Of a stretch of DNA of 64,000 bases, positions 1-64,000 are shown in pieces. Both the position numbers and the translations under genes were made by a program. A model generated the notes under the pieces. The model was not told the DNA's origin, did no database searches, and saw nothing but the letters and a program-made list of their open reading frames with translations. The stretch comes from an uncultured Fibrobacter sp. (GTDB lineage Bacteria; Fibrobacterota; Fibrobacteria; Fibrobacterales; Fibrobacteraceae), in assembly GCA_947165045.1 (NCBI GenBank), contig CAMUYW010000006.1, forward strand, positions 1 to 64,000, in the 5' to 3' direction. Positions within the stretch are counted from its first letter, which is position 1; every line of letters starts with the position of its first letter.

Positions 1-1186
1 TTGTGCACTGGGCGCTGTTGGTCTTGTTCAAGTCCATAGCTGCCGGAGCAACTGCTGCGAAGACGTCGGACATCATGCAGGCCACGTGGTTACTCATACC
101 GCCACCCATCGAGAAACCGGTTGCGTAGATGCGCTGCGGGTCGATGCAAGCTTTTTCCTTGACATACTTGATCATTTCGCGAGTGAATTCAAGGTCATCG
201 TCGTTGGAGCAGCAAGGACCGACGTTCCAACCCGGGCCCATCGTCTTGGTGGTACCCTGCGGGTACAAGGAGATGACGCCTTCGGGGTCAGTGAGTTTCT
301 TGTAGGTCGTGCTACCCATCTGGCCTGAACCGCTACCGCCAATCGGGTGATAGTCAATAACAAGCGGTACGGCCTTGTCGCCCTTGTAGGCACTCGGCAC
401 ATGCATGATGAACTCGCGTTGGCCAGAACTGCCTTTGACGCTCAATTTTACCGTCTGGTCACCGGCTTTTGCTGTCTTGCCAGCGCAGTCGACAATGATT
501 TGTTCAATCTTCGCGCTGCTAGAAGATTCGACCTTTTCAGAAGAAGAACTTTCCGGCTTAGCAGAAGAGCTTGAAACAGCCTTTTCGCTAGAGCTGGACT
601 GAGCTGTTGCTTTGGTCATCCTGACGATGATGCCTGTTTCGACTTCAGCCTTAGCCTGGTAGGTGGCGTTCTGGTAGCCATCTTTTGCGAACTGCAAGAA
701 CGGCAGCGGATCGCCTTCCTTCATGAGGGTGACCGTTTTGCCCATCTGGTAGGTAGCGCGATTTCCGTCAGCGTTGATACGGAGGAACTTGGCGCCCTTT
801 GCCATAGTCTTGTTCAAGTCGATCTGCATGAAACCGTCGATATTGTGTTCGGTCTTGGAGGCGCAAACTTTGCCAAGAGCATCCATAACAGACACTGTGA
901 TGGTTTGTGCTTTAACGTTAGAAATGCTGATTACATTGTGATTGAAGGTGATGGAGGCCTTCGGTGCGGCTACTCCGTGAATGCCGCTTCCATCATTGCT
1001 CAATGCGAAGGAACCATCCGCTGCAGAAACGGTTTCGAACCCTGCAAAGTTGAATGAGCTAATTTTTACGCCAGAGAGTGGCTGTCCGCTTTCTTTTTGA
1101 ACAACGCCACTGACGCTCCAAGCAAAGGAAAGTGTGCTCAACAGAGCTACCGTTCCTGAAAATGCCATGAATTTGGACATGGTCAT
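1..1186 (-). CDS. CE1-type secreted esterase (PHB-depolymerase/feruloyl esterase family), 3' end outside window
   Basis: Read on the minus strand from ATG at 1186, with an AAGGAGT ribosome site five bases before it; 395 codons are visible and the gene runs off the left edge. A signal peptide of about 22 residues is followed by a beta-sandwich region resembling carboxypeptidase-regulatory/CNA-B folds (about 24-70), a second beta-rich region, and a linker at about 195-227 made of SSSS blocks alternating with EK/AK residues. An alpha/beta hydrolase domain of the polyhydroxybutyrate-depolymerase/CE1 type follows, with the nucleophile elbow GFSMGGG (Ser359). The catalytic Asp and His must lie beyond the edge. 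By analogy with CE1 enzymes it should remove feruloyl or acetyl groups from xylan. It diverges from the GH43 gene at 1490. The 15-bp operator found ahead of the other hydrolases was not found on its side. Confidence 0.85.
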   Translation of the reverse strand, partial: MTMSKFMAFSGTVALLSTLSFAWSVSGVVQKESGQPLSGVKISSFNFAGFETVSAADGSFALSNDGSGIHGVAAPKASITFNHNVISISNVKAQTITVSVMDALGKVCASKTEHNIDGFMQIDLNKTMAKGAKFLRINADGNRATYQMGKTVTLMKEGDPLPFLQFAKDGYQNATYQAKAEVETGIIVRMTKATAQSSSSEKAVSSSSAKPESSSSEKVESSSSAKIEQIIVDCAGKTAKAGDQTVKLSVKGSSGQREFIMHVPSAYKGDKAVPLVIDYHPIGGSGSGQMGSTTYKKLTDPEGVISLYPQGTTKTMGPGWNVGPCCSNDDDLEFTREMIKYVKEKACIDPQRIYATGFSMGGGMSNHVACMMSDVFAAVAPAAMDLNKTNSAQCT

Positions 1187-1489
1187 AACGACTCCTTTTG
1201 TTTTAAAAAGTTTTATTCCAACCCTTGTTATACACCCGGCCTGGCCCTATCCTCAAGGACGTTTGCCAGGCCTTGTCCAAAATATAGATGGATGTGCTTT
1301 TGATGTTGCGAAATGGTGTTGTGAAAAAAAACAAAGCGTTGTGAAAATTGCGAAAAAGAATTTTTACATATTGTGGGTCTATTGATAAAAAATCCATGGA
1401 AAGGGGCTGCTTTATTGAAAAAACAGCCTGTAAAAGGGGTAGATTATAATTGTAAATCATATCCATTCTTGGTTGGAAAGGAGTCGTTT
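1187..1489. other. Divergent intergenic region between esterase and GH43
   Basis: This 303-bp region separates two divergent genes. It holds an 8-bp perfect inverted repeat (GGCCTGGC at 1238-1245, GCCAGGCC at 1265-1272, 19-base loop) that would fall in the esterase leader or promoter. It also holds the GH43 operator and promoter (listed separately). Nothing coding is seen. Confidence 0.6.
1382..1445 (+). promoter_or_regulatory. Operator plus TANNTT promoter of GH43 gene
   Basis: Palindrome-like site TTGATA-AAA-AATCCA at 1382-1396 (centre 1389) and hexamer TAGATT at 1440-1445, whose first T is 51 bp from the centre. The ATG follows 44 bp later. This is one of eleven sites with identical spacing. 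Confidence 0.6.
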
Positions 1490-3787
1490 ATGGGATTGTT
1501 TAGTAAAATGGCAAAATCTGCCGCATTTACGGTTTTAGCTGCGGCTGTTGTCAATAGTTTTGCCGTGACGGTCAATAACCCGATTATGTATGTCGATAGC
1601 CCGGACCCTTCGATTGTCCGTGTCGATGATGCATATTACATGGTGACGACCACGATGCACTTTGCCCCGGGCGTGCCTGTTTTCAAGAGCACGGATTTGG
1701 CCCAGTGGCGCACGGTGGGGTATGCTTACCAGACTCTCACCAACAATAATAACATGAATTTGAATAATGCCGATGCCTACGGTAAGGGTTCTTGGGCATC
1801 GAGCATTCGTTATCACAAGGGTTTCTTCTACGTTTTGACCCCGTCTTACACGACGAACAAGACTCATTTGTACAAAACGGCCGACGTGGAAAACGGCCCG
1901 TGGTCCGAAGTACAGCTCCCGTTCTATCATGATCCGTCGCTCTTCTTTGACGATGACGGCACGGTTTGGGTGTTCTACGGCTCGGGCGACCAGATCAGCT
2001 ACGTGCAGCTCAACGACGATGCTTCTGGCGTGAAGGCTGGCGGCAAGAGCGGTAAGGTTGGCGGCGTGAGCGTGAATCAGGTGACCGGCACCAGCAATTA
2101 CTATGTGCAGCAGGAAGGCTCGCACATGGAAAAAGTTAATGGCGAATACTACTTGTTCACGATTTCTTGGCCGGCAGGCAAGAGCCGTAGCGAAATTGTT
2201 TACCGTTCCAAGAGCCTGCTTTCGGGGTATAGCGGACGCTACTTCCTTTCCGATAACGGTGTGGCTCAGGGTGGTATTTTCGATACTCCGGATGGCAAGT
2301 GGTATGCTTTGTTGTTCCGCGATTCTGGCCCGGTTGGCCGTATGTCGCACTTGGTGCCGATGGAATGGAAGGACGGTTGGCCGGTTCCGACGAGTGGAAG
2401 CAAGGCTCCCTCGACGATTGACTTGCCGGAATCTCCGTTGCCGGGCTACGGCATGGTGACCTCCGATGACTTTGATTCTGATGTGCTTGCTTTGGAATGG
2501 CAGTTCAACCACAATCCCGATAACAAGAATTGGTCTTTGACGGCAAACCCGGGCTTTTACCGCATTACTACGAGCCGCACTGATAGTCGCGTGGTGAGCG
2601 CCAAGAATACTTTGACCCAGCGTACCTTTGGCCCGAAGTGCTCTGGCCGTACTCTCGTGGATGGCTCCGGCATGAAGGATGGCGACATGGCTGGCCTCGT
2701 GGCATTGCAGGATGACAAGGGCTTTGTGGCACTTGCTAAGGATGGTGGCAGCTACAAGGTCGTGATGTACACCGGAAACAAGGACGGCGAAAGACAAGCA
2801 GAAAGTAAAGCTATTTCGGGTTCCAAGGTTTACTTGCGAATCGATTTCGACTTGCCGATTGACCGCGGTACTGCATACTTCTACTACAGCACCGATGGCT
2901 CTACTTGGACAAAGATTGGTAGCGATGTAAAGCTCAATTACGACCTGCACATGTTCGTGGGCGTGCGTTGGGGCCTCTTCAACTTTGCAACAAAGACGGC
3001 AGGCGGCTATGCAGACTTCGATTGGTTCAAGGTCGGTACCGACTACAAGGACGAAATTTATCTGGATGCCGCTCAGGATACGACTCCGCCGACTCCGTAT
3101 GGCGATGTTGCGGCCAAGATTCCGGGCAAGATCGAAGCTGAAAACTACGATGTGGGCCGCTCTGGCAAGGCTTACTACGACAACGATGGTGACAATCAGG
3201 GTAAGGCCTACCGCGAAGAATCTGTAGACATTGTCCAGCTTGATACCGCCGACAAGTCCAAGGGCTACGCCATTGGCTATACTGGTGAAGGCGAATGGCT
3301 TCGCTATACAGTCGATGTTGCTGAAACTGGTGCATACGAAGTCAAGGTGAACATGGCGACACCTTCTGAAAATGCGGGCGTCAAGCTCTACATTGATGGC
3401 AAGGCTGTTACGGACGAAATTATTGCTAAGCAGAATGGTGAAAATGACTGGTCTACTTACAGCGAAGTTTCGGCCAAGACAAAGGAAATCGAAAAAGGCG
3501 AGCACGCTCTCAAGGTGGAAATTGTTGGGAATAACGTAAATGTGGACTGGCTCGAATTCTGCCTTGACAAGTGCGAAACTGTTGGTTTGAACAAAGTACG
3601 CTATGGCGTGGATGCTTCTAGAACGTATGCAGTCTATGGTGTCAATGGCTCGTTCATCGGTCGCATCGATGCTATGAATTCCTACGACGTGCGCTCTAAA
3701 GTGAGTTCGCTCGTGAAGCAAAGCGGTGTGTACTTCGTGAAGTCGATCAACAGCGGCCTCACCCAACGCATCTCCGTCACCAAATAA
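1490..3787 (+). CDS. Secreted GH43 beta-xylosidase/alpha-L-arabinofuranosidase with CBM6 and C-terminal sorting-type domain
   Basis: 765 residues. The start is ATG 1490, which follows GGAAAGGAG; the reading frame is open further upstream, but that part covers the promoter. Signal peptide about 1-25. The GH43 five-bladed propeller (about 30-320) shows the expected acids: Asp39 in SPDPS, Asp148 in HDPSLFFDDDG, and Glu209 in QEGSH. A concanavalin-like beta-sandwich typical of xylosidase-type GH43 enzymes follows (about 330-530). CBM6 spans about 542-687 (IPGKIEAENYD at its start, NVDWLEF at its end). The last 70 residues carry the short domain (YAVYGVNGSFIG ... GVYFVKS) shared by most hydrolases here and resembling T9SS type A sorting domains. 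It probably removes xylosyl or arabinosyl units from xylan chains. Exact specificity cannot be told from sequence. Confidence 0.9.
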   Translation: MGLFSKMAKSAAFTVLAAAVVNSFAVTVNNPIMYVDSPDPSIVRVDDAYYMVTTTMHFAPGVPVFKSTDLAQWRTVGYAYQTLTNNNNMNLNNADAYGKGSWASSIRYHKGFFYVLTPSYTTNKTHLYKTADVENGPWSEVQLPFYHDPSLFFDDDGTVWVFYGSGDQISYVQLNDDASGVKAGGKSGKVGGVSVNQVTGTSNYYVQQEGSHMEKVNGEYYLFTISWPAGKSRSEIVYRSKSLLSGYSGRYFLSDNGVAQGGIFDTPDGKWYALLFRDSGPVGRMSHLVPMEWKDGWPVPTSGSKAPSTIDLPESPLPGYGMVTSDDFDSDVLALEWQFNHNPDNKNWSLTANPGFYRITTSRTDSRVVSAKNTLTQRTFGPKCSGRTLVDGSGMKDGDMAGLVALQDDKGFVALAKDGGSYKVVMYTGNKDGERQAESKAISGSKVYLRIDFDLPIDRGTAYFYYSTDGSTWTKIGSDVKLNYDLHMFVGVRWGLFNFATKTAGGYADFDWFKVGTDYKDEIYLDAAQDTTPPTPYGDVAAKIPGKIEAENYDVGRSGKAYYDNDGDNQGKAYREESVDIVQLDTADKSKGYAIGYTGEGEWLRYTVDVAETGAYEVKVNMATPSENAGVKLYIDGKAVTDEIIAKQNGENDWSTYSEVSAKTKEIEKGEHALKVEIVGNNVNVDWLEFCLDKCETVGLNKVRYGVDASRTYAVYGVNGSFIGRIDAMNSYDVRSKVSSLVKQSGVYFVKSINSGLTQRISVTK

Positions 3788-3816
3788 TTTATTCTAATTC
3801 CTCCAAACACCCCCGA

Positions 3817-3874
3817 GGGCTGGAAGCGCATATCGAAAACGAAGTTTTCGGATATGCATTTCCAGCCCGTTTTT
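3817..3874 (+). terminator. Intrinsic terminator after GH43
   Basis: Long hairpin of about 22 paired bases: GGGCTGGAA...CGAAAAC pairs with GTTTTCG...TTCCAGCCC. It is followed by a T run at 3870-3874. Confidence 0.85.
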
Positions 3875-3917
3875 GTGTTCTATAAACACCCCCTTTGCTT
3901 CTACCTCCCACCATGCT

Positions 3918-3948
3918 GTCACCCTGGAGGGGCGAAGCCCCGATAGGG
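3918..3948. repeat. GTCA-hairpin intergenic repeat, CCTGGAGG...CCGATAGG subtype
   Basis: GTCACCCTGGAGG, a short GGGGCGAAGCCCC hairpin, then GATAGG. The same layout recurs at 43610-43638, where the hairpin sequence differs but the flanks GTCAyCCTGGAGG and CCGATAGG are kept. Confidence 0.6.
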
Positions 3949-3959
3949 CCTATCGCTTA

Positions 3960-4023
3960 TTGACAAAACGCAACGAAAAAATAACGATCTCGTTGTGATA
4001 TAGAACATGCCCAGATATATCTT
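3960..4023 (+). promoter_or_regulatory. Operator plus TANNTT promoter of CE1 esterase gene
   Basis: Half-conserved site TTGACA-AAA-CGCAAC at 3960-3974 (centre 3967); its right half is the weakest of the set. Hexamer TATCTT lies at 4018-4023, 51 bp from the centre. The ATG is at 4065. Confidence 0.5.
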
Positions 4024-4064
4024 ATTCTTAGGTGGAATGGGAGTAAACTTCATGGGAGTTCAAT

Positions 4065-5186
4065 ATGTTTGGTAAAAAGGTTTCTATGAAAAGAATGCTG
4101 GCCGCGTTTTTGGTTTTGGTGGGCGCGACCAGCATTTCTTATGCAGACAATATTAACGTGAACGGCACGAACCGTAATATGCTCGTGTACGCTCCGAAGA
4201 ACATTGAGAAAAATCGTCCGCTCATTATCCAGATGCACGGCTATAATCAGGATGCCGCATACCAGAAAAATGCGGCCAAGTGGGAACCCGTTGCCGATAC
4301 GGGCCGCTTTGTGGTCGTGTTCCCTAATGGTCAGAACAAAGCTTGGGACACCTCGGGCGATAAGGACCTCAATTTCATCAAGGCTATCATCAACGAAATG
4401 AATAGCAAGTACGGCATCGACAAAAAGCGCGTTTACGTTTCCGGCTTTTCGATGGGCGGCATGATGAGCTATGTTGTCGCGAACAAAATGAGCGACCAGA
4501 TTGCAGCCATTGCGCCAGTTTCCGGTGGCGGTAGCCCTTCGTCTGCAAAGCGTGCGATGCCGATTATTCACACGCATGGCACCACAGATGACGTGGTGAA
4601 TTACAACAGCACTGTAAACACACTCAAAAGCTGGGTTCCTTTCAACAAGTGCTCCTCGAATTCCAAGGTGATCAAGCCCTATCCGACAACAAAATCGGGG
4701 TCTGCGGCTTCTCTTGAAATATGGAGCGGTTGCGCCGACGATGTAGAAATTCGCTTGCTGACTATCGCGGGTAAGGGCCACTGGTATTCCATGGACGAAG
4801 CTGTCAGCGTCAACACTAGCGTTGAAATCTGGAATTTTGTGAAGAATTATTCGCTCGATGGCTTGGTGAATAAGCCGGCAGACTCCAGTAAGACCGAAAC
4901 ACCGAAGGATTCGAGTAAAACAGAAACGCCTAAGGACTCTAGCAAAACGACAACGCCGGCGGATTCTGGCAAAACAGGCCTGATTCCTGCAGTTCGCCTA
5001 GAAATGGGTGCTGTGGAAACATCGTTCAACATTTATAACCTTACGGGCAAGCGCCTCGGCTTTATCGTCATCATCGAAAATGATGTGCCTAGCATGTCAA
5101 AAGCGATGAAAACGGCGGGTTATGGTAAGGGCGTGTACATTTTGCGCAGCAAAAAACGCTCGTTCATGGTCCCTGTTGACCGATAG
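4065..5186 (+). CDS. Secreted CE1-type carbohydrate esterase with repeat linker and C-terminal sorting-type domain
   Basis: 373 residues. ATG 4065 is preceded by GGGAG at a normal distance. Signal peptide about 1-27 (cleavage near SYA). The alpha/beta hydrolase of the PHB-depolymerase/CE1 family spans about 30-265, with HGYNQD as oxyanion region, nucleophile Ser129 in GFSMGG, probable Asp175 (TTDD) and His239 (GKGHWYS). A linker of about 270-305 consists of near-identical DSSKTETPK units. The C-terminal domain (FNIYNLTGKRLG ... KGVYILRS) belongs to the shared sorting-type family; no CBM6 is present. It probably acts as an acetyl- or feruloyl-xylan esterase outside the cell. It has its own operator and terminator, so it appears to be a single-gene unit. 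Confidence 0.88.
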   Translation: MFGKKVSMKRMLAAFLVLVGATSISYADNINVNGTNRNMLVYAPKNIEKNRPLIIQMHGYNQDAAYQKNAAKWEPVADTGRFVVVFPNGQNKAWDTSGDKDLNFIKAIINEMNSKYGIDKKRVYVSGFSMGGMMSYVVANKMSDQIAAIAPVSGGGSPSSAKRAMPIIHTHGTTDDVVNYNSTVNTLKSWVPFNKCSSNSKVIKPYPTTKSGSAASLEIWSGCADDVEIRLLTIAGKGHWYSMDEAVSVNTSVEIWNFVKNYSLDGLVNKPADSSKTETPKDSSKTETPKDSSKTTTPADSGKTGLIPAVRLEMGAVETSFNIYNLTGKRLGFIVIIENDVPSMSKAMKTAGYGKGVYILRSKKRSFMVPVDR

Positions 5187-5232
5187 CCGTCGCAAGAATG
5201 ACTCAAAAGTTTACGTCTCTCTCTATCTATCA

Positions 5233-5266
5233 AGAGCAGTCCCCAATCTTGGGGGCTCTCTTTTTT
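5233..5266 (+). terminator. Intrinsic terminator after CE1 esterase
   Basis: AGAGC...TCCCC pairs with GGGGGCTCT, followed by TTTTTT at 5261-5266. Confidence 0.75.
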
Positions 5267-5292
5267 AGGGAGGCGCCCTTTTTTATCCATCG

Positions 5293-5356
5293 TGGATAAA
5301 ATGTCAAAGGATTAGTTGTCATTCACTGTGATTTTTGTGTTTTTTGGGGGTAATTT
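5293..5356 (+). promoter_or_regulatory. Operator plus TANNTT promoter of GH27 gene
   Basis: TGGATA-AAA-TGTCAA at 5293-5307 (centre 5300) and TAATTT at 5351-5356, 51 bp from the centre. The operator overlaps a second dyad TTATCCA-N3-TGGATAA at 5283-5299. Confidence 0.65.
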
Positions 5357-5394
5357 TAATTTGGGGATAATAACAGTTAGGAACAGGAGTGCCT

Positions 5395-7290
5395 ATGTTT
5401 GGTTTGAAGAGAAATAGTGGTTGCAAACTTGGAGTGTTGGCAACTTTGGCTTTAACAAGTTTAGTGGGATCGGCTTTCGCACATCCCGATAGCTTGGTGC
5501 TTACCCCGCCTTTGGGGTGGAACAGCTGGAACGTGTTCCACGAAAACATCAACGAAAAACAGATTCAGGAAATCGCCGATGCGATGGTTTCTTCTGGTTT
5601 GAAGGATGCCGGCTACATTTACCTGAACCTTGACGATAACTGGATGGATACCAAGCGCGATGCCGATGGCAACCTCCAGAACAATCCGAAAACATTTCCG
5701 AGCGGCATGAAGGCCATTGCCGATTACGTGCATGCAAAGGGCCTCAAGTTCGGTCTTTACGGCGACCGCGGTAAACGTACCTGCCACCATTACAATAGCA
5801 ATTGGCAAAGCGAAAGCGGTTCCAACGGAAGAGAAGAAAAGGACGCCAAGAAGCTCGCCGAATGGGGTGTTGACTACTGGAAGTACGATAACTGCGATTC
5901 TGACCCGACCACGCAGGAAAAAGATTATACCGCTATGTCCAAGGCTCTCCGCAATTCCGGACGCGACATCGTGTTCAGTATCTGCATGTGGGAATACAAG
6001 GACTGGATGCCTAAAATCGCTAACCTCTGGCGCACTACTTTCGATATCGGCCCCGAATGGATTTCTACTTCTTGGTACCGCGGCGTTTATGAAATTATCG
6101 ATGCCAATAACAAGTACTGGCAGATTGCAAAGCCCGGTCACTGGAATGACCCGGACATGCTCGAAGTGGGCAACAGAGGCCTTTCTTACGAAGAACAACG
6201 CTCTCAGATGACGATGTGGTCTATTATGGCGGCTCCTATCATGATCAGTTCCGACGTGCGCAATATGAGCAATGAGACCAAGGAACTTTACCTGAACAAG
6301 GACATGATTGCCATTAACCAGGACTCTTTGGGCGTTCAGGGCCACCGCATTTCTGACAAGAACGGCAAGCAAGTTTGGACAAAGCCTTTGCGCAATGGCG
6401 ATATTGCCGTAGCACTTTTGAACAACAATTCTTCTACCCAGACGGTTGAGTGCAACTTTGCTGACATTGGCGTAGAAGGCGAAGTGGAAGTTCGCGACGC
6501 TTGGAAAAAGAAAGACTTGGGCGCTGTTTCCCACGTTTCAATTGAGCTCCCGGCTCACGGCTCTGCACTGCTCCGCTTGATTCTCAAGCCTGTTCCTCGC
6601 GAACCGTTCAAGGGCGAAGCTCTTGCTATTCCAGGCAAAATTGAAATGGAAGACTTCGACATTAATGGCGTGGGTGAGGGCAATACCAGCTACAACGAAA
6701 GTGATACCGAAAACCATGGCGATAGCGATTACCGCCCGGGTACAGGTGTAGACCTTTACAAGAAAGCGACTGGCGTCATCGTTGGCTACAACCAGGCTGG
6801 CGAATGGCTCGAATACACTGTGAAGGTCGCTAAGACTGGGGCTTACACTATGAAGGCTTCTGTGGCTTCGGCGAATAGCACTTCGAGCTTCAAGCTCTCC
6901 ATGGATGGCAAGGATATTACCGAAGAAATTGCTGTCCCGAAGGCTGCTTCTGGCGAAGACAACTTCGATGAATACAATGAAGTCGAGGCAAAAGTTGATT
7001 TGACCGAGGGCGAACACATTCTCCGCTTTACGGTAACCGGCGACTGGATGGACATTGACTACATCGAGTTTAGCGATGAAAAGGTGGGACTTGCAAAGGC
7101 TCGCTTGACATCGTTCGAATCCGAAAATTCCTATAACGTGTTCAGCGCTACGGGTAAGCATCTTGGCCGTGTCGATCTGAACGGTGCAAATGTTGCTGCT
7201 GCGCTTAAGAATGCGGGTTACGCTCGCGGTGTGTACATGGTCCGCTCTATCAAGGGTAACCAAATCCAACGCGTCCGCGTCGGGGAATAA
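5395..7290 (+). CDS. Secreted GH27 alpha-galactosidase with CBM6 and C-terminal sorting-type domain
   Basis: 631 residues. ATG 5395 lies five bases after AGGAG; an in-frame GTG at 5389 overlaps that ribosome site and is rejected. Signal peptide about 1-28 (SAFA). The GH27 TIM barrel begins with TPPLGWNSWNVF. Nucleophile Asp165 lies in YWKYDNCD, acid/base Asp217 in WRTTFDIG, and the WNDPDMLEVG segment is typical of the family. A beta-sandwich C-terminal galactosidase domain follows to about 400. CBM6 spans about 412-560 (IPGKIEMEDFD, ending MDIDYIEF). The shared C-terminal domain is at about 565-631 (YNVFSATGKHLG ... GVYMVRS). It probably releases terminal alpha-galactose from hemicellulose side chains or galactomannan. 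Separate operator and terminator. Confidence 0.93.
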   Translation: MFGLKRNSGCKLGVLATLALTSLVGSAFAHPDSLVLTPPLGWNSWNVFHENINEKQIQEIADAMVSSGLKDAGYIYLNLDDNWMDTKRDADGNLQNNPKTFPSGMKAIADYVHAKGLKFGLYGDRGKRTCHHYNSNWQSESGSNGREEKDAKKLAEWGVDYWKYDNCDSDPTTQEKDYTAMSKALRNSGRDIVFSICMWEYKDWMPKIANLWRTTFDIGPEWISTSWYRGVYEIIDANNKYWQIAKPGHWNDPDMLEVGNRGLSYEEQRSQMTMWSIMAAPIMISSDVRNMSNETKELYLNKDMIAINQDSLGVQGHRISDKNGKQVWTKPLRNGDIAVALLNNNSSTQTVECNFADIGVEGEVEVRDAWKKKDLGAVSHVSIELPAHGSALLRLILKPVPREPFKGEALAIPGKIEMEDFDINGVGEGNTSYNESDTENHGDSDYRPGTGVDLYKKATGVIVGYNQAGEWLEYTVKVAKTGAYTMKASVASANSTSSFKLSMDGKDITEEIAVPKAASGEDNFDEYNEVEAKVDLTEGEHILRFTVTGDWMDIDYIEFSDEKVGLAKARLTSFESENSYNVFSATGKHLGRVDLNGANVAAALKNAGYARGVYMVRSIKGNQIQRVRVGE

Positions 7291-7318
7291 CTTACGCATT
7301 TCTTACAATCGCTTCAAA

Positions 7319-7342
7319 GCTCGCCTCCCGGCGGGCTTTTTT
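7319..7342 (+). terminator. Intrinsic terminator after GH27
   Basis: GCTCGCC-TCCC-GGCGGGC hairpin followed by TTTTTT. The same hairpin sequence type recurs after the GH43 gene at 12276-12298. Confidence 0.85.
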
Positions 7343-7353
7343 GCTGTCCACTA

Positions 7354-7417
7354 TGGATAAACAGTCCACACTATCTTGCTGAAGCACATGGAGAAAAGCC
7401 TTTTTCGAGAATAATTT
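7354..7417 (+). promoter_or_regulatory. Operator plus TANNTT promoter of the GH141-like/GH43 operon
   Basis: TGGATA-AAC-AGTCCA at 7354-7368 (centre 7361) and TAATTT at 7412-7417, 51 bp from the centre, within GAGAATAATTTT. Confidence 0.65.
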
Positions 7418-7470
7418 TAAAGTGTTGTTAGGGAAACCTAGGTGTATGGTTTTTAAACGTGAGGTTAGGT

Positions 7471-10071
7471 ATGAGCTTCAAAACATTAAGTCAAATGGCT
7501 GCGATGTCTGCACTTTTCCTTGGTGCCGCTGTCGCAAACGCTGCCGATCAGGCTACTTTCTACGTTGCTCCGAATGGTAGCGACTCTAACAAGGGTACCG
7601 AAGAGGCTCCCTTCAAGACGATTACGCAGGCTCAAAAGGCCGTACGCGCAATCAACGGCACAATGACCGGCGATATCTCGGTTATCCTCCGTGGCGGTAC
7701 TTACCAGCTTCCGAGCACGGTGAACTTCACCGAAGCCGATGGCGGTAAGGATGGCCATTACGTGAACTACAAAGCCTATCCGAACGAAACTCCGCTTGTT
7801 ACGGGCGGTATCCCGATGTCTGGCTGGACCATCCACGATGAAAAGAATAACATCTGGAAGGTCGAAAACGTCGATGCTCGTTTCCGCCAGCTTTACGTGA
7901 ACGGCAAGAAGGCTATTCGCGCTCGTTTCCCGAACCTCAAGGATAACGGCGACCACAACTTCTTCCGCTTGAACAAGGTGGACTCTACCGGTTCTGCATT
8001 CCTCTTGAATGGCAGCGACATCAAGTCTACCGATTGGAAGAATCCGAAGAAAGTCGAAATCCACTTGATGATTGCATGGGCCGAAAGCATCTTGCGTCTT
8101 GACAAGATTTCGCAGCAGGGCGGTGTCTATAAGTTTGAACCGCAGGATCCTGAAAGAAGCAAGCTTTTCCGCCGCAAGTACCCGATGCTCGGTACCGCTT
8201 TCATGAGCAATCCGCCGAAGCAGCAGGTTTACTACCTCGAAAACGCATACGAATTTATCGACCAGCCGGGTGAGTGGTATCTCGACGAATCGACCAACAC
8301 GCTTTACTACAAGGCTCGTGAAGGCGAAGTCATGGGTACGGCAAACGTCGTTGCACCGCGTGTCAACACGCTCTTCAGCATCCTCGGTAAGGATACTAAG
8401 AACAAAGTCGGTTACATGTCTTTCGAAGGCATCACCTTTGCACATTCCAACTATCTCCGCCCGAGCGAAGAAGGCTTCTTGGATTTGCAGGCCGGTATGT
8501 TCAACATCGAAGTCATGGAAGAAAACGGCCGCCTCGGCAGTAACAAGTTCCTCCTCTGGCGTCCGGATGCTGGCTTCCGCGTCGAAAACGCTCACCACAT
8601 GAAGATTAGGAACTGCACCTTTACGCAGATGGCTGCTACCGGTCTTGACATGGTTTCTGGCACGAACGATGACGTGGTCGAAGGCAACGTGTTCTATGAA
8701 ATTGGTGCAAACGGCATTATGCTCGGCAAGTTCTCTCAGGACTCCTTGACCGAAATTCACATTCCGTACAATCCGACCGATAAGGACGAAATCAGCACTC
8801 GCGATACGCTCCGTTACAACCTCATTACGAACGTGACGAACGAACATCAGGGCGCTGTGGGTATTGCCGCTGGCTATCCGCGCTATGTCGTGATTGAAAA
8901 CAACGAAGTGTCTTATACAAACTATTCCGGTATTTCTGTGGGTTATGGCTGGACTACAAAGCAAACGGCTATGACGAACAATAAGATCAACAAGAATAAC
9001 ATCCACCACATTTCCCGCTTGCTCTGCGACTCTGGTCCGATTTACACCTTGAGCAACCAGGGGACGGGCAGTGAAATCAAGGAAAACTATCTCCACGATT
9101 ACGCTGCTTCTGAATGGTCCGATTACTGGGTACTCCCGATTTACCTCGATGAAGGTTCCAGTGGCTTTGCTGTCGAAAACAATTCCTACAAGAACGCTCC
9201 GAGTGGCGTTGGCCGCAATGCTCCGGGTCAGTTTACCGAAAAGAACAACAGCGGCTATATCGCTTCTGTTGCCGAAGCTGCTGGCCTCCAGGGCGAATTC
9301 AAGAACATTGGCGACCGCATCAACACCATTCCGCTTCCGGACTTCTCCAACGTCGTTCCGCAGGCTCCGTTTGTCGAAAACATGACGATTCCGGGTGCAA
9401 TCGAAATGGAAAATTACGATGAAGGCGGTCAGAGTGTTTCGTTCAACGATAAGGACTTTGTGAACGAAGGTGGCGTCTATCGCGAAGATGGCGTAGATAT
9501 TATTCAGATCGATTCTACTGACAAGTCTAAGGGCTATGCTGTGGGTTACACTCACGCTGGCGAATGGATGGAATACACCGTGAAGGTTGCCGATGCTGGT
9601 GAATATGTATTCCTTGCCAACGTGGCTACCGGTCTCGAAGGCTCTAGCTTCCAGCTCTTCATGGATGGTAAGGCTATTACCGATACGGTTGTTGCTCCGA
9701 AGGGCGCTGACTGGAATACCTATGATGTTGTCGAAGGTAAGACGACAGCTCTTGAAGCCGGTGAACATGTTCTCCGCGTGCTTATCACGGGCGACTACTT
9801 GAACATTGACTGGATCAAGTTCGGTAAGACTAAGGAAGATATTCTTTCGATTAAGCCGAGCGTTCGTTACGGCTTGAACATGGATATCTCTCGCAGCTCT
9901 ACGCTCAACGTCTTTGATATCCGTGGCCAGCGCTTGGGAACGCTCCGCGTGATGGGTATGCCAACAACAAGTTCTGTGCTCCAGGAAATGCATGCAAAGA
10001 ACTTCAAGTCTGGTGTCTACTTTGTCCAGAGCGTGAACAAGGCCTTTGGCAAGATGATACAAGTAAAATAA
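7471..10071 (+). CDS. Secreted right-handed beta-helix protein, GH141-like, with CBM6 and C-terminal sorting-type domain
   Basis: 866 residues. ATG 7471 is preceded by GAGGTTAGG; an in-frame GTG at 7459 lacks a ribosome site. Signal peptide about 1-24 (VANA). The N-terminus FYVAPNGSDSNKGT and APFKTITQAQ are typical of pectate-lyase-fold proteins, and Asn-rich beta-helix rungs run to about residue 600. Overall order and length suggest GH141 (described activities: alpha-L-fucosidase and xylanase), but the family call rests on pattern recognition only. CBM6 spans about 640-785 (IPGAIEMENYDEGG ... NIDWIKFG). The C-terminal domain (LNVFDIRGQRLG ... SGVYFVQS) completes the chain. It is followed after 18 bp by a GH43 gene without a promoter of its own, so the two are co-transcribed and probably act on the same substrate. 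Confidence 0.75.
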   Translation: MSFKTLSQMAAMSALFLGAAVANAADQATFYVAPNGSDSNKGTEEAPFKTITQAQKAVRAINGTMTGDISVILRGGTYQLPSTVNFTEADGGKDGHYVNYKAYPNETPLVTGGIPMSGWTIHDEKNNIWKVENVDARFRQLYVNGKKAIRARFPNLKDNGDHNFFRLNKVDSTGSAFLLNGSDIKSTDWKNPKKVEIHLMIAWAESILRLDKISQQGGVYKFEPQDPERSKLFRRKYPMLGTAFMSNPPKQQVYYLENAYEFIDQPGEWYLDESTNTLYYKAREGEVMGTANVVAPRVNTLFSILGKDTKNKVGYMSFEGITFAHSNYLRPSEEGFLDLQAGMFNIEVMEENGRLGSNKFLLWRPDAGFRVENAHHMKIRNCTFTQMAATGLDMVSGTNDDVVEGNVFYEIGANGIMLGKFSQDSLTEIHIPYNPTDKDEISTRDTLRYNLITNVTNEHQGAVGIAAGYPRYVVIENNEVSYTNYSGISVGYGWTTKQTAMTNNKINKNNIHHISRLLCDSGPIYTLSNQGTGSEIKENYLHDYAASEWSDYWVLPIYLDEGSSGFAVENNSYKNAPSGVGRNAPGQFTEKNNSGYIASVAEAAGLQGEFKNIGDRINTIPLPDFSNVVPQAPFVENMTIPGAIEMENYDEGGQSVSFNDKDFVNEGGVYREDGVDIIQIDSTDKSKGYAVGYTHAGEWMEYTVKVADAGEYVFLANVATGLEGSSFQLFMDGKAITDTVVAPKGADWNTYDVVEGKTTALEAGEHVLRVLITGDYLNIDWIKFGKTKEDILSIKPSVRYGLNMDISRSSTLNVFDIRGQRLGTLRVMGMPTTSSVLQEMHAKNFKSGVYFVQSVNKAFGKMIQVK

Positions 10072-10089
10072 TTTGGAGTGGGGTGCTCT

Positions 10090-12153
10090 ATGAAACTGAC
10101 CAATAAACTATTGCTCGCGTTTGGACTTGGTTTTGCGTCCAATGCGCTCGCCGAAAATCCGATTATCCAGACGTACTATTCGCCTGACCCGGCTCCGGTC
10201 GTGTTTGGCGACACCGTCTGCGTGTACACGGGTAACGATGAAGGCGGTTCCTTCTTTACCATGCACGGTTGGCGCGTCTCTTGCACCACCGATATGGTGA
10301 ACTGGACCGATATGGGCGAGCTTATCCTTTCGAACGAAAGTTTTGGTGGCAATGCCAAGAAAAACGGTGACTGGGCTGCTCAAGTTATCCGTCGTAACGG
10401 CAAGTATTACTACTACGTGACCGTGGAATCGACACGTGGTGGCCGCGCCATCAACGTTGCCGTGGCTGACAAGCCGGAAGGTCCGTTCAAGGATGCTCGT
10501 AATGGTCAGCATCTCGCTGGTCCGAACTGGGACTACATTGACCCGACCGTATGGATTGATGACGATGGTCAGGCTTGGCTTTACTGGGGTAACCCGAAGC
10601 TGTATTATGCCAAGCTCAAAGAAAACATGATTGAATTCGATGGCGATATCAAGGTGACTGATATGGGCAGCGGATTCTCTCCGGGCGGAAGCTCTGTGTA
10701 CACCGAAGGTCCGTGGATCCATAAGCGCGACAAGAAGTATTACATGATTTATGCTTCTCATGGCGTTCCTGAAAAGATTTCCTATTCCACAAGTGACTCT
10801 CCGACGGGCCCGTGGAAATGGGGTGGAATCATCATGGATCAGGGTAACAACACTGCATTCACGAACCACTCGGGTCTCATTGATTTCAAGGGCCGCAGCT
10901 TCTTCTTCTATCACAACCAGAAGAACGTCGGTGGCGGTGGCTATAGCCGTTCTACTGCAGTCGAAGAATTTACTTGGAATGCAGATGGCTCTATTCCGAC
11001 CATCAAGTCTACAGACAATGGCGTTGTCAAGCCAATCAAGAATCTTGACCCGTTTGATCGCGTAGAAGCCGAAACCAAGTCTTGGGTGGGCGGCATCAAC
11101 GTGGACAAGAGCGGTGGATACACCATCATCAAGCATGTGAAATCTGAAAATGGTGCAGTTTACCTCACCAACATGAACGACAAATTCTATACAAAGGTTC
11201 GTTCTGTTGACATGGGCGATGGTGCTGAAAATATTATCGTCTGCACCAAGGGCAACGGCGGTAAGCTTGAAGTTCATACCGGTTCTACGACGGGTCCGAC
11301 GATTGCGACGATTGACGTTCCGAAAAGCTCCAGCTGGCAAGAAAATACATTTGCTTTGACGGATGCCGCAGGTGTCGAAGATCTCTACTTTGTTGTAAAA
11401 CAGGGCGGTTTTGATTTCGACTACTGGTATATGGAAAGCGCTGCAACCAAGATTCCGCAGGAACCGTTCAATGGTGTTGCTTCCGCAATCCCGGGCAAGA
11501 TTCAAGCCGAAGATTACGACAAGGGCGGCCACAACAAAGCCTTCTACGATAACGATCGCGCTAACCAAGGCGGCGCCTATCGCGAAGACGAAGTAGATAT
11601 TGTCCAGATTGATTCTACCGACAAGTCTAAGGGTTACGCTCTTGGCTACACTCAGGATGGTGAATGGGTCGAATACACGGTCAACAACCAGATTGCTTCT
11701 GAATACACCATCGTAATGAATGTAGCTACCGCTTCTGAAAATGTGGGTGTCAAGTTCTACATTGATGACGAGGAAATTACCGATGTCATCAAGGCCCCGC
11801 AAGGCGAAGATTGGAACACCTATAGCGAAGTCAAAGCACAGACAAAGGAAATCCCGAAGGGCGAACATGTGCTCAAGATGCAAATTGTCGGTGACTATGT
11901 GAACGTTGACTGGTTCAAGTTCTGCATGGGCTTTGATTGCGACGATCAAGTTGGAATCAAGAACGCTCGCATTGAACTTCCGATTGCTGAAAAGTCTTAC
12001 GCTGTGTTTAGCATGACCGGCAAGTATCTCGGACACGTTGATGCTAAGGGCCAGAGCCTTGCAAAGTCTATTCGCTCTGCTGGCTATGTTCCGGGCGTTT
12101 ACATGGTTCGCGGCCTCGGCAATTCCAAGACCTTCCGCGTCCTCGTGAAGTAA
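10090..12153 (+). CDS. Secreted GH43 arabinoxylan arabinofuranohydrolase with two CBM6-type modules and C-terminal sorting-type domain
   Basis: 687 residues. The start is ATG 10090, 18 bp after the previous stop, with GGAG and GGGG tracts upstream. Signal peptide about 1-21 (SNALA). The GH43 propeller has Asp33 in YSPDPAPV, Asp151 in DYIDPTVWIDDDG and Glu206 in YTEGPWIHK, in the arrangement of XynD-like arabinoxylan arabinofuranohydrolases. A first CBM6 of the classical AXH type spans about 335-460 (DRVEAET ... FDFDYWYME). A second CBM6 of the local type spans about 467-615 (IPGKIQAEDYDKGG ... NVDWFKF). The shared C-terminal domain is at about 622-687 (YAVFSMTGKYLG ... GVYMVRG). Predicted role: removing arabinosyl groups from arabinoxylan. 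Second gene of the operon starting at 7471. Confidence 0.9.
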   Translation: MKLTNKLLLAFGLGFASNALAENPIIQTYYSPDPAPVVFGDTVCVYTGNDEGGSFFTMHGWRVSCTTDMVNWTDMGELILSNESFGGNAKKNGDWAAQVIRRNGKYYYYVTVESTRGGRAINVAVADKPEGPFKDARNGQHLAGPNWDYIDPTVWIDDDGQAWLYWGNPKLYYAKLKENMIEFDGDIKVTDMGSGFSPGGSSVYTEGPWIHKRDKKYYMIYASHGVPEKISYSTSDSPTGPWKWGGIIMDQGNNTAFTNHSGLIDFKGRSFFFYHNQKNVGGGGYSRSTAVEEFTWNADGSIPTIKSTDNGVVKPIKNLDPFDRVEAETKSWVGGINVDKSGGYTIIKHVKSENGAVYLTNMNDKFYTKVRSVDMGDGAENIIVCTKGNGGKLEVHTGSTTGPTIATIDVPKSSSWQENTFALTDAAGVEDLYFVVKQGGFDFDYWYMESAATKIPQEPFNGVASAIPGKIQAEDYDKGGHNKAFYDNDRANQGGAYREDEVDIVQIDSTDKSKGYALGYTQDGEWVEYTVNNQIASEYTIVMNVATASENVGVKFYIDDEEITDVIKAPQGEDWNTYSEVKAQTKEIPKGEHVLKMQIVGDYVNVDWFKFCMGFDCDDQVGIKNARIELPIAEKSYAVFSMTGKYLGHVDAKGQSLAKSIRSAGYVPGVYMVRGLGNSKTFRVLVK

Positions 12154-12156
12154 AAC

Positions 12157-12254
12157 GTCATGGCGGGTACCGACCCGCCATCTCGCAATGTCATTCCGGC
12201 CTTGTGCCGGGATTAGCATGCGCAATTCGTCATTCCCGACTTGGTCGGGAATCC
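12157..12254. repeat. Three tandem GTCAT-hairpin intergenic repeats
   Basis: GTCATGGCGGG-TACCGA-CCCGCC (12157-12180), GTCATTCCGGC-CTTGT-GCCGGGAT (12190-12213) and GTCATTCCCGAC-TTG-GTCGGGAATCC (12229-12254). Each is a small hairpin introduced by GTCAT with a different stem sequence, so the fold is kept while the bases vary. Confidence 0.7.
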
Positions 12255-12275
12255 ATAAATTTCTAATCTCAATTA

Positions 12276-12298
12276 GCTCGCCTCCGGCGGGCTTTTTT
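12276..12298 (+). terminator. Intrinsic terminator of the GH141-like/GH43 operon
   Basis: GCTCGCC-TCC-GGCGGGC hairpin followed by TTTTTT. Confidence 0.85.
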
Positions 12299-12388
12299 GT
12301 CTCTTTTTGTCATTTGTGATACTCCTTACATTTTCATTTTAGAACATTCCAATTTGCAATAACTAAGGGCTTTAAAAACGCTTGGCTC

Positions 12389-12452
12389 TTGATAAAATGT
12401 CCACAGAACATTGATTTTTCGATGAAAAATATCCCGATTTTAGGGGTATTTT
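12389..12452 (+). promoter_or_regulatory. Operator plus TANNTT promoter of GH2 gene
   Basis: TTGATA-AAA-TGTCCA at 12389-12403 (centre 12396) and TATTTT at 12447-12452, 51 bp from the centre. The hexamer lies inside AGGGGTATTTTTT, which is also the 3' arm of a terminator-like stem (ATATCCC with GGGGTAT). Confidence 0.65.
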
Positions 12453-12462
12453 TTTTGTGTAG

Positions 12463-15951
<3,489 letters not shown>

Positions 15952-15965
15952 CCCCCTAAAACCCA

Positions 15966-16029
15966 TTGATAAAAAATCAATGAGAAGAATTATTTAGCTA
16001 TATGAAAACCCCTCTCCGAGGGGTATTTT
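15966..16029 (+). promoter_or_regulatory. Operator plus TANNTT promoter of GH95 gene
   Basis: TTGATA-AAA-AATCAA at 15966-15980 (centre 15973) and TATTTT at 16024-16029, 51 bp from the centre. The operator starts 15 bp after the GH2 stop, and the GH2 terminator hairpin lies between operator and hexamer. Confidence 0.6.
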
Positions 16030-16031
16030 TT
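16008..16031 (+). terminator. Terminator of GH2, overlapping the GH95 promoter
   Basis: ACCCCTC-TCC-GAGGGGT hairpin followed by ATTTTTT. The T run coincides with the predicted -10-like hexamer of the next gene. Confidence 0.75.
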
Positions 16032-16080
16032 ATTGAGGGAAAAGACCCGAAAATGGTGTTTAGGTTAAGAGGTGAACGTT

Positions 16081-19080
16081 ATGTTTAACACAAAGAAATC
16101 TTTAGCAAGCCGAGTCATTGCTTCTGCAGCGCTTGTTTGCGCTGTGGGCTTTACGAGCTCTTTTGCAACAACGGATAATCCGCTTACGCTGTGGTATAAT
16201 AGCGATGCCGGTTCCGAATTTACGAACGCGCTCCCGATTGGTAACGGCTACATGGGTGGCCTTATTTACGGTGGTGTCACCAAGGATTACATTGGCCTAA
16301 ACGAAAGTACCGTTTGGTCGGGCGGACCAGGCGATAACAACAAGCAGGGTGCTGCAAGCCATTTGAAGGATGCTCGTGATGCACTGTGGCGTGGTGACTA
16401 CCGCACGGCGGAATCCATCGTGTCCAACTACATGATTGGCCCTGGTCCTGCAAGCTTCCAGCCGGTGGGTGACCTCATCATTTCTACGTCTCATAGCGGC
16501 TCTTCTAATTACCGTCGTGAACTCGATCTTAAGACTGCTATTGCGAAGACGACTTACACGCATAGCGGTGTCAACCACAAACGTGAATATTTCGCGAGCT
16601 ATCCGGACCATGTGATTGTCGTTCATTTGTCTGCGGACAAGAACGGTTCCGTGAGCTTTGGCGCTACAATGACCACGCCGCATCGCAATAACCGCATGAC
16701 CTCCGATGGCAACACGCTCATTTACGATGTCACCGTCAATTCCATCAAGTTCCAGAATCGCTTGACCGTAGTTACGGATGGCGGTAAAGCCAGCGTTTCG
16801 AACGGCAACATCAATGTCGAAGGTGCCAACAGCGCAACGCTTATCCTCACGACTGCAACGAACTTCAAAGCTTATAACGATGTGAGCGGTGACCCGGGCG
16901 CAATCGCTTCCGAAATCATGTCGAAGGTTGCCAAGAAGTCTTATGAAGACTTGCTTGCTACACACTTGAAAGACTACCAGACCATTTTCAACCGCGTCAA
17001 GCTTGACTTGGGCGCTGCCGACAAGAGCGCAGGCGATATCACGTCTACCCGCGTCAAGAATTTTAATTCCACAAACGACCCGTCTCTCGTTGAACTCCAT
17101 TACCAATATGGCCGTTACTTGCTCATTGCAAGCTCCCGTAAGGGTGGCCAGCCTGCTAACTTGCAGGGTATCTGGAACAAGGACACGAACCCGATTTGGG
17201 GAAGTAAGTACACCACAAACATCAACCTTGAAATGAACTACTGGCCGGCAGAATCCGGCAACCTCGAAGAATGCGTTTGGCCGCTCATTGACAAAATCAA
17301 GTCCATGGTGCCGCAGGGCGAAAAGACCGCTAAGGTCCACTGGGGCGTTGACGAAGGCTGGGTCGAACACCACAATACCGACCTTTGGAACCGTTCTGCT
17401 CCGATTGATGGCGCATGGGGCCTTTGGCCGAGTGGCGCTGGCTGGCTCTCGACTCACCTTTGGGAACACTTCCTCTACAATCCGACCGACAAGGCTTACC
17501 TCAAGGACGTTTATCCGACCATGAAGGGTGCTGCACTCTTCTTCGTTAACAGCCTCGTCGAAGAACCTACAACGGGCAACAAGTATCTCGTGACCGCTCC
17601 GAGTGATTCCCCGGAAAATGATCATGGTGGCTACAATGTTTGTTTTGGCCCGACGATGGACAACCAGATTATCCGCGACGTTTTGAACTACACGATTGAA
17701 GCTTCCAAGATTCTCGGCGTTGACGAAGACGTTCGCGCAAAAATGGAAGCAACTGTCAAGCGCTTGCCGCCGACAAAGACCGGTAAGTACGGACAAATTA
17801 CAGAATGGCTCCAGGATTGGGATGATCCGAACAACAAAAACCGCCACATTTCTCACTTGTATGGCCTTTTCCCGAGTGCTCAGATTACGCCGGAAGAAAC
17901 TCCGGACTTGATCAAGGGTGCTGGCGTGACGCTTGAACAGCGCGGTGACGATGCGACTGGTTGGTCTCTTGCTTGGAAGATTAACTTCTGGGCTCGTATG
18001 CACGATGGCGACCACGCTTACAGAATGATCCGCATGCTCCTCACTCCGGGCAAGACTTACAACAACTTGTTCGATGCACATCCGCCTTTCCAGATTGATG
18101 GTAACTTCGGTGCCGTTTCTGGCGTGAACGAAATGCTTATGCAGAGCCATAACAACAGAATCAATTTGCTTCCGGCTCTTCCGTCACAGTGGAAGGATGG
18201 AACGGTCAAGGGCATTCGCGCTCGTGGCGGTTTCGAAATCGATTCCATGGCATGGAAAAATGGCAAGTTGACTTATGTCGCTATCAAGTCTCTCGTCGGT
18301 AGCACGCTGAATGTTGTCTCGGGTACAAATAAGTTCTCGACTTCGACCGTTCCGGGCAAGATCTATGAATTCGATGGCAATCTCAAGGTGACGAACGCTC
18401 CGTTCGAACCGCTCGAAATTACAGACAAGATTCAGGCCGAAAACTATGTCGCTATGGACGGCGTGCAAATCGAAGAAGATTCCAAGGGCACTCCGAACAT
18501 TGGCTGGATTAACGATGGCGATTGGTCTCAGTACTACATTAATGTCCCGGCTGCTGGTAGTTACGTTTTGACGGGCCGCGTGGCAACCGGTGCCGAAAAA
18601 GAAGCCGCTATCACGGTAACGGATTCTACGGGTAAGATTCTCGGAACGCTTACGGTGGATCCTGCAAAGTCTACTGCATGGGATGATTGGTACGAAACTT
18701 CGACAAAGATTACGCTCCCCGCTGGCAAGCAAAAGCTCACGTTCACTTACACTGGCGAAGACACTTACCTTGCCAATGTGGACTGGTACAACTTGAACGC
18801 TGATGCGACTGCACTCCCGCAGGCCAAAATGCGCAATGCCTCGCTCTCTGTAAGCCGCGTACCGCATTCGAGTGCTTCCATCGCCTTGATGGTGAACGCT
18901 CCGGCAAACGATTACGTTGTCCATCTTGTCAGTGTCAACGGACAGTACATCGGCACGCATCGCGGCCACGGCGAAGGTCTCGCTGAGTTTGGCAAAAACG
19001 CACCTCTCGCTCCTGGCATGTACTTTGCCATCGTCAAGAGCGGCTCCCAGCAAAAGACCATGAAACTCACCGTCCATTAA
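16081..19080 (+). CDS. Secreted GH95 alpha-L-fucosidase/alpha-L-galactosidase with CBM6/35-type module and C-terminal sorting-type domain
   Basis: 999 residues. ATG 16081 follows AAGAGGTG; the in-frame GTG at 16072 overlaps that site. Signal peptide about 1-29 (SSFA). GH95 hallmarks: LPIGNGYMGGLIYGG and NESTVWSGGPGD at the N-terminus, TTNINLEMNYWPAE with the paired catalytic Asn residues, and FQIDGNFGA with the conserved Asp of the (alpha/alpha)6 barrel. A galactose-binding-fold module spans about 782-906 (KIQAENYVAMDGV, ending ANVDWYNL); it diverges from the local CBM6 set and could be CBM35. The shared C-terminal domain is divergent (YVVHLVSVNGQYIG ... PGMYFAIVKS). It probably removes alpha-1,2-linked L-fucose or L-galactose from hemicellulose side chains. 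Confidence 0.9.
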   Translation: MFNTKKSLASRVIASAALVCAVGFTSSFATTDNPLTLWYNSDAGSEFTNALPIGNGYMGGLIYGGVTKDYIGLNESTVWSGGPGDNNKQGAASHLKDARDALWRGDYRTAESIVSNYMIGPGPASFQPVGDLIISTSHSGSSNYRRELDLKTAIAKTTYTHSGVNHKREYFASYPDHVIVVHLSADKNGSVSFGATMTTPHRNNRMTSDGNTLIYDVTVNSIKFQNRLTVVTDGGKASVSNGNINVEGANSATLILTTATNFKAYNDVSGDPGAIASEIMSKVAKKSYEDLLATHLKDYQTIFNRVKLDLGAADKSAGDITSTRVKNFNSTNDPSLVELHYQYGRYLLIASSRKGGQPANLQGIWNKDTNPIWGSKYTTNINLEMNYWPAESGNLEECVWPLIDKIKSMVPQGEKTAKVHWGVDEGWVEHHNTDLWNRSAPIDGAWGLWPSGAGWLSTHLWEHFLYNPTDKAYLKDVYPTMKGAALFFVNSLVEEPTTGNKYLVTAPSDSPENDHGGYNVCFGPTMDNQIIRDVLNYTIEASKILGVDEDVRAKMEATVKRLPPTKTGKYGQITEWLQDWDDPNNKNRHISHLYGLFPSAQITPEETPDLIKGAGVTLEQRGDDATGWSLAWKINFWARMHDGDHAYRMIRMLLTPGKTYNNLFDAHPPFQIDGNFGAVSGVNEMLMQSHNNRINLLPALPSQWKDGTVKGIRARGGFEIDSMAWKNGKLTYVAIKSLVGSTLNVVSGTNKFSTSTVPGKIYEFDGNLKVTNAPFEPLEITDKIQAENYVAMDGVQIEEDSKGTPNIGWINDGDWSQYYINVPAAGSYVLTGRVATGAEKEAAITVTDSTGKILGTLTVDPAKSTAWDDWYETSTKITLPAGKQKLTFTYTGEDTYLANVDWYNLNADATALPQAKMRNASLSVSRVPHSSASIALMVNAPANDYVVHLVSVNGQYIGTHRGHGEGLAEFGKNAPLAPGMYFAIVKSGSQQKTMKLTVH

Positions 19081-19084
19081 GCTT

Positions 19085-19112
19085 GTCACCCCGCACTTGT
19101 TGCGGGGTCACC
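19085..19112. repeat. GTCA-hairpin intergenic repeat
   Basis: GTCACCCCGCA-CTTGT-TGCGGGGTCACC: a small hairpin between the GH95 stop and its terminator, of the same class as those at 12157-12254. Confidence 0.6.
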
Positions 19113-19138
19113 TTACACATTTTCCTCCTCACTCTCAA

Positions 19139-19169
19139 AGCCTGGGGCTCCCGTAGCCCCGGGCTTTTT
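19139..19169 (+). terminator. Intrinsic terminator after GH95
   Basis: AGCCTGGGGCT-CCCGT-AGCCCCGGGCT hairpin followed by TTTT. Confidence 0.85.
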
Positions 19170-19182
19170 GTATATTCCATAT

Positions 19183-19650
19183 ATGCGTAACTTTTGGCTA
19201 TCTCTCTTGTTGCTTGCTGGATTGTCTTTTGCAAATAATGCGGACAACAAGAATATTTCGCTTGCATCTGGTTTTGGTGGATATGTGTTTGGCGAAGGCT
19301 ATGTGACTGCAGGATTTGATGTCGGTGGATGGCTACACGATTCTTATATAGAGTCAGATTCATTTCTGTTCTTTTTGCGTGCCAAGACTCATTTTAACAA
19401 AAATTCTTTTTCAGCCTATGTAAATCCCAGTTTTGTTTACGCTATTGATTGCGTATTTTTGTTGGCGACAGGGCCTGAACTCGGAGTGACGAAATCCAAA
19501 TTTGATTATGGATGGTCCGCAAGAGTAGACTTTACGATGCTTGAATTCAATATTGCGAAATACAGCAAAGCAGATTGGAAATTGAGCCTTTCTGTTTTTA
19601 TCACTAAAGCTTTATTGATGTTTTCTGCTAAAGAAGCCCCTTCTCATTGA
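19183..19650 (+). CDS. Small secreted envelope protein of unknown function
   Basis: 155 residues from ATG 19183. No strong ribosome site; a TTG further upstream lies in the terminator and is rejected. Signal peptide about 1-17 (LSFA). The mature part alternates aromatic and small residues as in outer-membrane beta-strands, with GPELGVTKSKFDYGWSARVD followed by FNIAKYS. This region aligns by eye with GPQVGWFSSTGLDYGASVR and NVEVGYFAKK in the protein at 50596, so the two are probably paralogues. The codon mix is more A+T-rich than in the flanking hydrolases. It is inserted between two hydrolase units, and its stop overlaps the GH5 operator. Function unknown. Confidence 0.65.
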   Translation: MRNFWLSLLLLAGLSFANNADNKNISLASGFGGYVFGEGYVTAGFDVGGWLHDSYIESDSFLFFLRAKTHFNKNSFSAYVNPSFVYAIDCVFLLATGPELGVTKSKFDYGWSARVDFTMLEFNIAKYSKADWKLSLSVFITKALLMFSAKEAPSH

Positions 19651-19710
19651 TAAATTGACAAAACAACTTGCGTTTTTGCAAGCGCCATCCCGCTCCCCAT
19701 AGAATACTTT
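19647..19710 (+). promoter_or_regulatory. Operator plus TANNTT promoter of GH5 gene
   Basis: TTGATA-AAT-TGACAA at 19647-19661 (centre 19654) and TACTTT at 19705-19710, 51 bp from the centre. The operator overlaps the stop codon of the preceding small gene. Confidence 0.55.
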
Positions 19711-19751
19711 TATAAGTGGGTTAGTAGAACGATTAAAAACGGGATGTTATC

Positions 19752-21416
19752 ATGAAATCGTTAAGAGTTCTTGGTTTAGCTTTTCTTCTTTGCGCAAATT
19801 CGTATGCCGTCACCAGCCAATTCCGCGGTGTGAACTGGGCCGATAAGCGCGACAACTTCGTCTCCGATGTGCTGGTGCTTTCGGGCCTCAGCCTTTCTGA
19901 CAATCATGAATCGGCTTATGCCATTGCCGACCGCATTGTCGGGCAGTTCCAGGAAGTGCTCGGCACAAACAGCGTGCGCATGCCGGTGAACGAACCGACA
20001 ATTCTCACTGCTTTTGACATGTACTCCGGTGCGTTGGATGCTGCGCTTGAACATGGGCGAGTGGCGATGGGCTATTGGGGCCCTGCGCAGCCTGCGGGTC
20101 CGAAGAACATGGATGATTGGTGGAAAATGTGGGCGAAAATCGTTGAACATTACGGCGACCATCCAAACGCCTATTTCGAAATTTTCAATGAACCGCACAT
20201 GTACAGCAAGGAAGAACTTCGCAATCTCTATGCGACATGGCTCGAAAAATTCCCGGATGTTCCGCGTGACCACATCTTGCTCGATGGTTCCGGCCTCGCT
20301 TGGAATGTTCCGGACATTGCTGACGACCCGCGTTTTGAAGGCTGCCTCTTTGCCGTTCACGAATACACCTTCTGGAACATGAGCATCACCACCGAACAAG
20401 GCTGGAAAAACAGCTTTAAGGGCAAAGTCGGCAAATACATTGACCGTACGGTTTGCACGGAATGGGGTGGCGCCATGAGCCCCGGCGAAAAGGCTGGCGT
20501 TCACTACGACTACATGGACTACAATTCCTCTCCGACCAACTACTTCATGGCTTACATCCGCGGCATGTCTGATCAGCTCCGCGAATGGGAAATGGGCAGT
20601 TTCTACTGGCCGGGCCTCCGCGATGGCGACTGGTACAGCATGACCAAGCGCAGTGGGGAAGGTGTAAACACCAAGCTCGAAATCGTGAACCAGTCTGGCG
20701 TAGACCGCATGCAAATGGCCTGGGCCGATACCGTCGAAACGAACCCGCCCAAGCAAGATCCGTTTGGCAAAATCGGTGAAGATGGCGCTGCCGTTGCAGG
20801 TACACCAGCAACAATTCCCGGCAAAATCGAAGCCGAAAACTACGACCTCGGTGGCAACCGCGTTTCGTTTTATGACAAGTCTTCCGGCAACGAAGGCGGT
20901 TTCTACCGCAAGGATGCTGTGGATATTGTCGCTTTAGATTCCGCCGACCTCTCGAAAGGCTATGCCATCGGTCACACGAATGAAGGCGAATGGCTCGAAT
21001 ACACGGTCAACGTTGCAAAAACCGCGACCTACTCTGTCGAATTGCTGATGGCGACCGCTTCCGAAAAGGCTGGCGTGCTGTTGTTCATTGACAACAAGGC
21101 TGTATCCGACAGCATCCTCGCAAAACAAGGTGAAGACTGGTCGAACTACTCTGCTGTGCAATCCAAAGTGGGCGAGCTTTCCGCTGGCGAACACGTCCTC
21201 AAAATGCAAATTGTCGGAAATTACGTGAACATTGACAACCTCCGCTTCTGCGAAGGCGAAAAGTGCGAAGAAACGGTCGGAATCCGCGTCTCCCGCGCAT
21301 CACTTCCCGCGAGCACTCTCGAAAAAACATCCCCGCGCCTCCGCGTCGAGCACAACAAGCTTTTTGTTGAGAAAAACGGCCTCCGCTTTGACCTCACCGG
21401 CCACCGCATCAAATAA
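19752..21416 (+). CDS. Secreted GH5 glycanase with CBM6 and an atypical C-terminus
   Basis: 554 residues from ATG 19752. Signal peptide about 1-19 (NSYA). The GH5 TIM barrel has FRGVNWADK at the start, acid/base Glu147 in FEIFNEPHMY, and nucleophile Glu237 in CTEWGGAM, so it is a clan-A retaining enzyme; the subfamily cannot be set by eye (endoglucanase, mannanase and xylanase are all possible). CBM6 spans about 355-500 (IPGKIEAENYDLGG ... YVNIDNLRF). The C-terminus differs from all other hydrolases here: it lacks the GKxLG...GVYxV pattern and ends in VEKNGLRFDLTGHRIK. Operator and promoter are present. No clear terminator is seen before the GH10 unit. Confidence 0.88.
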   Translation: MKSLRVLGLAFLLCANSYAVTSQFRGVNWADKRDNFVSDVLVLSGLSLSDNHESAYAIADRIVGQFQEVLGTNSVRMPVNEPTILTAFDMYSGALDAALEHGRVAMGYWGPAQPAGPKNMDDWWKMWAKIVEHYGDHPNAYFEIFNEPHMYSKEELRNLYATWLEKFPDVPRDHILLDGSGLAWNVPDIADDPRFEGCLFAVHEYTFWNMSITTEQGWKNSFKGKVGKYIDRTVCTEWGGAMSPGEKAGVHYDYMDYNSSPTNYFMAYIRGMSDQLREWEMGSFYWPGLRDGDWYSMTKRSGEGVNTKLEIVNQSGVDRMQMAWADTVETNPPKQDPFGKIGEDGAAVAGTPATIPGKIEAENYDLGGNRVSFYDKSSGNEGGFYRKDAVDIVALDSADLSKGYAIGHTNEGEWLEYTVNVAKTATYSVELLMATASEKAGVLLFIDNKAVSDSILAKQGEDWSNYSAVQSKVGELSAGEHVLKMQIVGNYVNIDNLRFCEGEKCEETVGIRVSRASLPASTLEKTSPRLRVEHNKLFVEKNGLRFDLTGHRIK

Positions 21417-21441
21417 CGTTCCATAAAAAAATATTCCATCA

Positions 21442-21505
21442 TGGACTTTTTATCAATGATAAGTATTTGCGTTTTTTGAGCATTCTTTAAAAACGAGAAT
21501 ATGTT
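21442..21505 (+). promoter_or_regulatory. Operator plus TANNTT promoter of first GH10 gene
   Basis: TGGACT-TTT-TATCAA at 21442-21456 (centre 21449; reads TTGATA-AAA-AGTCCA on the other strand) and TATGTT at 21500-21505, 51 bp from the centre. Confidence 0.65.
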
Positions 21506-21555
21506 TAAATTGGTTGTATGGGTATTCAACCTTTTTGGGTATAAGGATTAGGATT

Positions 21556-23379
21556 ATGAAAAAATTTTCTCTCGCTTTAGCGGCCATCGCAGGCCTCGCT
21601 TCTGTTGCAAACGCCGCTCTCGCCGATGGTGGTGCCAAGTTTTTAGGAAACATTACGACCAGTAGCCAAATCCGTTCGGATATGGGCACTTACTGGAACC
21701 AGCTTACGAACGAAAACGGCTGTAAGTGGGGTTCCATCCATTCTGTGGATAACAGCGGAAAGAGCGTATTCAATTTTAACGGCTTTGATAGCTGCGAAAA
21801 CGGCTACAAGTGGGCCAAGGAAAAACCGGGTGAACGCCACTTCAAGTTCCATGCGCTCATTTGGGGCTCCCAAAAGCCGGACTTCCTTTGCACGGCTAAA
21901 AACCCGGGCATTACGGTTGAAAAGACCAAGCAGTACATTACCGAATGGTTCGATGCTGTTGCCGCCAAGTTCCCTGACCTTGAATATATCGACGTGGTGA
22001 ACGAAGCTATTTGGGCCGGCAACAACTATCACTCTGGTTATAACAAGCCCGCTACTGGTGCCGAAGGCATCAGTACTGACGACCCGAGCTGCGGCGGTAC
22101 CTACATTATCGACGCTCTTGGCGGCGACCGCGTGGTCAATGGCAAACATCAGTATGATTTCGTGAAGACCGCTTTTGAAATGGCCCGCGAACGCTGGCCC
22201 GAAGCAAAGCTCATTTACAACGACTATAACACGCTCTCTTGGCAGATGAATGAAGGCATCGAAATGATCCAGACGCTCCTTGCCAACGGCGCTCCGATTG
22301 ACTTCTACGGTCAGCAGGCTCACGACTGTAAGGGCATGAGCAAGTCCGATTTCGAAAGCAAGCTTACCCGAATCCATAATGAAACGGGCCTTCCGCTGCT
22401 CATTTCGGAATACGATATCGGTGAAGCAGACGACCAGAAGCAGAAAAACGACTATGCAAACCAAATCCCGTTCATGTGGGAAACCGAATGGATTGGCGGT
22501 ATCACCATCTGGGGTTACATCAATGGTGCAACCTGGGCTGCCAACACGGGTATTATGGAAAAGGATGGTCGCAAGCGTGCCGCCATGGTCTGGCTCGAAG
22601 AATATTTCGCCAACAACCTCGACAAGGGTAAGAACACCACGGGTGAGGTCGTAAAGGTCGATCCTGTTCCGCAGGAACCGTTCAAGGGCACTGCTTGGGC
22701 AATTCCGGGCAAGATTGAAGCCGAAGACTTTGACGTTCCGGGCAAGGGCAAAAACGAAGACGGCACGAGCAATGCTTCTTTCCGTGATGCCGATTCCGAA
22801 AATCATGGTGATTCTGACTACCGCAAGGACGATGCTCCGGGCGTTGACCTCTATGCAAAGGCAACGGGTGTCGTCGTGGGTTACAACAACACGGGCGACT
22901 GGCTCGAATATACCGTCAACGTTGCCGAAGCTGGCGATTACACCATGACCGCTTCTGTGGCAACCGAAAGTTCTGATGCTTCCTTCACACTCTCGATCGA
23001 TGGAAAGTCCGTGGCCGAAGTTCCGGTTTCCGGCTCTAGCTGGGACGATTATGCCGATGTGACTGCCGATGTGACACTTCCGGCAGGCAAGCATATCTTG
23101 CGCATGGACGTGACCGCAGAATACTTCGATATTGACTACTTCAACTTTGCGAAGAAGGGGGAAATTGCAATTCGTTCGAACGCTCGTTTTGAAACGCCTG
23201 TGCTCGCCGATTACGATGTCTTTGACATGAACGGTGTCCGCCTTGGTCGCATGAGTGCCTACTCCATGAACGAAGCCGTCAATTTGCTCAAGAGCTCGAG
23301 TGCTGTCAAGGTTCAGGGCCTCTACGTGATCCGTTCCGTCAAGAATGGCGCCGTAAAGTCCGTCCGTATCGCTCGCTAA
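21556..23379 (+). CDS. Secreted GH10 endo-beta-1,4-xylanase with CBM6 and C-terminal sorting-type domain (tandem copy 1)
   Basis: 607 residues. ATG 21556 (MKKFSLALAAIAG) follows an AGGATTAGGATT leader; the open frame upstream covers the promoter. Signal peptide about 1-20 (VANA). GH10 barrel: KFHALIWGSQ, acid/base Glu150 in IDVVNEAIW, FKMARERWP-type segment, nucleophile Glu285 in LISEYDIG, and ITIWGYINGATW. It carries a longer loop with Cys residues (FLCTAKNPG, DDPSCGGTYII) than the other two copies. CBM6 spans about 382-532 and the sorting-type domain about 540-607 (YDVFDMNGVRLGRM ... GLYVIRSV). It should cleave internal xylan bonds. Promoter and terminator sequences are shared with the two following GH10 genes, showing duplication of whole transcription units. 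Confidence 0.95.
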   Translation: MKKFSLALAAIAGLASVANAALADGGAKFLGNITTSSQIRSDMGTYWNQLTNENGCKWGSIHSVDNSGKSVFNFNGFDSCENGYKWAKEKPGERHFKFHALIWGSQKPDFLCTAKNPGITVEKTKQYITEWFDAVAAKFPDLEYIDVVNEAIWAGNNYHSGYNKPATGAEGISTDDPSCGGTYIIDALGGDRVVNGKHQYDFVKTAFEMARERWPEAKLIYNDYNTLSWQMNEGIEMIQTLLANGAPIDFYGQQAHDCKGMSKSDFESKLTRIHNETGLPLLISEYDIGEADDQKQKNDYANQIPFMWETEWIGGITIWGYINGATWAANTGIMEKDGRKRAAMVWLEEYFANNLDKGKNTTGEVVKVDPVPQEPFKGTAWAIPGKIEAEDFDVPGKGKNEDGTSNASFRDADSENHGDSDYRKDDAPGVDLYAKATGVVVGYNNTGDWLEYTVNVAEAGDYTMTASVATESSDASFTLSIDGKSVAEVPVSGSSWDDYADVTADVTLPAGKHILRMDVTAEYFDIDYFNFAKKGEIAIRSNARFETPVLADYDVFDMNGVRLGRMSAYSMNEAVNLLKSSSAVKVQGLYVIRSVKNGAVKSVRIAR

Positions 23380-23404
23380 GAATTCCTAATCCAAAACACC
23401 TCAA

Positions 23405-23435
23405 GGCCTTCGGGATACCTCTCGAAGGTCTTTTT
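23405..23435 (+). terminator. Terminator of first GH10 gene
   Basis: GGCCTTCGGGATACCTCTCGAAGGTC hairpin region with CCTTCG paired to CGAAGG, then TTTTT. The same stem occurs after copies 2 and 3. Confidence 0.85.
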
Positions 23436-23456
23436 CCAAATCGGAATATTGCTTCA

Positions 23457-23520
23457 TGGACATTTTGTCAATGATAAATTTTGGGGTTTTTAGGGCTTTT
23501 TTTGAAAATGAGAATATGTT
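23457..23520 (+). promoter_or_regulatory. Operator plus TANNTT promoter of second GH10 gene
   Basis: TGGACA-TTT-TGTCAA at 23457-23471 (centre 23464), the best palindrome of the set, and TATGTT at 23515-23520, 51 bp from the centre. Confidence 0.7.
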
Positions 23521-23565
23521 CTATAAAGGTTGTATGGGTATTCAACTTATATGAGGATGTGGACT

Positions 23566-25389
23566 ATGAAATCTAAAATTTTAAAAGGATTAATGGCTGC
23601 AGCACTTTTGGGTGGTGCAGTAAGTGCTTTTGCAGGCCCAGGTTTGGCTGATGGTGCTGCAAAATTCGTCGGTAACATTACGACTCGTGGCCAGGTTCGT
23701 AGCGACTTTACAAAGCTGTGGAACCAGATTACCGCTGAAAACGAATGTAAGTGGGCGTCCATTGAAGGAACCCGCGGTCGTTACAACTGGTCTGGTTGCG
23801 ATGCCGCCTATAACTGGGCGAAGAACAACGGCGGTCACTTCAAGTTCCATGCGCTTGTATGGGGCTCTCAGTACCCGAACTGGTTGAACGGCCTTAGCGT
23901 TGACGAAACCAAGAAGGCGATTACCGCTTGGTTCGACGCTGTCAAGCAGCATTACCCCGATCTCGAAATGATCGACGTGGTGAACGAAGCTATCCGTACG
24001 GGCAACAACAACTATCACTCCGGCTACGGCAAGAACAACAACATCATCGGTGCTCTCGGTGGCGATAACGGCGGTAATTACCAGTTCGTGACCACCGCTT
24101 TCAAGATGGCTCGTGAACGCTGGCCGAAGGCTATCTTGATTTACAACGACTATAATACTGTTCAGTGGAACAAGGATGAAGGTATTAACCTCATCAACAC
24201 CATCAAGAAGAACGGCGCTCCGGTGGACGCCTACGGTCTTCAGGCTCATGACATGATGAGCCAAGGCGGTGGCGCGGGTGGTACCGGTGGTGGTGGCTCT
24301 TGCTTGAATATCAACACCTTGAAAAACGTCATCGGCGAAATTTGGAACAAGACCCAGATGCCGATGTTCATCTCTGAATACGATATCGGTACCGATAACG
24401 ACAATATCCAAAAGCAGTGCTACCAGGAACAGATTTCCTACTTCATGGAAAACGAACATGTTGCCGGTATCACCTTGTGGGGCTATGTTTATGGTGCAAC
24501 CTGGATCAACAATGGTAACTCCGGTATCATCAAGGATAATGGCGGCGACCGTCCTGCAATGACTTGGCTTAAGGATTACCTCTCCAAGAACAAGGGCGCG
24601 AACACCACTGGCCTTGCTACAGGTGAAGTTACTCCGGTGGATCCAGTTCCGCAGGAACCGTTCAAGGGCGATCCGATTGCAATTCCGGGCAAGGTTGAAG
24701 CGGAAGACTTCGATATTCCGGGCCAGGGCAAGAATGAAGATGGCACGAGCAACGCTTCTTACGGCGACGATGGCGAAAACAAGGGTGATTCCGATTACCG
24801 CAAGGGCACTGGCGTCGATGTCTATGAAAAGGCTACTGGTAAGGTAGTTGGCTACAACAATACGGGTGACTGGCTTGAATGGACTGTCAACGTTGCTGAA
24901 GCCGGTGACTATACTGCAGTCGCTTCTGTTGCTACGAGTGGTACAGGTACCTTCACCCTTTCTATCGATGGCAAGTCCGTTGGTGAATTCACGGTCGAAG
25001 GCTCTAGTTTTGATGACTTCGCAGACGTGAAGCAGAAGGTCACTCTTCCGGCTGGTAAGCATATCCTCCGCATGGATGTAACGAAGGAATACTTCGATAT
25101 CGACTACATCAACTTCGTGAAGGGTGATGTCCAAGATAATCCGGGTGGCAATGGCGGTGATGAACCGGGTCCGATTTCCATTAAGCCTGCTGTTCACTTC
25201 GAAACTCCGACTCTCGGCGCCTATGATGTCTTTGACATGAACGGAGTCCGCCTCGGTCGCATGCGTGCCTACACCATGGACGAAGCTGTGAACACGCTCA
25301 AGAACACGAGCGACATCAAGGTTCAGGGCATCTACATGCTCCGTTCCGTGAAGAATGGTGCTGTGAAGACGGTTCGCATCGCTCGCTAA
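23566..25389 (+). CDS. Secreted GH10 endo-beta-1,4-xylanase with CBM6 and C-terminal sorting-type domain (tandem copy 2)
   Basis: 607 residues. ATG 23566 (MKSKILKG) is chosen because GAGGATG lies nine bases before it and the same arrangement occurs ahead of copy 3. Signal peptide about 1-23 (SAFA). GH10 motifs: KFHALVWGSQYPNWL, acid/base Glu141 in IDVVNEAIR, nucleophile Glu271 in FISEYDIGTDND, ITLWGYVYGATW. Unlike its neighbours it has a glycine-rich loop at about 233-247 (SQGGGAGGTGGGGS) between the AHDMM segment and the nucleophile strand, closed by a Cys. CBM6 spans about 372-520, followed by a PGGNGG linker and the sorting-type domain (YDVFDMNGVRLGRMRAY). Expected activity: endo-xylanase. 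Confidence 0.95.
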   Translation: MKSKILKGLMAAALLGGAVSAFAGPGLADGAAKFVGNITTRGQVRSDFTKLWNQITAENECKWASIEGTRGRYNWSGCDAAYNWAKNNGGHFKFHALVWGSQYPNWLNGLSVDETKKAITAWFDAVKQHYPDLEMIDVVNEAIRTGNNNYHSGYGKNNNIIGALGGDNGGNYQFVTTAFKMARERWPKAILIYNDYNTVQWNKDEGINLINTIKKNGAPVDAYGLQAHDMMSQGGGAGGTGGGGSCLNINTLKNVIGEIWNKTQMPMFISEYDIGTDNDNIQKQCYQEQISYFMENEHVAGITLWGYVYGATWINNGNSGIIKDNGGDRPAMTWLKDYLSKNKGANTTGLATGEVTPVDPVPQEPFKGDPIAIPGKVEAEDFDIPGQGKNEDGTSNASYGDDGENKGDSDYRKGTGVDVYEKATGKVVGYNNTGDWLEWTVNVAEAGDYTAVASVATSGTGTFTLSIDGKSVGEFTVEGSSFDDFADVKQKVTLPAGKHILRMDVTKEYFDIDYINFVKGDVQDNPGGNGGDEPGPISIKPAVHFETPTLGAYDVFDMNGVRLGRMRAYTMDEAVNTLKNTSDIKVQGIYMLRSVKNGAVKTVRIAR

Positions 25390-25437
25390 AAAGTTCCTAA
25401 TCCATACTCCCGTAAAAGGGAGCCTTAAATACCCAAA

Positions 25438-25466
25438 GGCCTTCGAGGTAACCCTCGAAGGCTCTT
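25438..25466 (+). terminator. Terminator of second GH10 gene
   Basis: CCTTCGAGG-TAA-CCCTCGAAGG hairpin followed by a short T-rich tail. A smaller CTCCCGTAAAAGGGAG hairpin lies just upstream at 25407-25422. Confidence 0.8.
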
Positions 25467-25494
25467 TGGTTTTTATTGTGTAAACAAAGCATTA

Positions 25495-25558
25495 CCGACA
25501 TTTTGTCAACGGAAAATTTTTGCGTTTTTGAGGTTGTCCACAAAATCGAGGATATGTT
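25495..25558 (+). promoter_or_regulatory. Operator plus TANNTT promoter of third GH10 gene
   Basis: CCGACA-TTT-TGTCAA at 25495-25509 (centre 25502) and TATGTT at 25553-25558, 51 bp from the centre. Confidence 0.65.
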
Positions 25559-25605
25559 TAAAGTAGGTGATGTGTAGGAGTATCAACCTATGAGGATGTT
25601 GGAAT

Positions 25606-27417
25606 ATGAATTTAAAATTCATAAAGGGTTTTGTGTCTGCTGCACTTTTGAGTGGAGCAGTGAGTGCGTTTGCTGGTCCTGGCATGGCTGATGGTGGTGC
25701 CAAGTTCCTTGGAAACATTACTACTAACGGCCAGGTGCGTAGCGACTTTGGCACGTACTGGAACCAGATTACTGCCGAAAACGAATGTAAGTGGGCCTCT
25801 ATCGAAGGTACCCGCGGCAAATTCAATTGGACCGGTTGCGACCGTTGCTACAATTGGGCAAAGCAGAATGGCGGTCATTTCAAGTTCCATGCTCTCGTTT
25901 GGGGCTCTCAGTACCCGAATTGGTTGAACGGCCTTAGCGCCGATGAAACCAAGAAGGCTATTACTGCTTGGTTCGATGCTGTAGCTGCTCATTACCCCGA
26001 TCTCGAAATGATTGACGTGGTGAACGAAGCTATTAAGACCGGTAGCGGCTACCATTCCGGTTACGGCAGAAACAACAACATTATTCCGGCTCTCGGTGGC
26101 GATAACGGCAACTACGAATTTGTGGCAACCGCATTCAAAATGGCGCGCGAACGCTGGCCGAAGGCAATTCTTATCTATAACGACTACAATACCTTCAAGT
26201 GGCAAATCAACGAAGGTATCGACCTCGTGCAGAAATTGGTCAAGCAGGGCGCTCCGGTTGATGCCTACGGTCAACAGGCTCATGACTTGACTGATATGGA
26301 TGCCACAACCTTCAAGAACGCTTTGAACAAGATTCAGACGAGCGTCAAAAATGCCAAGGGCGAACCGATGCCGCTTTACATTACTGAATACGATATCGGT
26401 ACGGACAACGATAGTCAGCAAAAGCAGCGTTATTCTGAACAGATTCCTGCATTTTGGGAATCTAAGCAGGTCGCGGGTATTACCCTTTGGGGCTATATCT
26501 ACGGTTCTACTTGGACTACGAACGGAAACTCCGGTATCATCAAGAACGGCAATGACCGCCCGGCTATGACATGGCTTAAGGATTACTTCAAGAGCCACCT
26601 TGCCGATGGCAAGAACGAAACGGGTCTCTCTGGCGGCAGCAACTATGTAGAACCGGATCCGGTTCCGCGCAAGCCGTTCAAGGGTTCCGCTTTTGAAATC
26701 CCGGGCAAGATTGAAGTCGAAGACTTTGACATTACAGGTTCGGGTAAAACGGACGGCGTAAGCAACGTTTCCTATAACGATTCCGATACCGAAAACCATG
26801 GCGACGCTACGGAATATCGTAAGGACGCACCTGAAGTTGATATCTATAAAAAGGCGACGAACTATGTTATTGGCTATAACAGCGTTGGTGATTGGTACGA
26901 ATATTCCGTCAACGTGAAGAAGGCTGGCGATTACACCGTTTTTGCTTCCGTTGCAACGAGCAATTCAACCTCTAGCTTCTCGCTTTCCGTCGATGGCAAG
27001 GCTGTTGCCGAAAAGGTCGCGCTCTCGGGCTCTAGCTTCGATGAATATACCACGGTAAAGACAAACGTCACGCTCGCAGCAGGTGAACATATCCTCCGCT
27101 TGGAAGTGACTGGCGCCTGGTTCGATATTGACTTCCTCAACTTTGTTGAAGGCAAGGATGCTAAGGACCCGGATGAAAAGGGTAATGACGGTCCGGGTGT
27201 TGCCATCCAGGCTCAGCCGGTTCACTACGAAACCCCGCAACTTGGCGACTACTATGTCTTTGACATGAACGGTGTCCGCATAGGCCGCATGAGCGCTTAC
27301 TCCATGGACGAAGCTGTAGAAACGCTCAAGAATACGAGTGCCATCAAGGTCCAGGGCATTTATGTGCTCCGCTCGGTCAAGAATGGCGCTGTGAAGTCCG
27401 TCCGTATTGCACGCTAA
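25606..27417 (+). CDS. Secreted GH10 endo-beta-1,4-xylanase with CBM6 and C-terminal sorting-type domain (tandem copy 3)
   Basis: 603 residues. ATG 25606 follows GAGGATGTTGG. Signal peptide about 1-23 (SAFA). Very similar to copy 2: KFHALVWGSQYPNWL, acid/base Glu141 in IDVVNEAIK, nucleophile Glu261 in YITEYDIGTDND, ITLWGYIYGSTW. The glycine-rich loop of copy 2 is replaced by a charged segment (LTDMDATTFKNALNK). CBM6 spans about 365-520 (IPGKIEVEDFDITG ... WFDIDFLNF), then an acidic linker and the sorting-type domain (YYVFDMNGVRIGRM ... GIYVLRSV). Last gene of the hydrolase run; the signalling island begins about 220 bp downstream. Confidence 0.95.
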   Translation: MNLKFIKGFVSAALLSGAVSAFAGPGMADGGAKFLGNITTNGQVRSDFGTYWNQITAENECKWASIEGTRGKFNWTGCDRCYNWAKQNGGHFKFHALVWGSQYPNWLNGLSADETKKAITAWFDAVAAHYPDLEMIDVVNEAIKTGSGYHSGYGRNNNIIPALGGDNGNYEFVATAFKMARERWPKAILIYNDYNTFKWQINEGIDLVQKLVKQGAPVDAYGQQAHDLTDMDATTFKNALNKIQTSVKNAKGEPMPLYITEYDIGTDNDSQQKQRYSEQIPAFWESKQVAGITLWGYIYGSTWTTNGNSGIIKNGNDRPAMTWLKDYFKSHLADGKNETGLSGGSNYVEPDPVPRKPFKGSAFEIPGKIEVEDFDITGSGKTDGVSNVSYNDSDTENHGDATEYRKDAPEVDIYKKATNYVIGYNSVGDWYEYSVNVKKAGDYTVFASVATSNSTSSFSLSVDGKAVAEKVALSGSSFDEYTTVKTNVTLAAGEHILRLEVTGAWFDIDFLNFVEGKDAKDPDEKGNDGPGVAIQAQPVHYETPQLGDYYVFDMNGVRIGRMSAYSMDEAVETLKNTSAIKVQGIYVLRSVKNGAVKSVRIAR

Positions 27418-27460
27418 AATATCCTAATCCACACCCCTTAAAGGGTGTAGAATACCCAAA

Positions 27461-27495
27461 GGCCTTCGAGGAACTTTTCTCGAAGGTTCTTTTTA
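27461..27495 (+). terminator. Terminator of third GH10 gene
   Basis: GGCCTTCGAGGAAC...TCTCGAAGGTTC hairpin followed by TTTTT. Preceded by a small ACACCCCTTAAAGGGTGT hairpin at 27431-27448. Confidence 0.85.
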
Positions 27496-27496
27496 T

Positions 27497-27548
27497 GTCA
27501 CCCCTGCCTGAGCCTGTCCCGGACATGTTCCGGGGTGCCGGGGGCGCC
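27497..27548. repeat. GTCA-type intergenic repeat
   Basis: GTCACCCCTGCCTGAGCC, then TGTCCCGGACATGTTCCGGGGTG: a compound hairpin after the GH10 terminator, of the same class as those at 12157 and 19085. Confidence 0.5.
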
Positions 27549-27639
27549 ATTTTAATCTAATTCTTATTATAATCGCAAAAATTTGCCTCACCTCGTAAAA
27601 AATTGATGTATTTTAATTAATTACAGAGCGGGAGCAAAA

Positions 27640-30600
27640 ATGAGTGATGGTAATAATCAGGTTACGTATGCGGAAATATTTGCTGATATTTTTTATGAGC
27701 AAGTCATTTCTGCGTATTATGTAAACTTGCTGGATTATACGTATATCGTTTACTATCGCAAAAAAGGTCTCGAAAAAAAATATGGTAATGGCGAAAATGC
27801 CATAAAAGCTATTCAAAAGTTTATTTCCGAAGATGTCCACCCTGACGATCGTGAAAAACTGAAATACGTTTCTGACCCGAACTATATCCGTGAGCGCATC
27901 AAAAGAGAAAGCAGCTTTTCGTTCGTGGTGCGCGAAGTCGTAACGGGTAAAGAACGGTATTGCAAAATTCAGGTGACTCGCGGTCGCGATGAAAATCACA
28001 TTGCCTTTTGCTTTTTGAACGTCGATGATGAAATCCGCAAACGCATGAGGGTCGAGGAAGGTAACCGCGTTATTCAAGCGCTTGCTTCTGAATATAAAGC
28101 GCTTTACCGCATCAATCTCGACACAGAAAAATTTTTCTCTTATGTGAAGCTTGAAGAAAAGAACGGATTTAAGAAAAGATTCCGCGATGACGCTTTGTAT
28201 TCGCAAGCTTTAGAAAAATATGTAAATGATTTTGTAAACGAGAAAGACCGTGAGCTGGTCTTGATTGGTGGTTCTGTTAAAAATATTCGCGAAAAGTTAT
28301 CGAAGCTGAGTCATTTTGAAATAGAGTACAAGAATAAAGAAGGCCGCTATTTCGAAATGAAATTTGTCCGAATTTCTGACGAAGACTCGTCGGTCGTTGT
28401 GCTTGGTATTGCCGACCGAGACGAAGAAATGCGCGCGAACGTGATGAACCGCGAGTTTTCCGAAATCGCGAATGCGTTGAGTGTTGAATACGAAATCATT
28501 TATTACGTGAACCTGAAAGACGAATCGTACGACGTATTCAATCAGGAAGACAGCTATATCAAGCTAAAGCTTTTGCTGTCCGGTCAGAATTTTTTCGATG
28601 AATGTGCAAGGGACATCAAAAAGATTATCTATCCGCAAGATGTTGAACGGTTGACTTCGGCCATGAATAAGGATTTTTTGCTCTCTCAGCTTGAGGGCGA
28701 CAAAACCTTTTCAATCGAATACAGGCTTATGGTCAATGGCGAGCCACAATACTACCGCCTCAAGGCGCTTTGGTCCAAGGCCGCTGACGATCATATTATT
28801 ATCGCTGTTGCCAATATCCACAAGGAAGTCCTTGCCCGTAAAGAGCGCGAACGCAACATGGAACGCAACTTCGACATTATCAATGTGCTTGCGACGGAAT
28901 ACACCTCGGTCTACTATGTCGATCTTGATACGGATACGTTTACGCCTTACACGGTGAGCGACTATGCTGAAGTCAATTACGGAAAGCTGTATCAACACGA
29001 TAATTGTTATTCTAAAGTGTTCAAGGCGTATGTCAACGGATTTGTCCATGAACTCGATAAGAAAAGAATTGGTGATTTTGCTTCTATTGAACATATCAAG
29101 AAATTGCTTGAAGGCCAAAAATCGTTTATAGCGCACTACAGAAAATACGATACTGGAGGAACCCGTTTTAGCGAGATAAAGTTCGTGAAAGTCGGTTCGC
29201 TAAATGAAACGCCGCGTGCTGTTGTAGTTTGTTTTGCCGACAAGGATGCCGAAATTCTAAACCGCTATGTTGATAGCAAGCTTTATGAAGATTATTTTGG
29301 CGTTTATTTTGTGAATCTCGAAGACGATACTGTCCGCAGTATCCGTGAATCGGCGGTTTACGAAAAAGGTAAAACTTATGGCGGTTTTATCAAGTACAGT
29401 AGCGCTATTCTTGAGTTCAGCAAGGAGGTCTTGCCGGAGTTCCGCGAAACTTGGGAAAACATGGCGAACGTTGATTTTATGCGTTCATACTTGGCAGATG
29501 TCGATAAGCGCGAGTACAGCTACCGTGCGCTCAAGGGTGAATGGCGTCGCGTGACGACGTTTGTCCTGGAACGTAGAAATGGCGTGCCGGTGACCTTTAT
29601 TATGGCGTTCATGTTTATTGACAATATAACCGCTCAAAAGATGGAACTGGATGCAAAGATTGCGGAACAGAAGCGGGAACTTGAGAAACAGCAGAAACTT
29701 CTGGAACAGGCTCTTGTGCAGGCTGAAAAGGCGAACAATGCAAAGACGATGTTCCTTTCGAACATGTCGCATGATATCCGTACTCCGATGAACGCCATTA
29801 TTGGCTTTACCAATTTGGCGTTGAATCATTTAGATGATGCTTCGTTAGTCAAGAATTATCTTAATAAAACAGTCGTTTCCAGTACGCACTTGCTCTCGCT
29901 TATCAATGATATTCTTGATATGAGCCGTATCGAGTCGGGAAAAATTCGCCTTGAAGAAGTAAATTGCAATTTATCCGAAATAATGCACGATTTGAATACG
30001 ATTATTTTAGGGCAGGCTCGCGCAAAGCAACAAAACTTCTACGTGGATAGCTTTGATATCGAAAACGAAAATGTTGTTTGCGATAAGTTGCGTTTGCACC
30101 AGATGCTGATTAACTTGCTTTCGAATGCGGTCAAGTTTACTCCCGTGGGCGGAAACATTCATGTTTTTGTGCGTCAGACCGGAAAAGAAGAAAGAACTGC
30201 GTCGTACGAGTTCCATGTCAAGGACAATGGCATTGGTATGAGTTCTGAATTCTTGAAAGTCCTTTACGAGCCGTTTGAACGCGAACGCACATCGACAATT
30301 TCTAGAACGCAAGGTACTGGACTTGGAATGTCCATCACGAAGAAAATTATCGATATGATGGGAGGCTCGATAGATGTTGTCAGTGCACCGGGGCAGGGAA
30401 CAGAATTTATCGTTCGTTTGAATTTGAAAATACAAGAATCGTCTGTTGATTTGATGGACCTGGATGCTTTGCAAAATGCCCGTGCTCTTGTTGTTGCTAA
30501 CGATTATAATGCGTGTTCTAGTGCCACAAATCTATTGCGCCGCCTCGGGATGCGTTCGGAATGGACCATGTATGGCCGCGAAGCGGTATTGCGTGCAAAA

Positions 30601-31275
30601 GAAGCTGTTGACCGTCACGAATGCTATTCTGTGATTATCCTAGACGACCTGTTGCTTGATATGAACAGCATTGAGGCTGTCCAGCAATTGCGTGTGATTC
30701 CTGGAATGGCTAATCCGGTTATCGTCATGGCGTCCTATGACTGTGCAAACATTGAAAAAAGTGCGCGCGAAGCGGGTGTGACTGCGTTTATGAACAAGCC
30801 GTTATTCCTCACAGAAATGCATGATGTTCTGGCTCGCGCCATTGGCATGCTGAAAGACGAAGTTGAGAGCGATGTCGAAGAATCTGTAAACTTTGCTGGG
30901 AAGAAAATTCTTCTTGTCGAGGATAATGAACTAAATCGAGAAATTGCACAAAGCGTTCTTGATGAATTAGGTCTTGTTGTGGATGCTGCCGAGAATGGAA
31001 GTGTTGCTCTGGAAATGCTCAAGACTGCAAAACCGGATGCCTATGACTTGATTTTGATGGATGTGCAGATGCCCGTGATGGATGGCCACGAAGCCGCTCG
31101 ACATATTCGAGCATTGAACAATGATTACTTCAAGAAAGTTCCGATTGTAGCCATGACCGCAAATGCTTTTGAAGAAGACCGCAAGTCTGCTATGGAAGCG
31201 GGTATGAACGAACACATCGCTAAACCTATCGATGTTGATAAACTCAAGAAAGTTTTAAAAAAGTTCTTGAACTAA
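27640..31275 (+). CDS. Cytoplasmic hybrid histidine kinase with five PAS-like repeats and two receiver domains
   Basis: 1211 residues. ATG 27640 follows GCGGGAGC. No signal peptide or membrane segment. The N-terminal 690 residues contain five copies of a PAS-like unit, each starting with a variant of YYVNL (about residues 26, 156, 287, 426 and 556). A short coiled coil (EQKRELEKQQKLLEQ) leads into HisKA with His711 in NMSHDIRTPMNAIIGF and a HATPase domain with NAVKFT and GTGLGMSI. The first receiver lacks the usual acidic pair at its start but keeps an Asp at the phosphorylation position (IILDD). The second receiver is canonical (VEDNELN, Asp1141 in LMDVQMPVMDG). The signal is unknown. It converges with, and overlaps by four bases, the HD-GYP gene on the other strand. 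A separate HPt protein (36857-37207) may complete its relay. Confidence 0.9.
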   Translation: MSDGNNQVTYAEIFADIFYEQVISAYYVNLLDYTYIVYYRKKGLEKKYGNGENAIKAIQKFISEDVHPDDREKLKYVSDPNYIRERIKRESSFSFVVREVVTGKERYCKIQVTRGRDENHIAFCFLNVDDEIRKRMRVEEGNRVIQALASEYKALYRINLDTEKFFSYVKLEEKNGFKKRFRDDALYSQALEKYVNDFVNEKDRELVLIGGSVKNIREKLSKLSHFEIEYKNKEGRYFEMKFVRISDEDSSVVVLGIADRDEEMRANVMNREFSEIANALSVEYEIIYYVNLKDESYDVFNQEDSYIKLKLLLSGQNFFDECARDIKKIIYPQDVERLTSAMNKDFLLSQLEGDKTFSIEYRLMVNGEPQYYRLKALWSKAADDHIIIAVANIHKEVLARKERERNMERNFDIINVLATEYTSVYYVDLDTDTFTPYTVSDYAEVNYGKLYQHDNCYSKVFKAYVNGFVHELDKKRIGDFASIEHIKKLLEGQKSFIAHYRKYDTGGTRFSEIKFVKVGSLNETPRAVVVCFADKDAEILNRYVDSKLYEDYFGVYFVNLEDDTVRSIRESAVYEKGKTYGGFIKYSSAILEFSKEVLPEFRETWENMANVDFMRSYLADVDKREYSYRALKGEWRRVTTFVLERRNGVPVTFIMAFMFIDNITAQKMELDAKIAEQKRELEKQQKLLEQALVQAEKANNAKTMFLSNMSHDIRTPMNAIIGFTNLALNHLDDASLVKNYLNKTVVSSTHLLSLINDILDMSRIESGKIRLEEVNCNLSEIMHDLNTIILGQARAKQQNFYVDSFDIENENVVCDKLRLHQMLINLLSNAVKFTPVGGNIHVFVRQTGKEERTASYEFHVKDNGIGMSSEFLKVLYEPFERERTSTISRTQGTGLGMSITKKIIDMMGGSIDVVSAPGQGTEFIVRLNLKIQESSVDLMDLDALQNARALVVANDYNACSSATNLLRRLGMRSEWTMYGREAVLRAKEAVDRHECYSVIILDDLLLDMNSIEAVQQLRVIPGMANPVIVMASYDCANIEKSAREAGVTAFMNKPLFLTEMHDVLARAIGMLKDEVESDVEESVNFAGKKILLVEDNELNREIAQSVLDELGLVVDAAENGSVALEMLKTAKPDAYDLILMDVQMPVMDGHEAARHIRALNNDYFKKVPIVAMTANAFEEDRKSAMEAGMNEHIAKPIDVDKLKKVLKKFLN

Positions 31276-32789
31276 AAAAACTCTACGCAGCCGTAAACAG
31301 AAATTAATTCTGGATTTTCTGGATCGTGTCTGTTCCAACTCTGTTGAACTTTAATCTTGCATGGACGCTTTTCCCCTTTTATTCTCATATCGCTGTTGAA
31401 AATAAAGGAATCGTTGTTGAGCTGTGGGTCGTGCAACAGTTTTGCGAATTCATCCCAATTCTCTCGCCCAAAGATATTCCAAAACTCGGGATTGTTTTCT
31501 GGTTCAACCATGGTCTTGGGAAAACTTAAAGCCTTTGTGTTTTTGGCATTGAGTTTCAATACCGATGGTTCATAGGTGTATTCGAAAGCAACCCCGTGCT
31601 GTAAAGATCGGAAGAATTCGCTTTTTTTATGTTCAGTCATATACTGTTCGTAAATGATATTGTCAGTCTCGTCTTCGGTGCTTTCGAAAATGGAACGTGC
31701 TATCTTGGCAAAGTCAGCATCGCTCAGTTTGCTCGTGCGCTGATCGTTCAGTTCTTTGGGCAAAATGTCGGCAACGTCATTGAGGCATTCTAGGAGCAAA
31801 GGATTGAATACGCCGCATTCGTTGTTACGGATCATTTCGAGCGCTTTCTCGTGGGTGAAAGCCTTCTTATAACAGCGTTCGCTTGTGAGTGCATCGTAAA
31901 CGTCGGCGACAGAGACTACTTGAGCGCTAATGGGAATGGCGTTTTCGATGAGGCCGTCGGGGTAACCGTGGCCGTCCCAGCGCTCGTGATGCCAACGGCA
32001 AATCTCGTAAGCATATTTCATTAGCGGTTCGTTCTTGAAGAATTGGATGGCTTCAAGCATGTTGGCGCCATTCATGGAATGTTGCTTCATGATGTCGAAC
32101 TCTTCTTTCGTGAGCTTGCCGGGCTTGTTTAAAATTTCATCGGGAATTGTAATTTTACCGATGTCATGCATTGAAGATGCGGTGGCGATAGTGCCGATTT
32201 CGTCTTCGGTAAAGTTGTATTCCTGGGTGCGCTTGAGTAAGGCTCGTAACAGAATATCGGTAATTTTTTTAATGTGCAGAACATGCTGGCCGCTTTCGCC
32301 ATTGCGGAATTCTACGATGTGGCTTAAAATGGAAATCAGCATGTCGCTGTTGCGCGTTCTTTCGTAAATCTTGTCCGTTACAAGTTCCGAAAGCTGCATT
32401 TGCTTCACGTAAAGCCCGATTGTATTGCGAACTCGATTCTGGACGACCATCTGGTCAAACGGGCGGTAGATAAAATCGGTGACACCGAGAGAAAATGCTT
32501 TTTCTACATGTGGGCTTGATGTTTCTGCAGAAATCATCACGACCGGAGTTCCCTTGATCCATTCCCTTTCGTTCATGACTTCGAGAACTTGGAGCCCATC
32601 GCATCCAGGCATAACCATGTCTAACAAGACGAGCGTGATTTCCTTTGCCATCTTTTCGAGAATCTCGATGGCTTCGTCGCCGTCTTTTGCTTCGATGATA
32701 TCATATTCGTCCGCGAGCAGGTCGGAAAGCACGACTCTGTTCATCGCGTCATCATCGACGATTAATATTTTTGCCCTCTCGTTATTCAT
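31272..32789 (-). CDS. Response regulator REC/HD-GYP c-di-GMP phosphodiesterase
   Basis: 505 residues, start ATG 32789 on the minus strand. The receiver has VDDD and phospho-acceptor Asp57 in LLDMVMPGCDG. The HD-GYP domain (about 150-345) has every signature: MHDIGK near residue 209, HHERWDGHGYPDGL near 270, and SVADVYDALTSERCYK. It should hydrolyse cyclic di-GMP when phosphorylated. The C-terminal 130 residues (FEYTYEPSVLKLNAK ... LISVYGCVEFF) resemble a PAS_3 sensor module and are also present in the paralogue at 37222-38748. Ends in a four-base overlap with the convergent hybrid kinase. Confidence 0.92.
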   Translation of the reverse strand: MNNERAKILIVDDDAMNRVVLSDLLADEYDIIEAKDGDEAIEILEKMAKEITLVLLDMVMPGCDGLQVLEVMNEREWIKGTPVVMISAETSSPHVEKAFSLGVTDFIYRPFDQMVVQNRVRNTIGLYVKQMQLSELVTDKIYERTRNSDMLISILSHIVEFRNGESGQHVLHIKKITDILLRALLKRTQEYNFTEDEIGTIATASSMHDIGKITIPDEILNKPGKLTKEEFDIMKQHSMNGANMLEAIQFFKNEPLMKYAYEICRWHHERWDGHGYPDGLIENAIPISAQVVSVADVYDALTSERCYKKAFTHEKALEMIRNNECGVFNPLLLECLNDVADILPKELNDQRTSKLSDADFAKIARSIFESTEDETDNIIYEQYMTEHKKSEFFRSLQHGVAFEYTYEPSVLKLNAKNTKALSFPKTMVEPENNPEFWNIFGRENWDEFAKLLHDPQLNNDSFIFNSDMRIKGEKRPCKIKVQQSWNRHDPENPELISVYGCVEFF

Positions 32790-32956
32790 TGGCTTATATC
32801 GAGTTATGCGCTTGGGAAATCAATGCGCTAAGTAATATTAATTTAAGAAAAAACGGCTGAAAGTGGTAACTGTAATACCATGAATTTGATTTTATGGCCT
32901 TTTTTGTTGCTTTTTCACACGTTTTTATAGCGGTTTAGAGATGATTGACTATGCTT

Positions 32957-32983
32957 GTCATTCCCTCGAAAGAGGGAATCTCC
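32957..32983. repeat. GTCATTCCC hairpin repeat ahead of acyltransferase
   Basis: GTCATTCCCTC-GAAA-GAGGGAATCTCC. The same form as GTCATTCCCGAC...GGGAATCC at 12229-12254. Its presence in the open frame upstream of 33010 argues that translation starts after it. Confidence 0.65.
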
Positions 32984-33009
32984 TTGTTTTTCTATTTTTT
33001 ATCCCTGAA

Positions 33010-34161
33010 ATGCCGAAACCAGCAAATTATTTCCCCGCCATTGACGGCTTGCGCCTCCTTGCGAGCCTCAACATTGTCATGCTCCATTTGGGCAGTTCCA
33101 ACGCCCTCATGTACATGTCCGATTGCAAATGGGTGATGCCCATTATTTCTGCACCGGCATTTGCGGCGGGCATTTTTTATGTGTTGGCGGGGTTCCTCTT
33201 TGCGAGTAAGTATAGCGACCCGGACCGCAGTATCCCTGTGATTCCGTTCATGTTTAGCCGTATTGCAAAACTTTATCGCTTGCACTTTTTCATGACACTC
33301 CTCATGTTTGTGCTGGTTGTGTTCAAAATGAGCGGTTACACGCATTTGCCTGCGTTTTCTGAATTTGGCGATTGTGCATCGGCGGGGCTTGCGAAAATGT
33401 TCCATCCGTGGCGTAGTTTGCTTATGCACCTTACGCTCACGTGGTCGATTGTTCCTGATCTCGGCATGAAGTTGAATGAACCTTCATGGTCCTTGACGAG
33501 TTTTTTCCTTTGCTACGCCATTACGCCGTGGTTCAGTCGTTGGCTGATTAAACAGAATCGCCGTACGCTTTGGGTTCTGTTTGGCGCTGTGTTCATCCCG
33601 GGAATTCTATGGGCTGTTGTGTATGGCAATTCGGGCAATCTCTGGTTCGACGGCTACGATGCAAAATACCGATTCTTCCATATGTTTGCGCCGGTGCGTG
33701 TTTTTGAATATTTGTTTGGCATGGTGCTTTATCGCCTTTATAACGAGGGCGTGTTCGATTTTCTCAATAAAAATTTTGTGAGTGGCATTGCACAGGCTCT
33801 ATTGCTTTTGGCACTTTATGGAAGTCTTTTCTTGATGCGCCCAGATGCAAACCCTGGATATAATTACTTTATCCATCATAGTCTCCCGATCTTCATTTAT
33901 GGAATGTTCGTGGTGAGTTTGCTTTCGGGCAAGGGCTTCTTGGCAAGGTTCTTCTGTATCCCGCTTGTGCGCTGCATCGGTCGTGCATCGTTCTATCCGT
34001 ACTTGATTCATTTGCCCATCATCACGTTTGCATGGGGCATCTGCAACTTGAACCGTCCGAAGAACACTATCCTTTTGCTAATCTTCGTTTACACGGTCAG
34101 CACGCTGTACATGGAACTCAAAATCTGGCGTCGCAAAAAAGCAAAGGCTGCTCAACGCTAA
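33010..34161 (+). CDS. Acyltransferase-3 (OafA/YrhL-type) integral membrane protein
   Basis: 383 residues from ATG 33010 (MPKPANYFPAIDGLR). The frame is open from 32941, but that stretch is a GTCATTCCC hairpin repeat, so the shorter start is preferred although no good ribosome site is visible. About ten hydrophobic segments. Family features: YFPAIDGLRLLASLNIVMLHL at the N-terminus, with the conserved DGLR and the His of MLH, plus NEPSWSLTSFFLCY in the middle. Such proteins move acetyl or other acyl groups across the inner membrane onto surface glycans or lipids; the acceptor is unknown. It stands alone between signalling genes and no functional link to them is evident. Confidence 0.88.
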   Translation: MPKPANYFPAIDGLRLLASLNIVMLHLGSSNALMYMSDCKWVMPIISAPAFAAGIFYVLAGFLFASKYSDPDRSIPVIPFMFSRIAKLYRLHFFMTLLMFVLVVFKMSGYTHLPAFSEFGDCASAGLAKMFHPWRSLLMHLTLTWSIVPDLGMKLNEPSWSLTSFFLCYAITPWFSRWLIKQNRRTLWVLFGAVFIPGILWAVVYGNSGNLWFDGYDAKYRFFHMFAPVRVFEYLFGMVLYRLYNEGVFDFLNKNFVSGIAQALLLLALYGSLFLMRPDANPGYNYFIHHSLPIFIYGMFVVSLLSGKGFLARFFCIPLVRCIGRASFYPYLIHLPIITFAWGICNLNRPKNTILLLIFVYTVSTLYMELKIWRRKKAKAAQR

Positions 34162-34166
34162 ATTGT

Positions 34167-34217
34167 GTCTTTCTGAGTCCCGGAACAAGTCCGGGATAAA
34201 CATAGTCGAAGAATCTA
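34167..34217. repeat. Intergenic hairpin repeat
   Basis: GTCTTTCTGAG, then TCCCGG-AACAAG-TCCGGGA and a TAGTCGAAGAATC tail. A member of the small dispersed hairpin class seen at several gene ends here. Confidence 0.5.
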
Positions 34218-34331
34218 GTCACTTTTAAGAAACTCTCCTCCGCTTCGTCCAAAATAAGTGTATTTTATACATTGTGGGACAGCCGTAAAAGGTTGTTTGG
34301 GAGGAATGTTCTTGCTGGAGGAGCAACAATA

Positions 34332-36716
34332 ATGGACTATAGTGAATCGTCAGGCTTGACACATGCGATCCTGTCTAGTGCAGGTGTCGGTCTGTGGACT
34401 ATAGAACTTGACGAGGGCAAGCCTCCTAGAATGTATGCAGATAATGCAACTCTCCAGATACTTGGCCTCCCCGAAGAAACGCTTCCCGAAGATCTTTACA
34501 ACTTGTGGTGCAACAACGTTGATCTCACGTATTACGAAGCGTTCGCCGAATCCATCGACCAAATGACTCGCGGTGAAATGTCAGAAGTGGAATACGCTTG
34601 GAATCATCAGTCACGTGGAGTCATCTTTATCAGGAATAATGGCTGCCGCAATTACGATTACAAGCAAGGGATGCGTCTTGAAGGTTGCTGTCATGATGTG
34701 ACGGAACAGATTGAATTTAAAATGCATTTGCGGGAATTGGACCAGTATTCCGATATTGCGAACACGTTGGGTGATGGTTTCGATAACATTTATTACGTAA
34801 ACATAGATGATAACTCCTTTATTGAATTTAACGCTCAAGGGGTAGTGAAAACAATTGACGCCAAAGCAAACGAGGATTTTTTTGTAGGGCTTGAACAGGC
34901 TCTAGAAAAAGTGGTCTACAAAGAAGATTGGGAGGCGGTCAAGGATTTTGTCGATAAGGGAAAGCTTCTGGGGGGGCTAGAAAACGATCGAGCCGTGTCC
35001 GTTTCATTCCGCTTTTTCATAGATGGGCGATTAGTGTTTTACCGCTTGAAGGCTGCGAAAACTCCAGATTCTGACAACCACATTGTGGTGACTCTTGAAA
35101 ACGTTGATGAAGAAGAAACCGCTAAAGCTGAACGTAAAGCCATCTCGATTCGTGATATGGCCGTGATTTCCGGTTTGTCGGATGACTTCGGTTGTGTGGT
35201 TTATGTGGATTGCGATACGCTTTCTGAAATCCATTATCGTTTTGATTCCTGGTTCGAAAAATATCTTCCCGGTTGGTCCAAGATTGATAACTTTGGGGCC
35301 CGTCTGCAAATGCTTGTCGATTCGATTGTTCATCCTGCGGATCGTGAAGCATTTTGCGTTGCGACTCAGCCTGCAAAAGTTCTTGAAACGATTGAGCGTG
35401 AGCATGTGTATTATGTGAACTTCCGATTGCAGGTCGATAACGAAGATATTTATTACCAAATTAAATTCGTCAAGGACGAGACTTCCAAGAACCATGTGAT
35501 TGCCGGTTTCCATAACGTCGATGCCGAAACAAAACGTGAAATGGCAAACCTCGAAAAGGCGGAACTTGCCAACAAGGCTAAAAGTGCATTCCTTTTCAAC
35601 ATGTCGCATGATATCCGCACGCCGCTCAATGCAATGATTGGCTTTACCGACATGGCTGTGAAAAATATTGACGATAAGGCGAAGGCTCTTGATTGCCTGA
35701 ACAAGTCAAAGCTTTCGAGTGAACATCTTTTATCTCTGGTTAATGATGTTCTAGATATGTCGCGTATTGAAAGTGGCAAGGTGGAACTTGATCTGAATCC
35801 TGTTGATTTGGATGAAAATGGCGAGGACTTTGTCCCAATGTTAAAGTCTCTTGCCGAAAAGAAAAACGTTCGATTTGAATTTGTATGTCAAGAACTGCAA
35901 AATCGCTATGTCTATGTAGACTTCTTGCGATTGAATCAGGTGCTGATCAATGTTGTATCTAATGCGGTAAAGTACACGCCGTCGGGAGGCTCAGTTGAGG
36001 TTTACGTGAGCCAGATTCCTTCGGATCGTGAAGGCTATGGAATGTACCAGTTCATCGTTAAGGATACGGGGATTGGCATGAGCCCGGAATACTTACGCCA
36101 TCTCTATGACGAATTCTCCCGTGAGCGAACTTCGACGGTCAGTAAACAGCAGGGGACGGGTCTTGGACTTGCAATTACAAAGCGCATTGTTGATATGATG
36201 GAAGGCTCCATCGATGTCGAAAGTACTGTTGGAGAAGGCTCCAAGTTTACCATTTGCATTCCCATGCGCATTCAGGAAAATCCTGAATCGGTCGAACAGG
36301 TCCGCTTTGCTCACTCCGAGCGCGAATCGGTTTCTTTCGAGGGCTTCAAGATTCTTGTGGTCGAAGATAATGAACTGAATCTTGAAATATCAAAGGATAT
36401 ACTTGAAAGCGCCGGTGTCGTTGTTGAGTCGGCTGCTGATGGCTCCCTTGCCTTAGAATGCTTGAAGCGAAAAGGTCCTGATTATTACGATTGCATTTTG
36501 ATGGATATCCAGATGCCGGTGATGGACGGATTCGAGGCGACTCGTGAAATCCGTAAAATGTTCCCGGGAAAGCGTATTCCGATTATCGCGCTTTCTGCAA
36601 ACGCGTTCGATGAAGACCGCCGCAAGTCTTTTGAGGCGGGCATGGATGGTCACTTGGCAAAGCCGGTCGTTATTGCTCAGCTCGAAGATGCGCTGAAGAA
36701 GTTTCTTAAAAAATGA
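34332..36716 (+). CDS. Cytoplasmic hybrid histidine kinase with PAS domains and one receiver
   Basis: 794 residues. ATG 34332 follows GGAGGAGC; the open frame upstream has no ribosome site. No membrane segment. N-terminal PAS domain (AGVGLWTIELDEGKPPRMY ... GCCHDVTEQIEF), then two PAS-like units starting with IYYVNIDD and VVYVDCDT, the same unit type as in the kinase at 27640. HisKA has His426 in NMSHDIRTPLNAMIGF; HATPase follows with NAVKYT, DTGIGMS and GTGLGLAI. The C-terminal receiver (about 677-794) has VEDNELN and Asp725 in LMDIQMPVMDGFEATR. The stimulus is unknown. Downstream are an HPt protein and a REC/HD-GYP protein on the other strand, which are plausible relay partners. Confidence 0.92.
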   Translation: MDYSESSGLTHAILSSAGVGLWTIELDEGKPPRMYADNATLQILGLPEETLPEDLYNLWCNNVDLTYYEAFAESIDQMTRGEMSEVEYAWNHQSRGVIFIRNNGCRNYDYKQGMRLEGCCHDVTEQIEFKMHLRELDQYSDIANTLGDGFDNIYYVNIDDNSFIEFNAQGVVKTIDAKANEDFFVGLEQALEKVVYKEDWEAVKDFVDKGKLLGGLENDRAVSVSFRFFIDGRLVFYRLKAAKTPDSDNHIVVTLENVDEEETAKAERKAISIRDMAVISGLSDDFGCVVYVDCDTLSEIHYRFDSWFEKYLPGWSKIDNFGARLQMLVDSIVHPADREAFCVATQPAKVLETIEREHVYYVNFRLQVDNEDIYYQIKFVKDETSKNHVIAGFHNVDAETKREMANLEKAELANKAKSAFLFNMSHDIRTPLNAMIGFTDMAVKNIDDKAKALDCLNKSKLSSEHLLSLVNDVLDMSRIESGKVELDLNPVDLDENGEDFVPMLKSLAEKKNVRFEFVCQELQNRYVYVDFLRLNQVLINVVSNAVKYTPSGGSVEVYVSQIPSDREGYGMYQFIVKDTGIGMSPEYLRHLYDEFSRERTSTVSKQQGTGLGLAITKRIVDMMEGSIDVESTVGEGSKFTICIPMRIQENPESVEQVRFAHSERESVSFEGFKILVVEDNELNLEISKDILESAGVVVESAADGSLALECLKRKGPDYYDCILMDIQMPVMDGFEATREIRKMFPGKRIPIIALSANAFDEDRRKSFEAGMDGHLAKPVVIAQLEDALKKFLKK

Positions 36717-36732
36717 GAACGTAGAACGTTGA

Positions 36733-36800
36733 AGTCATTCTCCGAAGGAGAATCCATACACTGTGATTGAAAAACGTATGGATCCTCTCCGAGGATGACT
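36733..36800. repeat. Paired inverted hairpin repeats
   Basis: Left arm AGTCATTCTCC-GAA-GGAGAATCCATAC (36733-36759) and right arm GTATGGATCCTC-TCC-GAGGATGACT (36776-36800). Each arm is itself a small hairpin and the two arms are mutual inverted repeats, so the whole can fold into one long stem or a cloverleaf. It lies between convergent kinase and HPt genes. Confidence 0.75.
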
Positions 36801-36811
36801 CTGCCAACTGA

Positions 36812-36853
36812 GTTCTAGTAACTATTAACTAGTATCTAGTAACTAATCTCCAG
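36812..36853. repeat. Degenerate CTAGTAACTA direct repeats
   Basis: CTAGTAACTATTAACTAG, then TATCTAGTAACTAATCTCC and AGTGACTACTGG: about four imperfect copies of a TAGTAACTA word directly after the HPt stop. Similar short-word runs (ACCTA) precede dapL. Confidence 0.5.
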
Positions 36854-36856
36854 TGA

Positions 36857-37207
36857 CTACTGGAGCGCTTTAATCCCTTCCACGGCTGCATTGTAATCCG
36901 TTTCCACCTTTTCCAAAAGTGCTTGTGAATTTGCTGTGAATGCGCATGGCCGTAAGTCTTCGGTGAGTTCGCTACTAGATGCCGAAAGCTTGTTCAGTCC
37001 GAGGTTTGCTGCAACGCCCTTGAGAGTGTGTGCTGCGCGGAACGCTGTCTGTGCATCGTTTTTTGCAAATGCGTCCTTGAGTTCGTTAAAGCTCGGATCG
37101 CTGAGAAATAGTCCCAAATATTTCACAATGCGAGATTCCAAGCGGAGTCTTTCAAGTACTTCATCCAAAGATTCACCAAGAGAGCTGTAAAATTCAGAAA
37201 GTGTCAT
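36857..37207 (-). CDS. Free histidine phosphotransfer (HPt) protein
   Basis: 116 residues. ATG 37207 is nine bases after AAGGAT; an upstream ATG at 37216 has no spacing for a ribosome site. All-alpha HPt domain with the phosphorylatable His60 in AAHTLKGVAANLG. Its start lies 14 bp after the stop of the REC/HD-GYP gene, so the two form an operon. Inference: it carries phosphate from hybrid-kinase receivers to the REC domain of an HD-GYP partner, linking the sensors to c-di-GMP turnover. Confidence 0.9.
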   Translation of the reverse strand: MTLSEFYSSLGESLDEVLERLRLESRIVKYLGLFLSDPSFNELKDAFAKNDAQTAFRAAHTLKGVAANLGLNKLSASSSELTEDLRPCAFTANSQALLEKVETDYNAAVEGIKALQ

Positions 37208-37221
37208 AACCAACATCCTTT

Positions 37222-38748
37222 TTATTGTAAAACATGAATATGTCCATAAACGGAAGTGAGCATGGGGACTTCGTTTTGCCCCTTTGTCCAAATTTGGAGT
37301 ACCTTGACATTGCAGGGGATGCTTTTCCCGTCTATGTTAAATGTTTGCTTGATAAGGCTGGGCTTATCCTTTGGTACTGTGTGTCGTCGTAGAATTTTTT
37401 TGATTTTTTCCAGATTTTCTGTGGCGGCGTTTTCCTGGCTTTTTTCGTTCGGTTTATTCTCGTCGATGATTGTTCTTGGCAGGCCAAGTTTCTTTGCGGC
37501 CTTTGAAGAAAGTTTCATGACGCCTGGCGTGTAGGAGTATTCAAAAAGCATCCCGTCTAGTATGGATTCAAAGAAGTGGCTCTTTTTACGTTCGTCGATA
37601 AATTGCCTGAACATTTGGTTGTATATCGGGTGCTTTTGATCGTTCATCATCGCGTCGGCAATGTAGAAAAAGTCCTTGTCGGCCTGCTTGCTCCAATCGA
37701 AAGTTTGTAATGAAATTACGAGTTTGTCTGCAATAGCATCAAGACATTCGATTAAAAGCGGGTTGAACACACCACATTCATTGTTGTGGATCATTTCGAG
37801 CGCTTTTTCGTGAGTGAATGCGTGCTTGTAGCAGCGTTCGCTTGTGAGCGCATCGTACACGTCGGCGATAGAAACGATTTGGGCTGCTATAGGAATCTCA
37901 TCGCCTTTGAGCCCGTCCGGGTATCCTTTGCCATCCCAGCGTTCATGGTGCCATCGGCAAATTTCGTAGGCGTATTTCATCAAGGGTTCGTCTTTTCCGA
38001 CGGGTACTGCATTTAGCATTTGGGCGCAGTTTATGGTATGCCCTTTCATGATGTTGAATTCTTCGGGAGTGAGCTTACCGGGTTTGTTCAATATCTCGTC
38101 GGGAATCGTGATCTTTCCGATGTCGTGCATGGACGATGCGGTACAGATGATGCCAATATCGTTCTTGCTGATATTGTATTTTCTGCTGCGGCGTAGGAGC
38201 TCACGCAAAAGCATTTCGGTAATTGTGTTGATATGCAATACGTGCATCCCGCTTTCGCCATTGCGGAATTCTACGATATGGCTCAACATGGTGACCATCA
38301 TGCTGTTGTTGCGGGTCTTTTCGTAAATCTGGTTTAAAACGAGGTTCGAAAGGTTCTTTTGTTTTTTGTAAAGGCGTATGGTGTTGTTCACGCGATTTTT
38401 CAGCACCATTTCGTCGAACGGTCGCCCGATAAAATCGGTAACGCCGAGCGTGTAGGCGCCTTCTACGAGCGAGTGGGCCGTTTCCCCAGAAATCATGATG
38501 ACTGGAATTTCGCTAATCCATCCGTTTTTATTCATGATGGCGAGAACTTCCATGCCGTCTTTTTCAGGCATCACCATGTCAAGAAGGACGAGTGCAATTT
38601 CGGAAGTTTTTTCACGGAGCAGCATGAGCGCTTCGTTGCCGTTTTGTGCTTCGATAATATTGTATTTGTCGCTAAGTATGTCAGATAACAGGGCTCTATT
38701 CATAGCCACATCATCCACAATCAGTATAAGAGGGCGCCTTTCTTCCAT
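37222..38748 (-). CDS. Response regulator REC/HD-GYP c-di-GMP phosphodiesterase (paralogue)
   Basis: 508 residues, start ATG 38748 on the minus strand. Same layout as the protein at 31272-32789: receiver with Asp57 (LLDMVMPEKDG), HD-GYP domain with MHDIGK near 209, HHERWDGKGYPDGL and SIADVYDALTSERCYK, and a C-terminal PAS_3-like segment (FEYSYTPGVMKLSSK ... LTSVYGHIHVLQ). All metal-binding residues are present, so it should be active against c-di-GMP. First gene of an operon with the HPt protein. Divergent from the periplasmic-sensor kinase at 38956 across a 207-bp A+T-rich gap. Confidence 0.92.
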   Translation of the reverse strand: MEERRPLILIVDDVAMNRALLSDILSDKYNIIEAQNGNEALMLLREKTSEIALVLLDMVMPEKDGMEVLAIMNKNGWISEIPVIMISGETAHSLVEGAYTLGVTDFIGRPFDEMVLKNRVNNTIRLYKKQKNLSNLVLNQIYEKTRNNSMMVTMLSHIVEFRNGESGMHVLHINTITEMLLRELLRRSRKYNISKNDIGIICTASSMHDIGKITIPDEILNKPGKLTPEEFNIMKGHTINCAQMLNAVPVGKDEPLMKYAYEICRWHHERWDGKGYPDGLKGDEIPIAAQIVSIADVYDALTSERCYKHAFTHEKALEMIHNNECGVFNPLLIECLDAIADKLVISLQTFDWSKQADKDFFYIADAMMNDQKHPIYNQMFRQFIDERKKSHFFESILDGMLFEYSYTPGVMKLSSKAAKKLGLPRTIIDENKPNEKSQENAATENLEKIKKILRRHTVPKDKPSLIKQTFNIDGKSIPCNVKVLQIWTKGQNEVPMLTSVYGHIHVLQ

Positions 38749-38955
38749 ATACGCATTCCTTCAAACCCAAATACAATGCTTAATAAATGTATATAATTTT
38801 ACATAATTAGCGTAAGAAAAATGTAACTTCGTTGAAAATTGTTAACCATTATCACAACACTATTTTTGTGCTAAAATGTTCAATATTGCCGTTTTTATGG
38901 TTATTGTATATATTCTGTAATATAATTGTAAGAAAGTTTTGCAGGATGTTTGCTT

Positions 38956-41220
38956 ATGCGCGCAAAAATCTTGATAATATTCTTGTTTCTTTTGCTCGGG
39001 GAGTTTGCCTACGCAAAACCACAAAATGTCAAGGTGGGATTTTTCGCGTATCCTGGTTATCATGAAATTTCCCCTGATGGCGAAAAAAGCGGTTATGGCT
39101 ATGAAATGTACCGCCGGTTGTCCCGTTATGCAAATTTGAATTTTGAGTTTGTGGGTTATAAAAAATCATGGGACGATATGCTGAAAATGCTTGAATGTGG
39201 CGAAATTGATCTTGTTTCGCCAGCGAGCAAAACAGAGGAGCTGGAAGCGCATTTTGCATTTTCGTTACCTGTAGGATTAAATCCGGATTACATCATTGTT
39301 CGCAAGTCTGACACGGCTTTGTTGAAAGAACTCGATTATGGCATTCACCAGATGGAGTTGACGGAGCCTAGCTGGAAAAATCAGCTGTACCGTAAATATT
39401 TCGACAATGACGTGCTTGACGAGTCTGTGTTTTCCGAGCGAGAACGGGCGTTCTTGCGAGAATTCCGCGGCAAGGACCGAATGCTCAAGATTACGGTTCG
39501 TAATGCCGTTTTCCCGTATGCTTATATAGATGATGGTGTCCCGAAAGGAATTTTGTTAGATGTCTTTGCTGAAATTGCACTTCATAGCGGGCTGAAATAT
39601 GAATTTGTCACGACGTATGACAAAAAGAAACCTCTTGTGGTTCTTGATGGTCGTTTGGGCTTTGAAGGTGGAGATGATTCGTGGGTGTTTACGCCGCAAT
39701 ACTTAAATGAGCAATTTCTTGTTGGTTACGATAGCTTGTTGTACGGTATGCGTATTGCCGTACCGCGTGGTGCTCCGCGTGAACTTGCTTCCATTTTGAC
39801 AAAAGGCGTTCTGGCGCTGTCTCCTCAAGGTGTCCGTGCTAAAGTTACGAAGTATGCCGGGTTCCGTATGCCGAATTATGCAGAACCTTTGCTTCATAGA
39901 AATTCCCGTATTGCTGTGGCTTTGGCCTCTATCTTTGGAATTATTGGCCTTGCCTTGATTGCATCTCTTGTGTGGATTGCGTTTCGGCGTAAACTGAAAA
40001 ACCGCCAAGATGAACTGGACTGCAAATTGCGCGAAGCGACCGCTTTTGCTGCTGAAGCTAAAGAAGCGAAATCACAATTCCTCCTTAACATGAGCCATGA
40101 TATTCGTACGCCGATGAATGCGATTATGGGTTATTCGGAACGGGCAGAACGCCATATTGGCAATAAAGCCGTGGTTCAGGATGCGCTCAAGAAAATTCGC
40201 ATGTCGGGGGGCTACTTGCTGCAACTCATCGAAGAAGTGCTGGATATGGCAAAAATTGAATCCGGGCGAATCTTGCTTAAAGAACGCATGGTGAATTTGC
40301 CTTCTTGCATGACGGAACTCTGTGACGATTGCGTGGCCATGATGGGCCAGAAGAACATATCGTTCATCTATGATTTTTCGGCGGTGAAAAATAAATTTGT
40401 CGTAGTTAATGTGAGTAGCCTCCGTCAGATTTTGTATAACATTATTTCGAATGCTCAAAAATTTACGCCATACGGCGGTCGAGTCGTTTTTACCATAGAA
40501 GAATTGTCTTGCCAAATGGACGGCTATGCCGTATTTGATTTCGAAATTAGCGATAATGGTCTTGGAATGTCCAAACAGTTCCTGGAACACATCTATGATG
40601 AATTCGCGCGTGAACAGTCGTCAACGCAAAGCGGTGTGCAGGGGACCGGTCTTGGAATGTCCATCGTAAAGCGGCTCGCCGATTTGATGGGGGCTGAAAT
40701 TGATATACAAAGTGAAATTGGGCTTGGAACGACGGTCCATGTGCGAACGCAGTTCAAAATTGCTACAGAAGAAGATGTCTCCTTGGATCATGGCGAAAAA
40801 AACGCGCTAGATGATATGGATTTTTTGAAAGGTAAGCATGTCTTGCTTGTCGAAGATAACGAATTCAATAGGGAGGTGGCTCAGGATTTTTTGCAGGATG
40901 CCGAAATGACTGTGGATGTTGCCGAAAATGGACTTGATGCGGTGACTCGCGTTCGTGAACATTCGCCAGATTTTTATGACTGCATTTTGATGGATGTGCA
41001 GATGCCTGTCATGGATGGCTATGAAGCGACTCGTGCTATTCGATCGATGAACCCGCCTGTAAAAGTTCCGGTTATCGCGCTGTCGGCAAACGCTTTCGAA
41101 GAAGATCGCCAAAAATCACTTGCGGCAGGGATGGACGACCATTTGTCAAAGCCGATTGTGGTTGCCAAGGTGCTAGAATCGATGATTGCCTTAATGAAAA
41201 AAAAAGTTAACCTGAAATAG
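38956..41220 (+). CDS. Membrane hybrid histidine kinase with periplasmic solute-binding (SBP_bac_3-like) sensor and receiver
   Basis: 754 residues. ATG 38956 (MRAKILIIFLF) is nine bases after AGGA. Signal peptide or N-terminal anchor about 1-20. The periplasmic part (about 22-310) has two segments resembling family-3 solute-binding proteins (KVGFFAYPGYHEI ... GEIDLVSPAS, and LKITVRNAVFPYAYIDDG ... VFTPQYL), as in EvgS/BvgS kinases, but it is short for two complete lobes. One transmembrane helix at about 318-342. HisKA has His381 in NMSHDIRTPMNAIMGY, HATPase has NAQKFT and GTGLGMSI, and the receiver has Asp680 in LMDVQMPVMDGYEATR. It probably senses a small solute in the periplasm. It is the last signalling gene before the GH8 hydrolase and is not co-transcribed with it. 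Confidence 0.9.
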   Translation: MRAKILIIFLFLLLGEFAYAKPQNVKVGFFAYPGYHEISPDGEKSGYGYEMYRRLSRYANLNFEFVGYKKSWDDMLKMLECGEIDLVSPASKTEELEAHFAFSLPVGLNPDYIIVRKSDTALLKELDYGIHQMELTEPSWKNQLYRKYFDNDVLDESVFSERERAFLREFRGKDRMLKITVRNAVFPYAYIDDGVPKGILLDVFAEIALHSGLKYEFVTTYDKKKPLVVLDGRLGFEGGDDSWVFTPQYLNEQFLVGYDSLLYGMRIAVPRGAPRELASILTKGVLALSPQGVRAKVTKYAGFRMPNYAEPLLHRNSRIAVALASIFGIIGLALIASLVWIAFRRKLKNRQDELDCKLREATAFAAEAKEAKSQFLLNMSHDIRTPMNAIMGYSERAERHIGNKAVVQDALKKIRMSGGYLLQLIEEVLDMAKIESGRILLKERMVNLPSCMTELCDDCVAMMGQKNISFIYDFSAVKNKFVVVNVSSLRQILYNIISNAQKFTPYGGRVVFTIEELSCQMDGYAVFDFEISDNGLGMSKQFLEHIYDEFAREQSSTQSGVQGTGLGMSIVKRLADLMGAEIDIQSEIGLGTTVHVRTQFKIATEEDVSLDHGEKNALDDMDFLKGKHVLLVEDNEFNREVAQDFLQDAEMTVDVAENGLDAVTRVREHSPDFYDCILMDVQMPVMDGYEATRAIRSMNPPVKVPVIALSANAFEEDRQKSLAAGMDDHLSKPIVVAKVLESMIALMKKKVNLK

Positions 41221-41250
41221 CGGAAAACTAGGCCCTTAAAGGTGTGATTT

Positions 41251-41314
41251 GGAACATTATGTCAATCCTTTTACAAAAGAAGGGTTGATTTTTGGCATGC
41301 TATCAAACTATCTT
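41251..41314 (+). promoter_or_regulatory. Operator plus TANNTT promoter of GH8 gene
   Basis: GGAACA-TTA-TGTCAA at 41251-41265 (centre 41258) and TATCTT at 41309-41314, 51 bp from the centre. Lies about 14 kb away from the main hydrolase cluster. Confidence 0.55.
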
Positions 41315-41355
41315 TTACCTTGGATGGGTGAAATCTTTTTTTTAAAGGAATTCAT

Positions 41356-43539
41356 ATGAAGAATTTGGTAAAAGCTATGTTTGGCGTTGCTGCTCTCACT
41401 GCAGTGACGGCTTCTGCTGCTGGACAGTACCCGTTCCCGCAGAACATGAAACATCCGCACGGTAAGATCATTGAATACGCCGATACGGATATGATCAAGA
41501 CTCACTACGAACTGTGGAAAAAGGCTTGGTACGATGCTTCTCAGGGCTGGGTCTACGCACCGGAAGGAACTTGCTCTACCGTTTCCGAAGCTATTGCTTA
41601 CGGCATGGTTATTTCCGTTTACATGGACGACGAAGAAGTCTTTAAGAAACTCTATAACACCTGGAAGACCAATGGTGGTAACGGCGGTGGCATGAACTGG
41701 CGTATCGGCTGCAATGGCGGCACTGGTTCTGCAACGGATGCCGACGTTGATGCAGCACTTGCTCTCGTGATGGCTTCCAAGCAGTGGAAGAACGATTCTT
41801 ACTTGTCTGATGGTAAGACGATTATTAACTGGATTGCCAAGAATGACTTTGACGGCAACAACTCTCTCAAACCGGGTAACCAGTGGAATGACGCATTCAA
41901 CCCGAGCTATGCAACTCTTGGTCACTTCCGCCTCTTCGAAAAGGTGACAGGTGATTCTAAGTGGTCTACTCTTCGTCAAAAGGCCGCTAAGGATTTGCTC
42001 GCTTGCCAGGATTCCAAGACCGGTCTTGTTCCGGACTGGTGCAGCTGGAGCTCTCATCAGCCGCAGTTGACTTCTGCTGCTGTTTCTAACGATATCGGTT
42101 TTTATGATGACGCCGCACGTACTCCGTGGCGTACCGCTTGGGCTTACTACTGGTATGGCGATAGCGACGCCAAGACGTTCAACGAAAAGGTTGCTGCTTG
42201 GCTTATCCCGGAAACCCGTACTGCTAGTGGCGTGAACTCTGGTTACAAGTACTCTGGTAATGTCTATGTTGTAGATAACAGTGATATTCGTAACTTCGTT
42301 TCTTCGACGTTCTCCGGTGGCCTTGGTCTTGCTGTTTCTTCTATTGATGGTTCCCAGGCTGAAACCTATCTTGGAACCGTTTATAAGGTCCTTAAGGAAA
42401 AGAAGAGCTGCGCTACTGCACAGGGTTGCGGTGAAGGCTCTGTCGAAGGTGAAAAGTACTATCCGGCTACCTTGAACATGCTTTACCTCCTTATCTTGAC
42501 GGGTAACATGCCGAACCTCTATGACCTCACTGGTTTTGAAGCGTTCACACCGGATCCGTCCAAGGCTCCGTCCATCAAGGAAGGTGATGGTGAACATATG
42601 GAATTCGGCGATACGACTGTTGCTGTTTCTGGCCTCTGGAACTGGGGTGCATACCACGACAAGCTCGGTATCGGCACCAAGATGGTCCCGGATTCTGGCG
42701 ATTCCCCGCTTTACAAATTGACTGATGGTACTATCATTGCTCGCGCTTCTATGGAAATTGGTCCGGAACCGGAATGGACTGAAGAAAAGGCTAAGGCTGG
42801 CCTCCTCAAGTATCCGTCTGCTGGTATCGCTGTTTCCTTCAAGAAGGATGAATGCAAGAATGACGGTAGCTGCGGTGTTGACTTCAAGGCTCTTGGCATC
42901 CAGTACATCCGCGTGACGGCTAAGTCTTCTGGCCCGATCCGTATGGCAATCCTCAACACCATTACCGACGAAAACGAAAAGAAGAAAGTTGAAAACGCTG
43001 GTGCTGGTTCTGAACCGGGTATCTATGTTGACAATACTGAAGATTATGAAGCTGTTACCTACGATATGACTCCGTATGAATACGGCTTCAAGGGCTTGGG
43101 TAATGGTAAGGAAATCAATATTCTTGACTGGGTTAACAAAAATAACGCTCCGGAAGGCGGCGAAATCCTCACCTGCATCAAGGGTATCAAGTGGGAAGTC
43201 AAGGATGCCAAGGGTGGTATCGGTGAAATCTCCATCAAGGCTGTTGAATTCCTTGACGCAAGCAAGCAGGCGATTGACCCGGTTAAGGTCACGGGTATGG
43301 AAATCAAGGTTGGCCTCTACAAGGTTACCATGATGCCGCACTTCAGCGTTCGTGCTAACGGCATGCAGCTCAATATCAATGGTGCTAAGGTCGGTAGCAA
43401 CTACGCTGTCTACAATATGCAGGGCAAGGCCGTTGCCGCTGGTATCACATTCAGCAGCAACATTGCTGTCAACGTTCCGAATGCTGGTTCCTACATCGTT
43501 CGCGTTGGTTCTGAAATGAGCCGCGTCAATGTGAAGTAA
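41356..43539 (+). CDS. Secreted GH8 endoglucanase/xylanase with a C-terminal beta-sandwich and sorting-type domain
   Basis: 727 residues from ATG 41356. Signal peptide about 1-22 (ASAA). The GH8 (alpha/alpha)6 barrel (about 25-400) has acid Glu78 in STVSEAIAYGM and the ATDADVDAALAL motif with Asp128; GH8 enzymes invert and cleave beta-1,4-glucan, lichenan or xylan. Residues about 410-650 form a separate beta-rich module (FGDTTVAVSGLWNWG ... IGEISIKAVEFLD) that resembles galactose-binding-type folds such as CBM11; its family is uncertain. The C-terminal domain is a short variant of the shared one (YAVYNMQGKAVA ... GSYIVRVG). The hydrolase operator is present and the gene is monocistronic with a strong terminator. 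Confidence 0.9.
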   Translation: MKNLVKAMFGVAALTAVTASAAGQYPFPQNMKHPHGKIIEYADTDMIKTHYELWKKAWYDASQGWVYAPEGTCSTVSEAIAYGMVISVYMDDEEVFKKLYNTWKTNGGNGGGMNWRIGCNGGTGSATDADVDAALALVMASKQWKNDSYLSDGKTIINWIAKNDFDGNNSLKPGNQWNDAFNPSYATLGHFRLFEKVTGDSKWSTLRQKAAKDLLACQDSKTGLVPDWCSWSSHQPQLTSAAVSNDIGFYDDAARTPWRTAWAYYWYGDSDAKTFNEKVAAWLIPETRTASGVNSGYKYSGNVYVVDNSDIRNFVSSTFSGGLGLAVSSIDGSQAETYLGTVYKVLKEKKSCATAQGCGEGSVEGEKYYPATLNMLYLLILTGNMPNLYDLTGFEAFTPDPSKAPSIKEGDGEHMEFGDTTVAVSGLWNWGAYHDKLGIGTKMVPDSGDSPLYKLTDGTIIARASMEIGPEPEWTEEKAKAGLLKYPSAGIAVSFKKDECKNDGSCGVDFKALGIQYIRVTAKSSGPIRMAILNTITDENEKKKVENAGAGSEPGIYVDNTEDYEAVTYDMTPYEYGFKGLGNGKEINILDWVNKNNAPEGGEILTCIKGIKWEVKDAKGGIGEISIKAVEFLDASKQAIDPVKVTGMEIKVGLYKVTMMPHFSVRANGMQLNINGAKVGSNYAVYNMQGKAVAAGITFSSNIAVNVPNAGSYIVRVGSEMSRVNVK

Positions 43540-43569
43540 TTCACGAACGAAGTTCGAAAAACGATTTGC

Positions 43570-43598
43570 AAAAAGCCGAGGCGTCGCCTCGGCTTTTT
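43570..43598. terminator. Bidirectional terminator between GH8 and CE4 genes
   Basis: AAAAA-GCCGAGGC-GTC-GCCTCGGC-TTTTT: a symmetric hairpin between two convergent genes. Confidence 0.9.
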
Positions 43599-43609
43599 GC
43601 TTTGCATTT

Positions 43610-43638
43610 GTCATCCTGGAGGCACGAGTGCCGATAGG
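43610..43638. repeat. GTCA-hairpin repeat, CCTGGAGG...CCGATAGG subtype
   Basis: GTCATCCTGGAGGCACGAGTGCCGATAGG, split as GTCATCCTGGA-GGCAC-GA-GTGCC-GATAGG. Second copy of the element at 3918-3948. Confidence 0.6.
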
Positions 43639-43654
43639 ATTCATTTTGTGGGTG

Positions 43655-44908
43655 TTATTTCACCATTTTCTTTGTTACTGTCGGCATCCCTTTTGATTCT
43701 GCCTGGATGATATACACCCCTTTGGGATAGCTTTGCGGAACCTTAAATTTATTAGTTGTTCCGAGTTTTTTGCCGTTTAGATTGAATAAAGTGAACTTGG
43801 TATAGGCTTTTATGCTTTGTCTCGCCTTCGGAAGTGCTATCGATTCTACGCCTCGCAATGTGAGGCTTTTGGACATGAATTCTATGATGTAGGTTCCATC
43901 GCTTTCAGGGGTGAGAATTTTGCCGTCTTGCTCGATGGTGGCTTTGTTTCCGACGCTGCTTGTGTCGATGCGGACACGGAGCGGCACGCTTTTGGGCATA
44001 CGCTTGTGGGGAATTTCCCAGCTGACCGTGTAGCCGTTATCTGTTTTAGTAGCCGTTGCTTTGTCGAATGCGAAATGAGCTCGATGGTAGGCACCTACAG
44101 TTCCAAGCGGTGCAACCCATAAACCGTTATCGACGGCTCGTTTAAAAAGAGTCTTGATGTCATTGGGGTTAATGGCGTAAGGGTCGTACATTTTTGTAGA
44201 AACGTCGTGCTGTAGAAAAATGACCCACGAACCTTCCGTTATTTGCGGTTCCAAAGGGTTGGAGTTGTCGAATGTCCCAATATATGCTGCCGTATCAAGT
44301 GCAGAAAGCATTTCGTTTACTGAGGTGCCTTCGCGCGACCATATTTTTGCATTCATGCTCATCCAATCGGGCTCGGTATCCCAATTGTTTCTGCCGTGAA
44401 AACCGCAGTCACGGTTGATTAAATGACGCTTGTTGATGAATGTCTTTACGTTGTCGCTGTTTTCGCAGAATGGGGTGGCGAATGAAACAACTTGAATATC
44501 GGCGCCGTGTTTGGCAAGGACTGCTTCGATTGTGTCTGCAAATTGCACAACGTCTTCTTCAAGTTCTTCATCAAGTTCTTGAGGAAGATGCCAGTGCGAT
44601 ATGGTGTGGTTCCCGATTTCGTGGCCAGCGACAGCCAGTGCTGCAAAACCTTCGGCATTTTCGATTAGACGGTTTTGGAATGCCGTCAAAAAGAATGTCA
44701 CATGGACATCCGGCATTACATCGAACAATGGTTTCAAGTTAAGGACCTGAGTTTCGAGAGCGTCATCGAAAGTAAACGTTACGGCGCCTACATGGCCGTT
44801 CCAAGGTACAGTTTTAATAGGGGCTGCCATACTAAAGCCAACGAGCCCGAACGCGAGACCGCATGCTAAAGCAAATCTCGAGGACTTATGTTTTGTCTTG
44901 TAATGCAT
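43655..44908 (-). CDS. Secreted CE4 polysaccharide deacetylase with C-terminal sorting-type domain
   Basis: 417 residues, start ATG 44908 on the minus strand with GGGGTAG upstream. Signal peptide about 1-28. NodB-homology domain: TFTFDDALETQ with Asp48 and Asp49, and HEIGNHTISH with metal ligands His101 and His105 in HxxxH spacing. The C-terminal part contains an added beta-sandwich and the sorting-type domain (FTLFNLNGKKLG ... KGVYIIQA). CE4 members deacetylate xylan, chitin or peptidoglycan. Among these neighbours acetyl-xylan is the likely target, but this is inference. Convergent with GH8; the sugar porter lies upstream in the same direction, separated by a terminator. No clear hydrolase operator was found. 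Confidence 0.88.
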   Translation of the reverse strand: MHYKTKHKSSRFALACGLAFGLVGFSMAAPIKTVPWNGHVGAVTFTFDDALETQVLNLKPLFDVMPDVHVTFFLTAFQNRLIENAEGFAALAVAGHEIGNHTISHWHLPQELDEELEEDVVQFADTIEAVLAKHGADIQVVSFATPFCENSDNVKTFINKRHLINRDCGFHGRNNWDTEPDWMSMNAKIWSREGTSVNEMLSALDTAAYIGTFDNSNPLEPQITEGSWVIFLQHDVSTKMYDPYAINPNDIKTLFKRAVDNGLWVAPLGTVGAYHRAHFAFDKATATKTDNGYTVSWEIPHKRMPKSVPLRVRIDTSSVGNKATIEQDGKILTPESDGTYIIEFMSKSLTLRGVESIALPKARQSIKAYTKFTLFNLNGKKLGTTNKFKVPQSYPKGVYIIQAESKGMPTVTKKMVK

Positions 44909-45029
44909 GACTTCTACCCCACGTTATAAAAAAATACCCTTTTTTCTCAAAAAAGGGCGATTTCGCTATACTACAAATTGTAGGGAACCCCTCTAAAAAT
45001 TGAAAAAATTGATTTTTTTGCCTTCTAGT

Positions 45030-45053
45030 AAAAAGTCCCGGAAATTCCGGGAC
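45030..45053 (-). terminator. Terminator of the MFS sugar porter
   Basis: On the minus strand GTCCCGGAA-T-TTCCGGGAC followed by TTTTTAC. It separates the porter from the CE4 gene. Confidence 0.85.
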
Positions 45054-45079
45054 GATTTATTATAGGTTGAATTTTAGAA

Positions 45080-46474
45080 CTACATGGCTTCGAGTTTTTT
45101 GCCCTTGGTTTCGTGCACCAGTTTGGCGACGAACACAAAGCTTATGGCCGCAAATGCCGTGTAAATCAAGTAGGTCGGGCCGATGCCGATACCGTCCTTA
45201 CCGACGAGCACAGGGAACGACCAGCTGACCAAGAAGTTTGCACCCCACTGGGCAAGGCCGCATATTGCGATAGCCACGGCACGAATGCGGTTGTTGAACA
45301 TTTCGCCGAGCATCACCCACATCACCGGACCCCATGTAGCGGCAAAGAATGCCACGTAGAAGTTTGCTGCGAGGAGGGCGAAAATACCGCTATTGCCAAC
45401 GAGGTTGCCGCTTGCGTCGGAACCGAAGATGAAGCAGCACGCGAGAATGCCAAGCGTGACTGTCATGCCTGCAGAACCGATGAGCAAGAGCGGCTTACGA
45501 CCTATCTTATCGATGAGGAGAATAGCAGCGATAGTCATGGTCAAGTTAATAGCACTGGAAATCACGCTCGTAAGGAAGGCGTCGCTCTCACCGAAACCGA
45601 CACTCTGCCAAAGCATGGAACCATAGTAGAAGATCACGTTAATACCCACGAGCTGCTGGAGGATGGCAAGACCGAGACCTGCCCAGACAATCGGAGCGAT
45701 GCGCTTTTTACCAGCAACCGTTTCGAGAAGGTCTGAAAGCATAGCCGGCTTGTGAGTCTTGAAGGAGTCTTCGATTTCCTGAGCCTTTTCCTTGATGCCG
45801 ACGGATGCAATCATCGAAAGCACTTTCTGAGCTTCTTCCATGCGGCCCTTGCTCACGAGGAAACGCGGGGATTCCGGGAGCTGCCAGGCGGCGACACCGT
45901 AGAGGAATGCCGGGATAGCTTCGACCCAGAACATCACCTTCCAGGATTCAATGCCCATAATCAGGTTACTTGCGGAACCGGAAATCTTAACGATGATGTA
46001 GTTCGAAAGCAGCGCCACGAAAATACCGATAACGATGGCGAACTGCTGCATGGATCCTAGACGCCCACGCAAATGCGCCGGTGAAGTTTCGGCAATGTAA
46101 ATCGGAGCGATGATGGAGGCAACGCCGATACCCACGCCACCGATAACACGCCATGCGATAAAGTCATAGATGGTGAACGGAAGGCCAGAACCGATAGCGC
46201 TTATGAAGAAAAGAATGGACGCGGCGATCATACAACGCACACGTCCAAATTTATCGGCCAGGCGGCCTGCAAAATATGCACCAACGGCAGCACCAATCAA
46301 TGCGAGAGACACTGCAAGACCAAGCTGCATGTCGTTACAATTGAAATAGCCCTTAAGTGCTACGTTTGCACCGTTAATCACGGACGAGTCAAAACCGAAT
46401 AAGAACCCTCCGATGGCGGCGGAAAGGGTTATCATAACGACGTGTCCAACTTTGTAATTGTCTTCTACTGCCAT
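45080..46474 (-). CDS. MFS sugar porter (XylE/GlcP/AraE-like sugar:H+ symporter)
   Basis: 464 residues, start ATG 46474 on the minus strand. Twelve hydrophobic segments. Sugar-porter signatures: GGFLFGFDSSVINGA in TM1, GRLADKFGRVRCM in the TM2-3 loop, RVIGGVGIGVASIIAPIYIAETSPAHLRGRLGS, PESPRFLVSKGR at the central loop, QQLVGINVIFYYG in TM7, and KIGRKPLL after TM8. It should import a hexose or pentose such as glucose or xylose. A perfect 15-bp dyad 93 bp upstream of the start suggests regulated expression. Confidence 0.93.
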   Translation of the reverse strand: MAVEDNYKVGHVVMITLSAAIGGFLFGFDSSVINGANVALKGYFNCNDMQLGLAVSLALIGAAVGAYFAGRLADKFGRVRCMIAASILFFISAIGSGLPFTIYDFIAWRVIGGVGIGVASIIAPIYIAETSPAHLRGRLGSMQQFAIVIGIFVALLSNYIIVKISGSASNLIMGIESWKVMFWVEAIPAFLYGVAAWQLPESPRFLVSKGRMEEAQKVLSMIASVGIKEKAQEIEDSFKTHKPAMLSDLLETVAGKKRIAPIVWAGLGLAILQQLVGINVIFYYGSMLWQSVGFGESDAFLTSVISSAINLTMTIAAILLIDKIGRKPLLLIGSAGMTVTLGILACCFIFGSDASGNLVGNSGIFALLAANFYVAFFAATWGPVMWVMLGEMFNNRIRAVAIAICGLAQWGANFLVSWSFPVLVGKDGIGIGPTYLIYTAFAAISFVFVAKLVHETKGKKLEAM

Positions 46475-46516
46475 ATTCGTACCTCTGTTTTTTAAAAGTT
46501 AATCGTGTCGAGCGGT

Positions 46517-46581
46517 AATATAGCTATCGGCTAATTGTAAATTCAAGGTTTACAAAAGAACTCGATAGTCCAAAATGGACT
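46517..46581 (-). promoter_or_regulatory. Perfect dyad and TANNTT hexamer ahead of the sugar porter
   Basis: AGTCCA-AAA-TGGACT at 46567-46581 (centre 46574) is a perfect inverted repeat. On the minus strand TATATT at 46522-46517 starts 52 bp from the centre, almost the spacing seen at the hydrolase promoters (51). The half-sites are arranged in the opposite order, so it may bind a related rather than the same regulator. Confidence 0.4.
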
Positions 46582-46938
46582 AACGTTATTCTTACTTTTA
46601 TTACTTTAGCCGAAAGTGTGTTATCACTGCTCCCGTTCTATATATAGATAGATATATATAATTTTCTTACAATGGGTGAACTTTTTTTGAATTTATAAGA
46701 TGTTTTCTTTTGGGGGAGGGTGAGGGCTCTTTTTGATTATTATACTTATAATAATTATGTTTATAATAATTGTTTTTTGAATAATTTGGATGACTTGAGA
46801 CTTGTCTCTTGCAGGGCTCAAAAGAGGCTCTGTAAGCAGTTCCGTTTCGCTTGCCCTACGCAAAAGTTTCTAAATTTACCGCCGAAAATTTAACGTTAGG
46901 TTGCGTTGGCGACTGACGTAGCGATTGTTGACGGTTTC

Positions 46939-46966
46939 TTTCGTCTTTCGTCTCTCGTCTTTCGTC
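46939..46966. repeat. Four tandem 7-bp TTTCGTC units
   Basis: TTTCGTC, TTTCGTC, TCTCGTC, TTTCGTC in direct array upstream of the ileS remnant. Function unknown. Confidence 0.75.
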
Positions 46967-46992
46967 TAGCAATTTCCTTCCGAGGTTCAAAA

Positions 46993-47135
46993 ATGTTTCG
47001 TGAAGTAAAGAAAGAAGAGACGTTGCGCAAGCGCCAACTTCTTCGCCTCGGTCATGGGAGCCTGTAAACAGTCTCTCGCGACTCTCGGCTTGCGAAGTTG
47101 TTCCACAGATCGAAGAGCGCGTACTTTCCCTCTGC
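46993..47135 (+). pseudogene. Degenerate duplicate of the ileS 5' end
   Basis: ATG at 46993 begins MFREVKKEETLRKRQ and stops at 47067. Its first 31 bases after the A of the start match the real ileS start (MALFREVDKNETF) at about 25 positions. After roughly 75 unrelated bases with inverted ends, codons for IEERVLSL at about 47105-47130 match VEERVLTL of ileS residues 15-22. Leader sequence TTTCTAAATTT...CCG...GAAAA is also repeated (46867 and 47160). This is a broken copy of the leader and first codons, interrupted by a small insertion. A 24-residue leader peptide is a less likely alternative. Confidence 0.6.
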
Positions 47136-47200
47136 TGTTGTTGCATTCCTGGTCAGATTTTTCTAAATTTTCCGCGAAAAATTTTTTAGAGGATATTACA

Positions 47201-50200
47201 ATGGCTTTGTTTCGTGAGGTAGATAAAAACGAAACGTTTCCTGAAGTTGAGGAGCGTGTTTTAACGCTTTGGGATAAGGACGACAGTTTCAAGAAGTCGC
47301 TGGACAGCCGCCCGGCTACCGCCCCGTACACTTTCTACGATGGCCCTCCGTTTGCAACGGGCCTTCCGCACTACGGTCACTTGCTTGCCGGTACCATCAA
47401 GGATATCGTTCCGCGTTACTGGACCATGAAGGGCAAGAAGGTTCCGCGCGGTTTCGGTTGGGACTGCCACGGCCTTCCGATTGAATCTCTCGTTCAGAAC
47501 GAACTCGGTCTCGCTGGCGTTGCCGAAATCCAGAAGCTCGGTGTCGACAAGTTCAACGAAACCTGCCGCAGCAAGGTGCTCAAGTACACCAGCGAATGGA
47601 AGAAGACCGTGCGCCGCATGGGCCGCTGGGTCGACTTCGACAAGGGCTACAAGACCATGGACAAGAACTTCATGGAATCTGTGTGGTGGGTGTTCAAGCA
47701 GTGCTTTGACAAGGGCCTCATCTACCAGGGCTACCGCATCCAGCCGTACAGCCCGGCCCTCGCGACCCCGCTTTCTAACTTCGAAACCAATCAGGGCTAT
47801 AAGGACCGTCAGGACCCGTCCCTCACGTTGATTTTCCCGATTAACTCTGACGAAGCCAAGTTCAAAGACACGAGCATCCTCGTGTGGACGACGACTCCGT
47901 GGACACTTTATTCCAACTTCTGCATCGTTGTCGGTCCGGACATGGACTACAATCTCGTGGAACAGGATGGCAAGAAGTATTGGATCGCCGCAAGCCGCAC
48001 CGCCGCCTACTTCAAGAACCCGAACATCGTCGATACCTGCAAGGGTTCTGAACTCGTGGGCAAGGACTACGAGCCGCTCTCCCGCATTTCCGATGCGTTC
48101 GTGACGCCGGACCAGCTGTCCCGCCACTACAAGATTTACCCCGCCGACTACGTGAGTACCGAAGACGGTACCGGCGCCGTGCATACCGCTCCTTCCTTCG
48201 GTGAAGAAGACTTCCAGAAGGGTGCTGAACTCGACCTCGGCCTTTTCGACCCGCTCGATACCGAAGGCAAGTTCACCGACAAGGTCCCGATGTGGAAGGG
48301 CCTCGGTGCGAAGGAAGCCGACAAGGAAATTATCCGCTACTTCAAGGAACAGGGCCGCGTGTTCAAGCAGGACGTGATTGTCCATAGCTACCCGCACTGC
48401 TGGCGTACCGGCGTTCCTCTGATTTACCGCGCCCTCAAGACTTGGTTCTTGAAGATCGACGCTCCTGTTACAAGCAAGGACGGCGTGACCAAGACTTTGA
48501 AGGAATGGATGGTCGAAAACAACCAGACCGTGAACTGGGTGCCGAGCCACATCCGCGATGGCCGCTTCGGTAAGTGGATTGCCAACGCCCGCGACTGGAA
48601 CCTTTCCCGTAACCGTTTCTGGGGTACTCCGATTCCGGTGTGGATTGCCGACGATGGCGAAATGATCGCCGTGGGTTCCATCGAAGAATTGCAGAAGTAC
48701 ACCGGCGTGAAACTCGACGACTTGCACAAGCACTTTGTCGACAAGCTCACGATTGAAAAGGACGGCAAGGTCTTCCGCCGCACGCCTGAAGTGTTCGACT
48801 GCTGGTTTGAATCCGGCTCTATGCCGTATGCCAGCCGCCACTATCCGTTCGAAAACAAGGAAGTGGTGGAAGCAAGCTTCCCGGCTGACTTTATCGCTGA
48901 AGGTCTGGACCAGACCCGTGGCTGGTTCTACACGCTGACCGTGCTTTCTAACGCTTTGTTCCAGAAGCCGGCTTTCAAGAACGTGATTGTGAACGGTATT
49001 ATCTTGGCCGAAGACGGCTCCAAGATGAGTAAGTCCAAGCGCAACTATCCGGACCCGAACGACTTGATCGAACGCACCGGTGCCGACGCCATCCGCTTGT
49101 TCATGATTAACTCCGCCGCTCTCAAGGCCGAAGACCTGCGCTTTAGCGAAGAAGGCGTGAAGGGTATCGTGAAGCAGGTGATGTTGCCGCTTTGGAACGC
49201 CGTGGCATTCTTTGTCTCGAACCACAACGCTGACGCCGCCAAGGGCCAGCTCACGTGGAAGCCGGGTCAGGAAGTCAAGAGCGACAACGAACTTGACCGC
49301 TGGATGCTCGCTACCTTGCAGGATCTCGCTGCCAAGGTTGAAGTGGAAATGAAGGCTTATCGTTTGTACAACGTTGTGCCCGCCGTGATCGCCGCTGTGG
49401 ATGACCTCACGAACTGGTATGTGCGCCGTAGCCGCCGCCGCTTCTGGAAGAGCGAAAACGATGGCGACAAGAATGCCGCCTACGCCACCATGTACAAGGT
49501 GCTCGTAGACTTCTCCAAGATTCTCGCTCCGTTCCTCCCGCTCCTCGCCGAAGAAATCTACCAGATTCTCGTTCGCGAAGTCGATGCTAACGCTCCGGTG
49601 AGCGTGCACCTCTGCGAATTCCCGAGTGCCGACAAGTCCCTTATGGACGAAGCCCTCGTGGAACGCATCGCCATGGTGCGTGGCATGGTTGAAATGGGCC
49701 GCGTCATCCGCGCTACGAACAACGTAAAGAACCGTATGCCGATTGCTAGCATGACGGTGGTTGCTCACGGTGCTGTGGAAAAGAATGTCGCCGAAACGAT
49801 GAAGGACTTGATCCTCGAAGAACTCAACGTTCGCGAAATGCAGTTCCTCGAAGACGAAACCAAGCTCGTGAAGCTCTCCGCCAAGCCGAACTTCCTCGCC
49901 ATCAAGGCGAAGGGCCCGGACTATGCGAAGAACATGAAGGTGATTTCCGCCAAGCTCAACAGCCTTACGGTTGATGAAATCAAGGCTCTGCAGGCTGGTG
50001 AAAACATCAAGTTCGACTTCGGTGAAGTCGGCGCTGACTGCTTGATGCTCAGCCGCATCGTGCCGGAAGGCCTCGCTGTGGAAGCGAACCAGCACTTCAC
50101 TGTGGCTCTCGACTTGAAGATTACCGATGACCTGCGCCGCGCCTGCGTGGCTCGCGAACTCGTGAACCGCATCCAGAACCGCCGTAAGGACCAGGACTAC

Positions 50201-50392
50201 GCTATCACCGACAAAATCGAAGTGACCTTGTTCTCTGCAAGCGAAGTCTTCAAGCAAGCGGTCGCGGAGAACGAAGCTTACATTGCTGGCGAGACGCAAG
50301 CCGTCGCCATCAAGTGGGCTGCATCTGCCGATGGTCTCGAAGCCAACGACGCCGATGGCGAGGCATTCAGCTTCACGACTGTTAAGGCTTAA
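47201..50392 (+). CDS. ileS: Isoleucyl-tRNA synthetase, type 2 (eukaryote-like)
   Basis: 1063 residues. ATG 47201 (MALFREVDKNETF) follows AGAGGATA; the frame open to 47054 covers the degenerate ileS copy and is not used. Class I aminoacyl-tRNA synthetase that charges tRNA-Ile. Motifs: HIGH equivalent HYGH in DGPPFATGLPHYGHLLAG, KMSKS in GSKMSKSKRNYPDP, FGWDCHGLPIE, and an editing (CP1) domain with TTPWTLYSN and GTGAVHTAPSFGEED. The HYGH form, the length and the absence of a C-terminal zinc finger fit the type 2 enzymes, which are typically insensitive to mupirocin. It stands alone, with its own terminator. Confidence 0.97.
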   Translation: MALFREVDKNETFPEVEERVLTLWDKDDSFKKSLDSRPATAPYTFYDGPPFATGLPHYGHLLAGTIKDIVPRYWTMKGKKVPRGFGWDCHGLPIESLVQNELGLAGVAEIQKLGVDKFNETCRSKVLKYTSEWKKTVRRMGRWVDFDKGYKTMDKNFMESVWWVFKQCFDKGLIYQGYRIQPYSPALATPLSNFETNQGYKDRQDPSLTLIFPINSDEAKFKDTSILVWTTTPWTLYSNFCIVVGPDMDYNLVEQDGKKYWIAASRTAAYFKNPNIVDTCKGSELVGKDYEPLSRISDAFVTPDQLSRHYKIYPADYVSTEDGTGAVHTAPSFGEEDFQKGAELDLGLFDPLDTEGKFTDKVPMWKGLGAKEADKEIIRYFKEQGRVFKQDVIVHSYPHCWRTGVPLIYRALKTWFLKIDAPVTSKDGVTKTLKEWMVENNQTVNWVPSHIRDGRFGKWIANARDWNLSRNRFWGTPIPVWIADDGEMIAVGSIEELQKYTGVKLDDLHKHFVDKLTIEKDGKVFRRTPEVFDCWFESGSMPYASRHYPFENKEVVEASFPADFIAEGLDQTRGWFYTLTVLSNALFQKPAFKNVIVNGIILAEDGSKMSKSKRNYPDPNDLIERTGADAIRLFMINSAALKAEDLRFSEEGVKGIVKQVMLPLWNAVAFFVSNHNADAAKGQLTWKPGQEVKSDNELDRWMLATLQDLAAKVEVEMKAYRLYNVVPAVIAAVDDLTNWYVRRSRRRFWKSENDGDKNAAYATMYKVLVDFSKILAPFLPLLAEEIYQILVREVDANAPVSVHLCEFPSADKSLMDEALVERIAMVRGMVEMGRVIRATNNVKNRMPIASMTVVAHGAVEKNVAETMKDLILEELNVREMQFLEDETKLVKLSAKPNFLAIKAKGPDYAKNMKVISAKLNSLTVDEIKALQAGENIKFDFGEVGADCLMLSRIVPEGLAVEANQHFTVALDLKITDDLRRACVARELVNRIQNRRKDQDYAITDKIEVTLFSASEVFKQAVAENEAYIAGETQAVAIKWAASADGLEANDADGEAFSFTTVKA

Positions 50393-50398
50393 TTGCTG

Positions 50399-50533
50399 TT
50401 CACTTCGACAAGCTCGCTTCGGCCTTGCTCAGTGCAGGCAGTAAACTTGAAAAGGTCCCTGAGCTTGCCGAAGGACCGAGGTGAACTCCGCAAGGTCGGT
50501 TCGGCAAACTCACCGACCTTGATGGGTCGAAGG
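50399..50533. repeat. Compound intergenic repeat with TTCGACAAGCTC and CTGAGCTTGCCGAAGG words
   Basis: Several mutually complementary words (CTTCGACAAGCTCGCTTCGG, GGTCCCTGAGCTTGCCGAAG, AAGGTCGG...CCGACCTT) form at least two nested hairpins between the ileS stop and its terminator. It looks like a dispersed non-coding element and encodes nothing evident. Confidence 0.55.
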
Positions 50534-50551
50534 GCCAATAGAAAAAATTAA

Positions 50552-50583
50552 AAGAGACGTCCCAAACGGGCGCCTCTTTTTTT
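50552..50583 (+). terminator. Intrinsic terminator after ileS
   Basis: AGAGACGTCCC-AAAC-GGGCGCCTCT hairpin followed by TTTTTTT. Confidence 0.85.
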
Positions 50584-50595
50584 ATATTCACAACA

Positions 50596-51132
50596 ATGAA
50601 GTTTGTTAGAAACCTGATTCTCGTTTTGGCTTTGTTCTTGCCGAGCATTTCAATGGCGGAAGGTGATTCGACTTACACTCCTAAGAAAAATGCCTTAGAT
50701 TATATTCCAAGGCCTTGGGGAATAGAGTTGGGTGGCGGAAATATGTTCGTTGCTGGATTGGAGTTGTGGTCTCTGCCATCCTTTTTAATCGGTGCGCAAG
50801 AACGTCCCGAGGGTATAGAAGGTCCATGGGCTCCGAGTTATGCATTTATATGGTCCGTTCGTACTAGATATGTCTATGATTACATAGACCATGAACATGG
50901 TATTTTGCTTTATCCAAACATTCAGGGTTTGTTTTTCGTTTTGGCAGGCGTAGCAGTAGGTCCTCAAGTGGGGTGGTTTTCTTCGACGGGGTTAGATTAT
51001 GGCGCTTCCGTCCGCTTTGACGTACTATCTATACTGAATGTTGAAGTTGGTTATTTTGCTAAAAAAGAAAATATTTTTGTGAACGCCATATTTACGATCT
51101 CGTTTCCGAGAATACTAATTTTCGATCCCTAA
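50596..51132 (+). CDS. Secreted envelope protein of unknown function, paralogue of the 19183 protein
   Basis: 178 residues from ATG 50596. Signal peptide about 1-21 (SISMA). The mature chain is rich in Gly, aromatic residues and alternating beta patterns (GIELGGGNMFVAGLELWSL ... VGPQVGWFSSTG ... YGASVRFDVLSILNVEVGYF), consistent with a small outer-membrane beta-barrel. Its middle and end resemble the protein at 19183-19650. Codon use is A+T-richer than in ileS and the hydrolases. No family could be named. Confidence 0.7.
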   Translation: MKFVRNLILVLALFLPSISMAEGDSTYTPKKNALDYIPRPWGIELGGGNMFVAGLELWSLPSFLIGAQERPEGIEGPWAPSYAFIWSVRTRYVYDYIDHEHGILLYPNIQGLFFVLAGVAVGPQVGWFSSTGLDYGASVRFDVLSILNVEVGYFAKKENIFVNAIFTISFPRILIFDP

Positions 51133-51225
51133 AAAGATTTTCCTATTCCACGAAACTCGGCGCATCTTTTTGTTTTTCAATATTTTGGAAGGTGCTTGAA
51201 ATTTTTTTGAGTTTTATTTATTGGT

Positions 51226-51373
51226 TTACATATTTTGTAAAATAGATTTATGGAAATTACATATTTTGTAAAACTGAAATTTTTCTAAAATCATTAAAAG
51301 TCTAAAAAATTTCCGTTTTTAGCGTGAATTCGGCAATTTTAACAATTTCTGTAAAATTGGCATGGTCTTTGCA
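51226..51373 (+). promoter_or_regulatory. Sigma54 promoter with paired upstream dyads, dapF-dapL-activator operon
   Basis: -24/-12 element TGGCAT-N5-TTGCA at 51358-51373. Two identical 17-bp dyads TTACA-TATTT-TGTAAAA lie at 51226-51242 and 51257-51273 (centres 31 bp apart, 126 and 95 bp from the -24 GG). A third, TAACA-ATTTC-TGTAA, lies at 51340-51354 directly beside the -24 box. The dapF ATG is 43 bp downstream of the promoter. Confidence 0.75.
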
Positions 51374-51415
51374 TTTAGGGCGCGGTATAATTAACGTCTT
51401 TAATGGAATTGACTT

Positions 51416-52279
51416 ATGAATTTTTCAAAATGGACCGGGTTGGGTAACGATTTCGTTCTCCTGGAACCGGGTGAGTCGCTGGATTTTGGCAGCGGTTTTG
51501 AACAGCGTATCATTAAACTTTGCGACCGCCGTTTCGGTATTGGTGCCGATGGTGTGGTCCTTGTGACTCCCATGGATGGCGAGGGTTGCCTCGTGCTAAA
51601 TGGTGTCGGTGGTGCAGGTCCTGCGTCAAAGACTGTTGCAAACGGCATCGATTTTGAAATGCGGATTTTCAATGCCGATGGCTCGGAAGCGGCGATGTGC
51701 GGAAATGCCACGCGTTGTGTTGCGAAGTTTATCCGTAGCCGTGGTCTTGCGAAAGATGCAAATACGAAGGTTTTCAATTTGCACACGAAGAGCGGTCTTG
51801 TTCGCCCGACGCTTTTGGATGATGGCCGCGTGTGTGTGGATATGGGGCATCCGAGGACGTTCCTTGGCTCGATTAAGCTTACAGCTGATTGTTTTGATTT
51901 CACTGCGGAAACGGTTTCTATGGGAAATCCGCACGCGGTCATTTTTGTTGATGATATCGAAAAGATTCAACTTGAAAAATGGGGAAGTATTCTTGAAGTC
52001 GATAGACAGTTCCCGGATCGTTGCAATATTGAATTTGCTCAGGTGATTTCGCCCACGCAAATCCGCATGCGGGTTTGGGAACGAGGGTGCGGAGTTACGA
52101 TGGCTTGTGGTACTGGCAGCTGCGCCACCCTCGTTGCGGCCCAGCGCACGGGCCGCGTGGGCGTCGAAGCAGATGTTGTTCTTGACGGTGGCGTTTTGCA
52201 TATCAAGCATGAAGAAGATGGCCCTGTCTTGATGACTGGCCCTGCGGAAGAAGTGTTTAAAGGAGAAATCAGCATTTAG
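51416..52279 (+). CDS. dapF: Diaminopimelate epimerase
   Basis: 287 residues from ATG 51416. It converts LL- to meso-diaminopimelate for lysine and peptidoglycan synthesis, in the cytoplasm. Both catalytic cysteines are present: Cys95 in AAMCGNATRC and Cys231 in MACGTGSCATL. N-terminal KWTGLGNDFVLLE and RFGIGADGVVLV are typical. Compared with the usual protein, about 20 extra residues rich in Gly (LNGVGGAGPASKTVANGI) sit just before the FEMRIFNADGSEA segment. First gene of an operon with dapL and a sigma54 activator, behind a sigma54 promoter, which ties it to nitrogen control. Confidence 0.95.
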   Translation: MNFSKWTGLGNDFVLLEPGESLDFGSGFEQRIIKLCDRRFGIGADGVVLVTPMDGEGCLVLNGVGGAGPASKTVANGIDFEMRIFNADGSEAAMCGNATRCVAKFIRSRGLAKDANTKVFNLHTKSGLVRPTLLDDGRVCVDMGHPRTFLGSIKLTADCFDFTAETVSMGNPHAVIFVDDIEKIQLEKWGSILEVDRQFPDRCNIEFAQVISPTQIRMRVWERGCGVTMACGTGSCATLVAAQRTGRVGVEADVVLDGGVLHIKHEEDGPVLMTGPAEEVFKGEISI

Positions 52280-52410
52280 CACTGAGCCAGGCGTTGCGGG
52301 CTGGCGCTTGAAGCCCGCTAGAAAGGGTAGCGGATGCCGATCCGGCAGAAGCGAGGGGAAGGCTTTCCCCAACTCCCTAAAACCTAACACCTATAACCTA
52401 TTACCTAACT
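52280..52410 (+). repeat. Spacer with hairpin and ACCTA word repeats before dapL
   Basis: A GCGGGCTGGCGCTTGAAGCC hairpin region is followed at 52377-52407 by CCTAAAACCTAACACC, then TATAACCTATTACCTAAC: about five imperfect ACCTA words, the last just before the dapL ATG. No terminator T run, so read-through from dapF is expected. Confidence 0.5.
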
Positions 52411-53619
52411 ATGAACGAATCTTACATCAACTCCTACTACGATCGCCTTCCTGGCAGCTACCTCTTCTCGACCATTGCCCAGAAAATCAAGGAATATCAG
52501 GGCACGCATGCGAATGCGGATATCATCCGTCTTGGCATTGGCGATGTGACAACTCCGCTTATTCCCGAGGTCATCAAGGCCATGCACTCGGCTGTTGACG
52601 AAATGGCGGTGAAGGGGACTTTCCGCGGTTACGGTCCGGAACAGGGCTATGATTTTGTGCGCGAGGCGATTGTTCGTGGCGAATACACGGCGCGTGGCAT
52701 CGAGATGGACCCGAACGATATTTTCGTGAGCGATGGTTCCAAGTGCGATGTGGCGAACATTCAGGAGCTTTTTTCAGAAAATGTAAAGATTGCAATTCCG
52801 GACCCTGTTTATCCGGTTTATTTGGATTCGAACGTGATGGCGGGCCGTACGGGCGTGCTCCAGGCGGATGGTCATTTCTCGGAAGTGACTTACCTTGCTT
52901 CGACGGCCGAAAATAATTTCCAGCCTGATTTGCCGAAGAATCCAGTGCAGTTGATTTACCTTTGCAGCCCGAACAACCCGACGGGTACGGTGCTTTCTCG
53001 CGAAACTTTGCAGAAGTTCGTGAATTATGCGAACGAAAACGGTGCGTTGATTTTGTTTGATGGCGCCTACAACTGCTACATTCAGGATGAATCGTTGCCG
53101 CACTCGATTTTTGAAATTCCGGGTGCTCGTACTTGCGCAATCGAATTCCGCAGCTTCAGTAAGACCGCTGGCTTTACGGGCGTGCGTTGCGCTTATACGG
53201 TGATTCCGCACGAACTTTCGAAACTTCATGCGATGTGGAATCGTCGTCAGTGCACGAAGTTTAACGGCGTGAGCTATGTGACGCAGCGTGCGGCCGAAGC
53301 GATTTATTCTCCGGTGGGCTGGCAACAGACAAAGGAAGTGATTGCCGGTTACATGCGCACGGCTGGCGTGATTCGCAAAGAATTGAGTGCTGCGGGTTAC
53401 ACGGTGTTCGGCGGTGAACATGCCCCGTACATTTGGTGGAAGATTCCGGATGGCGAAAAGTCGTTCGATTTCTTTGATCGCCTGCTTGCGACTTGCGAGG
53501 TCGTGGGTACGCCGGGAAGTGGCTTTGGTCCGTGTGGCGAAGGTTACTTCCGCTTGACAGCTTTTGGCGATTATGAACGCACGTGCGAAGCTCTGAAGAG
53601 AATTAAGGAAAGACTTTAG
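52411..53619 (+). CDS. dapL: LL-diaminopimelate aminotransferase
   Basis: 402 residues from ATG 52411. Fold-type I PLP enzyme that makes LL-diaminopimelate directly from tetrahydrodipicolinate with glutamate as amino donor. Signatures: DIIRLGIGDVTTPL, GYGPEQGYDFVREAI, SDGSKCDVANIQ, CSPNNPTGTVLS, and the PLP lysine (about residue 251) in SFSKTAGFTGVRCAYTV. The product is the substrate of DapF, which explains the pairing. Separated from dapF by 131 bp and from the activator gene by 26 bp, all in one direction. Confidence 0.96.
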   Translation: MNESYINSYYDRLPGSYLFSTIAQKIKEYQGTHANADIIRLGIGDVTTPLIPEVIKAMHSAVDEMAVKGTFRGYGPEQGYDFVREAIVRGEYTARGIEMDPNDIFVSDGSKCDVANIQELFSENVKIAIPDPVYPVYLDSNVMAGRTGVLQADGHFSEVTYLASTAENNFQPDLPKNPVQLIYLCSPNNPTGTVLSRETLQKFVNYANENGALILFDGAYNCYIQDESLPHSIFEIPGARTCAIEFRSFSKTAGFTGVRCAYTVIPHELSKLHAMWNRRQCTKFNGVSYVTQRAAEAIYSPVGWQQTKEVIAGYMRTAGVIRKELSAAGYTVFGGEHAPYIWWKIPDGEKSFDFFDRLLATCEVVGTPGSGFGPCGEGYFRLTAFGDYERTCEALKRIKERL

Positions 53620-53645
53620 ATTAACTCCCAACTAATTACTATCTT

Positions 53646-55172
53646 ATGACCATGCCCACTTCTATAGGTCCAGAAATATCGGTAATCCAAAAGATTAGCG
53701 TTGCGATTATTCACGAGCGCGATGTTGAAAAGCTGCTCGAGAATGTGCTAGGCATTTTGGAATCTGAACTTGGAATGCTGCGCGGCACGTTTGCGCTGCT
53801 CTTTGGCGATACCCTGAAAATCGAGGCTTCGCGCGGGCTTGATGAATCTGAAAAACAGCGTGGTTCTTATCGAATGGGCGAAGGTATTACGGGGCATGTG
53901 GCCGAACGTGGTTTGAGCCATGTGATTCCGGACTTGCGCAAGGATTCTCGATTCCTGAACCGTACGGGTAGCCGCCATTACGATTCTCAGGTGGCATTTA
54001 TTTGCGTGCCGCTGATTCATGACGGACAAGTAATCGGGACGCTTTCGATTGACCGCCCGGTGGACGGTTCGACGGATTTGGATCGAGATGTGGCGTTGCT
54101 CGAAATTATTGCCAATATTACGGGCGATGCGGCAAACGAATGCATTGAACTTCACGGTGAACGCGAGGCGATGCTCGAAGAAAACCGCAAGTTGCGCGAT
54201 ATGCTTTCGAACAATCCGGGCGAGCTTGTGGGTAATTGCCGCGAAATGCGTCAGGTTTACGAACAAGTGCGCCAAGTGGCGCCGAGCGATGCAACAGTGC
54301 TGATTCGTGGCGGTAGCGGTACGGGTAAGGAAATGATTGCCCGCGCTATTGTGAACTTGTCTGGACGTAAGGACAAACCATTCATTACGCTCAACTGTGC
54401 GGCGCTCCCGGAAAACCTTGTGGAAAGTGAACTTTTCGGACATGAAAAGGGTGCGTTTACGGGCGCCTTGAATCGCCGTATTGGCCGTGCAGAAGCGGCT
54501 GATGGGGGAACGCTCTTCCTCGATGAAATTGGCGATTTGACCATGCAGACTCAGGTCAAGTTGTTGCGCTTTTTGCAGGAACGCACCTTTAGCCGCGTGG
54601 GTAGCAACGAAGAACTCCATTCTGATGTGCGCTTCTTGGCGGCAACGAGCCGTAATCTCGAAGAGCTTATTGCTCAGGGCAAGTTCCGCGAAGACCTTTT
54701 CTACCGCTTGAACATTTTCCCGATTACGATGCCCGACTTGGCGAAGCGTAAGTCCGATATTATTTTGCTTGCAGAGCACTTTATCGAAAAGATGAATTTG
54801 CGCTACAACAAAAAAGTGCAGAGACTTTCGACAACGGCTATTAATTTGCTCATGAGCTATCATTGGCCGGGGAACGTGCGTGAACTGGAAAACTGCATTG
54901 AACGCGCTGTGCTTACGGCTACTGATGATTGCGTCCATAGCTATAACTTGCCGCCTTCACTTCAAACGAGCTTGAGCGTTGGTTCTATCGGAACGCCGAA
55001 CGACAAGATTGCGCCGCTTGAAGTGATGATGGAAAATTATGAACGTGAAATCATTACGGAAGCAATTAAGCGTAATGACGGCAATATCTCGGCAGCGGGG
55101 CGCGACTTGGGCGTTTCTCCGCGCATGATGAATTACCGTATGAATAAGCTCGGGATTAAGTCTGGGCGATAA
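53646..55172 (+). CDS. Sigma54-dependent activator with GAF domain (NifA-like)
   Basis: 508 residues from ATG 53646 (a second ATG follows at 53652). GAF sensor domain at about 10-175. The AAA+ domain has Walker A GGSGTGKE (about 222-229), GAFTGA loop (269-274) that contacts sigma54, Walker B GGTLFLDEIG, and the WPGNVRELENC segment. A C-terminal Fis-type helix-turn-helix follows (NDGNISAAGRDLGVSPRMMNYRMNKLGI). GAF ligands in this class include 2-oxoglutarate and other small molecules. As the last gene of the dapF operon, itself behind a sigma54 promoter, it is probably autoregulated, and it is the natural candidate to bind the TTACA-N5-TGTAA dyads ahead of dapF, glnN and gltB. Confidence 0.94.
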   Translation: MTMPTSIGPEISVIQKISVAIIHERDVEKLLENVLGILESELGMLRGTFALLFGDTLKIEASRGLDESEKQRGSYRMGEGITGHVAERGLSHVIPDLRKDSRFLNRTGSRHYDSQVAFICVPLIHDGQVIGTLSIDRPVDGSTDLDRDVALLEIIANITGDAANECIELHGEREAMLEENRKLRDMLSNNPGELVGNCREMRQVYEQVRQVAPSDATVLIRGGSGTGKEMIARAIVNLSGRKDKPFITLNCAALPENLVESELFGHEKGAFTGALNRRIGRAEAADGGTLFLDEIGDLTMQTQVKLLRFLQERTFSRVGSNEELHSDVRFLAATSRNLEELIAQGKFREDLFYRLNIFPITMPDLAKRKSDIILLAEHFIEKMNLRYNKKVQRLSTTAINLLMSYHWPGNVRELENCIERAVLTATDDCVHSYNLPPSLQTSLSVGSIGTPNDKIAPLEVMMENYEREIITEAIKRNDGNISAAGRDLGVSPRMMNYRMNKLGIKSGR

Positions 55173-55203
55173 CGACGCGAAAAATTCTCCGTTGAAAAAG
55201 TAA

Positions 55204-55236
55204 GACCGTGCATTTAAAAGTGCGCGGCCTTTTTGT
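55204..55236 (+). terminator. Terminator of the dapF operon
   Basis: GACCGTGCA-TTTAAAAG-TGCGCGGCC hairpin followed by TTTTTG. Confidence 0.75.
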
Positions 55237-55277
55237 GTTGAGTAGGGGTGGGATGGCGAATGTAGCGAATACGAAAA

Positions 55278-55372
55278 ATCCGTCGGCTTTTGACCGACGG
55301 ACTGCATTTATGAGGTTCAAATCTTAGTAGATGAAGTGACATTTGGCCTCCCACCTTCGACGGGAGGCCGAT
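55278..55372. other. Two hairpins at the 3' side of glnN
   Basis: CCGTCGGC-TTT-TGACCGACGG at about 55280-55301 and GGCCTCCCACCTTCGACGGGAGGCC at 55346-55370. They probably end transcription of the minus-strand glnN gene, though the T run is weak. Confidence 0.45.
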
Positions 55373-55382
55373 GTTGTTTATC

Positions 55383-57503
55383 TTAATAGATAAACAACAT
55401 CTCTCTATACTTCGGAAGCGGCCAGAGTTCGTCCGGAACGATCTTTTCGAGTGCATCGACAACCAAGCGGAGGTCAATCATTCCATTGAGAATGTCTTCA
55501 TGCTTGGAAGCGAGAGCCTTTTCCATGACTTCGATTGCAGCGAGGAGCTTCTTGATGCCTTCGCCAAGCGGCTTGGCGTAAGAATCGAGAGCCGGGAGAC
55601 CCTGGTTCAAAGCCATTTCGTTTGCCTTGAGGGCGCAAGAGTAAGCCTTGACAGCCTGCGGAAGGATGATGTCCTTGGCCATGTCGCGTGCGATTTCGCC
55701 TTCGATGTGAATCTTCTTGTGGTAATCTTCCATGTTCACTTCGTAGCGGGAATCGAGTTCGCGTTTGTTGAACACACCGTACTTTTCGAAGAGAGCAACG
55801 TTTTCTTTCTTGGTGAGAGCTTGGAGTGCTTCCATCGTGGTGCGGATGTTCGGAAGGCCGCGCTTTGCAGCTTCTTCGACCCATTCGTCGGTATAGCCGT
55901 TACCGTTGAAGATAACCTTCTTGTGTTCCTTGACAATCTTCTGCAAGAGCTTCTGGAGTTCTTCGTGGAACTTGTCGGCAGGAACGTCTTTCATCTTGTC
56001 GGCGATGATGTCGAAGGCTTCGGCAACGATGGTGTTGAGGATGACGTTCGGTTCAGAGCAGCTCTGGCTAGAACCCGGTGCGCGGAATTCGAACTTGTTG
56101 CCGGTGAATGCGAACGGAGAAGTTCTGTTACGGTCGGTTGCGTCACGCGGGAGCGGCGGGAGAGTATCGGAACCGAGCTTGAGTGCGCCAGCCTGCTTGC
56201 TGGATTTCGGATCGCCCTTTTCGAGCTGTTCGATGACATCGGCAAGCTGGTCGCCGAGGTACATGGAGATGATTGCCGGAGGAGCTTCATTTGCGCCAAG
56301 GCGGTGGTCGTTACCGGCACTTGCAACAGCCATGCGGAGAAGGTCGGCGTGAGTATCGACAGCGTAGATCACAGCGCAGAGCGTGGTGAGGAAGATGGCG
56401 TTCTGGTGCGGGTCCTTGCCCGGGTTCAAAAGGTTGGTCTTGCCGTAGTTCACGGACCAGTTGTTGTGCTTACCGGAACCGTTGATGCCTGCAAACGGCT
56501 TTTCGTGGAGGAGGCAGACGAGTCCGTGGCGGTCAGCGACCTGGCGGAGGACTTCCATAATCTGCATGTTGTGGTCGCAAGCGAGGTTCACTTCTTCGAA
56601 CATCGGAGCAAGTTCGAACTGAGCCGGAGCGACTTCGTTGTGGCGGGTCTTTGCCGGAATGCCGAGCTTCCAGAGTTCCTTTTCCACATCGTTCATGAAG
56701 TTCAAAATGCGAGACGGAATGCTACCGAAGTAGTGGTCTTCCATCTGCTGGTGCTTAGCCGGAGCTGCACCGAACAAAGTGCGGCCTGCCTGGTAAAGGT
56801 CCGGACGCTGGAGGTAGAAGCGCTTGTCAACAAGGAAGTATTCCTGTTCGGCGCCGAGAGTGACGTTCACCTTCTGCGGAGCGACATTGAAGAGGCTCAT
56901 GAGGCGGTCGGCAGATTTCTGCAAAGCCTGGATGGAACGGAGAAGCGGAGTCTTCTTGTCGAGTGCTTCACCTGTGTAGCTACAGAAAGCAGTCGGGATG
57001 CAGAGCGTTGCACCGTTGCCGTGACGCTTGATGAATGCCGGGGAAGTCGGGTCCCAAGCCGTGTAACCACGAGCTTCAAAAGTAGAACGAAGACCGCCGC
57101 TCGGGAAAGAAGATGCGTCCGGTTCGCCAACGATCAAGTTCTTGCCGCTGAAAGCCATGATGGCCTTGCCGTTTTCCGGTTCAAGGAAAGAGTCGTGCTT
57201 TTCTGCGGTAGAGCCGGTAAGCGGCTGGAACCAATGCGTAAAGTGAGTTGCGCCGCGGTCGATAGCCCACTTTTTCATAGCGTGAGCGACTTCGCCTGCG
57301 ATGCTCGGGTCAAGCGGTGCGCCATCATCAATCGTTGCGAACAACTTCTTGCAAATTTCTTTCGGGAGGTAGGCGCGCATAGCGTCGGCGTTAAAAACGT
57401 CCTCGCCGTAAAAGTCCAAACTTGCGGGTGCGGCAGCCATAACGCCGGTTGCGGGATCGCTCGCGATTTCCTTGATAGCTTTCATTCTATATTCGTTGCT
57501 CAT
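55383..57503 (-). CDS. glnN: Glutamine synthetase type III
   Basis: 706 residues, start ATG 57503 on the minus strand with AAGGAGT eight bases upstream. Length and motifs fit the GSIII family found in Bacteroides and Fibrobacter: [43 protein letters not shown] split across the nucleotide site, [10 protein letters not shown] with metal-binding Glu residues, and [14 protein letters not shown] with the catalytic loop. It makes glutamine from glutamate, ammonium and ATP, the key step of ammonium assimilation, and works with GltB at the window end. A sigma54-like promoter and two dyads lie upstream. A 735-codon open frame on the opposite strand is a compositional shadow. Confidence 0.97.
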
Positions 57504-57807
57504 TTGGCAAACTCCTTATGTTTTGTTTTTCGCAGCCCTATGAGCGAAAAACGTGCCAATTTGGAAGTTTACCTGTAAATCCGCGAAATCTGAACAAAAA
57601 CGTAAAAATGAAAATTTTAAGCGCGAATTTTTCGCGTTCTGAAAATTACATATTTTGAAAAATTATGAGTGAAATTACAAATTGTGTAAATTAATGTGTT
57701 TGTGAAAGAGGTGCGTTTACCTTCTTCTCCTTAATCTTATGTATATTACAAAGTGATTTCGTCGGTGTCGGCGGAATAAAGAAGTGAGAAAAAAAAGCGA
57801 GGTTTCT
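57504..57807. other. Divergent glnN/sodB intergenic region
   Basis: 304 bp with the glnN sigma54 promoter and dyads (separate entry). The sodB side has no sigma54 motif. Its start is at 57808, after GAGG. Confidence 0.6.
57543..57689 (-). promoter_or_regulatory. Sigma54-like promoter with paired upstream dyads, glnN
   Basis: On the minus strand TGGCAC-N5-TCGCT (57558-57543): a perfect -24 box and a -12 box that keeps the key GC. Dyads TTACA-TATTT-TGAAA at 57646-57660 (one mismatch) and TTACA-AATTG-TGTAA at 57675-57689 have centres 29 bp apart, 97 and 126 bp from the -24 GG. Confidence 0.65.
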
Positions 57808-58407
57808 ATGACTCAACCTGTCAACGGTAAATTTGAAATGCCGTCTCTTCCGTATGCTGCAACTGATTTAGCTCCGGTCTTAAGCGCCGAAACGATTGAG
57901 TTCCATTACGGCAAGCATTTGCAAACTTACGTGAATAACTTGAATGCGGCTCTTCCGGGGAGTGCTTTCGAGGGCAAGTCTTTGGAAGAAATTGTAAAGT
58001 CCGCTGATGGGGGCGTTTTTAATAACGCGGGCCAGATTCTGAACCACGCAATGTATTTCTTGCAGTTTGCGGCCCCCAAGGAAGGGAATGTTCCGACGGG
58101 AAAAATTGCGGATGCGATTGCCCGTGATTTTGGCTCCTTCGAAAAATTCCAGGAAGAATTCCAAGCAAAGGGTGCGGGGCTTTTCGGCTCCGGTTGGGTT
58201 TGGCTTTCTGCCGATGCTTCGGGCAAGCTCGTGATTACGCAAGAGGGCAATGCGCAGAATCCGATTACAAAGGGGCTCACGCCGCTTCTGACGTTTGACG
58301 TGTGGGAACACGCCTATTATATAGACTATCGCAATCGTCGTCCGGATTACTTGAAGTCTCTGTGGAGCATCGTGAACTGGGACGTGGTGAACGCTCGTCT
58401 CGGATAA
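57808..58407 (+). CDS. sodB: Iron/manganese superoxide dismutase
   Basis: 199 residues. ATG 57808 (MTQPVNGKFEMP) follows GAGG; the upstream in-frame GTG has no ribosome site. It detoxifies superoxide in the cytoplasm. Metal ligands His33 (FHYGKHLQTYV), His80 (NHAMYFLQF), Asp164 and His168 (DVWEHAYYIDY) are all present. FGSGWVWL and the AGQILNHAMYF segment look more like the iron or cambialistic type than strict Mn enzymes, but the metal cannot be settled by eye. In an obligate anaerobe this would serve brief oxygen exposure. Single-gene unit with terminator. Confidence 0.95.
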   Translation: MTQPVNGKFEMPSLPYAATDLAPVLSAETIEFHYGKHLQTYVNNLNAALPGSAFEGKSLEEIVKSADGGVFNNAGQILNHAMYFLQFAAPKEGNVPTGKIADAIARDFGSFEKFQEEFQAKGAGLFGSGWVWLSADASGKLVITQEGNAQNPITKGLTPLLTFDVWEHAYYIDYRNRRPDYLKSLWSIVNWDVVNARLG

Positions 58408-58452
58408 CGTTTCGCTTTCGTTTTTGCGATTGCGCAAAATTCATTTAAATGG

Positions 58453-58474
58453 GCCGGGTTATCCCGGCTTTTTT
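58453..58474 (+). terminator. Intrinsic terminator after sodB
   Basis: GCCGGG-TTAT-CCCGGC followed by TTTTTT. Confidence 0.9.
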
Positions 58475-58529
58475 GCGTTTTGTCGGAATTTGCTTGAAAT
58501 GAATTCCGCTTAATTTATATATTCTTCCT

Positions 58530-59273
58530 ATGATTCGTTTGAATGTAATTCTTTTGATCGTTGTGTTGGGGTTGTGCGGATGTAGTTTGTCGATTATCCA
58601 TCCGCCTTCAGCCGCTGCGTTTATGGAAAAGGGCGATGGGGACTTACAGAAAAATGTGACGGCCTCGTATATGTGGCGGAATGGTCCGTATAAAGACAAC
58701 GTGTTTCAACCATACAATAAAATGAAAAGTTCACTTTTGCCAAATGAAGATTATTATTACGAAGATTGGGAATGGAATTTTCAAGCGAGTTTTGATATTC
58801 AAAAACGGTTCGAAAATTTTAAAATTGGTGGTGGATTAGATTGGCTCACACCTTTTTTGCAATTAGGCTATGTTTCGGATTATTTTGGAGTGATGGGGTG
58901 GAGTAATATTTGTTTGTGGCAAATTGGAAAATATGAACATGCTTATGTTCAATGGGGTGGTGGTATTACAATTATTGAACAGTTGCCTTTTTGTTTCAGA
59001 AAACTGCGCATAGGGCTTACTCAACATATCTCGCGAAATGGTCGCGAATCTTATATGCGGGATGGATCCGATATGTTTTCATATGGTTCCTCTGCTCCTA
59101 TCTTTTACGATGAAATTGGCGCTGGTGCGTATGTTGCGGGAATTGTTGGTAAACGTCTAGGTATGGGTCTCGAATTCCGTTATGGTCGCGATTTGACGTA
59201 TAAGATTGTAGAAAAAGAGCATGAACGGGCAATTCACCGATTCACGCTTGCGCTCAATGTTCAGTTGTGGTAA
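58530..59273 (+). CDS. Putative lipoprotein / outer-membrane protein of unknown function
   Basis: 247 residues from ATG 58530. The N-terminus MIRLNVILLIVVLGLCGCS has a hydrophobic stretch followed by a lipobox-like LCGC. The mature chain alternates aromatic and polar residues in beta-strand fashion (FQASFDIQKRF ... GGGLDWLTPFLQLGYVSDYFGV ... HAYVQWGGGITI ... RFTLALNVQLW) and ends in an aromatic residue, as many outer-membrane barrels do. A+T-rich codon use like the orphan proteins at 19183 and 50596. No family recognised. Convergent with the FNT gene. Confidence 0.7.
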   Translation: MIRLNVILLIVVLGLCGCSLSIIHPPSAAAFMEKGDGDLQKNVTASYMWRNGPYKDNVFQPYNKMKSSLLPNEDYYYEDWEWNFQASFDIQKRFENFKIGGGLDWLTPFLQLGYVSDYFGVMGWSNICLWQIGKYEHAYVQWGGGITIIEQLPFCFRKLRIGLTQHISRNGRESYMRDGSDMFSYGSSAPIFYDEIGAGAYVAGIVGKRLGMGLEFRYGRDLTYKIVEKEHERAIHRFTLALNVQLW

Positions 59274-59279
59274 CTGTAA

Positions 59280-59903
59280 TTATATATTAGGAGCTTTGTC
59301 TTTCAGCTTTTGCATGAGCGGAATGAGCCCGCCGCCAATCGAGTTGCCGATCGTGATGGCTAAAAGTGCCTTGAACATGGTTAAAGAAAAATCGCTTGCG
59401 AGCGAGAAATAGAACATGTCGGCGATGCAGTGTTCGAAGCCGCTCAAGATAAAGACCATGACAGGGAGGAACACGGTGAAGACTTTCCCGACCTGGTTTT
59501 CGATGGTTTTGTAGCCGTCGGCGGCGATGAACATGAGCATGCCGCAAAAGATCCCGAGCACGAGAAGGCTCAAGGGGCTGTCGCTATCTTTAATAACGCA
59601 AAGTGCATTTGCTTTGGCTTGGAGCGCTTCGCCGTATCGGGTGGCGGCCATCATTTTTGCAAACAGGAATGTTCCAACGAAATTACCGAGCCAGACGATG
59701 GCGAGGAATCCCCAATAATTGGGTTTCTTGTTGACAAAGTAACCGACTTTGCCCGTAAAAAGGTTGAATCCAAAATTCAGGATGGTAAAAAGTCCGAGAC
59801 CGAAAAGGAACGATCCCAAGATTTTATTGTCGCAGGAGAGGAATGCTGTGCCGCCGAGTCCGATGCAAAGGCCGGAATAGACGGATTTGATAAAATTAAT
59901 CAT
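59280..59903 (-). CDS. Formate/nitrite transporter (FNT) family channel
   Basis: 207 residues, start ATG 59903 on the minus strand; somewhat short for the family (about 260). Hydrophobic throughout, with FNT features: GLCIGLGGTAFLS near the start, LGNFVGT in the middle, and ILSGFEHCIADMFYF, which carries the conserved His region of the pore, then GNSIGGGL. The family moves formate, nitrite, hydrosulfide or acetate/lactate as weak acids. The probable sigma54-type promoter and its place between glnN and gltB suggest a link to nitrogen supply, but formate export would also fit a fermenting Fibrobacter. Confidence 0.85.
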   Translation of the reverse strand: MINFIKSVYSGLCIGLGGTAFLSCDNKILGSFLFGLGLFTILNFGFNLFTGKVGYFVNKKPNYWGFLAIVWLGNFVGTFLFAKMMAATRYGEALQAKANALCVIKDSDSPLSLLVLGIFCGMLMFIAADGYKTIENQVGKVFTVFLPVMVFILSGFEHCIADMFYFSLASDFSLTMFKALLAITIGNSIGGGLIPLMQKLKDKAPNI

Positions 59904-59965
59904 GGCGCCAAATTTAGATAATTTCGTTTAAATGTTAATGGTCTTTTTCGAATGCTCAAATTTTT

Positions 59966-59981
59966 AGCAAAAATGGTGCCT
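59966..59981 (-). promoter_or_regulatory. Sigma54-like promoter facing the FNT gene
   Basis: On the minus strand AGGCAC-CATTT-TTGCT: only the first base departs from the TGGCAC-N5-TTGCW consensus. The FNT ATG is 62 bp downstream. The gltB dyads lie 23 and 53 bp further upstream and could serve both directions. Confidence 0.55.
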
Positions 59982-59994
59982 GCGAATATTTTAA

Positions 59995-60163
59995 TTTCAT
60001 AAAATGTAAAATCAGGCTGATTATTTTCAAAATTTGTAATAGTTGATTTTTACAGACTGTCGCGGAATTGTTATCTTTTACATTTTTAACCGCTTTTTCA
60101 TTAATTGAAGCGCATTTTGCGGGTTGCGCTTGCGCTGTATTCCTTTTTGGCACAGTTTTTGCA
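59995..60163 (+). promoter_or_regulatory. Sigma54 promoter with paired upstream dyads, gltB
   Basis: A consensus TGGCAC-AGTTT-TTGCA at 60148-60163. Dyads TTTCA-TAAAA-TGTAA (59995-60009) and TTTCA-AAATT-TGTAA (60025-60039) have centres 30 bp apart, 147 and 117 bp from the -24 GG. The gltB ATG is 33 bp after the promoter. Confidence 0.75.
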
Positions 60164-60196
60164 ATATGGGGACGCAAAAAATAGAAAAGGAATTTT

Positions 60197-63100
60197 ATGA
60201 ACGCTCAAGCACTTTACGATCCGATTAACGAACACGACGCCTGCGGCGTTGGCTTGGTCGCTAATATAAATAATGTTGCCTCGCACCAGATTGTGTTGCA
60301 GGGTATTACTGTTTTGAAAAGACTCATGCACCGTGGTGCAGCAGGTGGAGACCCGGAAACTGGTGATGGTGCGGGTCTTTTGCTTTCTATGCCGCACAAG
60401 TTTTTCCGCAAGTTGTACCCCGAACTACCGGCTCGTTACGGTGTGGCAATGTTCTTTGTCGAAAACACGCTTGAAGCAGATGCTTTTGATGCCGAGATTA
60501 AGAAGATTGCCGCTGACGAAGGCGTTCCTGTGCTCCAGTTCCGCGAAGTGCCGGTGAATGCTGCGAAGATTGGTCGCACGGCTCGCGAAACGTTGCCGCA
60601 TATCCGCCAGGTGTTTTTTGACGGTTCTGCTTTTGAATCGGATCAGGCTTTCGATATTAAGTTATACGTAGCTCGCCGCTTGATGGAAAAAGCATGCAAG
60701 GGTTTGTATGTTTGCAGCTGCAGCCGCCGTAGCATTGTGTATAAGGGCCTTTTGCTCGCAAGCCAGATTGAAGGCTTTTACAAGGACTTGAACGATCTCG
60801 ATTTCGAATCTCCGATTGCTCTTGTTCACCAGCGCTATTCGACGAACACGTTCCCGACTTGGCCGCTTGCCCATCCGTTCCGCTACCTCGCTCACAATGG
60901 CGAAATCAACACGCTCCGCGGTAACCTCAACAGCTTAAAGGCTCGCGAACCGCACTTGAAGAGCGAAATCATCGGCGACGATATCAAGAAACTTTTGCCG
61001 CTCGTTCCGGCAGGCCAGAGTGACTCGGCTAGCCTCGATAACATGTTTGAGCTTCTCGTCGCTGCGGGTCGTAGCCTTCCGCATGCGATGATGATGCTCA
61101 TGCCGCAGGCATGGGGCCAGAAGCATTACCTTGGCCGCGATGTGCGTGGTTTCTTTGAATACGAATCGATGCTCATGGAACCGTGGGATGGCCCGGCTGC
61201 TGTCGCTTTCTCTGATGGTATCAATGCGGGTGCAATCCTCGACCGCAATGGTCTGCGTCCGGCACGTTACACTTTATGTAAAGATGGTCTCTTCGTGATG
61301 GCTTCTGAAACGGGCGTGCTCGATTTGCGCGACGACGAAGTCGAAGAAAAGGGCCGTTTAAAACCGGGTGAAATCATTTACCTTGATATTGAAAATCATC
61401 GTATTTTGAAGAATGCCGAAATGAAGGCTTTGGTGGCTCGTAGCAAGCCTTACCGCCGCTGGGTTGCCGAAAACAAGATGAGCGTTCGCGGACTTTTCAG
61501 CGAAATCAATCCGTCTGACGTTCCGGATGATATTTTGGTGCAGCAGAAACGTTTCGGTTATTCTGCTGAAGACTTGTCTGTGATTTTGAAGCCGATGGCA
61601 AAGACCGGTGCAGAACCGATCGGTTCTATGGGTAACGATGCCGCTTTGGCAGTGCTTTCGGATAAGCCGCAGCCGTTGTTCAACTACTTTAAGCAGTTGT
61701 TCGCTCAGGTGACGAACCCGCCGATTGACCCGATTCGTGAAGAGCTCGTGATGAGCCTTACGACTTACATCGGTAACCATGGCAACATTCTCGAAGAAAC
61801 TCCGGAACAGGCTCACCTCATCAAGATTCCACGCCCGATTGTGACCGAAGACGAAATCCGTCGTTTTGAAAATATCGGTGACAAGAGCTTTAAGGCTAAA
61901 GTGCTCAAGATGCAGTTCCCGCTCGGTGGTAACGGCGAAGTCTTGGAAGCCGCTTTGCAGAACCTCGCTGGCGATGCCGTGCGTGCCGTGAACGATAACT
62001 ATGATATCATTGTGCTTTCGGATAAGAATATCGATTGGGGCTTTGTGCCTATACCTTCGCTCCTTGCAACTGCATGTGTGAACCGCGCCTTGGTCGAAGC
62101 TGGTGTTCGCCCGGAAATCGGTTTGATTGTGCAGTCCGGTGAAGTCCGTGAAGTGATGCACTTTGCGCTCTTGCTCGGTTATGGTGCAACGGTGATTAAC
62201 CCGTATCTTGCTTTTGAAACTTTGACTAGCATGTGCCATAGCGGTGACCTTGATGTGGATCCGGTGACGGCTGCTGCAAATTATGTAAAGGCTGTGGACA
62301 AGGGCCTTCTCAAGATTATGTCGAAGATGGGTATCTCCACGCTTCGAAGCTACCGCAGCGCTCAGATTTTCGAAGCGGTCGGTTTGAATCATGAACTTGT
62401 CGAAAAGTTCTTGCCGGGTACGGCAAGTCGCATCGAAGGTATTGGCCTCGAAGAAATTGCTCGCGAAGTGGGCGAACGCCAGAACATTGCCTTTGCCGAT
62501 GCAAGCAAGGTTCTCCAGTCGGGCGGTCAGTACGCTTTCCGCAAGGAAGGTGAAAAGCACTTGTGGACTCCGCAGTCGCTTGCCACATTCCGTCAGGCAG
62601 TGCAGGGCGGCGATTATGAAAAGTTCAAGGCTTACAGCAAACTCATTAACGACCAGTCTGAACGCCAAGCTACTTTGCGCGGACTCTTCAAGTTCAAGCA
62701 GACGACTCCGATTGATATTTCTGAAGTCGAAAGCCGCGAATCGATTGTGAAGCACTTTGTGGCTGGTGCAATGAGCCTTGGTTCTTTGAGCCCGGAAGCA
62801 CACGAAACGATTGCTATTGCGATGAACCGCATTGGTGCTATGAGCAACTGCGGTGAAGGTGGTGAAGACCCGGATCGCGATACGCCCGCTGCTAACGGCG
62901 ATATCCGTAGCTCTGCAATTCGTCAGATTGCATCGGGCCGCTTTGGTGTGACGATTGACTACTTGCGCCATGCAAAGGATTTGCAAATCAAGATGGCTCA
63001 GGGTGCAAAGCCGGGTGAAGGCGGTCAGTTGCCGGCTCACAAGGTGAATGAATTTGTGGCTCGCATCCGTCACTCGATTCCGAATGTGTCGTTGATTTCT

Positions 63101-64000
63101 CCGCCGCCGCACCATGATATTTATTCGATTGAAGATTTGGCTCAGCTCATTTACGACTTGCGCAATTCGAACCCGAAGGCTCGTGTTTCTGTGAAGCTCG
63201 TGTCTGAAGTGGGCGTGGGTACGATTGCCGCCGGTGTTGCTAAGGCTCATGCCGATGTGGTGCTCATTTCTGGCCACGATGGCGGTACGGGTGCATCTCC
63301 GCTGACTTCTATCAAGCATGCCGGTCTTCCGTGGGAACTCGGTATTGCTGAAGCGGAACAAACGCTTGTTCTCAATGACTTGCGCGGCCGCATCAAGCTC
63401 CAAGTTGATGGTCAGCTAAAGACGGGCCGTGACGTGGTTGTGGCCGCCCTCCTTGGTGCCGAAGAATTTGGATTTGCAACAAACTTGCTCGTTAGCCTTG
63501 GCTGCGTGATGGATAGAAAGTGCCACACGAACCAGTGTCCGATGGGTATTGCAACGCAGGATCCGGATTACCGCAAGCGTTTTGCAGGCAAGCCTGAATA
63601 CGTTGAAAACTTCCTCTACTTTATTGCAGATGAAGTTCGTGAAATCCTTGCAAGCCTTGGTCTCAAGAGCCTCGATGAAGCCTGCGGCCGTAGCGACTTG
63701 CTTGAACGCGATGAAGCGATTGCATTCTACAAGGCTCACAACCTCGACTTCTCGAAGATTTTCCAGACTGTCGAAGGTGGCATCAAGTCTTTCGACAAGA
63801 ACTATGTGAAGGAAGAGTTGGTCAACTTCGACCGTCGTGAACTCTTGCCGTTTGTGCAGGATACGCTTGCCAAGGGCGCTTCTGTAGAACTTTGCACTGT
63901 TGTTCACAATACCGACCGTACGGTGGGTACGGAACTTTCTGGCGAAGTGGATGAACACTTTGGCGTGAAGGGCCTCCCCGAAGATACAATCAAGATTCAT
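60197..64000 (+). CDS. gltB: Glutamate synthase large subunit, 3' end outside window
   Basis: 1268 residues visible of about 1500; the gene runs off the right edge. ATG 60197 follows AAAAGGAA. It turns glutamine and 2-oxoglutarate into two glutamates. Domains: N-terminal class II amidotransferase (nucleophile Cys16 in EHDACGVG after processing, HQRYSTNTFPTWPLAHPFR, HNGEINTLRGN), central domain, and FMN domain with GAMSLGSLSPEAHETIA, GEGGEDP, AKPGEGGQLPAHKV and HDGGTGASPLTSIKHAG. The 3Fe-4S cysteines lie near residue 1103 (CVMDRKCHTNQCPMG). The start of the C-terminal GXGXG domain is at the window edge. A consensus sigma54 promoter lies upstream, so expression should respond to nitrogen status together with glnN. 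Confidence 0.97.
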   Translation, partial: MNAQALYDPINEHDACGVGLVANINNVASHQIVLQGITVLKRLMHRGAAGGDPETGDGAGLLLSMPHKFFRKLYPELPARYGVAMFFVENTLEADAFDAEIKKIAADEGVPVLQFREVPVNAAKIGRTARETLPHIRQVFFDGSAFESDQAFDIKLYVARRLMEKACKGLYVCSCSRRSIVYKGLLLASQIEGFYKDLNDLDFESPIALVHQRYSTNTFPTWPLAHPFRYLAHNGEINTLRGNLNSLKAREPHLKSEIIGDDIKKLLPLVPAGQSDSASLDNMFELLVAAGRSLPHAMMMLMPQAWGQKHYLGRDVRGFFEYESMLMEPWDGPAAVAFSDGINAGAILDRNGLRPARYTLCKDGLFVMASETGVLDLRDDEVEEKGRLKPGEIIYLDIENHRILKNAEMKALVARSKPYRRWVAENKMSVRGLFSEINPSDVPDDILVQQKRFGYSAEDLSVILKPMAKTGAEPIGSMGNDAALAVLSDKPQPLFNYFKQLFAQVTNPPIDPIREELVMSLTTYIGNHGNILEETPEQAHLIKIPRPIVTEDEIRRFENIGDKSFKAKVLKMQFPLGGNGEVLEAALQNLAGDAVRAVNDNYDIIVLSDKNIDWGFVPIPSLLATACVNRALVEAGVRPEIGLIVQSGEVREVMHFALLLGYGATVINPYLAFETLTSMCHSGDLDVDPVTAAANYVKAVDKGLLKIMSKMGISTLRSYRSAQIFEAVGLNHELVEKFLPGTASRIEGIGLEEIAREVGERQNIAFADASKVLQSGGQYAFRKEGEKHLWTPQSLATFRQAVQGGDYEKFKAYSKLINDQSERQATLRGLFKFKQTTPIDISEVESRESIVKHFVAGAMSLGSLSPEAHETIAIAMNRIGAMSNCGEGGEDPDRDTPAANGDIRSSAIRQIASGRFGVTIDYLRHAKDLQIKMAQGAKPGEGGQLPAHKVNEFVARIRHSIPNVSLISPPPHHDIYSIEDLAQLIYDLRNSNPKARVSVKLVSEVGVGTIAAGVAKAHADVVLISGHDGGTGASPLTSIKHAGLPWELGIAEAEQTLVLNDLRGRIKLQVDGQLKTGRDVVVAALLGAEEFGFATNLLVSLGCVMDRKCHTNQCPMGIATQDPDYRKRFAGKPEYVENFLYFIADEVREILASLGLKSLDEACGRSDLLERDEAIAFYKAHNLDFSKIFQTVEGGIKSFDKNYVKEELVNFDRRELLPFVQDTLAKGASVELCTVVHNTDRTVGTELSGEVDEHFGVKGLPEDTIKIH

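Follow-up and report, generated by a model that had tools for sequence, protein, structure and literature searches.

A probable scar of ileS 5'-end displacement and a dispersed nested-hairpin family in Fibrobacter

Why does a broken copy of an ileS start lie just upstream of an intact ileS gene in a Fibrobacter genome? The question is raised by a stretch of 64,000 nucleotides from an uncultured Fibrobacter sp., called the window, which opens contig 6 (positions 1 to 64,000) of a genome of 3.3 Mb; its nearest named relatives, judged by ileS, are Fibrobacter metagenome genomes. The features of the locus are collected in Table 1. The ileS gene scores 898 bits against TIGR00392 (cut-off 621), and the stretch in front of it (46993–47129, hereafter the remnant) consists of two runs of ileS-like codons, ten that begin with an ATG and nine in another frame, on either side of a 77-bp insert. 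Between the end of the remnant (47129) and the true ileS ATG (47201) there are 71 bp. The divergent gene further upstream encodes, by the look of its sequence, a putative MFS transporter.

Table 1. Features around the ileS start, with positions in the window
Feature	Position	Strand	Basis or remark
Divergent transporter-like gene	45080..46474	-	Near ileS in many Fibrobacter genomes; largest upstream-ORF cluster, 32 members
Displaced type A ileS leader	46862..46992	+	88% to working G012 leader
Promoter-like motif TTTCTAAATTTACCGCCGAAAATTT in displaced type A leader	46867-46891	+	Shuffles and sequence
TTTCGTC array in displaced type A leader	46939-46966	+	Sequence
GAGG in displaced type A leader	46982-46985	+	7 nt 5' of ATG at 46993
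Remnant block 1, type A ileS start and first codons (MFREVKKEET)	46993..47023	+	97% to type A start
24-codon frame MFREVKKEETLRKRQLLRLGHGSL, stop TAA, no Ile codon	46993..47067	+	95-100% among six remnant genomes
Insert: small GCGCAAGCGC hairpin, then nested hairpin element	47024..47100	+	Absent from type A starts
Nested hairpin element, family model R1	47035..47101	+	83.2 bits; this copy is among the 23 used to build R1
Remnant block 2 (PQIEERVLS, codons 47103-47129)	47101..47129	+	91% to type A over 23 nt
Type B ileS leader	47160..47200	+	Related leaders precede other type B starts and G009, G097, G110
Promoter-like motif of type B leader	47160-47184	+	Sequence, repeat, shuffles
AGAGG of type B leader	47188-47192	+	Sequence
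ileS, isoleucine--tRNA ligase, 1063 aa, type B start MALFREVDKNETF	47201..50392	+	TIGR00392, PF00133

An earlier reading of the letters, made without database searches (the sequence-only reading), had recognized a broken copy of the ileS start and leader upstream of the gene. This copy is real: an ungapped direct repeat to ileS spans 31 nt with 81% identity (46994/47208), the leader repeat spans 25 nt with 88% identity (46867/47160), and the leader motif, with up to two mismatches allowed, occurs twice in the window compared with a mean of 0.00 in 100 shuffles. At the sequence level, ATGTTTCGTGAAGTAAAGAAAGAAGAGACG (MFREVKKEET) begins at 46993 and IEERVLSL occupies 47109–47132 in a different frame; translation likewise places the two blocks in different frames. 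The TTTCGTC array reported to precede the remnant is present as well, and arrays of this type occur, among the matches listed, at many sites in many of 61 genus genomes. Inside the repeated A+T-rich leader stretch sits the motif CTAHHTTT, which was found within the last 260 nt before 58 of 58 ileS starts and in 35 of 1000 random 260-nt pieces of the window. We take it to be the putative ileS promoter, by its likeness to promoters of the TAnnTTTG type. Just 5' of the upstream leader, positions 46805–46862 hold a degenerate stretch resembling a second class of hairpin, with flanks like GCTCGGAAATG and CGCTTCACTCGC; similar stretches also precede ileS in G034, G046 and G050.

To which ileS does the remnant belong? 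Among 58 ileS starts with upstream DNA, taken from 55 genomes, the working starts comprised 43 of type A (MFREVKKEETFPQIEERVL), eight of type B (MALFREV..., the window included) and five of a third form, MAKLFREV. The first block of the remnant is 97% identical to type A starts versus 81% to the window's own ileS. The displaced leader, including its TTTCGTC array, shares 88% identity with the leader in working use at ileS in G012, and leaders related to it serve working ileS genes in G061 and G062. Judged by these comparisons, the remnant is the 5' end of another ileS allele, of type A. The suggestion that it lies beside a replaced ileS stands for the 5' end, where the leader and first codons of another allele persist and a different start is in use; replacement by a type 2 ileS found no evidence, the first 339 IleRS residues matching across the genus and the best curated family being plain ileS.

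Divergence between the alleles is concentrated at the beginning of the gene. A comparison of whole genes, five of type B with six of type A, showed codons 8–22 to be the most diverged of 1045 15-codon segments (36% vs a median of 8%), and downstream of them the type B gene body follows the genus pattern. Among the type B genomes themselves, codons 8–22 are also above the median segment, yet they rank only 126th of 1045, and we therefore make no claim of uniquely fast evolution at this place. We also considered whether the type A start is conserved as a signal in the DNA itself and rejected this, as synonymous variation in its first codons is within the range seen elsewhere in the gene. Type B starts also occur without a remnant, namely in G097, which belongs to another genus, and in G009, where the type B leader and first codons are followed by type A-like codons. 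Over the first 339 residues, the IleRS of G097 and of G102 (other genus) are 96–97% identical to that of the window, which suggests, at the level of sequence, a transfer of ileS between genera. Both genomes carry cytosine methyltransferase genes near ileS (L232 in G097, L233 in G102), and the methyltransferase region of G097 includes proteins matching the candidate defence system PDC-M46.

The comparison across strains that the sequence-only reading had proposed was run with 47006–47121 as the query on 111 genomes of the family, 80 of them of the genus. The insert-bearing remnant was found in 10 of the 80 (G000, G019, G021, G036, G038, G041, G049, G056, G060 and G075), and only a scrap of its 3' half in G074. 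The same insert sits at the same place in G036, G056, G021 and G041; the hairpin is interrupted by a further insertion of ~54 bp in G019 and G075, G049 and G060 carry changes past the frame or within the inner stem, and the remnant of G038 is cut by the contig end. No insert is present in type A starts such as those of G012 and G028, and viral contigs contained zero exact matches to the 32-letter insert pattern. Diverged type B codons occur in seven genomes, six with the remnant and one (G074) with the scrap. rpoB was comparable in 19 of 30 chosen genomes, and the five of the ten remnant-bearing genomes among these do not form one clade (AU p = 0.0002, at least four changes). The distance to the gene varies too, with the remnant starting 2.8–4.9 kb before ileS in G041, G049 and G060.

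The insert itself belongs to a dispersed family. The earlier reading had described a segment of about 75 bp with inverted ends; measured against type A starts, the segment is 77 bp long (about 47024–47100), and its inverted ends are real and form the outer stem of a nested hairpin, whose match covers 47035–47101. A pattern of its exact flanks gave 22 matches in 7 of 10 genomes (0 for the reversed pattern), and 23 copies, the window's included, align and underlie the family model R1. In their common structure, a variable inner stem is set within an outer one, and the strands of the internal loop between them (CTCGGTCATG, CGCGACTCTCGG) are near invariant. Covariation was 0.478 as opposed to 0.163 in shuffled alignments and at most 0.167 with the partners slid, and 17 of 24 pairs had changed on both sides among the 23 copies; these values are to be read with caution, as the structure was drawn from folds of the very sequences tested. 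Pairing holds in 62% of the cells of the outer stem, a low value that is partly due to its variable register, and in 91% of those of the inner stem; in the remnant of G060, the inner stem differs and its pairing is kept. R1 matches occur in 93 of the 111 family genomes, including 80/80 of the genus, and in 6 of the 11 genera of the family. The search of the genome for the insert, also suggested earlier, gave at least 43 matches, one of them in the window. With no more than 46 candidates scored per genome, the counts of the census are lower bounds. Taken together, the distribution of the insert, the covariation and the family census support the invasion by a small hairpin element that had been supposed.

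Gene calling at 38 hairpin loci placed 4 of them within predicted genes; a 3' neighbour was defined at 26 loci and convergent at 20 of these. Neighbours were undefined at many of the 38, and we base no conclusion on this arrangement. Rfam returned 0 matches at E up to 1 in 45800–48200. The role of the hairpin can only be guessed at, as a structured RNA, for example, or a signal at gene ends. A limited literature search brought up nothing on either the ileS locus or the hairpins, and to that extent we regard the family as undescribed. This abundant family of structured hairpins, unmatched in Rfam and present in a group of cellulose degraders, is a more general discovery than the ileS scar.

The conservation of the remnant was unexpected. 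Aligned over ~129 nt, the window's remnant shows 96.9% identity with that of G036 and 93.8% with each of those in G019, G021 and G041, whereas the fourfold sites of ileS are 67.6–76.4% identical between the window and these four genomes. Among six genomes with a whole ileS, 11 of the 15 pairs combine a fourfold identity of 67–76% with a remnant identity of 93–97%, and the other four combine 82–87% with 95–100%. Fisher tests on five pairs each found a significant excess of the remnant over fourfold sites (p 4e-6 to 2e-12); four of these five came from the 11 pairs and involved the window or G036. Remnant identity is 67–78% (shared region) in pairs with G049 and 67–88% in pairs with G060, lower mainly past the frame. 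Vertical decay alone is unfit to explain these numbers, because the remnant stays at 93–97% where ileS fourfold sites are at 67–76%. Nor does the recent spread of one unit account for every pair, because the window and G036 have type B starts (codons 1–24) of only 82% identity. In that pair, identity is 100% in the frame to its stop, 93% in the remnant after the stop and 79% in the spacer plus type B leader, a value also found between the window and G019. In pairs among G019, G036, G056 and G075, the spacer is 93–100% identical, on par with the remnant. Either the remnant would be constrained, or it would have been passed around recently by crossovers hugging its edges.

If constrained, the remnant might be kept for a function, with a transcript from the type A promoter, the 24-codon upstream ORF and the hairpin influencing expression of ileS or the cargo described below. 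We consider this unlikely, although several observations speak for it. GAGG lies 5–8 nt before the ATG in 10/10 remnants even though their leaders are of several kinds, all nine remnants readable to the stop have an open frame (24 codons, 22 in G060), and the sequence of G049 changes directly past the stop. Among the six genomes, identity is 95–100% in the frame and 87–100% in the 55 nt after it, as opposed to 79–80% in the spacer plus type B leader when the window is compared with four of the other five; identity is higher in the frame than past the stop with p = 0.03 in two of four pairs but not significantly in the other two (0.28, 0.7). Against a function stand the spacer, itself 93–99% identical in some pairs (among G019, G036, G056 and G075), the distance of 2.8–4.9 kb from ileS in G041, G049 and G060, an RNA fold with a stability not above that of shuffled sequences (z = 0.54) and the lack of an Rfam match. 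Moreover, working type A genes conserve the first 30 nt as well, and recombination may refresh both this stretch and the GAGG.

The sequence-only reading had named a conserved frame with a ribosome site as a sign of a leader peptide. The open frame and the GAGG are there, but conservation is at the DNA level and extends beyond the stop rather than being confined to the protein; the sequences are compatible with a leader peptide as well as with its absence. T-box and amino-acid attenuator leaders combine a short frame and a hairpin before an aminoacyl-tRNA synthetase gene, as seen at the remnant. The locus differs in the second promoter-like motif between frame and ileS, in the absence of Ile codons and in the lack of an Rfam match, and neither candidate is supported: a T-box leader has against it 0 Rfam matches at E up to 1 in 45800–48200, and a classical Ile attenuator the lack of any Ile in the 24-codon frame. 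It is unlikely that the displaced start became a maintained control or recombination module, with frame and hairpin kept and travelling between ileS loci. If true, such a module stays nearly unchanged across Fibrobacter species while the adjoining real ileS start diverges.

A tandem duplication of the window's own ileS start followed by divergence and hairpin insertion, which the sequence-only reading had offered as one of two possibilities and with which the tandem placement and the common leader motif agree, is very improbable, because the remnant and the window's own start are different alleles, the remnant being closer to type A of other genomes (97% and 91%) than to its own ileS (81%, first block) and its leader resembling that of a working gene elsewhere (88%, G012).

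Longer displaced copies of ileS exist in related genomes. Nine long-copy candidates were examined, and seven end at or next to codon 312. Partial copies ending ...AAGATT (codon 312) run into the same repeat in G041, G011, G076, G002, G035 and G001; the joint lies one codon earlier in G049 and at about codon 370 in G058, again to the same repeat. G063 was left out of the partial copies, its contig ending with ordinary ileS sequence. The junction sequence at codon 312 is a repeat dispersed elsewhere in these genomes, and the distance from copy to gene is 1.7 to 15.6 kb in six of seven where the gene start was located. The intervening cargo comprises a type I restriction system in G002, FISUMP proteins in G041, G049 and G076 and a PIN-domain protein in G049. 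In G035 (L200), the cargo flanked by ileS encodes a predicted protein of 3866 residues with a hydrolase-like N-terminal and a lectin-like domain.

The near-fixed joint at seven loci and the cargo between copies could also be read as the scar of a site-specific integrative element that used the ileS 5' end as its attachment site and brought a replacement start. To this we give very little credence: no integrase or transposase domain was detected in 17 cargo proteins from seven islands (G060 included), a subset of the cargo ORFs, the joint falls on a repeat dispersed elsewhere, and G058 joins the same repeat at about codon 370.

A further multi-copy element, RNA-like and ~230–260 nt long, occurs 3' of the codon-312 junction repeat and elsewhere (L140:3675-3905; L142:7155-7390, L151:6425-6660, L161:3285-3522 and L162:6800-7035, all on the minus strand; L165:3475-3715; also L312-L319). 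It has conserved, potentially pairing blocks, with a terminator-like end in L140 and L162. Rfam searches of five related loci with this element gave two matches only, far below the curated scores.

The left leaders, those in front of the displaced copies, resemble working leaders of other genomes. G065 represents the empty state of the G041 site, with a 99% identical leader that runs straight into ileS, and further matches are G036–G050 (97%), G049/G060–G022 (96–97%) and G019–G054 (98% over 57 nt). Of the 13 left leaders compared, that of G021 had no match and those of G038 and G035 only short ones; those of G076 and G011 also match the leader of their own full gene (95% and 98%). Two partial copies are mosaics. 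That of G041 equals the full copy over codons 39–246 and diverges at both ends, a pattern of identity that the assembly of near-identical copies can mimic. That of G011 has a native 5' part and foreign codons 247–312, which are 79–52% identical to its own gene and 94–100% to the partial copy of G035 (best other match 82%). By their sequences, both look like marks of recombination between ileS copies. Many of the genomes are draft or metagenome assemblies, and several contigs end at ileS copies, which are error-prone for assemblers.

On balance, we favour, with a rough probability of 0.72, the reading that the window carries the scar of an ileS 5'-end displacement by recombination with related DNA. 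A type A allele would formerly have supplied the working leader and start at this place. Incoming DNA from a related bacterium would have paired with the ileS body and brought the type B leader and start, leaving the old type A 5' end upstream, shortened to about 22 codons, with a copy of the dispersed nested hairpin past codon 10 of the old start. Other stages would be preserved across Fibrobacter as empty sites, as codon-312 copies with cargo and a full ileS, and as short remnants. A piece of the older allele does adjoin the new one, the type A remnant lying by a type B ileS. From this series we infer the order of events, a mechanism of homologous recombination on the ileS side with a rare non-homologous joint on the other, and a derivation of the window's remnant from longer displaced copies. 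Two observations are consistent with an anchor in the ileS body: the peak of allele divergence at codons 8–22, past which the gene follows the genus, and the switch from native to foreign sequence within the partial copy of G011. Several points go against displacement: at 93–97% in 11 pairs, the remnant is too conserved for drifting debris, the joint of G058 lies at a different codon (about 370), the left leaders of G076 and G011 match their own full-gene leaders too, and the foreign part of G011 has, other than the partial copy of G035, a best match of 82%.

Under the displacement reading, an essential translation gene in several Fibrobacter species has had its 5' end displaced and lies next to exchanged cargo, a restriction system among it, and the genomes offer snapshots of what look like intermediate stages. 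It also yields a testable idea, namely that cargo moves between bacteria with pieces of a housekeeping gene as homology arms.

Known systems share parts of this picture. REP and other short palindromic elements are short, mostly extragenic, high-copy and hairpin-forming, as is the family described here. Unlike in REP, the stems of the Fibrobacter family vary from copy to copy with pairing kept, and the internal-loop strands are near invariant; in contrast to REP/RAYT systems, the Y1 transposase domain (PF01797) was found in 0/5 Fibrobacter genomes searched, and it is present in G102, of a related genus. For the ileS side, the closest parallel is the displacement of T6SS effector genes in Vibrio, where homology-facilitated illegitimate recombination is proposed for displaced effector genes and orphan immunity arrays (PMC5361080); the same process is reported in E. 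coli conjugation (PMC3240628). As in the Vibrio account, one side would be anchored by homology and the other joined without it, the displaced gene part stays by the newcomer, and ordinary homologous spread may follow later. The present case differs in that the displaced part is a 5' end, belongs to an essential housekeeping gene and has a promoter-like leader of its own, that the proposed anchor is the downstream gene body and that the joint is common to several species. A further likeness is to Rhs C-terminal displacement (as described in PMC5361080), in which displaced gene ends lie beside a constant part; displaced ends are common to both, and in Fibrobacter they are 5' rather than 3' ends, with ileS as the constant part.
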